Assembly (NCBI GenBank): GCA_026169195.1
Contig: JAPFEH010000082.1
Coordinates: 1 to 38,934, forward strand
Direction of reading: 5' to 3'
DNA from: Dysosmobacter sp.
GTDB lineage: Bacteria > Bacillota > Clostridia > Oscillospirales > Oscillospiraceae
Length of the DNA stretch: 38,934 nucleotides
A model generated the notes under the pieces. That model worked only from the letters and a program-made list of their open reading frames with translations, was not told where the DNA came from and searched no databases. Numbering within the stretch: position 1 is the stretch's first letter; every line of letters starts with the position of its first letter. Made by a program: the position numbers and the translations under genes. Shown here in pieces: positions 1-38,934 of the stretch.

Positions 1-104
<104 letters not shown>

Positions 105-130
105 CATTTAATTGGAGGTGCTTTAAGAGT

Positions 131-496
131 ATGGCACGTATTGCCGGTATTGACCTGCCGAAGGATAAGCGTATCGAAATCGGCCTCACCTATATTTACG
201 GCATTGGCAGAAAGAGCGCCAAGGATATCCTGGCGAAGACTGGCGTCGACCCCGACACCCGTGTGAAGGATCTGACCGACGCTGATGAGCAGAAGCTCCG
301 TGACGCCATCGACGAGTACGTTGTCGAGGGCGACCTGCGCCGCCAGACCGCGCTGGACATTAAGCGCCTGAGCGAGATCGGCTGCTATCGCGGCCTGCGT
401 CATCGCAAGGGTCTGCCCGTCCGCGGCCAGCGCAGCAAGACCAACGCAAGAACCCGCAAAGGTCCCAAGAAGACCATTGCCAACAAGAAGAAGTAA
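131..496 (+). CDS. rpsM: 30S ribosomal protein S13
   Basis: This 121-residue protein matches S13 over its whole length: it starts [10 protein letters not shown], carries the YIYGIG helix-two-turns-helix region, and ends in a basic tail with [15 protein letters not shown] and lysines. S13 sits in the head of the small subunit and contacts 16S rRNA, L5 and the P-site tRNA. A GGAGGTG ribosome-binding site lies upstream. The order rpmJ-rpsM-rpsK-rpsD-rpoA-rplQ is the standard Firmicute arrangement. Confidence 0.98.
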
Positions 497-511
497 GGAA
501 GGAGATCGAAC

Positions 512-919
512 ATGGCAACTGCTAAAGCTTCCGGCGGTAAGAAAGTCATTCGCCGCCGCCGCGAAAAGAAGAACATCGAGCGGGGTCAGGTCCATATCCG
601 TTCTTCTTTCAACAACACGATGGTGACTGTCACTGATACACAGGGCAACGCCATTTCCTGGGCTTCCTCCGGCGGACTGGGTTTCCGCGGCAGCAAGAAG
701 TCCACTCCCTTCGCTGCTCAGACTGCGGCTGAGACCGCTGCCCGCGCCGCGATGGAGCATGGCCTGAAGACCGTTGAGGTCTTCGTCAAGGGCCCCGGCC
801 AGGGCCGCGAGGCTGCGATCCGCGCACTGCAGGCCGTGGGTCTGGAAGTGACCATGATCAAGGACGTCACTCCCATCCCCCACAACGGCTGCCGTCCCCC
901 GAAGCGCCGCCGCGTGTAA
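512..919 (+). CDS. rpsK: 30S ribosomal protein S11
   Basis: This 135-residue protein has a lysine/arginine-rich N-terminus, the S11 core ([26 protein letters not shown]) and the diagnostic end [17 protein letters not shown]11 forms part of the 30S platform near the mRNA exit channel. A GGAGG ribosome-binding site (AAGGAAGGAGATC) precedes the ATG, and the gene lies 15 bases after rpsM. Nothing about it is unusual. Confidence 0.98.
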
Positions 920-941
920 TAAAAGAGGAGGTAACAAGCAT

Positions 942-1568
942 ATGGCAAGATATACCGGCGCAGTCTGCCGCCTTTGCCGCAGAGAAGGCCAGAAGCTCTT
1001 CCTGAAGGGCGACCGCTGCTACACGGATAAGTGCTCCATCGAGCGTCGCGGTTACGCTCCCGGCATGCACGGCAATGCAAGAAATAAGAAGCTCAGCGAA
1101 TATGGTCTGCAGCTGCGTGAAAAGCAGAAGGCCAAGCGCTATTACGGCGTTCTGGAAAGCCAGTTCCGTGACTACTTCGAGATGGCCGAGAAGAAGGCCG
1201 GCATGACCGGCGAGAACCTGCTCAGCCTGCTGGAGAGTCGTCTGGACAACGTGGTGTACCGTCTGGGCTTCGCCATGAGCCGCGCTGAGGCCCGTCAGCT
1301 GGTGCTGCATGGTCACTTCACCGTCAACGGCAAGAAGGTCAACATTCCTTCCTTCATGGTGAAGACCGGCGACGTGGTGGAGCTGAAGGAAGGCTCCCGC
1401 AGTCTGGAGAAGTTCAAGGGCTCTTTGGAGGCCAACGCTTCCCGCGTGGTTCCCAAGTGGCTGGAAATGGATAAGAATAACGTGGCTAAGGTCATTGCAG
1501 AACCCGCCCGCGAGGACATCGATCTTCCCATCGAGGAACATCTCATCGTCGAGTTGTACTCCAAGTAA
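942..1568 (+). CDS. rpsD: 30S ribosomal protein S4, zinc-binding form
   Basis: S4 of 208 residues, a primary 16S rRNA-binding assembly protein and, in several bacteria, a translational autoregulator. The N-terminus carries four cysteines (C9, C12, C26, C31), marking the zinc-binding C+ variant. A central S4 RNA-binding domain is visible ([21 protein letters not shown] split across about residues 112-133). An AGAGGAGG ribosome-binding site lies upstream. The 83-base gap to rpoA holds a small hairpin of TGCGGCC and GGCCGCA that might be a mRNA processing or control site. Confidence 0.98.
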
Positions 1569-1651
1569 TCGGAGGGTACCCTCGAAGATGATAGGAACTG
1601 GCTGCGGCCTGCTGTGCATGGCCGCAATGAGAAGATGAAGGAGGGTAACGC

Positions 1652-2602
1652 ATGATCGAAATTGAAAAGCCCCAGATCGAATGTATTGAGGCGCCCGGCG
1701 ATGTCACATACGGCAAGTATGTGGTAGAGCCTCTGGAGCGGGGATACGGCACGACTCTGGGCAATGCGCTCCGCCGCATTATGCTGTCCTCTCTGCCCGG
1801 CACCGCTCCGACCACCATCAAGATCGCCGGTGTCCAGCATGAGTTTTCCACCATTCCCGGTGTGAAGGAAGATGTGACGGAGATCGTCCTGAATATAAAA
1901 GGCCTCCTGACCAAGCTGCACAGTGAAACCGTAAAGACGGTTTATATCGAGGCGGTAGGGCCCTGCGAAGTTACGGCCGGCGATATTAAGGCTGACGGTG
2001 AAGTCGAGGTTCTGAACCCCGATATGCACATTGCCACTTTGGATAATGGCGCCACCCTCAACATGGAGATCACCCTGTCCCATGGCCGCGGCTATGTGCC
2101 TGCTGACCGCAATAAGCCTCAGCAGAATGTGATCGGCACCATTGCCGTAGACTCCATCTACACACCGGTGTACAAGGTGAATTACACCGTGGAGCCTACC
2201 CGTGTCGGTGCATCCAGTGATTTCGACAAATTGACGCTGGAAGTTTGGACAGATGGTACCATCTCTGCCCGGGATGCAGTGTCTCTGGGCGCCAAGATCC
2301 TGTGCGACCACTTTACCCTCTTCACCGATCTTTCTGAGAATGTGGGCAGCAAGCCCACCGTGGTGGAGAAGGCCGAAGCGCAGCGGGACAAGGTTCTGGA
2401 GATGACCATTGAAGAGCTGGATCTCTCTGTCCGCAGCTTCAATTGTCTCAAGCGTGCCAACATCAATACCGTTGAGGACTTGATTTCCAAGACCGAAGAC
2501 GAGATGATGAAAGTCCGCAATTTGGGCCGCAAATCTCTGGAAGAGGTCATCAATAAGCTGGCAATGATGGGCCTGCATCTGGCCGACGAAGAAAACAACT
2601 AA
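1652..2602 (+). CDS. rpoA: DNA-directed RNA polymerase subunit alpha
   Basis: This 316-residue protein has the two-domain layout of the alpha subunit. The N-terminal assembly domain includes [20 protein letters not shown] linker follows, then the C-terminal domain that contacts UP-element DNA and activators ([23 protein letters not shown]). Alpha dimerises to start polymerase assembly. A GAAGGAGGG ribosome-binding site is well placed. The gene is embedded in the ribosomal operon between rpsD and rplQ, as in most Firmicutes. Confidence 0.98.
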
Positions 2603-2659
2603 TCTTACGCCGGCGGGAGACCACCGGCTGACCAAAATCCTGATAAGGAGGAAACCGAA

Positions 2660-3004
2660 ATGCCCGGAACTCGGAAACTTGGCAAGACCACCGACCAGCG
2701 CAAGGCGATGCTGCGTCAGCAGGTCACGGATTTTCTGGACAATGGGAAGATGGAGACCACCGTCACCCGTGCCAAGGAGATCAAGCCTATGGCTGAGAAG
2801 ATGATCACCCTCGGCAAGAAGAACGATCTGGCTGCTTACCGGCAGGCGATGAGCTTCATCACCCGTGAGGATGTCTGCAAGAAGCTGTTCAAGGAGATCG
2901 CTCCCAGCTATGCAGAGCGCAATGGCGGCTACACCCGCATTATCCGCACCGGCGTTCGCCGCGGCGATGCTGCGGAGACCGCACTCATCGAACTGGTGAA
3001 ATAA
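2660..3004 (+). CDS. rplQ: 50S ribosomal protein L17
   Basis: This 114-residue protein begins [19 protein letters not shown] and carries the family features [19 protein letters not shown] and the end [12 protein letters not shown]. It is the short bacterial form of L17, which lies near the exit side of the large subunit. A TAAGGAGG ribosome-binding site precedes the ATG. It is the last gene of the operon, and a strong intrinsic terminator follows 18 bases after its stop. Confidence 0.98.
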
Positions 3005-3022
3005 GGATCAGCAATTGATTTG

Positions 3023-3072
3023 AAAAAGCCCTTTGTTTTGGGACTGCCGTCCTGAAACAAAGGGCTTTTTTC
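3023..3072 (+). terminator. Intrinsic terminator of the ribosomal protein operon
   Basis: A 16-base stem pairs AAAAAGCCCTTTGTTT with AAACAAAGGGCTTTTT across a 16-base loop and runs into a T-rich tract. It lies directly after rplQ, so it ends the rpmJ-rplQ transcript. Confidence 0.93.
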
Positions 3073-3142
3073 TTTTCCAGAAAAAGCGGCTGAGCGTTTG
3101 CAGTATCTGGACTCCGCCGGCCGGTCAGAGAGCCGCAGATGA

Positions 3143-3171
3143 TTGACAATGCTTCGGATCTATGGCAAGAT
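3143..3171 (+). promoter_or_regulatory. Candidate promoter for the gene at 3238
   Basis: A perfect -35 hexamer TTGACA (3143-3148) is followed after 17 bases by a weak -10, CAAGAT (3166-3171). It lies between the operon terminator and the zinc-ribbon gene, which needs its own promoter. The weak -10 lowers confidence. Confidence 0.5.
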
Positions 3172-3237
3172 GAACAATAAGAAGAGGGTTCGATCAAGAA
3201 ATCGAGAGATGGCTACTCTTGGAGGGAGGAAAACGGG

Positions 3238-3630
3238 ATGATGGTAAAATGCCATGAATGTGGAAAGTCTTATGATTACCATGTAGATGATTTTTGTCCC
3301 CGATGCGGCGCATTTACCCAGCCACCCAAAGATTTGCAGGTGAGTGCAGACGGAAGTGTTGTTCGGGTAGACGGTCTGAACGAGCAGCATCATCGAGGAT
3401 CCTTTGTCCATAGGGAATTGCACACAGAGGAACGTCAGCGCCGCGGGACGGTTCTGGAAGGGGAAAAGACTGCTCGTGTGCGGCGGGTGTGTCCATCTGC
3501 GGGCAGGGATCCACAGAAACAGCGCAGGAAAAGCCCCTTGTCTGTGATCTTCTGGATCATTCTGGCTGTCATTGCGTTTCAGATGGTTGTACCGCTGCTG
3601 TTTTACATCATCCCGTTTGGGCTATGGTGA
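3238..3630 (+). CDS. Zinc-ribbon protein with C-terminal membrane anchor, unknown function
   Basis: This 130-residue protein was not recognised as a named family. Residues 5-24 form a zinc ribbon with two CxxC pairs (CHEC and CPRC). The middle is charged and probably unstructured (about 30-100). Residues about 102-125 are a hydrophobic segment that should span the membrane, leaving a very short tail. The zinc ribbon would therefore face the cytoplasm if the protein is tail-anchored. A strong GGAGGGAGG ribosome-binding site precedes two consecutive ATG codons (3238 and 3241). The next gene starts 56 bases after its stop, so the two may be co-transcribed. Confidence 0.75.
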   Translation: MMVKCHECGKSYDYHVDDFCPRCGAFTQPPKDLQVSADGSVVRVDGLNEQHHRGSFVHRELHTEERQRRGTVLEGEKTARVRRVCPSAGRDPQKQRRKSPLSVIFWIILAVIAFQMVVPLLFYIIPFGLW

Positions 3631-3685
3631 GCAGGAAGCATCAGGCGGCCCGGATCGTCGCAGAAAGGGACTGAGGGAGGTGCTT

Positions 3686-4075
3686 ATGCCGGAACTTGAC
3701 AATCAACATGCGCTGTTGTTTTTCCATAAACATGAAGGTGCCCTTCCACTGTTTGAGGCTTTTGTGGAAAAAATCCTGACCATGCATCCGGATACAAAGC
3801 TCTGCATACAAAAAACACAAATCTCCTTTTATGCGCGGCATCTGTATGCCTGCGTATCCTTTTTGCCGGTGAGAAAAAAGGCAGAACTGCCTGACCCGTA
3901 TCTTGTTGTTACACTGAGCCTGCCCGAGCCGTTGGAATCGTGGAGAGTGGCTGCAAAAACAGAGCCCTATTCTGGAAGATGGACAACGCACATCGTTCTT
4001 GGCAGCGTGGAGGAAGTAGATGAGGAATTGCTTGGTTGGGTTCATCAGGCGTATCTTTTTGCCGGACGCAAATGA
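3686..4075 (+). CDS. Uncharacterised protein, possibly DUF5655-related
   Basis: This 129-residue soluble protein starts at the ATG at 3686, which has a GAGGGAGGTG ribosome-binding site; upstream in-frame codons lack one. The N-terminal third (LFFHKHEGALPLFEAFVEKI) and the KTQISFYARH stretch resemble small clostridial proteins of the DUF5655 type, but this assignment is from memory and tentative. There is no signal peptide or membrane segment. It lies between the zinc-ribbon protein and the deacetylase on the same strand, with no terminator between them. Confidence 0.7.
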   Translation: MPELDNQHALLFFHKHEGALPLFEAFVEKILTMHPDTKLCIQKTQISFYARHLYACVSFLPVRKKAELPDPYLVVTLSLPEPLESWRVAAKTEPYSGRWTTHIVLGSVEEVDEELLGWVHQAYLFAGRK

Positions 4076-4221
4076 AGGATCGCTGAAGATCATCGCTTTC
4101 CCTTTTGGCTTCTACAAAAATAAACCGGAAAAGCCGGCTGCCCGGTATGAAAGTTTTTCCGGCGATATTTCCCCTGAATCTGTACAAGCTATGGGAAAAT
4201 GCAGGGGAGATGGAAGCGGAT

Positions 4222-4929
4222 ATGCGGAAGCGTTGGACTGCCTTGTGGTTATTATGCCTGCTGCTGTGTCTGCCGTTTGCAGAAAAATCTGTGACAGTGG
4301 ACGGTGCGGTGCAGATCCCGGCAGAAACGTATTATGTGGCGCTGACCTTTGATGACGGCCCGCGGCAAGGCACAACAGACCGGTTGTTGGATGGTTTGCG
4401 GGAACGTGGAGCCAGCGCCACCTTTTTTTTGGTGGGAGAACGGGCGGCACAGTATCCGGAGCTGGTTCGGCGGATGAGTGCAGAGGGGCATCAGGTCGGT
4501 AATCACACTTGGAGCCATGTGCGGCTGGAGGGCGCTCCGGCAGATGTGATCCGGAAGGAGGTTGGCAGAAGCGAGGCATTGCTGGAAGGGTTGCTGGGTG
4601 GGGAAGGTTATTGGCTGCGCCCACCTTATGGCTTGATTTCTTCGGAAACAAAATCCTTGATTCCAGTCCCTATGATCGCATGGTCCGTGGACCCGAGAGA
4701 TTGGGAAAGTCAGAATACGGAGAAAGTCGTTCAGGCGGTTTTGCGGGACGTACAGCCAAACAGTATTGTTCTGCTTCATGATATTTATGGAACCTCTGTG
4801 GAAGCGGCTTTACAGGTCATAGATATCCTTTCTGAAAAAGGGTATGTGTTTGTGACGGTAGAAGAACTGATGCGCTTGAATGGCAGGACTCCGGAGCAGG
4901 GGAAACTGTACCGGAGCGGAGAAATATAA
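4222..4929 (+). CDS. NodB-type polysaccharide deacetylase, exported
   Basis: The 235-residue form starting at 4222 begins with MRKRW and a hydrophobic stretch (ALWLLCLLLCLPFA), a credible signal peptide or anchor. The frame stays open back to 4105, so a longer form is possible. All NodB motifs are visible: TFDDGP (metal-binding aspartates), NHTWSH (metal-binding histidines), RPPYG, DPRDW and the final LLHD. Such enzymes remove acetyl groups from N-acetylated sugars of peptidoglycan or other wall polymers. The size is close to the sporulation deacetylase PdaB, but the role is not proven by sequence. A convergent terminator separates it from secG. Confidence 0.85.
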   Translation: MRKRWTALWLLCLLLCLPFAEKSVTVDGAVQIPAETYYVALTFDDGPRQGTTDRLLDGLRERGASATFFLVGERAAQYPELVRRMSAEGHQVGNHTWSHVRLEGAPADVIRKEVGRSEALLEGLLGGEGYWLRPPYGLISSETKSLIPVPMIAWSVDPRDWESQNTEKVVQAVLRDVQPNSIVLLHDIYGTSVEAALQVIDILSEKGYVFVTVEELMRLNGRTPEQGKLYRSGEI

Positions 4930-4963
4930 AAAGACACTCCGGATTTTCCGGAGTGTCTTTTTT
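4928..4963. terminator. Bidirectional terminator between the deacetylase and secG
   Basis: The perfect inverted repeat GACACTCCGG / CCGGAGTGTC is flanked by an A run on the left and a T run on the right, so it can stop transcription from both sides. It lies between the 3' ends of two convergent genes. Confidence 0.92.
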
Positions 4964-4978
4964 ATTGCGTTTGTTCTA

Positions 4979-5218
4979 TCAGCCCAGAATCAGCAGCACC
5001 AGAGTCAGCACCAGAAAAACAGCGCCTACCCACTTGGTAGCACGGGCCAGCTTGGCATCCAGCGTTTTGGCTTTATTTTTTGCAAGGAAGGAGTCAGCCA
5101 CACCGCCGATGGCACCGGAGAGGCCTGCACTCTTGCCGGACTGGAACAGCACGGCGACAATGATGGCCAGACCACACAGCAGCTGCAAAATGGTGATAAC
5201 GAGCTTCAAAGAAGACAT
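4979..5218 (-). CDS. secG: Preprotein translocase subunit SecG
   Basis: This 79-residue membrane protein has two transmembrane segments (about residues 5-23 and 58-78). Between them is the SecG loop, including LFQSGKSAGLSGAIGG. SecG is the auxiliary subunit of the SecYEG channel. The start at 5218 is chosen because TTGGAGG lies 9 bases upstream; the frame is open much further but without a ribosome-binding site. secA, the motor of the same machine, is encoded elsewhere in the window. secG is transcribed alone. Confidence 0.93.
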   Translation of the reverse strand: MSSLKLVITILQLLCGLAIIVAVLFQSGKSAGLSGAIGGVADSFLAKNKAKTLDAKLARATKWVGAVFLVLTLVLLILG

Positions 5219-5415
5219 AGCAGAAAACCTCCAAAATTCACGCTTACGCGATACATATTTCGTCGCTTCACAGAGACTAATGTTACCATACTTTTTCAAT
5301 ATTTTCAAGGGCTTTTTCAAAAAGAACCCCGGTTTTTTGACCATATGAAGGAGAAGTTTTGTGTTCTTCCGACGGTAGAGACAGGAAAGGCAGTACGGAA
5401 AAATAAGAAAAACAT

Positions 5416-5455
5416 GGAACAAATGTTTGCATTCAAGGAATCAATGTGGTACAAT
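5416..5455 (+). promoter_or_regulatory. lexA promoter with LexA (SOS) box
   Basis: GGAACAAATGTTTG (5416-5429) matches the Firmicute LexA/DinR consensus CGAACRNRYGTTYG at 13 of 14 positions. It overlaps the -35 TTGCAT (5427-5432), which is followed after 17 bases by the -10 TACAAT (5450-5455). This is the expected layout for LexA autoregulation of lexA at 5496. Confidence 0.85.
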
Positions 5456-5495
5456 ATTGTCGTAAAGGAAACGGCTGGGGACAAGGAGGTCCATC

Positions 5496-6086
5496 ATGGC
5501 GGAACTGACCAATATGCAAAATAAGATTTATCAATATATCGCCGCCTGCATCCGGGAGCAGGGGTACCCCCCCTCCGTGCGGGAAATCGGCGAGGCGGTG
5601 GGCCTCAAATCTCCATCCACGGTGCATTTTCATTTAAAACATCTAGAAGCAGCCGGCGTCATTGAAAAAAATGCAGGGAAAGGCCGTGCCATCACATTAT
5701 CAACCCCACCGGTACCGGCAGATCAGGTTCCGATTCTCGGCAATGTGGCCGCCGGCAGCCCGATTTTGGCAGAGGAATGTATTGAAGATTATTTAACATT
5801 TGATACCGGCGGCCACGGGGAGGAGTATTTTGCCCTCCGTGTTCGCGGGGAATCGATGCTGAATGCGGGAATCCTTCCCGGTGATCTGGTGGTAGTACGG
5901 CGGCAGCAGACCGCGCAAAACGGTGAGATTGTGGTAGCGATGATCGAAGACGAGGCAACTGTCAAAACATATTCCAGAAAGAACGGCCATGTTTGGTTAC
6001 TGCCGGAAAATGAGGCATATTCGCCCATCGACGGTGCCTATGCTCAGATTTTGGGCAAGGTAGCAGCTGTGGTGCGCCGTTATTAA
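5496..6086 (+). CDS. lexA: LexA repressor, SOS master regulator
   Basis: This 196-residue LexA has the N-terminal winged helix (PPSVREIGEAVGLKSPSTVHFHL, about residues 25-47) and a C-terminal S24 self-cleavage domain. The cleavage bond is A86-G87 (NVAAGSP), the nucleophile is S120 (RGESML) and the general base is K157 (ATVKTY). All catalytic residues are present, so activated RecA should trigger autocleavage. The AAGGAGG ribosome-binding site is strong. Its promoter carries its own LexA box. A second LexA-type box lies in the prophage at 28523, so this protein probably also represses a phage gene (inference). Confidence 0.97.
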   Translation: MAELTNMQNKIYQYIAACIREQGYPPSVREIGEAVGLKSPSTVHFHLKHLEAAGVIEKNAGKGRAITLSTPPVPADQVPILGNVAAGSPILAEECIEDYLTFDTGGHGEEYFALRVRGESMLNAGILPGDLVVVRRQQTAQNGEIVVAMIEDEATVKTYSRKNGHVWLLPENEAYSPIDGAYAQILGKVAAVVRRY

Positions 6087-6095
6087 AGTTATTAG

Positions 6096-6125
6096 AAAGC
6101 AGCCGCGGGATTCCGCGGCTGCTTT
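6096..6125. terminator. Bidirectional terminator between lexA and sigK
   Basis: AAAGCAGCCGCGG pairs perfectly with CCGCGGCTGCTTT across a 4-base loop, with A-rich and T-rich flanks. It lies between the convergent 3' ends of lexA and sigK and touches the sigK stop codon. Confidence 0.88.
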
Positions 6126-6832
6126 CATATGGAGCGGGAAAGGGTTTGCGGCTGGTCCAGCCCGATCCGCAGTTTTTCCAGCGCCCGTTTCTCAATGCGG
6201 GATACATAGCTGCGGGAGATGCCGAAGGAGGCGGCGACTTCCCGCTGCGTCAGTGGAATGGTTCCTCCCAGCCCATAGCGCAGGCGGATGATTTCCGCTT
6301 CTCTCAAAGTGAGACATTCCTGTACCAGCTGGCGAAGCCGCAGGGCGTTGTCCCGCTCATGGATGTCATCCAACATGGTATCATCCACGCCCACCACATC
6401 CATCAACTGCAGGGTATTCCCCTCTTTGTCAGATTCAATGGAGTCCGACAGGGAGACCTCACCCTGCAGCTTTTTTTGTCCGCGAAAGTACATAAGGATC
6501 TCATTTTCAATACAACGGGCGGCGTAGGTGGCAAGCCGGGCGCCTTTTGCAGGATCGAAGCTTGAAATTCCTTTGATGAGTCCAATGGTGCCAATGGAGA
6601 TCAAATCCTCCTGATCGCTGCTTTGTGTGTAATATTTTTTGATGATATGGGCAACCAGACGGAGGTTCCGTTCGATCAGCACGTTACGGGCCTCCGGATC
6701 GCCTTTGGCATATCGATCCAGCCACATTCGTTCCTCGGCGGCAGACAGCGGCTTTGGAAAAGAGCCGCCTCCAGACAGGCGCAGAGAAAACAACAGGGTA
6801 TTGGCAAACAACAGCAGTGCGGCAGACAACAT
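6125..6832 (-). CDS. sigK: RNA polymerase sigma-K factor, late mother-cell sporulation
   Basis: This 235-residue protein is colinear with SigK. It has a short hydrophobic N-terminal pro-sequence (about residues 1-20), then FPKPLSAAEE, region 2 (EARNVLIERNLRLVAHI, EDLISIGTIGLIKGI, CIENEILMYFR) and region 4 (TQREVAASFGISRSYVSRIEKRALEKL, split by a turn). In the known family the pro-sequence is cut off by the SpoIVFB protease before sigma-K directs spore coat genes. The gene is not split by a skin element. AGGAGAGG precedes the ATG. It places the organism among endospore formers. Confidence 0.95.
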   Translation of the reverse strand: MLSAALLLFANTLLFSLRLSGGGSFPKPLSAAEERMWLDRYAKGDPEARNVLIERNLRLVAHIIKKYYTQSSDQEDLISIGTIGLIKGISSFDPAKGARLATYAARCIENEILMYFRGQKKLQGEVSLSDSIESDKEGNTLQLMDVVGVDDTMLDDIHERDNALRLRQLVQECLTLREAEIIRLRYGLGGTIPLTQREVAASFGISRSYVSRIEKRALEKLRIGLDQPQTLSRSI

Positions 6833-6885
6833 CGTACACCTCTCCTTTCGTATTTACCTATGCGCGGCAGGGAAGTCCCTATGCT

Positions 6886-6914
6886 TTGCATGGCAGATGC
6901 AGCTGTGGTATACT
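6886..6914 (+). promoter_or_regulatory. Promoter of the GIY-YIG/PNPOx gene
   Basis: TTGCAT (6886-6891), 17 bases, TATACT (6909-6914) gives a good vegetative promoter. It is divergent from sigK and 30 bases upstream of the GTG start at 6944. Confidence 0.8.
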
Positions 6915-6943
6915 GTTTCAGAGAAAATGAAGGAGGGCAGACC

Positions 6944-7684
6944 GTGAGTTGGTATGTCTATATTCTGCGCTGCGGAGATGATTCGCTGTACACGGGATGT
7001 ACGGCAGATCTTCTCCGACGTTTGGCAGCCCATCAGAGAGGTGCCGGGGCCAAATATACAAGAAGCCGCCTCCCGGTGGAACTGGTCTATTGGGAATCGG
7101 CGGCGGATCGGTCTTCCGCACTGCGGCGGGAGGCAGCTATCAAGCGGCTGTCCAGACAGCAGAAACTGGATATGATCGAGGAAGGAGAACGGAACAGCAT
7201 GGAAGCGATGCGCAGAAAGGACCGGCAAATGCCGGAGGAATTTGCATGGGAAGTGGTAGACAAGTGTGAATACGCGTTCCTCGCCATGATCGCGGAGGAC
7301 GGCGCGCCCTATGGGCTTCCCATCACCATCGTTCGAATGGGGGAAAGCATCTATTTTCACAGCGCCATGGAGGGGCGGAAGATCCGAAGCCTGCAAAAAT
7401 CTCCTCGGGTGTGTTTGACCTGTGTTGGGGATACGGAAATCCAGCAGGAACAGTATACAACGCTTTATGAGTCCGCGGTGGTTTTTGGTACGGCTGAGGA
7501 GGTAACGGATGCGGAAGAGAAAAAGGAGGCGCTGCGGCACTTGTGCCTGCGCCACACACCGGATTATATGGCGGGTTTTGAAGCGGCTATTCACCGGAGC
7601 CTTGCCAGAACCGCAGTCTGGAAGATCCGGGTGGAGGAGATTTCCGGAAAGGCAAAACGGCAGAACGGGCATCAGCCGGTATAA
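6944..7684 (+). CDS. GIY-YIG nuclease fused in frame to a PNPOx-like flavoprotein
   Basis: One open frame of 246 codons starts at GTG 6944 (AGGAGG upstream; the protein begins VSWYVYILRC). Residues 1 to about 85 form a small GIY-YIG domain of the UPF0213/YhbQ type (WYVYIL, LYTGCT, the conserved arginine in LLRRLAAHQ). Residues about 90-246 form a split-barrel domain of the pyridoxamine 5'-phosphate oxidase / NimA type (MRRKDRQMP, YGLPITIVRMG, IYFHSAMEGRK), predicted to bind FMN. No stop codon separates them. An internal ATG at 7199 with GGAAGGAG upstream could start the second domain separately. So this is either a true fusion or two products from one frame. Confidence 0.82.
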   Translation: MSWYVYILRCGDDSLYTGCTADLLRRLAAHQRGAGAKYTRSRLPVELVYWESAADRSSALRREAAIKRLSRQQKLDMIEEGERNSMEAMRRKDRQMPEEFAWEVVDKCEYAFLAMIAEDGAPYGLPITIVRMGESIYFHSAMEGRKIRSLQKSPRVCLTCVGDTEIQQEQYTTLYESAVVFGTAEEVTDAEEKKEALRHLCLRHTPDYMAGFEAAIHRSLARTAVWKIRVEEISGKAKRQNGHQPV

Positions 7685-7686
7685 CG

Positions 7687-7721
7687 AAAAAAGACCGCTG
7701 TCATCAGACAGCGGTCTTTCT
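7687..7721. terminator. Bidirectional terminator
   Basis: AAAGACCGCTGTC pairs perfectly with GACAGCGGTCTTT over a 4-base loop, with A and T runs outside. It separates the convergent GIY-YIG/PNPOx gene and the solute-binding protein gene. Confidence 0.92.
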
Positions 7722-7738
7722 GATAGACTTGCGGGATC

Positions 7739-9268
7739 TCAGGACTCCCGCAGGCGGATGGTGCAGTCAGACAGATTATAGAAAGGTTCCGACATGGTGG
7801 GGACCAGTCCCGTCAGGACATCTGCCTGCATCAAAACGGAGGTCGATTTGAAGCAGACGGGCAGAATGGGAGCCTGCTTTTTCAGGTGGGCACACAGCTG
7901 CCGCATGGCTGCGGGGCGGTCGCTGGCAGAGGAAAAGGCGTCCAGCAGCTGATCTGTCCGGGGGTCTGCCCAGCCGCCCATGTTCAAGGCGCCGCCTGAT
8001 GCCAGCAGAGGCCGCAGATCCCAGTCGGCGGTGAGTTTGACCTCGCCGTAATACAGATCAAATTCTCCGGCTGCCAGAGCGGCAGTGTAGTCGTTCCAAG
8101 GGAGTGCTTTGACTGTCATGGGGATTCCGTCGGCGGAAAAACTGTTGGCGATCGATTGAGCCACGGAGACCTTAAAGCTGTTCTCCGTATTCACCAGCAG
8201 GGTTAGAGGACGGCCGGCGGTATAGCCGCTGGCTTGAAGTGCGGCGGAAAAGGTCTCGTGGCTGTCGGGCGTCTCCAGATCCTTCGGGTAGAGAGGAGAG
8301 ACCGGGGACAAGGGGAATTGCGCAGCGTCACCGTGTCCGGAGAGGAAGGCGCTGACCAGATTTTGGCGGGGGATCCCCAGAGAAAGCGCCTGTCGGAAGG
8401 CGGGATCTGTCAGCGGTTCCCGGGTCGTATTACAGCCCAGATATTGCAGGATCGTCGTATCTGCGTCGCAGTAGCTGACGCTGCCGGTAGCGCTGATGGG
8501 ATCTGTTCCGGTGAGATCGGCAGTCACCAGTTGCACATCGTGGGAGGTAAAGCGGTAAAGCATGGTATCCTGATCGCCAGCCTCCACCAGAGCGATCCGG
8601 TCCGTGGGTTGACTGCTGCCCTGCCACCAAGCCTGATTGGCCACCAGACATACGCCGCTGCTTTCGGAGGAGAGCAGATACGGTCCCGTTCCGATGGGGA
8701 AATCTTCGGTTCCAGCCTTTGGAATGGGAATATTCAGCAGGGCGGGAAAGCCGGTATTGGGGCCGGAGAGAACGACAGTGACCGTGCCGTCCGCACCGGC
8801 GGTGACGGAGGTGACAGAGGAGAGTCTGGCGCCATACCGCTCGGACTTCCTTGCCCGTTCCAAGGCGGTCTTTACATCGGTGGCAGTCAGGGGAGAGCCG
8901 TCTGAAAAGGTGATCCCCTGACGCAAAGTGAACACATAGGTATAGGATTCAGCATGGTAGGTGAACGTTTGACAGAGCCAAGGCTCTGCCTCCAGATCCG
9001 GTCCCAGACGGAACAGGCTCTCGCACAGCAGGGAAGCGACCACCCGCTGCATTCCGTCGGGACAAGTGATGGGATCCAGACTCACTCCCGGAGCATAGGG
9101 GAGTGAAAACAGCTCGGGAAGAATGGCGCCGGCTTCGGCAGAAACGTCATGCTCCTGCTCTGGTTGGAGCAGCTCTCCGGTTTCGGGAAGAGGTTCTTCC
9201 TGCCAACAGCCGGTCAGCAGCAGTACCGGCAGCAGCAGAGCGAAGAGACCTTGCAGATGCCGTCTCAT
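7739..9268 (-). CDS. ABC transporter solute-binding lipoprotein, family 5 (peptide/nickel type)
   Basis: This 509-residue protein begins with a lipoprotein signal (MRRHLQGLFALLLPVLLLTGC) whose lipobox cysteine at about 21 would anchor it outside the membrane. The body follows the SBP_bac_5 pattern: LFRLGPDLEAEPWLCQ, YTYVFTLRQGITFSDGSPLTA split around residues 115-135, then PIGTGPYLL. Such proteins capture oligopeptides, nickel chelates or similar ligands. No permease or ATPase gene lies nearby, so the partner transporter is unknown. Its 5' end overlaps the 3' end of pgeF by 4 bases, suggesting one leftward operon with pgeF and the small membrane protein. Confidence 0.9.
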   Translation of the reverse strand: MRRHLQGLFALLLPVLLLTGCWQEEPLPETGELLQPEQEHDVSAEAGAILPELFSLPYAPGVSLDPITCPDGMQRVVASLLCESLFRLGPDLEAEPWLCQTFTYHAESYTYVFTLRQGITFSDGSPLTATDVKTALERARKSERYGARLSSVTSVTAGADGTVTVVLSGPNTGFPALLNIPIPKAGTEDFPIGTGPYLLSSESSGVCLVANQAWWQGSSQPTDRIALVEAGDQDTMLYRFTSHDVQLVTADLTGTDPISATGSVSYCDADTTILQYLGCNTTREPLTDPAFRQALSLGIPRQNLVSAFLSGHGDAAQFPLSPVSPLYPKDLETPDSHETFSAALQASGYTAGRPLTLLVNTENSFKVSVAQSIANSFSADGIPMTVKALPWNDYTAALAAGEFDLYYGEVKLTADWDLRPLLASGGALNMGGWADPRTDQLLDAFSSASDRPAAMRQLCAHLKKQAPILPVCFKSTSVLMQADVLTGLVPTMSEPFYNLSDCTIRLRES

Positions 9269-10083
9269 GAAGCACCTTCCTTTTCTAAGGCGATCATAGC
9301 GACTTGCGCGCCGCGCTTTTCACCCATTTTCCGGTGAGACCAGAAGATGTCCGGACGGCAGGCAGTACACAGACCGCAGCTATCGATGTGGGAGGGAGAC
9401 AAACCGGCACGCAGCAGCCATTGGCGGTTGAGTCCGGCAAGATCCACATGGTATTTGGGGGCGTGCCAGCCAATATACGGGTCTGCATCGCTGCCGAGAG
9501 CAGCACGCATGGCGTCCGGCACGTCGGCATCTGTTTCAAAACAGCAGGGGCCGATACAGGGGCCGATGGCAGCCAGCAGATCCTGCGGGTTTGAAGAAAA
9601 GACCTCCGTCATGGTCCGGACAGTTTTTCCCAGAATACCGGCAGCACAGCCCCGCCATCCGGCATGGACAGCGCCGACGGCATGGTGCACGGGATCATAA
9701 AGCAGGATGATCCCGCAATCGGCGGAAAAGACCACCAGAGGAAGATCCGGAGTTCCTGTGACCAGCGCGTCAGCCGTGTAATCCCGTTTTTGGAAAAGTC
9801 CCTTGCCCGCGTCTGTCTCCGTGCAGATCCGCACCGTATCCTCGTGGACTTGAAGACTCAGCACTGTCCGTCGGGGGTCCACACCGACCACTTCGCAGAA
9901 ACGGCGGTAATTCTCCGCAACGGCAGCAGGATCATCGCCCCGACCCGGCGCCAGATTCAGCGAGTCAAAGGGCGCGGTGCTGACACCGCCCTTCCGGGTG
10001 GAAAATCCGTGGTGAAGAAGGGGGGCATGCCGGTTCAGAAGGGAAGAAGTGAGCGAAAGGGGAGAATCAGATGCAAATGTCAT
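9265..10083 (-). CDS. pgeF: Peptidoglycan editing factor / YfiH-type copper-like oxidase fold
   Basis: This 272-residue protein matches the YfiH/PgeF family (formerly polyphenol oxidase, laccase domain). Visible signatures are HHGFSTRKGGVS near the N-terminus, VFSADCGIILLYDP, HAGWRGCAAGIL, AIGPCIGPCCFE and DSCGLCTACRPD, giving the metal-binding His and Cys positions. In other bacteria the protein removes wrongly incorporated L-serine from peptidoglycan precursors. The gene overlaps its two neighbours by 4 bases each, which points to translational coupling. Confidence 0.93.
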   Translation of the reverse strand: MTFASDSPLSLTSSLLNRHAPLLHHGFSTRKGGVSTAPFDSLNLAPGRGDDPAAVAENYRRFCEVVGVDPRRTVLSLQVHEDTVRICTETDAGKGLFQKRDYTADALVTGTPDLPLVVFSADCGIILLYDPVHHAVGAVHAGWRGCAAGILGKTVRTMTEVFSSNPQDLLAAIGPCIGPCCFETDADVPDAMRAALGSDADPYIGWHAPKYHVDLAGLNRQWLLRAGLSPSHIDSCGLCTACRPDIFWSHRKMGEKRGAQVAMIALEKEGAS

Positions 10084-10331
10084 GTTGTCCCTCCGGTTTG
10101 ATCCTGTTTTTCCACAAGCTCGTGGTGGTGGAAGCCATGGTGCGCATAGAATGCGCCGCCGAAGACGAGAAGTGCGCCGACAGCAGACAGCAGCAAGGTG
10201 ATGCCCCCTGACAGATCCAGCAACAGAACACCGATCAGGAGGAGAAGCGCGCCCGCCAGCAGCCAGAAGATTCCATAAAGCAGTTCTTTGACGTCCTGCA
10301 GCAGGACAAGGATCGCATCATGCCCGTTCAT
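10080..10331 (-). CDS. Small two-helix membrane protein, unknown
   Basis: This 83-residue protein was not recognised. It has two adjacent hydrophobic segments (about residues 17-38 and 43-62) and a histidine-rich tail (AHHGFHHHELVEK). An AAAGGAG ribosome-binding site lies upstream. The stop overlaps the start of pgeF by 4 bases, so the genes are probably translated together. The histidine cluster could bind metal, but that is speculation. Confidence 0.7.
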   Translation of the reverse strand: MNGHDAILVLLQDVKELLYGIFWLLAGALLLLIGVLLLDLSGGITLLLSAVGALLVFGGAFYAHHGFHHHELVEKQDQTGGTT

Positions 10332-10356
10332 CGTAAGCTCCTTTCTGACAGAGAAC

Positions 10357-10390
10357 CGCCCCCTGCCCTCCGGCAGGAGAACAGGGGGCG
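10357..10390 (-). terminator. GC-rich hairpin downstream of secA
   Basis: CGCCCCCTG pairs with CAGGGGGCG across a 16-base loop in the gap between secA and the next leftward gene. No long T run follows on the minus strand, so termination may be partial or the hairpin may protect the mRNA end. Confidence 0.5.
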
Positions 10391-10433
10391 TGATCGATTG
10401 GGGGGATCTGGAAGGGGAGGAAGTCCCCCTCCG

Positions 10434-13187
10434 TTAAGACTCGTGGTACTCTTTGCAGGTGCACTTCTTCCACTTCAGCCCGCTGCCGCAGGGGCAGGGA
10501 TCGTTGCGGCCGATTTTCACGGTTTTCTTCACGGGCTGCTTCTTGGGGGCAGTCCCGTCGCCGCCCACGTTTTCTACCATGCCTTTGGCAACCCGCTCCC
10601 GCTTGACTTCCTCATCCTTTTTCAAGCGGACGGAGTACAGCCGGCGAACCGTTTCATTCTGGATGGCGGAAACCATCTCTTCAAACATTTCCAGAGACTC
10701 CCGCTTATAAACATCCACAGGGTTGTTGTTGCCCCACGATTGCAGGCGCACGCCCTGCTTCAGATCGTCCATGGCGCTGATGTGGTCCATCCAGTATTCA
10801 TCGACCACCCGCAGCATGATGACCCGCTCCAGCTCCCGCATGATGGGACTGGTGATCTCAGCCTCCTTGGCTTCGTAGGTCGCTTTCGCGGCCTGAACAA
10901 ACAGTTCGGTCAGCTCCTCCTGTGTTTTGGAGGAGACCTCGGCAGCAGGCAGAGAAACAGCGCTGGGCAGGAAATAGATCCCTTCCAATCCCCGCATCAT
11001 CTCTTTGTATGCGGCGGCATCCAGAGACTGGTTTTCCCCGAATGCCAGTGCCACATGGTTGGCAATGGAGGTGTGCATCATGTTCAGCACGGTGTCCTTG
11101 ATGTCCATGCCGTCCAGCACCTGACGGCGCTGGGCGTAAATGATCTCCCGCTGCTTGTTCATGACATCGTCATATTCCAGAACGGACTTTCTGGACTGGA
11201 AGTTGCGGCTTTCCACCGTAGTCTGGGCGTTTTCGATGGCCTTTGTCAGCATCTTGTTTTCGATCGGGGTGTCTTCATCCAGATCGAAGCGCTCCATCAT
11301 GTTGGTGATGCGGTCGCCGCCGAACAGACGCATGAGATCGTCTTCCAGAGAAATATAGAACCGGGTCTCGCCGGGGTCGCCCTGCCGGCCGGCACGGCCG
11401 CGGAGCTGGTTGTCGATCCGGCGGGATTCGTGGCGCTCCGTGCCGATGATGAAGAGGCCGCCGGCGGCGCGGACCTTTTCCGCTTCCTGAGAAATGACGG
11501 CTTTGTGGTGGGCCAGACGCTCGGCAAAGAGCTTCCGCGCGTCCAGAATCTCCTGATTGTCGGTGTCGGCATAACCGGTGGCGTCCACAATGGTTTCCTC
11601 GGTGTATCCGGCCTTCACCAGATCGGCCTTCGCCAGATATTCGGCGTTGCCGCCCAGCATGATATCCGTACCGCGGCCGGCCATGTTGGTGGCAACGGTG
11701 ACGGCGCCGAACTTACCGGCCTGCGCCACGATCTCGGCTTCTTTTTCATGGTTCTTTGCGTTGAGGAGGTTGTGACTGATGCCCTCCCGCGCCAGCAGCT
11801 TGGAGAGCAGCTCGTTCTTTTCAATGGACACGGTGCCAACCAGAACCGGCTGTCCCTTCTCGTGGCACTCTTTTACCTGCGCAATGACAGCGCGGAATTT
11901 GCCATCTTCGGTTTTATAGACCACATCATGGTGGTCATCCCGCTGGTTGGGGCGGTTGGTGGGGATCTCTACGATGTCCAGATTGTAGATGGTGCCGAAT
12001 TCCTCCTGCTCCGTCATGGCGGTACCGGTCATGCCGGAGAGCTTATCATACAGGCGGAAATAGTTCTGGAAGGTGATGGTAGCCAGCGTCTTGTTTTCAC
12101 TTTGCACGCTGACGTGCTCCTTGGCTTCAATGGCCTGATGGAGACCGTTGGAATACCGGCGGCCGAACATCAGACGGCCGGTAAACTCGTCAACGATGAT
12201 GACTTCGCCGTCTTTGACCACATAATCGGTGTCCCGCTTCATGGTGCCGTGGGCCTTCAGGGCCTGATTGATGTGGTGGTTCAACGTGGCGTTGCTGGGA
12301 TCGGAGAGGTTTTCCACATGGAAGAATTCCTCCGCCTTGGCGATGCCGCGGGCAGTGAGGGTGGCGGTTTTGGCTTTTTCATCCACCACGTAATCTGCGT
12401 CAATGGAGGAATCTTCCTCCTCCTTGTCATCCATCTGCACCACGACCTGCTTTTTCAGACGGGAGACGAACATTTCCGCCATATCATACATCTGGGTGGA
12501 TTTTTCCCCCTGACCGGAAATGATCAGCGGTGTGCGGGCTTCGTCAATCAAAATGGAGTCGACCTCGTCCACGATGGCAAAGGCGTGACCCCGCTGCACC
12601 AGCTCGCTGGAGTAGATGCACATATTGTCCCGCAGATAGTCAAAGCCCATCTCATTGTTGGTGCCATAGGTCACATCGGCGGCATAGGCATCCTGCCGCT
12701 GCTTGCTGGTAAGGCCATGGACGATCAGGCCGACCTTCAATCCCAGAAAGCGGTGGACCTTGCCCATCCACTCGGAGTCACGCTTGGCAAGATAGTCGTT
12801 GACGGTAACAATGTGGACGCCGCGGCCGGTCAGGGCGTTGAGGTAGGCGGGCAGGGTAGCCACCAGCGTTTTTCCCTCGCCGGTCTTCATTTCGGCGATG
12901 CGGCCCTGATGCAGCACAATGCCGCCTACCAGCTGTACCCGGTAGGGGCGCATACCCAGCACACGGTCTGCCGCCTCCCGCACGGTGGCAAAGGCTTCCG
13001 GCAGCAGATCGTCCAGCGTTTCACCCTGCTGAAGACGCTCTTTGAATTCGGCGGTCTTGGCCTGAAGCTGGGCGTCGGTCATGGCTTTATATTCATCGGC
13101 CATGGATTCAATTTTATCAACGATGGGATAAATGGACTTCAGCTCCCGGGAGCTGGAATCACCAAACAGTGTTTTCAAAAGACCCAT
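10434..13187 (-). CDS. secA: Protein translocase ATPase SecA
   Basis: The 917-residue SecA carries the two RecA-like motor domains: Walker A in [12 protein letters not shown] at about residue 100, Walker [16 protein letters not shown], and motif [12 protein letters not shown]. Also present are the preprotein-crosslinking region and a C-terminal zinc site ([14 protein letters not shown]). It drives secreted proteins through SecYEG in the membrane. The ATG at 13187 has only a weak AAAGGATG ribosome-binding site 11 bases upstream, but the N-terminus ([10 protein letters not shown]) is standard. A good promoter lies at 13257-13285, so the gene has its own transcript. Confidence 0.97.
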
Positions 13188-13256
13188 GATAGTAGAAACA
13201 TCCTTTCTGCTCCCGTCCGCGGCGGGAGTTCAGTATCACCATAATAAATCCCAGAT

Positions 13257-13285
13257 AGCATATCACAAACCACATGAAAATGCAA
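13257..13285 (-). promoter_or_regulatory. secA promoter
   Basis: On the minus strand TTGCAT (13285-13280), 17 bases, TATGCT (13262-13257) lies 70 bases before the secA ATG. The hexamers are identical to those of the murA promoter at 19330-19358. The leader between them contains a small hairpin (CTCCCG/CGGGAG, 13210-13228). Confidence 0.75.
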
Positions 13286-13354
13286 AGAAAATCAGGCGTT
13301 TGCGAAAAAAGTTCATAATTATTGGAAGGAATGCCTGCTTGTGAAAGACGGTAC

Positions 13355-13379
13355 AAAAACAGCGGGAAACCCGTTCGCT
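13355..13379 (-). terminator. Terminator of the activase-like gene
   Basis: On the minus strand a short stem (AGCG..CGGG / CCCGCT) is followed by GTTTTTG. It overlaps the last codon of the gene at 13378 and precedes the secA promoter region. Confidence 0.6.
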
Positions 13380-14559
13380 ACACTTCGTCATCCAGCAGCA
13401 TCCGGATCCGGCTCAAAACGGTGCCCTCACCGGTGCTGGCGTCATAGTCCACGCTTACCAGCCGGATGTCCGGCAGCTTTCGCTGCAAAGCGGCATACTG
13501 TCCCTTTCCGAAAATATGCCCCGGCAGGCAGGCGAAAGGCTGAACGCACAGGATCTTCCGGACGCCCTGTCCGGCCCAGCCGGCAATCTCGGCGGACACC
13601 AGCCATCCATCCGCCACAGTGACCTGCAGCGGTGCATATCCTTCCGCCATGCGCTTGAAGTCCGGAAACGAGGGGAGCGTAAGATAACCGGCTTCGCGGA
13701 GAATCGCGGTCATCTCCCTTTGGACTCCGGCGGTATAGCCGCGCACCGCCTGATAAAAGGCGCGCTGGGGCGCCGGACCTTTCAGGGCGTGGGAATCCAT
13801 GTAATAGAGCGCCTGCCAGGTAAGGCCTCCGGTGCAGATGCGCACGTGCTCTGATGCCAGATAACCGCGCAGATCCCAGTTGCCCAGACGGCAGTGCTTG
13901 GTATAGATCTCGCCTGCCAGCGCCACGGTCTGCACAGAGCGCGCGGTCACTGCAAGACGGCGGAAGCTGTCTGTGATGTCCCGGCAGCGAGCGAGAATGA
14001 GCCGGCGGGAGGGGGCGCGCCCCTGCTCCAGTTCCCGGCTCAAAACGTCCATCCACTGCTGCCACAGCGCTTCCGCCGAGCCGGGAACGGCTTCAAAGGG
14101 GCGGGTCTGATCCCGAAGCAGTGCCAGCGTGTCTCCCCAGACGGCGGCGGCCAGCGCCTGCCCGACCATGGCGGGCCGGATCACAAGGCTCTGCTCCCGA
14201 TCAATGTCCCGCACATTCAAAGAGACAAGAGCCGTCCGGGTGTAACCAGCGTGATCCAAAACGCCGCGCATCAGCCGGATGAAGCAGGAGCCGCGGCACT
14301 CATCTCCGGCCTGACCGATCAGGACCCCGCAGCGGGCGGGATCGTAGTTTCCGGAGGCCAGAGCGGTGAGTACCTGCCCTGCCACCAGATGGGCCGGATA
14401 ACACAGATCGCTGTGAAGGTATCGGAGCCCCAAGTGGGCCTGCTGGGGATCCGCCGCTGTCAGCAGAACCGGTTCCCAGCGGGATGAGGCAAAGACATGC
14501 CGCAGCAGGGGAAACCAATCGTCCAGTAAAGACGGGATCAGCAGTATCCGGGATGCCAA
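13378..14559 (-). CDS. 2-hydroxyacyl-CoA dehydratase / activase-related protein (COG3581-like), stand-alone
   Basis: The start is a TTG at 14559 preceded by an ideal GGAGGTG, giving 393 residues. The sequence resembles the C-terminal half of large clostridial CoA-enzyme activase proteins. Visible features are a YPAHL element near residue 55, an EIYTKHCRLGNWDLRGYL segment, CVQPFACLPGHIFGKG and VSVDYDASTGEGTVLSRI close to the end. Related large proteins combine an ASKHA ATPase with this module and probably bind an iron-sulfur cluster. Here the ATPase half is missing, and no such gene is adjacent. The substrate is unknown. The protein is encoded alone, divergent from the acetyltransferase gene. 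Confidence 0.72.
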   Translation of the reverse strand: MASRILLIPSLLDDWFPLLRHVFASSRWEPVLLTAADPQQAHLGLRYLHSDLCYPAHLVAGQVLTALASGNYDPARCGVLIGQAGDECRGSCFIRLMRGVLDHAGYTRTALVSLNVRDIDREQSLVIRPAMVGQALAAAVWGDTLALLRDQTRPFEAVPGSAEALWQQWMDVLSRELEQGRAPSRRLILARCRDITDSFRRLAVTARSVQTVALAGEIYTKHCRLGNWDLRGYLASEHVRICTGGLTWQALYYMDSHALKGPAPQRAFYQAVRGYTAGVQREMTAILREAGYLTLPSFPDFKRMAEGYAPLQVTVADGWLVSAEIAGWAGQGVRKILCVQPFACLPGHIFGKGQYAALQRKLPDIRLVSVDYDASTGEGTVLSRIRMLLDDEV

Positions 14560-14674
14560 GGGATCACCTCCCGTTTCGTTTGACTCCAGAATACAGGAAA
14601 CTATGCGGAAAAACAAGTGTACGCCGCAGCTTCCTCCGGCATGGCCGTTTTTTCGTGCAAACAGGAGGGGAGTG

Positions 14675-14683
14675 TGGTATACT
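14675..14683 (+). promoter_or_regulatory. Extended -10 promoter of the acetyltransferase gene
   Basis: TGGTATACT is an extended -10 element (TG-N-TATACT). The -35 region is poor (GTGCAA, 14655-14660). It lies 33 bases before the ATG at 14717. Confidence 0.6.
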
Positions 14684-14716
14684 GAGTAATAAATTAAAAA
14701 AGGAGGAAACCGGCAG

Positions 14717-15115
14717 ATGATCGTTTATCGGGAGGAACGGGAATTTCGCAGCGAGGATCTGGAACGGCTGTTTTTGCCGGTCCACTGGCGGTCCGGAAAT
14801 TATCCGGAGAAATTGCAGCGGGGGCTGCGGAATTCTTCACAAGTGATCTCCGCATGGGACGGAGACCGGCTGGTGGGACTGGTTCGGGGACTGGATGACG
14901 GGGAGACAGTAGGCTTTGTGCACTATCTGCTGGTGGATCCGGCATATCAGGGGCGCGGGATCGCCACAGCCCTGATGGAGCGGCTGATGGAGCGGTATCA
15001 GCATTTGCTGCATGTCAAGCTCATGCCCTCCAATCCGGACACGGTCCCTTTTTATGAAAAGTTTGGTTTCCGGCGGTATGACAAATATACGGCGCTGGAG
15101 CTGGAGAATCTGTAA
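14717..15115 (+). CDS. GNAT family N-acetyltransferase
   Basis: This 132-residue protein has the GNAT fold: a beta strand with LVGLVRGL, then FVHYLLVDPAYQGRGIATALM, which carries the acetyl-CoA pyrophosphate-binding Q/RxxGxG/A signature (QGRGIA), and an end with PFYEKFGFRRYDK. It should transfer an acetyl group from acetyl-CoA to an unknown amine. AAGGAGG precedes the ATG. The downstream promoter overlaps its stop codon, so it is a monocistronic unit. Confidence 0.88.
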   Translation: MIVYREEREFRSEDLERLFLPVHWRSGNYPEKLQRGLRNSSQVISAWDGDRLVGLVRGLDDGETVGFVHYLLVDPAYQGRGIATALMERLMERYQHLLHVKLMPSNPDTVPFYEKFGFRRYDKYTALELENL

Positions 15116-15144
15116 TTGTACTTTTGGCAGGAGTGTGGTACTAT
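15116..15144 (+). promoter_or_regulatory. Promoter of the beta-CASP nuclease gene
   Basis: TTGTAC (15116-15121), 17 bases, TACTAT (15139-15144), beginning immediately after the acetyltransferase stop codon and 51 bases before the ATG at 15196. Confidence 0.7.
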
Positions 15145-15195
15145 ATTCCCGAAGGAACAGCCCTTGGATATACGAAATGTAAGGAGGTCCCCCAT

Positions 15196-16800
15196 ATGAA
15201 GCTGAGTTTTTACGGCGCGGATCAGTGCGTCACCGGCAGCTGCCATTGTCTGGAGGTCGGCGGCAAGCGTATTCTGGTGGATTGCGGTCTGCAGCAGGGC
15301 CGGGATGAGGTGGACAACGGCGCCCTGCCCTTTGCGGCGGGCAGTATTGATTTCGTGCTCATTACCCATGCCCATATCGACCATTCCGGCAGGGTGCCCA
15401 TGCTCATCAAGCAGGGGTTTCAGGGCCGGATCCTCACCACCCGGCTCACGGCGGATCTGCTGGATATCATGCTGCTGGACTCCGCCCACATTCAAGAATC
15501 TGATGCCGAGTGGAAAAACCGCAAGGCGGAGCGTTCCGGCGCGCCTAGAGTGGAGCCGCTGTACACCATTGAAGACGCGGCGCGGGTGCGGGAATTTATG
15601 ACCACCTGTGAATACGGGCAGACGGTGGAGCTGTGCGAGGGCGTGACGGTGGAATTCGTGGATGCAGGACATTTGCTGGGTTCCGCCAGCATTCTGGTCC
15701 ATGCCACGGAAAACGGCGTGACTAAGAATCTGGTGTTTTCAGGAGACATCGGCAACATCAACCAGCCGATCATTCGTGACCCGACCTATCTGAAAGGCGC
15801 GGATTATGTGGTCATGGAGTCTACCTATGGCGACCGGAACCATACGGAGGTCTGGAGCTACACCGATGATCTTGCACGGATCATCGATGAGACCATCGGC
15901 CGCGGCGGCAATGTGGTCATCCCGTCCTTTGCGGTGGGCCGCACGCAGGAGCTGCTGTACTTTATCCGGGAGATCAAGGACGCGGGGCTGGTGAAATCCA
16001 ATCCGGACTTCCCGGTGTATATCGACTCGCCTCTGGCGAAAAAAGCCACGACCATTTTCACCGGCGACCTGCGGGGATATCTGGATGAAGATGCGCTGGC
16101 ACTGGTGCAGGACGGCACGCATATGTTCAACTTTACGAATCTCCGGATGACGGAAACCAGCGAGGAGTCCAAGGCGCTGAATATGGATCCCACGCCCAAG
16201 GTCATCATTTCCGCCTCCGGCATGTGCGATGCCGGCCGGATCCGCCATCATCTCAAGCATAATCTCTGGCGGCATGAGAGCAGTGTTGTGTTCGTAGGCT
16301 ATCAGGGAGAAGGAACTCTGGGCAGGGCGCTGCTGGAGGGAGCCAAAAGTGTAAAGCTCTTCGGTGAGGAGATCGCCGTCAATGCCCAGATCGTGAATTT
16401 CAAGGGCCTCAGCTCCCATGCGGATCGGGATCATCTGCTCTCATGGATCCAGAGTTTTCAGGAGCCCAAGCCCCAGCACGTTTTTGTGGTCCACGGCGAC
16501 CGGGAGGTGGCGCCCTTCTTTGCCCAGAGCCTTTCAACGCTGGGATTTACGGCCCATGCCCCCCAGTATACGGAGGTTTACGACCTGATTGCCGATAAGG
16601 TGCTGGAGACCGGCTATCTGCCGGAGCGGAAGAGCCGGTCTGCCGCCACCGGAGCGCGCATTTCCTCCGCTTACGAGCGGCTGGTGGCAGTGGGCGAGAT
16701 GCTCATGGCGTCCATCAAGCGCTCCAAGGGACGGGACAACAAGTCTCTGGCCCGCTTTGCCGACCAGCTGCGCCAGCTGCTGGAGAAGTGGGAGAGCTGA
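15196..16800 (+). CDS. Metallo-beta-lactamase / beta-CASP RNA nuclease (Ysh1/CPSF-type)
   Basis: The start at 15196 is preceded by TAAGGAGG; the 534-residue product begins MKLSFYGADQCVTGSCH. The metallo-beta-lactamase domain shows THAHIDHSG (zinc motif), GDIGNINQPI and MESTYGDRNH. It is interrupted by a beta-CASP domain and followed by an RMMBL segment (FKGLSSHADRDHLL, VHGD). These are the hallmarks of zinc-dependent RNases or DNases of the CPSF-73 group found in bacteria. Substrate and physiological role are unknown. The extra C-terminal region (about 470-534) is basic. Confidence 0.9.
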   Translation: MKLSFYGADQCVTGSCHCLEVGGKRILVDCGLQQGRDEVDNGALPFAAGSIDFVLITHAHIDHSGRVPMLIKQGFQGRILTTRLTADLLDIMLLDSAHIQESDAEWKNRKAERSGAPRVEPLYTIEDAARVREFMTTCEYGQTVELCEGVTVEFVDAGHLLGSASILVHATENGVTKNLVFSGDIGNINQPIIRDPTYLKGADYVVMESTYGDRNHTEVWSYTDDLARIIDETIGRGGNVVIPSFAVGRTQELLYFIREIKDAGLVKSNPDFPVYIDSPLAKKATTIFTGDLRGYLDEDALALVQDGTHMFNFTNLRMTETSEESKALNMDPTPKVIISASGMCDAGRIRHHLKHNLWRHESSVVFVGYQGEGTLGRALLEGAKSVKLFGEEIAVNAQIVNFKGLSSHADRDHLLSWIQSFQEPKPQHVFVVHGDREVAPFFAQSLSTLGFTAHAPQYTEVYDLIADKVLETGYLPERKSRSAATGARISSAYERLVAVGEMLMASIKRSKGRDNKSLARFADQLRQLLEKWES

Positions 16801-16860
16801 GAAATCTGCCGTGCTGTCCTGCCGGAACGGCAGGGGCGGGGCGCCAACTGTTTACAAGCG

Positions 16861-16896
16861 GCCCGAAGGGGCGGGACGCATCCCGCCCTTTCGGGC
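16861..16896. repeat. Long palindromic GC-rich hairpin, possible REP-like element
   Basis: A 16-base arm (starting GCCCGAAGGGG) pairs with its complement over a 4-base CGCA loop with one G-T wobble. It sits in the 156-base gap between the nuclease and methyltransferase genes and has no T tract. The rest of the gap shows no other clear feature. Confidence 0.6.
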
Positions 16897-16956
16897 TTCC
16901 GCACCGCAGAAGCGGACATATTTCCGCAGGCACTGCCTGCGCACCCAGAGGTCATT

Positions 16957-18348
16957 ATGGAAAAACTGATTGAAAACCATCTTTATACCGGAACGGTGGA
17001 GAGTTACTCCAGCGAGGGACTAGGCATTGTGCGGCTGAATGGTGCCGTGGTGTTCGTCCCGCAGGCTGTCCGGGGCGAGACTGTCGATTTGAAGATCACA
17101 AAGGTCATGAAGACCTGCGCCGCCGGAAAGATCGTCCGGATCAAGACGCCGTCTCCGGAGCGCACAAAACCGGAGTGCCCCTATTACGGCGCCTGCGGCG
17201 GCTGTGATTTTCAGCATCTGAGCTACACGGAGGAACTGTGGGCGAAGCGCCGGCGAGTGCAGGATGCGCTGGAGCGTCTGGGGGGGACCGGACTTCAGGT
17301 GGAGGAGATTCTGGGAGCCAAGGACCCCACCCACTACCGCAATAAGAGCCAGTATCCTGTCGGAGCTGACGGAGCCATCGGTTTTTTCCGGGCAAGGACC
17401 CATCAGGTGGTGCCGGTGGAGCGCTGTCTCATCCAGTCAGAGGTTTCTGATCAAACGGCAAAAGCAGTTGGAGAGTGGATGAAGCGGTATCGGATCACCC
17501 CCTATGATGAGCGGACAGGGAAGGGCTTGGTGCGCCATGTTTATGTGCGGGTGAACCGGAAGGGAGAGAGCCTTTGCTGCCTCGTTGCCAACGGCAGGAA
17601 AGTGCCGCGGGAACCGGAGCTGGCGGCCTATATCCGGGCGGCTGCGCCCCGGACGGCGGGCGTGGTGCTGAATACCAACTGCAAACAGGGCAATGTGATT
17701 CTGGGAGAAAAATACCGGACGCTATGGGGACAGGATTTTCTGCTGGATACCCTCTGCGGGTTGACCTTCAAGCTGTCGGTGCCCTCTTTTTATCAGGTGA
17801 ACCGGGAGCAGGCAGAGGTGCTGTATGACAAGGCGCTGGAGTTTGCAGGACTCACCGGACAGGAGACGGTTTTGGATCTTTACTGCGGCACTGGGACCAT
17901 TACCTTGTGTCTGGCGCGGCGGGCAAAGCGGGTCATCGGCGCGGAGATCGTGCCTCCCGCCATTGCGGATGCACGGGAAAATGCGCGGCGCAACGGGATC
18001 GAAAATGTGGAATTTTTCTGCGGAGATGCGGCGGCGGTGGCAGCAAAGCTGGAAGAAGACGGGTTGCGGCCCGATGTGATCACGGTGGACCCGCCCCGCA
18101 AGGGTCTGAGTCCGGAGGTGATCGCTTCCGTAACAGCCATGGGACCGGCGCGGGTGGTATATGTCTCCTGTGACCCTGCGACTCTGGGACGGGATGTGAA
18201 GATTTTCCAAGAGCTGGGGTACCAAGCGGTTCGTGCCTGCGCGGTGGATATGTTCCCCGGAACACGCCACGTGGAGACGGTGGTTCTTTTGTCCAGAGAC
18301 GATGCAGGATCGCTGCGGGCAATCCGGGAAGAAACGAAGATCGGATGA
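16957..18348 (+). CDS. 23S rRNA (uracil-5-)-methyltransferase, RlmD/RlmCD family
   Basis: This 463-residue protein has an N-terminal TRAM RNA-binding domain, then the iron-sulfur cysteines (CPYYGACGGCDFQ and a later C in VERCLIQ). The SAM-binding VLDLYCGTGTITLCLA follows, and the catalytic YVSCDPATLGRD contains the nucleophile cysteine. It should place m5U in 23S rRNA; which uridine (747 or 1939) cannot be told from sequence. The ribosome-binding site (AGAGG) is modest. In this organism group the genes are often annotated rlmD. Confidence 0.92.
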   Translation: MEKLIENHLYTGTVESYSSEGLGIVRLNGAVVFVPQAVRGETVDLKITKVMKTCAAGKIVRIKTPSPERTKPECPYYGACGGCDFQHLSYTEELWAKRRRVQDALERLGGTGLQVEEILGAKDPTHYRNKSQYPVGADGAIGFFRARTHQVVPVERCLIQSEVSDQTAKAVGEWMKRYRITPYDERTGKGLVRHVYVRVNRKGESLCCLVANGRKVPREPELAAYIRAAAPRTAGVVLNTNCKQGNVILGEKYRTLWGQDFLLDTLCGLTFKLSVPSFYQVNREQAEVLYDKALEFAGLTGQETVLDLYCGTGTITLCLARRAKRVIGAEIVPPAIADARENARRNGIENVEFFCGDAAAVAAKLEEDGLRPDVITVDPPRKGLSPEVIASVTAMGPARVVYVSCDPATLGRDVKIFQELGYQAVRACAVDMFPGTRHVETVVLLSRDDAGSLRAIREETKIG

Positions 18349-18465
18349 ATGCGGCGCCGCTGTCTGCGGGCCGGCTGTTTCCGGATGGACTGCAGAAGAC
18401 TGCGTGGAGCCTGCGATATTTTTGGATTGGACGAAAGTGCAGATTTATGAGAGGGGAGACTGCCG

Positions 18466-19275
18466 TTGGACCGACATCTTTTGAAAAACATCATCATTCT
18501 GATTCTGGTGTTGGTAAACGGATTTCTGCTGGGCGCACTTGTCCTGCGGAAAACAGCGGAAAACCACACGCGCCAACAGGCAGAAGAGCAGATGGTGGAG
18601 CTGTTCGCGGCGGACAGCATCACGCTTTATCCGAATGCGATCTCAAAGGAGACGCTTCCGCCTTCCCTCACACTGCTGCGGGATACCGGGCGGGAACGGC
18701 AGGCTGCCGCGTTTTTTCTGGGGGATGATCTGGTGGAAACGGATGAGGGCGGCGGTATCAGCACCTATACCGGAGCGTTGGGAACGGCGACCTTTCGCTC
18801 CAGCGGCAGCTTTGATATCAAAGGAAATCTGGCAAACAAGGATGCCGAGAATGTGTGTCGGGCCTTCTGTCAGGAGTTTTCCTATGATGTGTCCGCCTTT
18901 GTGCTGGATGAAACCGGCTCCGGCAGCGGTACAGCGGTGTTCCGCTGCGAACATCTGCCGGTGTTCAACTGCACCGTGGTCTTTACGCTGGAGCAGGGCC
19001 GCCTGACCGCCGTGAGCGGAACACTGCTTCCTGCGGAAGGCACTCCGTTCCAAGAAGCGCGGGAACCGCTGACTGCCCCGGGCGCGTTGATCGCCTTTCA
19101 AAAGGCTCATCGGGAAAGCGGCGCTGTGGGTTCAGCCGTCATGGAGATGTATGCCTGCTATGAACTGCAGAGCGCAGCGTCCTCCGCTTTGACCTTGACA
19201 CCTGTCTGGTGTGTAGTGACGGACATTGCCAATTATTATGTCAATGCCGTTTCCGGAGTGGTTACTTCGGGCTGA
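18466..19275 (+). CDS. Membrane-anchored extracytoplasmic protein, YycI/YycH-like
   Basis: The start is a TTG at 18466 with AGGGGAG upstream; the product has 269 residues. Residues about 6-26 are a transmembrane helix (KNIIILILVLVNGFLLGALV), leaving a large external domain. The layout (single N-terminal helix, beta-rich exterior, ending in an ITDIANYYVNAVSG-like strand, here VVTDIANYYVNAVSG) resembles YycI, a membrane regulator of the WalK kinase. Resemblance is structural and tentative. A YycJ-like gene lies downstream past murA, but no walRK genes are present in the window. Confidence 0.65.
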   Translation: MDRHLLKNIIILILVLVNGFLLGALVLRKTAENHTRQQAEEQMVELFAADSITLYPNAISKETLPPSLTLLRDTGRERQAAAFFLGDDLVETDEGGGISTYTGALGTATFRSSGSFDIKGNLANKDAENVCRAFCQEFSYDVSAFVLDETGSGSGTAVFRCEHLPVFNCTVVFTLEQGRLTAVSGTLLPAEGTPFQEAREPLTAPGALIAFQKAHRESGAVGSAVMEMYACYELQSAASSALTLTPVWCVVTDIANYYVNAVSGVVTSG

Positions 19276-19294
19276 ACCTTCCGTTTTTTGAGCT

Positions 19295-19358
19295 TTTCAT
19301 GAAGTTTCATGAAGTATAAAAGGAAAGGTTTGCATTTTTCCGCTTCGTGTGCTATGCT
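19295..19358 (+). promoter_or_regulatory. murA promoter with two tandem TTTCATGAAG sites
   Basis: TTGCAT (19330-19335), 17 bases, TATGCT (19353-19358) form a good promoter. Just upstream, TTTCATGAAG occurs twice without a gap (19295-19304 and 19305-19314). Its core TTCATGAA is palindromic, and a 10-base period places both on the same face of the helix, as in operator sites. The 150-base leader down to murA has no clear gene. Confidence 0.65.
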
Positions 19359-19510
19359 AATTATGTTTGTATGCCGCGGTGCGGCGCTGCCCGCACCCTT
19401 TTCCGCGGTTTGCTGGCTGGATGCTGGTATGAAGCGCCGCCAGACGGGCAAACTGTCCTTACCAAAGCACAGCTCATGGCTGTAAGCTGCTTGAAGAGAG
19501 GGTCACCATT

Positions 19511-20806
19511 TTGACGAAATATATTGTACAGGGCGGAAAACCCCTGTTTGGAGAAGTAGAGATCAGCGGCGCAAAGAACGCCGCTGTTGCCATCATTCCC
19601 GCCGCCCTTTTGGTGGACGGGATTTGCCGCATTGAAAACATTCCTCAGATTTCCGATGTTACGCTTTGCCTGAAAATTCTGGAGGATCTGGGGGCCGGGA
19701 TTCGCTGCATCAACCGCCACACGGTAGAGTTGGACTGCAGCCGCATCCGGACCACCCGGACCAATTATGAGATGTCCCGGAAGATCCGCGCCTCCTATTA
19801 CCTCATCGGCTCTTTGCTGGGCCGCTTCGGGGAGGCGGAGGTTGCCATGCCCGGCGGCTGCAATTTCGGCGGTGTCCGCCCCATCGACCAGCATGTCAAG
19901 GGGTTTGCGGCGTTGGGCGCCAAGGTATCTGTGGAGGGCGGCTTCATCCATGCCTCTGCTGGAGAGCAGGGACTGCGGGGCGCCAATATCTATCTGGATG
20001 TGGTATCCGTAGGCGCCACCATGAATATCATGATGGCGGCGGTGATGGCAAAAGGCGTCACTGTCATTGAAAATGCTGCCAAGGAACCTCATATCGTAGA
20101 TCTTGCCAACTTCCTGAACTCTATGGGCGCTAATATCCGCGGCGCAGGCACCGATACCATTAAAATCGACGGAGTGGACCGCCTGCGGGGAGGGAGCTAT
20201 GCCATCATCCCCGATCAGATCGAAGCGGGCACGTATATGGCCGCTGTTGCTGCGACCGGCGGGCAGGTGCTGGTGAAGAATATCATCCCCAAGCACATGG
20301 ACTGCATCACCGCCAAGCTTCTTGAGATGGGCGTTGAAGTGGAGGAAAACGGCGACACGCTGCTGGTTCGCCGCAACGGCAGACTGCAGAAAACCAACAT
20401 CAAGACACTGCCTTATCCCGGCTTCCCCACGGATATGCAGCCGCAGATCACCACGGTCCTCTCGCTGGCTGAGGGCACTTCGCTGGTGACAGAGGGCGTC
20501 TGGGGCAGCCGCTACCGCTATGTAGATGAGCTGAAACGGATGGGCGCCAATATTCAGGTGGATGATAAGACCGCCGTGGTAGAAGGGGTGGACCATCTGA
20601 CCGGTGCGCCGATTCAGGCCTATGACCTGCGCGCCGGCGCTGCGCTGGTGATCGCCGCGCTGGCTGCCCATGGACAAAGTGAGATTACGCAGGTTCAATA
20701 CATTGAACGGGGTTATGAGGATATCATTGAAAAGCTGCGGGCTCTCGGCGCCGATATCCGCGCTGTGGAGGAATCGGAGGCGGCAGAGGCTGCCAATGTG
20801 GGCTGA
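19511..20806 (+). CDS. murA: UDP-N-acetylglucosamine 1-carboxyvinyltransferase
   Basis: This 431-residue enzyme carries out the first committed step of peptidoglycan synthesis, adding enolpyruvate from PEP to UDP-GlcNAc in the cytoplasm. It begins at TTG 19511 (protein TKYIVQGGKPLFGEVEISGAKN split by the KPL turn), with a weak GAGAGGG upstream. The active-site cysteine is C117 in MPGGCNFGGVRPIDQH, the fosfomycin target. The C-terminus contains DLRAGAALVIAALAA, typical of MurA. A terminator hairpin follows. Confidence 0.96.
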   Translation: MTKYIVQGGKPLFGEVEISGAKNAAVAIIPAALLVDGICRIENIPQISDVTLCLKILEDLGAGIRCINRHTVELDCSRIRTTRTNYEMSRKIRASYYLIGSLLGRFGEAEVAMPGGCNFGGVRPIDQHVKGFAALGAKVSVEGGFIHASAGEQGLRGANIYLDVVSVGATMNIMMAAVMAKGVTVIENAAKEPHIVDLANFLNSMGANIRGAGTDTIKIDGVDRLRGGSYAIIPDQIEAGTYMAAVAATGGQVLVKNIIPKHMDCITAKLLEMGVEVEENGDTLLVRRNGRLQKTNIKTLPYPGFPTDMQPQITTVLSLAEGTSLVTEGVWGSRYRYVDELKRMGANIQVDDKTAVVEGVDHLTGAPIQAYDLRAGAALVIAALAAHGQSEITQVQYIERGYEDIIEKLRALGADIRAVEESEAAEAANVG

Positions 20807-20833
20807 AGTGTACACCGGTATTTGAATGGAATG

Positions 20834-20885
20834 AACGTCCGCCGAGGAGGGCGACCTTTTTGGCAGTCCCTCCGGCGGACGTTTT
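20834..20885 (+). terminator. murA terminator
   Basis: AACGTCCGCCG pairs with CGGCGGACGTT, with further pairing of GGAGGG and CCCTCC inside, and is followed by TTTT. It lies 28 bases after the murA stop. Confidence 0.85.
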
Positions 20886-20937
20886 CTGCGTATTCGTATC
20901 GGACTGCTTTCCCAACTCAGAGAAACGAGGTTGTTGT

Positions 20938-21741
20938 TTGATTACCCTACATACACTGGCCAGCGGTTCCTCCGGAAATGCCCTGCTGCTCTCCTGCGGC
21001 GAGACGCATCTGCTGGTGGATGCCGGCATCTCCTGCCGCCGCATTACCGCCGGATTACGGGAACTGGGTTTGACGCCCACGGACCTGCACACGATCCTGA
21101 TTACCCATACCCATGGGGACCATATTTCGGGACTTCCTGTGCTGCTCAAGCACACCGCCTGTCCCGTCCGTGCCCTTCCGCGCACCTGCAGAGAGCTGGA
21201 GTACCGTTTGGCGGACAGCGTCAGCAGCCGATTGCTTCCGTTGGAGCCATGCAGTGCGGAATGGATAGAAGGCTGTGCCGTTACCGCCATTCCGGTTTCT
21301 CACGATGCCCCGGGCGCCTGCGGCTACCGGTTTGACACAGAAGAGGGCAGTGTGGGTGTGCTGACGGACACCGGATTCATTACGGATGAGGCGATGGAGT
21401 GCCTGCCGGGAGTCGATCTGGCGGTGCTGGAGGCCAACCATGACGTGGAGTACCTCCGCAGCGGCCCTTATCCCTATTCCTTGAAGCAGCGCGTTCTGGG
21501 ACCGGCAGGCCACCTTTGCAATGAGGAGGCTGCCCGGTTTGCCGTGACGCTGGCGGAAGCCGGAGCGGGGGAGATCGTGCTGGCGCATCTCAGTCGGGAA
21601 AATAATACGCCTGCGATGGCGCAGCATACGGTGGAAACCGCCTTGTCTGCTGCCGGACTGCATCCGGCGGTATCCGTGGCCCCGCGGGACTGCCTCAGCC
21701 GCGGCTATACGGTGGTCAGGAGGGTTGTATGCAGAAAGTGA
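20938..21741 (+). CDS. MBL-fold metallohydrolase, YycJ/WalJ-like
   Basis: The start is probably the TTG at 20938, seven bases after GAGG, giving 267 residues that begin LITLHTLASGSSGNALLLS. The zinc site appears as THTHGDHISGLP, and further motifs are VSHDAPGACGYRF, GVLTDTGF and EANHDVEYL. YycJ-type proteins are linked to cell-wall control and DNA processing in Firmicutes; their substrate is not established. The last 13 bases overlap rlmH, a common Firmicute pairing. Confidence 0.88.
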   Translation: MITLHTLASGSSGNALLLSCGETHLLVDAGISCRRITAGLRELGLTPTDLHTILITHTHGDHISGLPVLLKHTACPVRALPRTCRELEYRLADSVSSRLLPLEPCSAEWIEGCAVTAIPVSHDAPGACGYRFDTEEGSVGVLTDTGFITDEAMECLPGVDLAVLEANHDVEYLRSGPYPYSLKQRVLGPAGHLCNEEAARFAVTLAEAGAGEIVLAHLSRENNTPAMAQHTVETALSAAGLHPAVSVAPRDCLSRGYTVVRRVVCRK

Positions 21742-22211
21742 CCATCCTCTGTGTGGGAAAGCTGAAAGAGAAATTCTATGCTGACGCGGCGGCGGAATAC
21801 AGCAAGCGCCTTTCCAGATTTTGCAGGCTGGAAATTCTGGAATTACCGGAGGAGCGCCTGCCGGAGACCCCGTCCAAGGCGCAGATCGATGCGGCGCTTT
21901 CCAAAGAGGCTGAAGCGATCCGGACGAAGATTCCGGCCTCTGCCTTTGTCATTGCCATGTGTGTGGAGGGGAAGCTTCGCTCCAGTGAAGAACTGGCTGA
22001 TTTGATGGAGGGCTGTGCCAGTCGCGGCGGAAGCCATGTGGTTTTCCTGATCGGCGGCTCTTTTGGGCTGCATCCGTCCGTGAAGGCGCTGGCTGCGGAA
22101 AAGCTCTCCATGTCCCCCATGACGTTTCCCCACCATCTGGCCCGTGTGATGCTGCTGGAGCAGGTCTACCGGGCATATCAGATCAATGCCGGGAGCCGTT
22201 ATCACAAATAA
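21729..22211 (+). CDS. rlmH: 23S rRNA (pseudouridine-1915-N3)-methyltransferase
   Basis: This 160-residue SPOUT enzyme methylates pseudouridine 1915 of 23S rRNA in the intact ribosome. It shows the family features VGKLKEKFY near the N-terminus, the IGGSFGLHPSV SAM-binding knot and the ending FPHHLARVMLLEQVYRAYQI plus GSRYHK. The ATG overlaps the upstream gene by 13 bases and is preceded by AGGAGGG inside that gene. The length is exactly that of the family. Confidence 0.97.
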   Translation: MQKVTILCVGKLKEKFYADAAAEYSKRLSRFCRLEILELPEERLPETPSKAQIDAALSKEAEAIRTKIPASAFVIAMCVEGKLRSSEELADLMEGCASRGGSHVVFLIGGSFGLHPSVKALAAEKLSMSPMTFPHHLARVMLLEQVYRAYQINAGSRYHK

Positions 22212-22214
22212 AAA

Positions 22215-22254
22215 CACAGCATTCCGGAAACGATCCCTTTTCTGGAATGCTGTT
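22215..22254 (+). terminator. Hairpin after rlmH
   Basis: AACAGC-type stem: CAGCATTCC pairs with GGAATGCTG over an 18-base loop. No long T run follows, so it is a weak terminator at best. The rest of the gap to 22332 holds only the next ribosome-binding site. Confidence 0.55.
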
Positions 22255-22331
22255 GAAGCGCTGCTGTCCCGCGTCTATCCGGGCAGCGCCTGAGTTAGAA
22301 GTTACGATCATCAAGAAGGAGGACGAACAGA

Positions 22332-24059
22332 ATGGATTTTATGAAGACCTACGAGCACTGGCTCAGCAGCCCCGCTTTGTCCGCTCAGGAAAAAGCGGAA
22401 TTGGAGGCGATTCGGGGTGATGAAAAAGAAATCGAATCCCGCTTTTTTGACCAGCTTGCGTTTGGTACTGCCGGACTTCGGGGCACCATGGGCGTTGGCC
22501 TGTACCGGATGAACGTCCATGTGATCCGCCATGCCACGCAGGCCTTTGCGCAGGTGGTGCTGGCTGAGGGCCCTGAAGCGGTGAAGCGCGGCGTGGCCAT
22601 CTGCTTTGACTGCCGCAACAATTCTGACCGGTTTGCACGGGAAGCTGCCTGCGTTATGGCGGGCAACGGCATCCCTGTGCGGCTTTTTGACGCGCTGCGG
22701 CCGACTCCGGAGCTGAGCTTTGCCGTGCGGGAGTATGGCTGTATCGCCGGAATCAATATCACCGCCAGCCACAATCCGAAAGAGTACAACGGCTACAAGG
22801 TCTATTGGGAGGACGGCGCACAGCTGCCGCCGAAGCACGCGGATGAAGTCGCCCGGATGATGCGGGAGCTGGATGTGTTCGACTGCGTGAAAACCATGGA
22901 GTATGATGCTGCCGTGGCAGAGGGGCGGATTGTGCTCATGGGCGCGGAAACGGACGAGAAGTTCCTTGCCAGAGTAATGGCGCAGGTCAATGACAAAGCG
23001 GTTGTGGAACAGGTAGCCGATACCTTCAAAATGGTGTATACGCCCTTCCACGGTACCGGCTATCAGCTGATTCCGGAAGCGCTGCGACGTTTGGGAATGA
23101 AGCATGTGATCTGCGTGCCGGAACAGATGGTCATTGATGGGAATTTCCCCACGGTTGTCTCTCCCAATCCGGAAAATCCGGAGGGATTCTATCTGGCGGT
23201 GGAAATCGCCAAGCGGGAAGGCGCGGACTTTATTCTGGGGTCTGATCCGGATGCCGACCGGGTGGGCATCATGGTCAATACCGGTGATGGGGAATTCAAG
23301 GTCATTTCCGGCAACCAGACCGGCGTCTTGATGCTGGACTATCTGATTGGCGCCATGAAGCGCAAGGGCACGCTTCCGGAAAAGCCTGTGGCCCTCAAGA
23401 CCATTGTCACCACGGAAATGGCACGAAAAGTGGCGGAGGTCAACGGACTTGAGAGCTACGATACCTTCACCGGTTTCAAATTTTTGGCGCAGAAAAAGGA
23501 TCAGCTGGAATCCTCCGGTCAGGGCAATGTGATTTTCGCCTATGAGGAGTCCTACGGTTATATGATGGGCGATTATGTCCGGGATAAAGACGCCGTTACC
23601 GCCGCCCTGATTCTGACGGAAATGGCGGCGTGGTATGCAAGTCAGGGGATGACCCTGTATGATGCGCTGCAGGCCCTGTATCAAAAATACGGGTTCTATG
23701 GGGAAAAGACGCTGAATCTGGTCATGCCGGGTCTGGACGGCCTGAAAAAGATGGCGGCTCTTATGAGCGGCCTGCGGGCGGAGCCTCCTGTTGAAATTGT
23801 GGGAGTGGCAGTTCGGGAGCAGAAGGATTATCAGGACGGCAGTGTGGTCTGCGTTGCGACCGGAGAACGCAGTACCATGGAACTGTCCGGTTCCAATGTG
23901 CTGCGCTATGAGATGTCTGACGGCACCAGCCTCATTGTCCGCCCCTCCGGTACGGAGCCGAAGGTCAAGGTATACATTCTGGCCAATGGCAGTACCCGGG
24001 AGGTGTGCGATCAAAAGGTCGCAAAGTATACTGTGTGGGCAGAGGGCCTGAAAAATTAA
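22332..24059 (+). CDS. Phosphohexomutase (phosphoglucomutase / phosphomannomutase family)
   Basis: This 575-residue alpha-D-phosphohexomutase has all four family motifs: the phosphoserine loop TASHNPKEYNGYK, the metal site GSDPDADRVGI, the sugar-binding EESYGYMMG region, and the phosphate-binding RPSGTEPKVKVYI. The N-terminal FGTAGLRGTMG is typical of the PgcA-like class. It should interconvert glucose-1-phosphate and glucose-6-phosphate, or the mannose equivalents. AGGAGG precedes the ATG, and a strong terminator follows. It is a single-gene unit. Confidence 0.93.
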   Translation: MDFMKTYEHWLSSPALSAQEKAELEAIRGDEKEIESRFFDQLAFGTAGLRGTMGVGLYRMNVHVIRHATQAFAQVVLAEGPEAVKRGVAICFDCRNNSDRFAREAACVMAGNGIPVRLFDALRPTPELSFAVREYGCIAGINITASHNPKEYNGYKVYWEDGAQLPPKHADEVARMMRELDVFDCVKTMEYDAAVAEGRIVLMGAETDEKFLARVMAQVNDKAVVEQVADTFKMVYTPFHGTGYQLIPEALRRLGMKHVICVPEQMVIDGNFPTVVSPNPENPEGFYLAVEIAKREGADFILGSDPDADRVGIMVNTGDGEFKVISGNQTGVLMLDYLIGAMKRKGTLPEKPVALKTIVTTEMARKVAEVNGLESYDTFTGFKFLAQKKDQLESSGQGNVIFAYEESYGYMMGDYVRDKDAVTAALILTEMAAWYASQGMTLYDALQALYQKYGFYGEKTLNLVMPGLDGLKKMAALMSGLRAEPPVEIVGVAVREQKDYQDGSVVCVATGERSTMELSGSNVLRYEMSDGTSLIVRPSGTEPKVKVYILANGSTREVCDQKVAKYTVWAEGLKN

Positions 24060-24065
24060 ATGCGG

Positions 24066-24102
24066 AAAAAGACCGCAGCCGGATCCGGCTGCGGTCTTTT
24101 TT
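24066..24102. terminator. Terminator of the phosphohexomutase gene
   Basis: The perfect palindrome GACCGCAGCCGG/CCGGCTGCGGTC is flanked by AAAAA and TTTTTT, 6 bases after the stop codon. Confidence 0.93.
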
Positions 24103-24154
24103 GCGTGCGGGGCTCATATCTTTCTGATAAGTCTATTGGAAAGGAAGTGCGCCC

Positions 24155-24772
24155 ATGAAACAGCAGTATCCCTTTTCGCTGCCGCCTCTTCCGGCCTCTT
24201 ATGATGCTTTGGCGCCGCAGCTGAACGGATGTACGCTGTATTTTCACCACGATCAGCACTTTGTCGCCTATGTAGAGACATTGAACCGCCTGCTGGCCCC
24301 CTATCCGGATTATCAGCGCTGGTCATTGGAGCAGCTTTGTCTGGAATGGCGTCAGCTGCCGGACGAGATCCGTCTAAGCGTGCGGGACAATGCCGGCGGC
24401 GTCTACAATCATGATCTGTATTTCAAAACACTGGCGCCGGCGTCTGCCGGCGGTCCGTCCGGTGCGCTGAAAGACGCCGTCATGCGGGAGTTCGGAAGCT
24501 TGCAGGCATTGCGGACGGCTTTGAAAGCAGCTGCACTGGGACAGTTCGGCTCTGGGTGGGCGTGGCTGGTGTTTGACCGCGGGGGCCGCTTGTCGATTCA
24601 AAAGACTGCCAATCAGGAAACACCCCTTCCCCTGCATCCGCTGCTGTGCTGCGATGTATGGGAGCACGCCTATTACCTGCAATATCAGAACCGTCGGGCG
24701 GAATATTTTGATAACTGGTGGCAGCTGCTCAACTGGCCGATGATCTCGGATGCTTACCGTTGGGACGCATAA
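24155..24772 (+). CDS. Fe/Mn superoxide dismutase
   Basis: This 205-residue protein matches Fe/Mn SOD. Metal ligands can be placed in YFHHDQHFVAYV (first His), GGVYNHDLYF (second His), and CDVWEHAYYLQYQN (Asp and third His), with the ending YFDNWWQLLNW. It converts superoxide to peroxide and oxygen. The metal cannot be told with certainty. It has AAAGGAAG upstream and no export signal. Such an enzyme in an anaerobe protects against brief oxygen exposure. It probably shares a transcript with the next gene, 20 bases away. Confidence 0.92.
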   Translation: MKQQYPFSLPPLPASYDALAPQLNGCTLYFHHDQHFVAYVETLNRLLAPYPDYQRWSLEQLCLEWRQLPDEIRLSVRDNAGGVYNHDLYFKTLAPASAGGPSGALKDAVMREFGSLQALRTALKAAALGQFGSGWAWLVFDRGGRLSIQKTANQETPLPLHPLLCCDVWEHAYYLQYQNRRAEYFDNWWQLLNWPMISDAYRWDA

Positions 24773-24792
24773 TATACAAAGAGGTGGTCGGA

Positions 24793-25395
24793 ATGCGGCG
24801 GATCTATCTTTGGGGAACACCGGAACAATACGGAAATTACCGTCGAGCCGTGGAAGCTGCCGGAGGGACCGTCCAATTTCGCGGAAATCCGGCAGAATGC
24901 TGGGCATTGCTGCTTCCGGGCGGAGGAGATTTGGAGCCATGGCGCTATGGGGAAGAAAACACGCAGTCAGGAAATCTGGATCCGGAGCGTGATCAGATGG
25001 AGCTTTTCCTGCTGGACTGGTTTTTGAGCCGGAAAAAACCGGTTTTGGGGATCTGCCGTGGAATCCAAGTAATCAATGTATATTTTGGAGGAACACTGGT
25101 ACAGGATGTGCCGGATCACGCTGCGATCGGTCGGCAGGACCGCATTCATGGAATCCGCAATATCGGCTCGCCATTGACGGAGGCCTGCGGCAGTCCCGAC
25201 ATGGTAAACAGCGCCCATCATCAGGCATTGGACCGGCTCGGTACAGGTCTGCGGGTCGTGCAGTGGGCGGAAGATGGCGTTCCGGAGGGGATCTGCCATG
25301 AACGGTTTCCGGTGTGGGGGGTCCAATGGCATCCGGAGCGGTTCCGGGGGGAAGCCGGAAAACGGTTGATAGCAGCCTTCCTCACAGATCACTGA
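24793..25395 (+). CDS. Class C26 glutamine amidotransferase (gamma-glutamyl hydrolase type)
   Basis: This 200-residue protein starts at the ATG at 24793, preceded by GAGGTGG. The catalytic triad is visible: the nucleophile cysteine in LGICRGIQVINVYFGG, and the histidine and glutamate in VQWHPERF. ALLLPGGGDLEPWRYG and SAHHQALDRL are also typical of the PuuD/gamma-glutamyl-GABA hydrolase group. The family cleaves gamma-glutamyl bonds; the substrate here is unknown. It lies 131 bases before the tRNA remnant and is the last host protein gene before the phage. Confidence 0.88.
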   Translation: MRRIYLWGTPEQYGNYRRAVEAAGGTVQFRGNPAECWALLLPGGGDLEPWRYGEENTQSGNLDPERDQMELFLLDWFLSRKKPVLGICRGIQVINVYFGGTLVQDVPDHAAIGRQDRIHGIRNIGSPLTEACGSPDMVNSAHHQALDRLGTGLRVVQWAEDGVPEGICHERFPVWGVQWHPERFRGEAGKRLIAAFLTDH

Positions 25396-25466
25396 AGGTA
25401 AGAAAACGAGAAAGGGGGACGAAAAGAAAAAACTTTCCAATTACGATATTTTTTTCACCGAACCGC

Positions 25467-25495
25467 TTGACAGTACTGTATTTCCATGGTATTAT
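25467..25495 (+). promoter_or_regulatory. tRNA-Gly promoter
   Basis: TTGACA (25467-25472), 17 bases, TATTAT (25490-25495) is a near-consensus promoter, placing the start near 25502 and the tRNA 5' end at 25528. Confidence 0.85.
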
Positions 25496-25527
25496 ATCCA
25501 AGCTGACATTTTCCACGGAGGGCGAAC

Positions 25528-25570
25528 GCAGGTGTAGCACAATGGTCAGGGCACCAGCCTTCCAAGCTAG
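25528..25570 (+). pseudogene. 5' half of tRNA-Gly (TCC anticodon), cut by phage integration (left attachment site)
   Basis: GCAGGTGTAGCACAATGG begins a tRNA acceptor strand, D arm and anticodon arm, with CCAGCCTTCCAAGCT around the TCC anticodon (CTTCCAA loop). The right half of the anticodon stem already mismatches (GCTAG instead of GCTGG), and no variable region, T arm (GTTCGA-like) or matching acceptor strand follows. The D stem also has a non-pairing position (GCAC against GGGC). A terminator hairpin follows at 25578. The integrase gene lies next to it, so this is best read as attL, with the crossover core around the anticodon loop. The 3' half should lie at the other end of the phage, outside the window. 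Confidence 0.75.
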
Positions 25571-25577
25571 TTTTTAG

Positions 25578-25610
25578 ACGACTGTACCCCTTGGGGCGCA
25601 GTCGTTTTGT
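25578..25610 (+). terminator. Terminator just inside the element
   Basis: ACGACTG (25578-25584) pairs with CAGTCGT (25599-25605), with inner CCCC/GGGG pairing, followed by TTTTGTGTTTT. It would stop transcription coming from the tRNA promoter. Confidence 0.8.
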
Positions 25611-25683
25611 GTTTTCTGGGTGCAACCTTTGGCAACCAAGATTTTTGGCTGGTTTACATAAAACTATCGAGAAATAAATATAG

Positions 25684-25722
25684 GGACGGACTAGGCTGAT
25701 GTGTGGCATAGTCCGTCCTTTT
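25684..25722. terminator. Terminator of the integrase gene
   Basis: GGACGGACTA pairs perfectly with TAGTCCGTCC over a 15-base loop; TTTT follows on the plus strand and a T-rich tract on the minus strand. It lies 9 bases past the integrase stop. The stretch 25396-25730, 335 bases without a protein gene, otherwise holds the tRNA promoter, the tRNA half, one terminator, and two GCAACC direct repeats (25622-25636) that could be integrase arm sites. Confidence 0.85.
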
Positions 25723-25730
25723 CGGTTCTT

Positions 25731-26861
25731 TCAGCCTACCAGATACTCAGATGCAGAGTTCAACATCTCTGCGGTCTCCGGTTCTTTTGACTTTCTTCGG
25801 TAGTGTGTATAAATTCTCAGCGTCATCTCTAGGGTGCTGTGTCCGGCGAGATACTGCACCCGCTTTACGTCCAAGCCCGATTCCACCCACTGCGTAATGC
25901 AGGTGTGTCGAAGCTGATGTGGATGACACTTGAAGTCCAAGGTTACACGGATGGGACCGTTTCTCCCTCCGGACACCGTGGCCCCGAGCGGTCGATCCTC
26001 AGTAGCTGTCCGAACGTCGATGGCGGACCACATTCTGCGGAAGGAGGCCCGGGTAAGACTCTGTCCGTTTTCCATACTCAGGACATACGGGGAGCTGCTG
26101 CGCTTTCGCTCCTGCTCCAGAAATGAATGAAGTACATTAGGGATGGGGATTCTTCGGTGAGCGGCCTCTGTTTTCAGCAGCGTGGTAACCGGTGCGTCGT
26201 TCTGATTCGACGGGAAGGTTTTATTGTGCTTCACGGTGAGGATCCTGTTTTTTAGATCAATGTCCTCCCACATCAAGCCCAGAATTTCCCCTCTGCGGAG
26301 CCCTGTGGTGAGCGCGATCAGGCAGAAGGTGTAAACCCGGGTCCCCTTTGTTGCGGCCAGCAGAGCCTTCGCTTGCTCACAGGAAAGAGGCTCCACCTCC
26401 TCCGGCGGGTCACCTGACGGACCGGCATCTTTACTGATCGGGGAGCGCATGATGATTCCGTTTTCTGTCGCCGTCCGCAGGATCGCCCCGAGGATATGCC
26501 AGCACTTCTTTTGGAGAGACTGGCTGAGACCGGATATCGAGCTGAGAAACATCTGGATGTGCAGCGGCTTGATGTCTCGAATCAGGACTCCCGTGAAAAA
26601 CGGCAGCACATGGTTCTCAAAATTTGCTTTCAGGGTGGCATAGCTGTTCGGGCGCAGCTTTGGTTCTTTGTAGGCCTTCAGCCAAGCTCTGGCGTAGTCA
26701 TCAAACCGGACGTCGTTCCCCACGTCCACACCGGCACCGGATTCCAACCGCGCCTGTGCAACCTTCTCGTTCAGTTCGGCCTTCGTTTTCCCGCTGACAT
26801 ATACCCGTCTCCCAGACGGAAGAGTGACATGTGTGGCATACTTCTTTTTCGCTTTTGGCAT
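25731..26861 (-). CDS. int: Phage tyrosine recombinase (integrase)
   Basis: This 376-residue integrase starts at ATG 26861 with AAGGAGG six bases upstream. Residues 1-45 form the arm-type DNA-binding region, 50-135 the SAM-like core-binding domain (FDDYARAWLKAYKEPKLRP), and about 155-365 the catalytic domain. Catalytic residues are R189 (TTGLRRGE), H315 and R318 (HPHQLRH), H341 (AGHST) and Y351 (IYTHY). It should integrate and excise the phage at the tRNA-Gly anticodon site next door. Its transcript ends at the terminator at 25684. Confidence 0.95.
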   Translation of the reverse strand: MPKAKKKYATHVTLPSGRRVYVSGKTKAELNEKVAQARLESGAGVDVGNDVRFDDYARAWLKAYKEPKLRPNSYATLKANFENHVLPFFTGVLIRDIKPLHIQMFLSSISGLSQSLQKKCWHILGAILRTATENGIIMRSPISKDAGPSGDPPEEVEPLSCEQAKALLAATKGTRVYTFCLIALTTGLRRGEILGLMWEDIDLKNRILTVKHNKTFPSNQNDAPVTTLLKTEAAHRRIPIPNVLHSFLEQERKRSSSPYVLSMENGQSLTRASFRRMWSAIDVRTATEDRPLGATVSGGRNGPIRVTLDFKCHPHQLRHTCITQWVESGLDVKRVQYLAGHSTLEMTLRIYTHYRRKSKEPETAEMLNSASEYLVG

Positions 26862-26872
26862 CAAATTCCTCC

Positions 26873-27004
26873 TTGCAATTCTACCGATAGTAGGATAGAA
26901 TGAAGGAGCAGACAGGCTCCTTCATTGGTCATGTGGTGTGACTTATATCGAGATTGTTTGCTTCCGTCCTGATGTTCCAGCATCAGGGCGGTTCTTTTTT
27001 TTTT
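26873..27004 (+). ncRNA. Candidate small RNA (about 95 nt) with its own promoter and terminator
   Basis: On the plus strand TTGCAA (26873-26878), 17 bases, TAGAAT (26896-26901) form a promoter that would start near 26908. The transcript would end at a textbook terminator: CCGTCCTGATG (26964-26974) pairs with CATCAGGGCGG (26981-26991), with one wobble, followed by a run of 11 T. No plus-strand ORF with a ribosome-binding site lies between. A second perfect hairpin (AATGAAGGAGC/GCTCCTTCATT, 26899-26926) overlaps the start. The flanking genes are both on the minus strand, so the T run is not explained by them. Confidence 0.45.
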
Positions 27005-27839
27005 ATTTACTTTTCGCAGTCAGCATCGGCAGGTCATAGAACCGCTCTACCGTATCAGCCAAACCGCCGCCGTCGTCCATGAACACCTTGGCCTGCTGCC
27101 AGATGTCATCGGGGACGCCGTAGTAGGCCTCGGCAATGGCTCCGGTGATCGCAGCCAGAGTATCACTGTCTCCTCCGATGGAAATAGCGTTGCGGATGGC
27201 ATCCTCGAAGCTCTCGCTTTCAATGAACGCCTGTACGGCATATGGGACCGTACCCTCATTGGTGGAGGCAAAGTGGTCGAACTTATAGGTGGGCCGGATC
27301 TCATCCAAGCAGAAATCCCAGCCATAGTAGCGGGAGACATAGTTCATAATGTCATTCCCCGTGCCTCCATGGAGAGCCAGATACACGGCTCCAGCGGTGG
27401 CCTGTGCGCCGCAGATGCCGTCCGGATGGTTGTGCGTGATCTCAGCGGACAGCTTTGCAAGTCGCTCACAGTCCTCCAGAGACCGGGCAAACCAAGCGCA
27501 GGGGGACACTCTCATTGCAGATCCGTTCCCGCTGCTGTAATAGGGATGGGGATGACGGTCGTCCAGCCACTTCTGGAAGCCCCGACCATAGCCGCGATCC
27601 GGATAGGTGCGACCATATCCACGCATCATCTTCAGCATCCAGTTGGAGATCACTGCGTCGGGTACGTCCTCATCCGGGGCCTTCCGTGCTGCGGTCTCCA
27701 GCGCTGCGGCAACCGCCACCGTCATCACCGTGTCATCCGTGAAGAAGCAGTTGCGGGAGAACAGGGGGAAGTCCTTTTCCTTAATGTTGTGGAATTCGTA
27801 AATGGAACCAACGATATCGCCAATGATTGCACCTTTCAT
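27003..27839 (-). CDS. ADP-ribosylglycohydrolase (DraG/ARH family)
   Basis: This 278-residue protein shows the family's metal and substrate motifs in order: GAIIGDIVGSIYEF at the N-terminus, FTDDTVMTVAVA, GNGSAMRVSP, and the C-terminal SIGGDSDTLAAITGAIAEAYYG that carries the second aspartate pair binding two magnesium ions. Such enzymes remove ADP-ribose from arginine or other residues, or from nucleic acids. AAGGAGG precedes the ATG. It lies between the integrase and repressor genes, where phages often keep accessory genes expressed in the lysogen. A possible role is countering ADP-ribosylating defence or toxin systems (inference). A -35-like TTGACA lies upstream on the minus strand, but the -10 is unclear. 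Confidence 0.9.
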   Translation of the reverse strand: MKGAIIGDIVGSIYEFHNIKEKDFPLFSRNCFFTDDTVMTVAVAAALETAARKAPDEDVPDAVISNWMLKMMRGYGRTYPDRGYGRGFQKWLDDRHPHPYYSSGNGSAMRVSPCAWFARSLEDCERLAKLSAEITHNHPDGICGAQATAGAVYLALHGGTGNDIMNYVSRYYGWDFCLDEIRPTYKFDHFASTNEGTVPYAVQAFIESESFEDAIRNAISIGGDSDTLAAITGAIAEAYYGVPDDIWQQAKVFMDDGGGLADTVERFYDLPMLTAKSK

Positions 27840-27923
27840 GTCGCATCCTCCTTGTGTTTGTGAGATTGTGAGGACAAGCTATCAAATGGGAGAGGGGGTT
27901 GTCAAACCTTCTCTCTTTCTTAT

Positions 27924-28394
27924 TTAATTCTTTCTCTCTTGGTGTTCTCTTTCCTTGGGGGAAACAGGCCGGCGGAGAATTGCTTCTGCGATCCACGGCC
28001 ACTCCTGTAAGGCATCAAATGGGTCCTCACGACTGTGCACGATATGATACCGCCTCTGCAGCGCCTGATAAAACCGGCGGTGGATCGACTCCCGAACGAG
28101 CAGGACGCTGCTGCCCCAAAGAGGGATTCGTCTCCATCCTTCGGGCGGGTCCCGATGATTTGGGTCAAGGAGATAGTATAAGATCTCTGCGGATGGAAAG
28201 ATGTTCCGCTCCCGCTCGCAATCATCCTCATCGTCCATATTCAGCTCGGTCCACTCAGCACCGGAAGGGCCCTGAGAAACGAGCTGGATCCTCCCATGCC
28301 TGCCCATTATACCGGGGTACAAAAAGCAGATGCACCGCAGGTCTTCATACTTCGGATCCGATGTCGTGTATACCAAGTTCCCTTCCGCGTCCAT
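27924..28394 (-). CDS. Unknown phage accessory protein
   Basis: Starting at the ATG at 28394 (AAGGAGG eight bases upstream), the product has 156 residues. No family was recognised. It is soluble, acidic in the middle (NMDDEDDCERERN), rich in aromatic residues (WPWIAEAIL, RRIPLWGSSVLL), and ends in a charged tail. It is 84 bases upstream of the ADP-ribosylglycohydrolase on the same strand and may share its transcript. Its position suggests a lysogenic accessory or host-exclusion gene. Confidence 0.7.
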   Translation of the reverse strand: MDAEGNLVYTTSDPKYEDLRCICFLYPGIMGRHGRIQLVSQGPSGAEWTELNMDDEDDCERERNIFPSAEILYYLLDPNHRDPPEGWRRIPLWGSSVLLVRESIHRRFYQALQRRYHIVHSREDPFDALQEWPWIAEAILRRPVSPKEREHQERKN

Positions 28395-28512
28395 CGTAGT
28401 ATCCTCCTTCACACGCGATACCTATTTATGTTTTGCGTTACGTTTTGCGGGTGCGCTTTTCCTCTTTTTTCAGGTGCCAAAAATTTTGTTCAGGAATCGT
28501 GGACTTTTACGG

Positions 28513-28541
28513 TTGCGTTTATCGAACATTCGTTCTATAAT
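28513..28541 (+). promoter_or_regulatory. SOS-type promoter: LexA box overlapping the -10
   Basis: TTGCGT (28513-28518), 17 bases, perfect TATAAT (28536-28541). CGAACATTCGTTCT (28523-28536) fills the spacer and matches the Firmicute LexA consensus CGAACRNRYGTTYG at 12 of 14 positions, including both GAAC/GTTC half-sites. LexA bound here would block polymerase directly. It reads into the small ORF at 28580. Confidence 0.7.
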
Positions 28542-28579
28542 GGTACTTACACCACATGACCCGTGAAGGGAGGAATCCA

Positions 28580-28720
28580 ATGTCCGATAGACAAGCACTT
28601 ACTCAGCAAATCCTGACCATGACCCCCGAAGAACTGGACCTTTTTATTTTTCTCGCAGAGAAAGAACTTGGTCTGCAATTGCCCGGAGCGCACGCACCTG
28701 ATCGTCTGACATCTGATTGA
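28580..28720 (+). CDS. 46-residue microprotein under a LexA-type promoter; candidate anti-repressor
   Basis: The ATG at 28580 has an excellent ribosome-binding site (AAGGGAGG, 7 bases upstream) and lies 39 bases after a TATAAT promoter that overlaps a LexA box. The product is a short amphipathic protein (LTQQILTMTPEELDLFIFLA, about residues 7-26, then EKELGL). It resembles the repressor C-terminus without gaps: residues 4-32 share 8 identities and several conservative matches with repressor residues 93-121. The last 77 bases overlap the repressor gene on the opposite strand. It may bind the repressor and block its oligomerisation after DNA damage. This function is inference; the gene is small enough to be missed by gene callers. 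Confidence 0.6.
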   Translation: MSDRQALTQQILTMTPEELDLFIFLAEKELGLQLPGAHAPDRLTSD

Positions 28721-29018
28721 TGGTCTGGATCAGCTGCGCGCGGTCCTCGTTCATGCCCTCGACGGAAACGTCAGGGGTTTCTTTATATTTGGGGACATTC
28801 ATGCCCATGAGCCACAGCACATCGACCCCAAAAGAGTTAGCGATACTTTTCAGGACCGGAACCTTCGGTGACCGTTCTCCTGTCAGATACGCAGATATAG
28901 TTGACTTACTGATATTGAGCCGATCAGCTAAGACCCTATACGGAGTATCACCCACCAATTCCTTAAACCGCTCAGCAAAAGTTGTGGACCATGCCTCTTT
29001 TGGCTTCTCTATTCCCAC
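28644..29018 (-). CDS. XRE-type phage repressor (CI-like) without peptidase domain
   Basis: The start is a GTG at 29018 with GGGAGGTG upstream; the frame extends to 29057 but without a ribosome-binding site. The 124-residue product has an HTH domain at about residues 14-70 (FAERFKELVG, YRVLADRLNISKSTISAYLTGER, VDVLWLMG). A linker follows, then a short helical C-terminus (RAQLIQTINQMSDDQVRALR, then AIADQVLSL). There is no S24 LexA-like domain and no Ala-Gly cleavage site, so RecA-stimulated self-cleavage is unlikely. It is divergent from the Cro-like gene, the classical switch layout. A likely promoter on the minus strand is TTGCTA-N17-TATTGT (29076-29048). Confidence 0.87.
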   Translation of the reverse strand: MGIEKPKEAWSTTFAERFKELVGDTPYRVLADRLNISKSTISAYLTGERSPKVPVLKSIANSFGVDVLWLMGMNVPKYKETPDVSVEGMNEDRAQLIQTINQMSDDQVRALRAIADQVLSLREK

Positions 29019-29086
29019 AGTTGCACCTCCCTTCTGTGCGTATTTACACAATATCATCTGTTTCCGGATTTAGCAAGAGTATTTTT

Positions 29087-29187
29087 ACAAAACGGAACTA
29101 ATTTGTCCACAAATAAAAAAATTTGCAGAGAAAGGGTTGACACGAGAGCGCGGGCGTGTTATCGTAAGGATGTCCACAAAACAGAAC
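29087..29187. promoter_or_regulatory. Switch region: early rightward promoter and repeated operators
   Basis: Early promoter: TTGACA (29137-29142), 17 bases, TATCGT (29160-29165). Around it lie repeated motifs. ATTTGTCCACAAAT (29101-29114) is an inverted repeat. TGTCCACAAA recurs at 29171 and at 29425. ACAAAACNGAAC occurs at 29087-29098, 29176-29187 and 29430-29441. One set lies upstream of the -35, one just after the -10, and one downstream of the first early gene, as in lambdoid-type operator arrays. The TGTCCACA core also resembles a DnaA box (TTATCCACA), an alternative reading. Confidence 0.7.
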
Positions 29188-29205
29188 GGAAGGAGGGAGA
29201 CGAAA

Positions 29206-29424
29206 GTGTCTGTCTTGTATCAGAATCTTACGTTGGAAGGACTTGCTCGGGCGAGATTCAAAAGTGTTCAGCAATTAGCAGATATGCTGAAATGGAGTTA
29301 TTCCAAGACTTACCGCATTATTCGGGGCAAGCAAATACCGGATGCAAATGAAATTAGAGACCTGTCTATCGTCCTTGGAATTTCTTCTCCGGAGGATGTT
29401 GTGTCTCTTTTTTCTTTGCTTTGA
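29206..29424 (+). CDS. Cro-like small HTH protein
   Basis: The start is a GTG at 29206 after AGGAGGGAG; an in-frame ATG at 29137 is excluded because it lies on the -35 element. The 72-residue product contains a compact HTH: LARARFKSVQQLADMLKWSYSKTYRIIRGKQ (about residues 12-42), then DANEIRDLSIVLGISSPEDV. It is the first gene rightward from the switch promoter, so it probably opposes the repressor. Operators lie both before and directly after it (29425-29441). Confidence 0.75.
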   Translation: MSVLYQNLTLEGLARARFKSVQQLADMLKWSYSKTYRIIRGKQIPDANEIRDLSIVLGISSPEDVVSLFSLL

Positions 29425-29482
29425 TGTCCACAAAACCGAACACAGCCTAATGTAGCCTACCACAGCACAACACAGCCTAATG
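29425..29482 (+). repeat. Operator copy plus a 12-base direct repeat before the third regulator gene
   Basis: TGTCCACAAAACCGAAC (29425-29441) repeats the switch-region operator. CACAGCCTAATG occurs at 29441-29452 and again at 29471-29482, 30 bases (about three helical turns) apart. The block sits just ahead of the ribosome-binding site (29500-29504) of the next gene, a likely site for feedback control. Confidence 0.6.
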
Positions 29483-29510
29483 CAGCCCATTGGCATATTG
29501 GAGGATGAAC

Positions 29511-29918
29511 ATGAAAACGAACAATGCACTGGGCGCGAGAGTGCGCCAACTTCGGGCGGAGAAGGGGTATTCCCAAGAGGAGCTATGTAAGCTCTTGGGA
29601 TGCGTCAGCCGAGGTCAGATCGGGCGCATCGAGAACGGGACCCGGAACGCAGATCGAAACGTCATCCGCGAGATGGCACGGGTCTTCGGTGTTACGGAGT
29701 CCTATCTGGTCTGCGGAGAGGACAACCCGACTTCGCTATCAGATACCCCATGCGCGGATATCTTCCGCATCAAGGGCAGACCGAAAGGACGGACCGCGAT
29801 CCAACTGTACCCCGATACCTCGGACACCCTGCACTTCTTAGCGCGGAAGCACGGCATCACGACTCCCGAACTGCTGGAACAGATCGTGGAGTTTGCCCTG
29901 AGTCACATGGACGTGTAA
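29511..29918 (+). CDS. XRE regulator with a ribbon-helix-helix-like C-terminal segment
   Basis: The ATG at 29511 is six bases after GGAGG and is preferred to two closer upstream ATGs. The 135-residue protein has an XRE HTH (about residues 6-65: LGARVRQLRAEKGYSQEELC, SRGQIGRIENGTRNAD). A second segment follows (about 92-133: GRTAIQLYPDTSDTLHFLAR, then TTPELLEQIVEFALSHM) with the beta strand-helix-helix look of Arc/MetJ-type ribbon-helix-helix proteins. Two DNA-binding folds in one chain would be unusual. It is the second early regulator after the Cro-like protein. Confidence 0.75.
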   Translation: MKTNNALGARVRQLRAEKGYSQEELCKLLGCVSRGQIGRIENGTRNADRNVIREMARVFGVTESYLVCGEDNPTSLSDTPCADIFRIKGRPKGRTAIQLYPDTSDTLHFLARKHGITTPELLEQIVEFALSHMDV

Positions 29919-29933
29919 GGAGGATCACACCAC

Positions 29934-30098
29934 ATGACCCAAGAAAAAGCATTCACCGTAGACGCATTGGCAGAACGATGGAGCTGCTCCAGAGATGTGG
30001 TCTACGAACTCCTGCGGAAGCGGGAGCTGAAGGCGTTCAAAGTCGGTCACTCTTGGAGGATTTCCCCCAGAGAGGTTGACCGTTTTGAGAATTCATAA
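29934..30098 (+). CDS. Excisionase-like / MerR-type winged-helix small protein
   Basis: This 54-residue protein follows the HTH_17 (excisionase family) pattern: FTVDALAERWSCSRDVVYELLRKREL, then AFKVGHSWRISPREVDRF. AAGGAGG lies 11 bases upstream of the ATG. In other phages such proteins act as recombination directionality factors or early regulators. Here it is far from the integrase gene, so regulation of early genes is equally possible. Confidence 0.75.
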   Translation: MTQEKAFTVDALAERWSCSRDVVYELLRKRELKAFKVGHSWRISPREVDRFENS

Positions 30099-30114
30099 TT
30101 TTAAGGAGGAACCT

Positions 30115-30834
30115 ATGAACGAGAAGAATCAAACCATTGTCATCCAGATCACGGGTGACGAGACCATCGCCACCCGCATCCCGACAGGGTGGCCCGGAGA
30201 CAACATGACCCGTGCCCATGCCATGCGGCATCCCGACGACGCATTCGATGCCTACATCGCCGCACGGGTGGCGCTGGACCGGCTGTTCGGGAAGGACGAG
30301 GAGCGGGTGTTCCGGGAGTGCGATGAGGAGAAGACGCCGGAGCTGGAAACGCCCCGATGGAAGGTCGGTGACTGGATCGTCGCTACGGGATCTCCCATCG
30401 GCAAGGAGTACTGGGGAAAGGCCGGGCAGGTAATCCGAGTGGAGACTTTCGTTGGCTATTGCGTATACGAAGCCGAATTCCTTGATGCCAAAGGCCGCCG
30501 CGTATCGCAGCATTGGAGCACGTGTGGTCCCGATCGCAGTGTTCGGGCGGCGACGGCAGAAGAAGTCCGGGACGCTGAGAAGGTCACCAAAGGGGCGTTC
30601 CAAGTGGGCGACATTGTGAGGGTCGTGAACCCCGTACCACCCATATTTGGCGGCTATAAGAAGGGCGATGTCGCTGTGGTGACCAAAGTCGACCGACCTG
30701 CGCTGTTCGTCGACGACTGGTTCTACAACATCCGGATCCGCAGTAAGGAGCACAAGGACACCGAGGCCCGCGTACTGGGGCATGAGCTGGAGCTGGTGCA
30801 TCGGGGCGGAAAGAAGAAAGGCGGCGCGAAGTGA
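30115..30834 (+). CDS. Unknown early phage protein with two SH3-like repeats
   Basis: This 239-residue protein has an AAGGAGG ribosome-binding site. The family was not recognised. Two segments share a pattern of small beta-barrel domains: RWKVGDWIVATGSP with WGKAGQVIRVE (about residues 81-112) and AFQVGDIVRVVNPV with YKKGDVAVVTKVD (about residues 162-193), both of the K/Q-VGD-hydrophobic type. The N-terminus has a gap-free stretch of charged helices; the tail is lysine- and glycine-rich. The stop overlaps the next start by one base. Confidence 0.75.
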   Translation: MNEKNQTIVIQITGDETIATRIPTGWPGDNMTRAHAMRHPDDAFDAYIAARVALDRLFGKDEERVFRECDEEKTPELETPRWKVGDWIVATGSPIGKEYWGKAGQVIRVETFVGYCVYEAEFLDAKGRRVSQHWSTCGPDRSVRAATAEEVRDAEKVTKGAFQVGDIVRVVNPVPPIFGGYKKGDVAVVTKVDRPALFVDDWFYNIRIRSKEHKDTEARVLGHELELVHRGGKKKGGAK

Positions 30835-31319
30835 TGACCAACGCTGAGAGACGCGCCATTCTGGAAGGCGCCCAAGAGCGGACGTATGCCGCGCTTGCTG
30901 AGGTTGATGCGTGGGACGCAACCACCGTCAACAATCTTCTGCACAATATCGCAGAATTCGATGATCTCCTCAACAACAATGTCCGGTTTATGCAGAAAGA
31001 CGAGCAGCCTGCCACCTCTGCCACAGGAGATCCGGAGACCCCTGCCGGCGCAGGCGAAGTGAAAGGCACCGAGGGGGATCGAGGAGATCCGGCACCGGAG
31101 TCTGCGCCCGAGCACACGGAAGAGCCTCCCCCCGAAGCCGAGCCTATGACCAAAGACGAGGTCAAGGCCAAGCTGCTGGAGCTCTCCAATCAGTGCGATG
31201 CGCTGGACATTGCGGCAGTCATGGACAGCATGGGGTACTCCAAGTTATCCGAGGTACCTGCGGCTCAATACGCTGAGCTTTTGCGGCGGACCGAAGCGGT
31301 AGTAAAGGAGCTGAGCTGA
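30834..31319 (+). CDS. Unknown early phage protein, helix - disordered linker - helix
   Basis: The ATG at 30834 overlaps the previous stop (TGATG); a GTG three bases earlier is possible. The 161-residue product has a helical N-terminus (NAERRAILEGAQERTYAALA), an acidic, proline-rich linker at about 57-105 (SAPEHTEEPPPEAEP) and a helical C-terminal domain (KDEVKAKLLELSNQCDALDI). No family was recognised. Its stop overlaps the start of the DUF2800 gene by ATGA, so it is translationally coupled to the replication module. Confidence 0.72.
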   Translation: MTNAERRAILEGAQERTYAALAEVDAWDATTVNNLLHNIAEFDDLLNNNVRFMQKDEQPATSATGDPETPAGAGEVKGTEGDRGDPAPESAPEHTEEPPPEAEPMTKDEVKAKLLELSNQCDALDIAAVMDSMGYSKLSEVPAAQYAELLRRTEAVVKELS

Positions 31320-32554
31320 TGCCCCCGTCCCTACATGCCGTTCTGGGTGCGTCCAGTGCGCACCGGTGGCTCGCCTGCACCCCATCTGCAAGGCTCAGTG
31401 AAAAACTGACTGAACGGTTTGGGAGCGAGAGTTCGCCCTACGCTGCAGAGGGGACCAAAGCCCACGCGCTGGCAGAGCTGAAGGTGCGGAAAGCCTTTTA
31501 CGATGCGGACGGGATGTCCGCCGCAAAACATTCCCGCATGTCTCCGGCGCAGCAGGAATCGTATCCCGGTATCAACCAGTTCCGGTTCCAGTCCCTCCGT
31601 GATGAACTGGGGGACATTCCGAAGGACATGGAACAGGCCACGGACAGCTACTGCGATATCGTGATGGAGAAGTACCTGTCCGCCAAAGAGACCGACCCCT
31701 CTACACAGCTCTATCTGGAGCAGCGACTGGACTACTCGAAGTGGGTTCCATCCGGATTCGGAACCGGCGACTGCTTGATCGTCAGCGATTCCATGCTGGA
31801 GGTTTGCGACTATAAGCACGGCAAGGGAATCCCGGTCCATGCGGTGGACAATCCCCAGCTTCGGCTCTATGGCCTCGGTGCAATGGACCGGTTTGGCAAG
31901 CTGTATGACTTCCCAGCGGTCCGCATGACCATTATCCAGCCGCGTCTGGAAAGTGTATCGGAGGAAACCCTTTCTCGCGAGGCGCTGACACAGTGGGCGG
32001 AAAAAGACGTTGTGGAAAAAGCGAAGATGGCTTGGGCGGGAACCGGTGACTACGTACCGGGGGAGCACTGCCAGTTCTGCGCAGCGAAAGCCGTGTGCGC
32101 AGCCCGGGTCTCACAGGCTTTGCAGATCTTCCAGTATGGTCTGGAGACCCCCGGCCTGATTCCGGACGAGCAGATCCCCGGGATCCTCGGGATGCTGGAC
32201 GACGCAGAGTCTTGGATTCACGACATCCGCACGTATGCAGAGAATCAGGCACTGCGCGGTCAGGTATGGCCGGGATACAAATTGGTTCGGGGGAAGAAAC
32301 CGAACCGGCGCTGGTCTGACCCTGATGAGGTTAAGGCCCAGCTGCTAAGAGCAGGCTACCCCTCCGACCAGTTCGAGGAGACAAAGCTGAAACCCGTAGG
32401 CGAAATTGAAAAAGCACTGGGGAAAACGGCGTTCCGCGCACTGGTCGGCGGGTTGGTCTCGCAGGGAGAGGGAAAGCTGATCCTTGTTCCTGCGGACGAT
32501 AAACGCGTGGAGTTCGCGTCTGCGGATGTGGATTTCCAAGACTTACTTTCCTGA
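31319..32554 (+). CDS. DUF2800 protein, PD-(D/E)XK nuclease-like with four-cysteine cluster
   Basis: This 411-residue protein begins MPPSLHAVLGASSAHRWLAC, the usual DUF2800 opening. The nuclease-like core lies at about 140-190: LEQRLDY, the D in GTGDCLIV, CDYKHGKG (the D-x-K pair) and the following PQLRLYGLG helix. One cysteine near the N-terminus (C20) and three further on (C251, C254, C260 in HCQFCAAKAVCAARV) form the 1+3 pattern that holds a 4Fe-4S cluster in Cas4 and AddB. It is likely a DNA-processing exonuclease acting with the neighbouring DUF2815 protein in replication or recombination. That function is inferred. Confidence 0.9.
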   Translation: MPPSLHAVLGASSAHRWLACTPSARLSEKLTERFGSESSPYAAEGTKAHALAELKVRKAFYDADGMSAAKHSRMSPAQQESYPGINQFRFQSLRDELGDIPKDMEQATDSYCDIVMEKYLSAKETDPSTQLYLEQRLDYSKWVPSGFGTGDCLIVSDSMLEVCDYKHGKGIPVHAVDNPQLRLYGLGAMDRFGKLYDFPAVRMTIIQPRLESVSEETLSREALTQWAEKDVVEKAKMAWAGTGDYVPGEHCQFCAAKAVCAARVSQALQIFQYGLETPGLIPDEQIPGILGMLDDAESWIHDIRTYAENQALRGQVWPGYKLVRGKKPNRRWSDPDEVKAQLLRAGYPSDQFEETKLKPVGEIEKALGKTAFRALVGGLVSQGEGKLILVPADDKRVEFASADVDFQDLLS

Positions 32555-32634
32555 CTTCACTTGTTACTTTTCTGACTTCACTTCTTACTTTTCTGACTTC
32601 ACTTCTTACTTTTCTAACTTCATTTCTTAATTTA
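32551..32634 (+). repeat. Four tandem copies of a 21-bp repeat
   Basis: Copies at 32551-32571, 32572-32592, 32593-32613 and 32614-32634 begin CTGACTTCAC; the last two differ slightly (the fourth starts CTAACTTCAT). The block fills the gap between DUF2800 and DUF2815 and starts at the DUF2800 stop codon. One strand is strongly pyrimidine-rich. It resembles an iteron or binding array; the AT-rich end leads into the next ribosome-binding site. Confidence 0.9.
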
Positions 32635-32650
32635 TAGGAGGAAACAAACC

Positions 32651-33232
32651 ATGGCTAACTTTAACAAGAAAATCTCTGAAACTGCTGTCCGTGTAGGCCC
32701 CGTCCGCTTCAGCTACGCCTACGTATTCTCCCCCCGGAAGAACGAGGATGGCACCGACGGCAAGTACAGCGTCCAGCTGCTGATCCCCAAGAGCGACACG
32801 GCTGCACTGGAGATCATCACCAACGCCATCAACGCTGCAAAGCAGGCCGGCGTCAGTGGAAAGTGGAACGGGAAGATGCCCCCCGCCTCCAAGCTGAAGA
32901 CCCCTCTGCGGGATGGCGATGACGAATATCCCGATGACGATACCTATGCGGGTATGTATTTCATGAACGCCAGCTCTGCCACCAAGCCCGGTGTCCGCGT
33001 TCTGGAAAACGGGATGATGAGCGAGGCTCTGGACGGTGATGACTTTTACAGCGGCTGCTATGGCTGTGCCACGGTGAACTTCTTCGCTTATAACACCAGC
33101 GGCAACGTGGGTATTGCCGCAGGACTGAACAACCTTGTGAAGACCCGCGACGGCGAAAAGCTGGGCGGCGGTCACAGCGCCGAAGAGGACTTTGCAGATC
33201 TGGTAGAGCAGGCGGCCTCCTGCTTGGATTGA
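32651..33232 (+). CDS. DUF2815 protein (phage single-strand-binding-like)
   Basis: This 193-residue protein has the DUF2815 pattern: VRFSYAYVFSPRKNEDGT, KYSVQLLIPKSD near the N-terminus, GDDEYPDDDTYAGMYFMNASS in the centre and NVGIAAGLNNLVKTRDGEKLGG towards the end. Members are thought to be OB-fold proteins that work like SSB in phage replication. ATAGGAGG precedes the ATG. It sits between the 21-bp repeat array and DNA polymerase, as in related phages. The C-terminus is acidic, as in many SSBs. Confidence 0.9.
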   Translation: MANFNKKISETAVRVGPVRFSYAYVFSPRKNEDGTDGKYSVQLLIPKSDTAALEIITNAINAAKQAGVSGKWNGKMPPASKLKTPLRDGDDEYPDDDTYAGMYFMNASSATKPGVRVLENGMMSEALDGDDFYSGCYGCATVNFFAYNTSGNVGIAAGLNNLVKTRDGEKLGGGHSAEEDFADLVEQAASCLD

Positions 33233-33252
33233 TAGGAACGTTTATGGATAAT

Positions 33253-33279
33253 CCGGGGCAGGTGATCGGCCTGCCCCGG
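33253..33279 (+). other. Perfect 10-bp hairpin upstream of the polymerase gene
   Basis: CCGGGGCAGG (33253-33262) pairs perfectly with CCTGCCCCGG (33270-33279) over a 7-base loop, 9 bases before the polymerase ribosome-binding site. No T run follows. It may slow ribosomes or protect processed mRNA rather than terminate transcription. Confidence 0.7.
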
Positions 33280-33298
33280 CCACACACGGAGGGTGAGA

Positions 33299-35266
33299 AT
33301 GGCAGATACATTAAGTGTTGATATCGAGACATACAGCGAGACGGACATTGGGAAGTGCGGATCCTTCCGCTATATCGAAGATCCCCGATTCGAGATCATG
33401 CTGCTGGCTTACGGTTACAACGACGGTCCGATCGAAGTGCTGGATCTTCTCAGCGGAGATGTGGTGCCGGAATCACTGATGCGGGACCTCTACGATCCCC
33501 GCGTGGTGAAGACCGGATGGAACAACGCATTCGAGCGGTATGCCTTCTGGAAGCACTTCGGACGCTACTGCCCACCGGAACAGTGGGAGGACTCCATGGT
33601 TCTTGCTGCACAGTGCGGTCTGCCGGCCTCCTTGGACGCCGCCGGTAAGGCACTGGGGCTCGGGGAGGATGCCGCAAAAATGAAGGAGGGCAAGGCACTG
33701 ATTCGCTACTTCTGCTCTCCTTGCAAAGCAACCAAGGTGAACGGCGGTCGCACCCGGAATCTGCCGGAACACGCCCCGGAAAAATGGGAGACCTTCAAGC
33801 TATATAACGGGCAGGACGTTGTTGCAGAGCGCACGATCCGGAACCGGCTCCTTCGATGGAGACCGAATGAACGAGAGCACCGGTTCTGGTGTCTGGACGC
33901 ACGGATCAATGAAAAGGGAATGCGGATTGATACGCAGCTGGCGGTCAACGCCGTTGCCATGGACAACCGCTACAAAGAAGAACTGACGGCAAGGGCAGTG
34001 GAGATCACTGGTCTGGAAAACCCCAAAAGTGTCAGCCAGATCAAAAACTGGCTCAAGGATCAGGAGGGGAAGGAGTTTCCAAGCCTCAACAAAAAGGTGA
34101 TCGCGGACGTGGTAACACAGCTCCAGTCCGAGGATGCAAAGGAGTTCATGGCGCTTCGGTCGGAGCTCTCCAAGTCTTCTACCGCCAAGTATGAGGCCAT
34201 GCTGCGATCCGTCTGCCCTGACGGACATGGGAAAGGATACTTCCAGTTCTACGGAGCAAACCGAACCGGGAGATTTGCTGGCCGGTTGGTACAACTCCAA
34301 AATCTTCCGCAGAATCACATGGAGGATCTGGACCAGTGCCGGGATCTGGTCCGGCGCGGAAAGTACACGACTCTGAAAGCACTGTATGACGGGGTGAGCA
34401 AGCCCCTCAGCGAACTGATCCGGACAACACTGATTCCGGAAGAGGGTGGAAAAATTCTGGTGGCAGACTTCAGTGCCATTGAGGCCCGCGTGATTGCGTG
34501 GTTCGCCGGAGAGGAATGGCGGCTGGATGTCTTCCGTAACGGCGGTGACATCTATTGCGCCTCTGCCAGCCAGATGTTCAAGGTTCCGGTCGTGAAGCAC
34601 GGGGAGAACGGACACCTTCGGCAGAAGGGCAAGATCGCCGAGCTGGCGTTGGGTTACGGTGGAGGCGTCAATGCGCTGAAAGCGTTCGGAGCGGACAAGA
34701 TGGGCATGACTGAGGAGGAAATGCAGGAGACGGTAGACCTGTGGAGAGAATCTAGCCCCCGCATCTGCGAACTGTGGCGGGCACTGGAAAAGGCTGCGAT
34801 CCGCTCAGTTGTCCGGCATGGATCCACCACTGCCAGCATGGGGAATGTGCGGTTTGATTATGAGGACGGAATCCTCTGGATGAATCTCCCCAGCGACCGT
34901 CGAATCGCTTATTACGGGGCCAGATACGAAGAAAGTCGCTGGAAACCCGGAAAGAAAGCGCTGAGTTACATGGGTGTGAACCAGCAAAGCAAAAAATGGG
35001 AGCGGATCGAAACATGGGGTGGAAAATTGACAGAAAATCTTGTTCAGGCCACCGCGAGAGATTGCCTGCGGGAATCCATGCTGGCTTTGGACGAAGAAGG
35101 TTACGACATCCGCGCCCACGTTCACGATGAGGTGATTGTGTCTGAGCCCATTGGCGGCCGCAGTGTGGAAGAGATGGCGGAGATCATGGGCAGACCGATC
35201 CCGTGGGCACCGGGACTACCGCTGCGGGCTGACGGATATGAGACCCCGTTTTATAAAAAAGACTGA
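33299..35266 (+). CDS. Phage DNA polymerase, family A, with 3'-5' exonuclease domain
   Basis: The ATG at 33299 is six bases after GGAGG and is preferred to the GTG at 33293. The 655-residue protein has a DnaQ-like exonuclease domain at its N-terminus (D8 and E10 in SVDIETYSE, later GWNNAFERYAFWK). The family A polymerase domain follows: motif A ADFSAIEARVIAWFAG (D390), motif B RQKGKIAELALGYGGG and motif C HVHDEV (D610). It replicates phage DNA. It is the typical polymerase that follows DUF2815 in temperate Firmicute phages. Confidence 0.95.
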   Translation: MADTLSVDIETYSETDIGKCGSFRYIEDPRFEIMLLAYGYNDGPIEVLDLLSGDVVPESLMRDLYDPRVVKTGWNNAFERYAFWKHFGRYCPPEQWEDSMVLAAQCGLPASLDAAGKALGLGEDAAKMKEGKALIRYFCSPCKATKVNGGRTRNLPEHAPEKWETFKLYNGQDVVAERTIRNRLLRWRPNEREHRFWCLDARINEKGMRIDTQLAVNAVAMDNRYKEELTARAVEITGLENPKSVSQIKNWLKDQEGKEFPSLNKKVIADVVTQLQSEDAKEFMALRSELSKSSTAKYEAMLRSVCPDGHGKGYFQFYGANRTGRFAGRLVQLQNLPQNHMEDLDQCRDLVRRGKYTTLKALYDGVSKPLSELIRTTLIPEEGGKILVADFSAIEARVIAWFAGEEWRLDVFRNGGDIYCASASQMFKVPVVKHGENGHLRQKGKIAELALGYGGGVNALKAFGADKMGMTEEEMQETVDLWRESSPRICELWRALEKAAIRSVVRHGSTTASMGNVRFDYEDGILWMNLPSDRRIAYYGARYEESRWKPGKKALSYMGVNQQSKKWERIETWGGKLTENLVQATARDCLRESMLALDEEGYDIRAHVHDEVIVSEPIGGRSVEEMAEIMGRPIPWAPGLPLRADGYETPFYKKD

Positions 35267-35318
35267 GTTCAGCGCAGAGAAATTTGCCGCTGTATCGGAC
35301 AAAGGAGAGAAGAAAACC

Positions 35319-36017
35319 ATGAAACAAATGGACGAGTGCTGGACGGAAGCGATCTGGAAAGAGGAGCAGTACCAGAAACAGCAGCAGAAACGCCAACGGA
35401 CACGGGAGCAGCGGCGGCAGAAGGCACGGGAACGGATGATCTTCCTGACTGGGGTGGTGCTGTTCCTGCTGGTTGCCATCTTAGCGACCACCATCTACGC
35501 AGAGACCCGTGAACCAGAGGACGTGCCGGAGCAGATCACGGAGGCGATGCCGGCGGCGGTGCTGAGTATCCCGGAAGAGGAGATCCAAGAGGACTACGAA
35601 AATGAGAAGATCGAGGCCGCACTGGTGGAGACCGGATATTTCCGGGACGATATTCCACTGGACTTTGACACGCAGGCCTGTCTGAGAGCTGCCTGCGAGG
35701 AGAGCGGTGTCTCCTTTGAACTGGCGCTGGCGGTGATCCGGAAGGAGACCAACTACCGGAACGTGAACGGGGACAACGGCAACAGCGTTGGCTATATGCA
35801 GGTGCAGCCCCGTTGGCATGAGGAGCGCATGAACCGATTGGGCGTGACCGACCTCTCAGAGCCTCTTGGGAACTTCCGGGTGGGTTGCGACTATCTGGCG
35901 GATCTGCTGGACAAGTACTCCATGGAAGAGGCGCTGACTGCATATAACTCCGGAAAACCCGGAGATAGCTACTATGCAGACACTGTGATCGATTATTGGA
36001 GGGAGCTGCGGGGATGA
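35319..36017 (+). CDS. Membrane-anchored lytic transglycosylase
   Basis: The start at 35319 has AAAGGAGAG upstream; the product has 232 residues. It has a basic, glutamine-rich cytoplasmic N-terminus, a transmembrane segment at about 40-60 (MIFLTGVVLFLLVAILATTI) and an external SLT domain. The catalytic glutamate is E143 in VIRKETNY; the other SLT motifs are SVGYMQVQP and LTAYNSGKPG. It cleaves peptidoglycan glycan strands. Finding it between DNA polymerase and helicase genes, not among lysis or tail genes, is unusual. The stop overlaps the next start by ATGA. Confidence 0.88.
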   Translation: MKQMDECWTEAIWKEEQYQKQQQKRQRTREQRRQKARERMIFLTGVVLFLLVAILATTIYAETREPEDVPEQITEAMPAAVLSIPEEEIQEDYENEKIEAALVETGYFRDDIPLDFDTQACLRAACEESGVSFELALAVIRKETNYRNVNGDNGNSVGYMQVQPRWHEERMNRLGVTDLSEPLGNFRVGCDYLADLLDKYSMEEALTAYNSGKPGDSYYADTVIDYWRELRG

Positions 36018-36595
36018 GTGAATTTGGAAATCACAGATGTAACTGCAAGCTGCCCTCAGACCACCTGACCAGTGCAGAGCTGAAGAAACGGTGCGGCGAA
36101 GTGACCACCTATAAACTGAATGCCCCGATGAAGTGGGACGCATTCAACAAGATGCCGGATGACCTGAAGCGGGAGTATGTGGAGGGCCTTCAGAAGAACT
36201 ATGGGGCCACGGATGCCATGATGGCGCGGATGTTCTGTATCCACAGTCAGTCCGTATTCGATATGCGGAAGAAGCTGGGGATCTCCGCACCGAACAGGGA
36301 CTTCCTGCCCAGAGACCAGATGGAGCGGAGAACGGAGGTCTGGGAGGCCTTCTGCGAGGGCAGAGAGCCGCCTCCTCCGGCCCCGAAGAGGGAAGAGGAG
36401 CCGGTACATCCGACCGAGAAAAACACGCCAGTGACGAAGAAGCCAGTACCAGTTCCCAGATTTGTTGATCTGACAAGAGTGGGGGCTGAGTTCATAGGTC
36501 CTTTCCATGCAGAGAGTCTGGTGAGCTGGTTGATGGCGCTCCCGATCAGAGGTACCGAAACGGTTCGGATCCGTGTGGAGGTGGAGCGGATTTGA
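36014..36595 (+). CDS. Unknown early phage protein, possible HTH
   Basis: The ATG at 36014 overlaps the transglycosylase stop. The 193-residue product was not recognised. A CNCKLP cysteine pair lies near the N-terminus. DLKREYVEGLQKNYGATDAM, MARMFCIHSQSVFDMRKKLG (about residues 52-91) looks like an HTH of the kind that tests a genome context or DNA sequence. A proline-rich linker (EPPPPAPKREEEPVHP) follows, then a beta-rich C-terminus (RIRVEVERI). The stop overlaps the start of the helicase gene. Confidence 0.72.
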   Translation: MSEFGNHRCNCKLPSDHLTSAELKKRCGEVTTYKLNAPMKWDAFNKMPDDLKREYVEGLQKNYGATDAMMARMFCIHSQSVFDMRKKLGISAPNRDFLPRDQMERRTEVWEAFCEGREPPPPAPKREEEPVHPTEKNTPVTKKPVPVPRFVDLTRVGAEFIGPFHAESLVSWLMALPIRGTETVRIRVEVERI

Positions 36596-38028
36596 AATTC
36601 GTACCCATGCAGCACCAACAGCTCGCCATAGACTTTTGCATGAAGCATCCCCGGGCCGGACTCCTGATGGGGATGGGACTGGGGAAGACCTCCGTTTCTC
36701 TGACCGTGTTTTCCGAATATAGGAACAACCTCTTCACCGCCAAACGTGCACTGGTCATTGCCCCCAAAAATGTGGCGCAGAATGTGTGGGCGCAGGAATG
36801 TCTGAAATGGGATCACACACAGGACATAAAATGCTCCCTGATTCTTGGATCGGAAAAGCAGAGACTTGCGGCACTGGCAGAAAAAGCAGATCTCTACATC
36901 ATCAACAGAGAAAACGTGGTTTGGCTCATGGATCAGCTGCACGGCAGTCTCAAGATGTTCGACATGGTGATTCTGGATGAGCTGTCCAGCTTCAAATCTA
37001 CATCGGCAAAACGATGGAGAGCCCTGAAAAAGCCGATTCAATCCGTGCGATATGTCCTTGGCCTAACCGGAACACCCGCTCCAAACGGATATCTGGACCT
37101 GTGGCCGCAAATGTACCTGCTGGACGGAGGTGCTTGTCTCGGAGCAAGAATCGGAGACTATCGGGCCAGATACTTTACCATGGGCGCACACAAAGGTCAC
37201 ATCGTTTATGAGTGGCGGCTTCGGATGGGGGCTAAGGAGGCCATCAACCGGAAGCTGCGGGAGCTGTGTGTCAGTATGAGATCAGAGGACTGGCTTTCCT
37301 TGCCACCGGTCATCTACAACACTGTGTTCGTCAGCATGGATCGGGCGGGCCGTGCTACCTATGACCAGTTCCAGCGGGATAAGGTGCTTCCGTTGCTGAA
37401 GACAAAAACCGGATTTCAACAGCTGAATCCGAAGAAGGAAGAGGATCTTGAAAAAATGACTTCCATGATACAGGCGGACACGGCGGCTGTCGTCTCTGGG
37501 AAACTGTTGCAGATGGCAAACGGGGCCGTTTATGACGATGCCGGTGAAGTGGTACATATTCACGATGCCAAGCTGGATGCACTGGCGGAGATCGCAGAGG
37601 CCTACGCTGGAAACAGCCTTTTGGTTTTCTATTCCTACCAGCATGATCTGAACCGCATCAAAGAACGATTTCCGGAGGCTCGTGTGTTCGAAGGCACGGA
37701 GGATGTGTCCGACTGGAACGAGGGAAAGATCCCTATGCTGCTGTGCCACCCCGCCAGCTGCGGGCACGGATTGAACTTGCAGCAGGGAGGACACCTCATC
37801 ATCTGGTTTGGGCTGACATGGAGCTTGGAGCTGTACCAACAGGCCAACGCACGGCTGCCGAGGCCCGGACAAACGGAACGGGTTGTGGTTACGCATCTGC
37901 TTTGCAGAGATACGGTTGAAGAAAAAGTACTGGGGGCTCTCCAAGAAAAAGACAGCAGTCAATCCTCTTTGCTGAACGCTCTGAAGGGGTATCTGATGGA
38001 GACGAATCATGAAGAAGAGAAAACGTAG
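36592..38028 (+). CDS. Phage SNF2/DEAD-type helicase
   Basis: Translation should start at TTG 36592, which overlaps the upstream stop (TTGA). The 478-residue protein begins MKFVPMQHQQLAIDF. It has motif I GMGLGKTS, motif II VILDELSSFKS (a D-E-L-S variant of the DEAH box), GLTGTPAPNGYLDLW (motif III), and QQANARLPRPGQTERVVVTHLL (motif VI, split by the ERV turn). Such phage helicases follow the polymerase and VRR-nuclease genes in related phages. It should remodel nucleoprotein or DNA during replication. The last 20 bases overlap the next gene. Confidence 0.92.
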   Translation: MKFVPMQHQQLAIDFCMKHPRAGLLMGMGLGKTSVSLTVFSEYRNNLFTAKRALVIAPKNVAQNVWAQECLKWDHTQDIKCSLILGSEKQRLAALAEKADLYIINRENVVWLMDQLHGSLKMFDMVILDELSSFKSTSAKRWRALKKPIQSVRYVLGLTGTPAPNGYLDLWPQMYLLDGGACLGARIGDYRARYFTMGAHKGHIVYEWRLRMGAKEAINRKLRELCVSMRSEDWLSLPPVIYNTVFVSMDRAGRATYDQFQRDKVLPLLKTKTGFQQLNPKKEEDLEKMTSMIQADTAAVVSGKLLQMANGAVYDDAGEVVHIHDAKLDALAEIAEAYAGNSLLVFYSYQHDLNRIKERFPEARVFEGTEDVSDWNEGKIPMLLCHPASCGHGLNLQQGGHLIIWFGLTWSLELYQQANARLPRPGQTERVVVTHLLCRDTVEEKVLGALQEKDSSQSSLLNALKGYLMETNHEEEKT

Positions 38029-38182
38029 TAAACTTCCGCCGCAGGTTCGTTTATTCCGCTGCCCCAACTGCGGGGCACTGATCCCTGCCACGAAGCGGCG
38101 GGGAAGGACGCAAATCGGGCACATCAAGACAATGGTCTGCTTCTTCTGCGGAGAAGAGGGAGACTTCATACAGGTCGATTGA
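38009..38182 (+). CDS. 57-residue zinc-ribbon microprotein
   Basis: The ATG at 38009 lies inside the end of the helicase gene. The product begins with a strongly basic stretch (MKKRKRSKLPPQ) followed by two CxxC pairs 22 residues apart (CPNC and CFFC), a classic zinc ribbon. The function is unknown; nucleic-acid binding is plausible from the charge. Translation is probably coupled to the helicase gene. Confidence 0.7.
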   Translation: MKKRKRSKLPPQVRLFRCPNCGALIPATKRRGRTQIGHIKTMVCFFCGEEGDFIQVD

Positions 38183-38192
38183 GGAGGAGACG

Positions 38193-38462
38193 ATGAACAA
38201 ACGAGTGAACCCGCGGCGGCAGCCTGCCAGCCACGCGGACGTGAAGCGGGCAAAGCAGGAGGTCGCACGGAAATCAGTCCGGTTCGTGCAGGTCATGATC
38301 CTGTCAGCCCTTGCGGATAAGGAAGGCTGGGATCGGGAACAGATGCAGCACCTGTGGCGGCACGTGATGGATCTCACGGACAGCGTGTCCCGCGGATACG
38401 TCAGCGTCGCGGATCTGAGCAATACGCTCTGGGAAGAGTACGGCGTGGATCTGAGGGACTGA
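38193..38462 (+). CDS. Small phage protein of unknown function
   Basis: This 89-residue protein has a strong GAGGAGGAG ribosome-binding site and starts 10 bases after the zinc-ribbon gene. It has a basic N-terminus (MNKRVNPRRQ, DVKRAKQEVARKSV) and a helical body (FVQVMILSALADKEGWDREQ, MQHLWRHVMDLTDSVSRGYV). The pattern resembles small conserved Firmicute phage proteins of unknown role. No catalytic motif is visible. Confidence 0.75.
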   Translation: MNKRVNPRRQPASHADVKRAKQEVARKSVRFVQVMILSALADKEGWDREQMQHLWRHVMDLTDSVSRGYVSVADLSNTLWEEYGVDLRD

Positions 38463-38491
38463 CATTATTTATAAGGTATAGGAGACGAACC

Positions 38492-38813
38492 ATGAAAACA
38501 GAAATCTTGAAAATCAAGGGAGACTGGCAGGAAGTGGTGGACGATTGCCGGGCTACCGTTGGGAAAGAATCCCTTGGCAAAGACCCCAGCACCACATTCA
38601 AGCGCGGCATCCTGCTGGCGGAGCACTCTCCCATCCGGGATATCTCCATTAAGTGGCTGTCCGGAGATAAAGCTGTGCGGATGTCCGGAAATGAATCCGT
38701 GCAGATATTGGGGTGAACTGGTCAAAGCGACCGGCGGCGAGATCCTGACAGCGAACATCCAGAAGCGCTATGACTTGTATAACGAGGTGTTTTTTGGAGG
38801 AGGACAACCATGA
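38492..38813 (+). pseudogene. Probable remnant of a phage ThyX-like (FAD-dependent thymidylate synthase) gene
   Basis: The ORF at 38492-38716 (74 residues, AGGAGA upstream) starts MKTEILKIKGDWQEVVDDCR and continues to ILLAEHSPIRDISIKW, which looks like the N-terminus of phage ThyX-like proteins. The central part with the FAD/dUMP RHR motif is missing. In a second frame, 38657-38813 reads CPEIKLCG, then CPEMNPCRYW, resembling the C-terminal cysteine motif of such proteins. Two adjacent 24-base copies (38658-38681 and 38682-38705, 19 of 24 identical) mark the join. The gene thus appears internally deleted and frameshifted. A functional short protein from the first ORF is not excluded. The family call is from recalled similarity. 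Confidence 0.55.
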
Positions 38814-38934
38814 CAGACAAGCAGAAAACCGCCTATGAATGGGCGAAGAGCCACCCAGACTACCGCTCCATCGCTGCGGGACATGCCCGGGAGCTGGCAG
38901 GGCTGGTGGATGAGTTGACAGCGGAGCTGAATGA
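38810..38934 (+). CDS. Unknown phage protein (3' end cut by window)
   Basis: An ATG at 38810, overlapping the preceding stop (ATGA) and preceded by GGAGGAGG, opens a frame with no stop before the window edge. The visible 41 residues begin MTDKQKTAYEWAKSHPDYRS and continue with charged helical sequence. No function can be given. Confidence 0.65.
   Translation, partial: MTDKQKTAYEWAKSHPDYRSIAAGHARELAGLVDELTAELN

Follow-up and report, generated by a model that had tools for sequence, protein, structure and literature searches.

Organization of the locus

The window, that is the whole stretch of DNA analysed (38,934 nt), corresponds to a single contig; the Dysosmobacter sp. genome assembly to which it belongs comprises 2.37 Mb and is 95.6% complete. 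By eye, a prophage starts near 25.5 kb of the window, and its genes follow in the order integrase, ADP-ribosylglycohydrolase, a 162-residue gene, a small ORF, repressor, cro-like gene, second HTH gene and excisionase-like gene. The features on which the argument turns are these:

5417-5428, plus strand: LexA-type box GAACAAATGTTT of the host lexA gene, upstream of lexA (5496-6086) and used as a yardstick
25731-26864, minus strand: phage integrase, by family match, with a 13-mer in its leader
27003-27839, minus strand: ADP-ribosylglycohydrolase gene, by family match
28513-28541, plus strand: promoter TTGCGT-N17-TATAAT, with a weak -35 and a perfect -10 element
28523-28536, plus strand: LexA (SOS) box CGAACATTCGTTCT, between the -35 and -10 elements
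28549-28561, plus strand: 13-mer in the microprotein leader, common to the integrase and excisionase-like leaders
28580-28720, plus strand: 46-residue microprotein ORF with ribosome-binding site, candidate SOS-induced antirepressor
28644-29018, minus strand: HTH repressor of 124 residues without an S24 peptidase domain
29102-29187, no strand assigned: likely repressor operators, judged by repeats and a palindrome
29206-29424, plus strand: cro-like HTH gene, by weak HTH matches; first gene of the rightward early operon
29934-30098, plus strand: excisionase-like HTH_17 gene, by family match, with the 13-mer over its start codon

Left of the small ORF lie the ADP-ribosylglycohydrolase gene, an apparent prophage cargo between integrase and repressor, and the unassigned 162-residue gene, which is on the minus strand as well. 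Just outside the integrase gene, positions 25533-25573 resemble by eye the 5' part of a tRNA-Gly (TCC), cut in the anticodon region, and are a probable attachment site; ARAGORN reported no tRNA in the window. For the cro-like gene the GTG start at 29206 was picked by eye, the start in the ORF list being 29137.

The small ORF is preceded by a ribosome-binding site, GGGAGG at 28568-28573, and runs from the ATG at 28580 over 46 codons to 28720. It is convergent to the repressor gene and overlaps it by 77 nt, an overlap absent from the first-pass annotation. AlphaFold2 predicts two helices, residues 3-13 and 16-30, followed by a low-confidence tail, with pLDDT block means of 92, 93 and 91 over residues 1-30. 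No homologues of the microprotein were found in Pfam, PHROGs, NCBIfam, PDB sequences, phage records, viral contigs or genome contigs, nor did it match any Pfam family at E up to 0.1, the SinI family model included, or any HTH model. At the same threshold, matches in four of 400 family genomes comprised its own and three weak ones in frames of 439-1653 residues, which we take as chance. By these comparisons the gene is an orphan ORF.

The adjoining 124-residue repressor had been described as lacking a LexA-like peptidase domain, and this holds: Pfam finds HTH_3 (E 1.9e-10) and no match to Peptidase_S24. The gene was read from the GTG at 29018, ahead of which a good ribosome-binding site is seen by eye. 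The solved chains nearest to it are annotated as CI, presumably that of TP901-1. Its structure model (mean pLDDT 49.8) is too poor for use, and just the last two helices are quoted below, as a hint. Repeats of the TGTCCACAAA type stand at 29080-29098, 29169-29187 and 29423-29441, and by eye there is a palindrome at about 29102-29115. Two 19-nt direct repeats (95% identical) at 29439-29487, between the cro-like and second HTH genes, are a possible operator of the second regulator.

No homologue of the repressor was confirmed in the viral or genome contigs. Phage records gave only a 35% match to its HTH, in two copies of one record, and among other genomes matches were confined to the HTH part, in 1 of 85 of the genus and 5 of 399 of the family. 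The five family matches (L198-L202) lie in 219-residue frames that by eye encode S24-type repressors, with no RAACN4GTTY site within 500 nt behind the frames. A DNA search with the region yielded none in phages or plasmids and just matches of 28-50 nt in five of the 85 other genus genomes.

The 13-mer, ACACCACATGACC, has exactly three copies in the assembly, all in the prophage and in sense orientation (26927-26939, 28549-28561 and 29927-29939). Shared by all three leaders, it links the small gene with the genes for integration and excision. Among 300 simulated regions, one contained a 12-mer in at least three copies, and the other 85 genus genomes together hold five copies of the 13-mer, compared with four of the reversed control. 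By eye it also stands in a viral locus (L085), where a further LexA-type box, upstream of an integrase-like gene, follows shortly after it. In the integrase leader, a perfect 11-bp inverted repeat (26899-26926) comes directly after the 13-mer.

LexA control of the small gene

The first-pass annotation had seen a LexA-type box at 28523-28536 overlapping a TTGCGT-N17-TATAAT promoter that reads into the 46-residue ORF. Direct reading confirmed this; a LexA-type box overlapping the promoter is one mark of an SOS regulon gene, and it is found here. The -10 hexamer (28536-28541) follows the -35 hexamer (28513-28518) at a spacing of 17 nt, and the latter matches just three of six consensus positions, which is why the promoter is missing from the consensus scan list.

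By itself the pair of half-sites is not rare: GAACN4GTTC occurs 33 times in the own genome and its reversed control 34 times. With at most one mismatch, the box pattern matches once in the window, compared with a mean of 2.1 in shuffles, and RAACRWWYGTTY as a motif alone is not enriched in the genome either (six sites versus seven for the reversed control). It is the position of these six sites, not their number, that carries weight: by eye, one stands before lexA, one in the microprotein promoter, a third some 200 nt ahead of a gene with a match to TIGR03916, a putative DNA modification/repair radical SAM protein, one in the intergenic stretch before a LacI-type gene, and two within ORFs.

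The host lexA gene lies in the same window as the prophage, and the box upstream of it is of the same type as that in the microprotein promoter. In the genus, RAACN4GTTT is found upstream of lexA in 28 of 30 loci (from 41 genomes, the own included). Under a stricter definition, GAACN4GTTC with at most one mismatch, 19 of the 30 lexA loci have a site, as against 7.5% of random 180-nt stretches from the same loci. Ten of 400 family genomes contain the full context of box, TATAAT, N20-50 and GGAGG, and no reversed pattern was present among the matches listed; with a leading C required, it was detected in 6 of 394 order genomes and reversed in none, the family and order samples overlapping. Behind the ten family sites stand a Y-family polymerase (L044), which is a classical SOS gene, an M78-type protease (L046), WYL regulators (L045, and L047 by likeness), by eye genes like the terminase small subunit (L048-L050), the window ORF and two further small ORFs (L043, L052). 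By eye, the same pattern drives a recA in L106. Given the host-type box, the placement of the sites, the rarity of the full context and the genes found at the family sites, the box is very likely used by LexA, and the LexA control proposed for the small gene is to this extent borne out.

Two observations concern other genes behind such promoters. An M78/ImmA-type protease gene stands directly behind the LexA-box promoter in L046, and a near-identical copy of it does so in L085, so that ImmA-like switches may be SOS-driven too in this family. In L048, L049, L050 and L082, a LexA-box promoter precedes a gene that by eye resembles that of the terminase small subunit.

Recurrence of the arrangement in other phages

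Viral contigs were searched for a LexA box and TATAAT followed by GGAGG or AGGAG, a pattern into which the ribosome-binding site is thus built. Removal of duplicates by an 80-nt key reduced 86 viral loci to 77 distinct sites and 26 control loci to 18; sites with less than 600 nt downstream (18 of 77 viral, 1 of 18 control) were dropped, leaving 59 and 17. At 17 of the 59 viral sites, and at none of the 17 scrambled-box sites, an HTH gene in convergent orientation ends within 500 nt (Fisher p = 0.007; the sites are not phylogenetically independent), a contrast that may be partly taxonomic because the control contigs are unmatched by host taxon. Among the genome sites, three of 12 distinct ones have such a gene (the own, L052 and L103). 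In Pfam, at E 0.001, HTH_3 was matched by 20 of 46 convergent ORFs and Peptidase_S24 by none of the 46, and no HTH was found in nine control ORFs. The set scan gives the HTH_3 matches as a total only; eight and the own were placed by a Pfam search locus by locus, and eleven by a profile of this study, five of these being its seeds.

At 14 of the 17 viral sites with a convergent HTH gene, the script called an ORF of 32-66 residues. The other three are L042 (97 residues), L125 (12 residues, 42 by eye) and L133 (none), the last having a different ORF and being excluded from the pair tests; L066 and L094 share the same ORF, and both are counted among the 17. Two sites (L033, L037) carry family-like ORFs with no convergent HTH gene within 500 nt, and the sequence of L036 ends 234 nt past the box. 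Genes of various kinds stand, by eye, behind other viral sites: YolD-like and further short genes, integrases, a recA and unnamed ORFs.

The small proteins are not a single family. There is one main 'IY' family (roughly 'II.L......L..IY.f...L') besides several other types, and many of the 14 ORFs at viral sites appear by eye to form two short helices, the AlphaFold2 model being of the window ORF only. Membership of the window ORF in the 'IY' family was rejected, as it scored -0.3 against a profile of 16 and 62 of 500 shuffles scored at least as high. It has parallels in L055 and L068: all three ORFs are exactly 46 residues long, have a similar tail and overlap the repressor gene by 74-80 nt.

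The arrangement is also seen in phages of Ruminococcus gnavus. In all five phages examined (phiRgIBDN1, phiRg507T2_3, phiRg519T2, phiRM10 and RG-TP1), two LexA-type boxes, AGAACAAATGTTCG and CGAACAAGTGTTTT, accompany a 33-residue ORF that is convergent to an HTH regulator, which in phiRgIBDN1 has 114 residues, an HTH_3 domain and no S24 match. The convergent arrangement is kept while the left neighbour varies. These are weak tblastn matches (E 2-4), which count solely through the agreement of boxes, position and convergence. Four of the records leave the ORF unannotated, and that of RG-TP1, which names 'antibiotic induction' as the source, calls it a 'hypothetical protein'. Lysogens of phiRg507T2/3 release phage spontaneously, LexA being unmentioned in the accessible part of that report (PMC10072058). 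A further locus, L162 (H3), has the small ORF and a convergent HTH gene, but the 160 nt ahead of the match contain no box (at most one mismatch).

A small gene with a LexA box, convergent to a repressor and often unannotated, thus recurs in unrelated phages. By sequence comparison, what is conserved is the architecture, not this particular sequence.

Resemblance to the repressor C-terminus

Residues 3-33 of the microprotein form a gap-free alignment with residues 92-122 of the repressor, with 9 of 31 positions identical, an alignment unreported by BLASTP. The predicted helices lie in register, those of the microprotein spanning residues 3-13 and 16-30 and those of the repressor, at low confidence, residues 91-102 and 105-123. 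The p values for the own pair are 0.014 when the whole repressor is the target, 0.009 for its C-terminal part and 0.006 with the repressor part shuffled; they are optimistic because the resemblance was noticed before the test.

In a class-wide test with 15 group representatives of 18 pairs, the cognate repressor ranked first of 15 for the own pair and for the L034 group, 14th for L055 and L066, and last for L078 and L103. A decoy as a class-wide rule is unsupported, the mean cognate z being 0.76 as against 0.62 when permuted (p = 0.32). Repressor C-termini scored higher against the small proteins than the preceding stretch did, also for non-cognate pairs (mean z 0.58 versus 0.14), which may reflect helical composition alone. 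Since the class-wide cognate resemblance is not significant, the microprotein may be regarded as a possible decoy of the C-terminal helical hairpin of the repressor in its own phage, not as an instance of a rule.

Discussion

How would DNA damage reach a repressor of this kind? Phage repressors that consist of an HTH domain only are not subject to the RecA-aided cleavage of S24-type repressors, and to our knowledge the route by which the damage signal reaches many prophages with such repressors is an open question. For the phage described here, we favour with moderate confidence a prophage induction switch operated by an SOS-induced antirepressor microprotein. In the lysogen, host LexA on the box would keep the microprotein off, while the HTH-only repressor would keep the lytic operon off. 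Upon DNA damage, RecA filaments would bring about self-cleavage of LexA and the microprotein would be made; by binding the repressor it would release the operators, and the lytic operon would start. LexA binding, expression after damage, and binding and inactivation of the repressor are steps that we infer, the antirepressor activity from position, regulation and analogy.

An SOS-induced antirepressor microprotein is what the first-pass annotation had proposed, and overall the proposal is probably right in kind. Speaking for it are the box within the promoter, of the type used by the host LexA, the peptidase-free repressor and the recurrence of the layout in unrelated phages; against it weigh the weak -35 element, the missing terminator behind the ORF, the diversity of the small proteins, and the fact that the sequences searched held neither a homologue of the ORF nor a close relative of the repressor.

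In its logic the module probably works like Tum of phage 186 or GfoA/GftA of the Gifsy phages. With these, and with AntC of N15, it would share a small protein under LexA control, and the repressor of the window phage lacks an S24 cleavage domain. Those are phages of enterobacteria, whereas ours comes from another bacterial group, and Tum has 146 residues, the window ORF 46. A decoy microprotein, short, helical and similar to the C-terminal helices of its own repressor, would act like SinI on SinR in Bacillus subtilis; SinI is not known to be LexA-controlled, and the window ORF has no Pfam match at E 0.1. In the Gifsy prophages the repressor is uncleaved and LexA-controlled antirepressors bring about SOS induction by inactivating it (PMC3121763). 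Their antirepressor gene is located outside the immunity region and at a distance from it, whereas the window ORF is convergent to the repressor gene and overlaps it. The MOR/CI pair of TP901-1 is similar in coming from a phage of a Gram-positive host and in the CI annotation of the solved chains nearest to our repressor. MOR is 72 residues long and contains a helix-turn-helix (PMC11323111), whereas the window ORF matches neither an HTH model nor a PDB sequence. In ImmR/ImmA-type systems, an HTH repressor is inactivated by a second element-encoded protein (PMC12637031); ImmA is a protease, the window ORF a predicted two-helix peptide.

Could the working product be the RNA, or transcription itself, rather than the protein? 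A LexA-driven transcript would then cross the repressor gene in antisense and continue into cro and the lytic operon, so that repressor levels fall and the lytic genes are switched on directly. We consider this unlikely, although no terminator was found between 28700 and 29260, nor by the terminator scan in 28300-29600, and the 77-nt overlap has counterparts of 74-90 nt in five other pairs, two of which (L034, L067) are relatives. Against it, a terminator-like hairpin stands within 75 nt after the small ORF in 10 of the 18 pairs; in four of these ten (L034, L055, L067, L069) the repressor gene would still partly be read antisense, because of the overlap between the two genes, with the hairpin placed within it.

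It is likewise improbable that the gene is SOS-induced and of another kind, serving as cargo, in superinfection exclusion or in host takeover, and next to the repressor by chance. Its leftward neighbours are cargo-like, and resemblance to the cognate repressor is not significant over the class; yet the position convergent to a peptidase-free repressor recurs, and the R. gnavus phages retain it beside a changing neighbour. That the ORF is untranslated or the box unused, as chance or decayed sequence, fits the commonness of the half-sites, the orphan state of the ORF and the weak -35 element, but is very improbable in view of the ten family genomes with the full context, for which no reversed match was listed, and of a leader 13-mer held in this genome only by the small gene and the integrase and excisionase-like genes.

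Returning to the antirepressor switch, we found no description, in the open-access literature searched, of a module in which a LexA-driven microprotein faces a peptidase-free repressor. The recurring module seems to be new; the named hosts are all Bacillota. Tentatively, and with more doubt than belief, we would extend this to a widespread, mostly unannotated module of Bacillota prophages that hands damage sensing to host LexA via a convergent two-helix microprotein. In some lineages, the own included, this would be a stand-alone mimic of the C-terminal hairpin that breaks repressor oligomers and is partly encoded opposite the hairpin it imitates.

As the same arrangement stands in unrelated viruses, it may represent an overlooked way of waking prophages. 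LexA-driven genes of about 30-66 residues beside HTH-only repressors offer a testable answer to how the damage signal arrives. The module marks genes that gene callers miss, and could let the mode of prophage induction be predicted from sequence.
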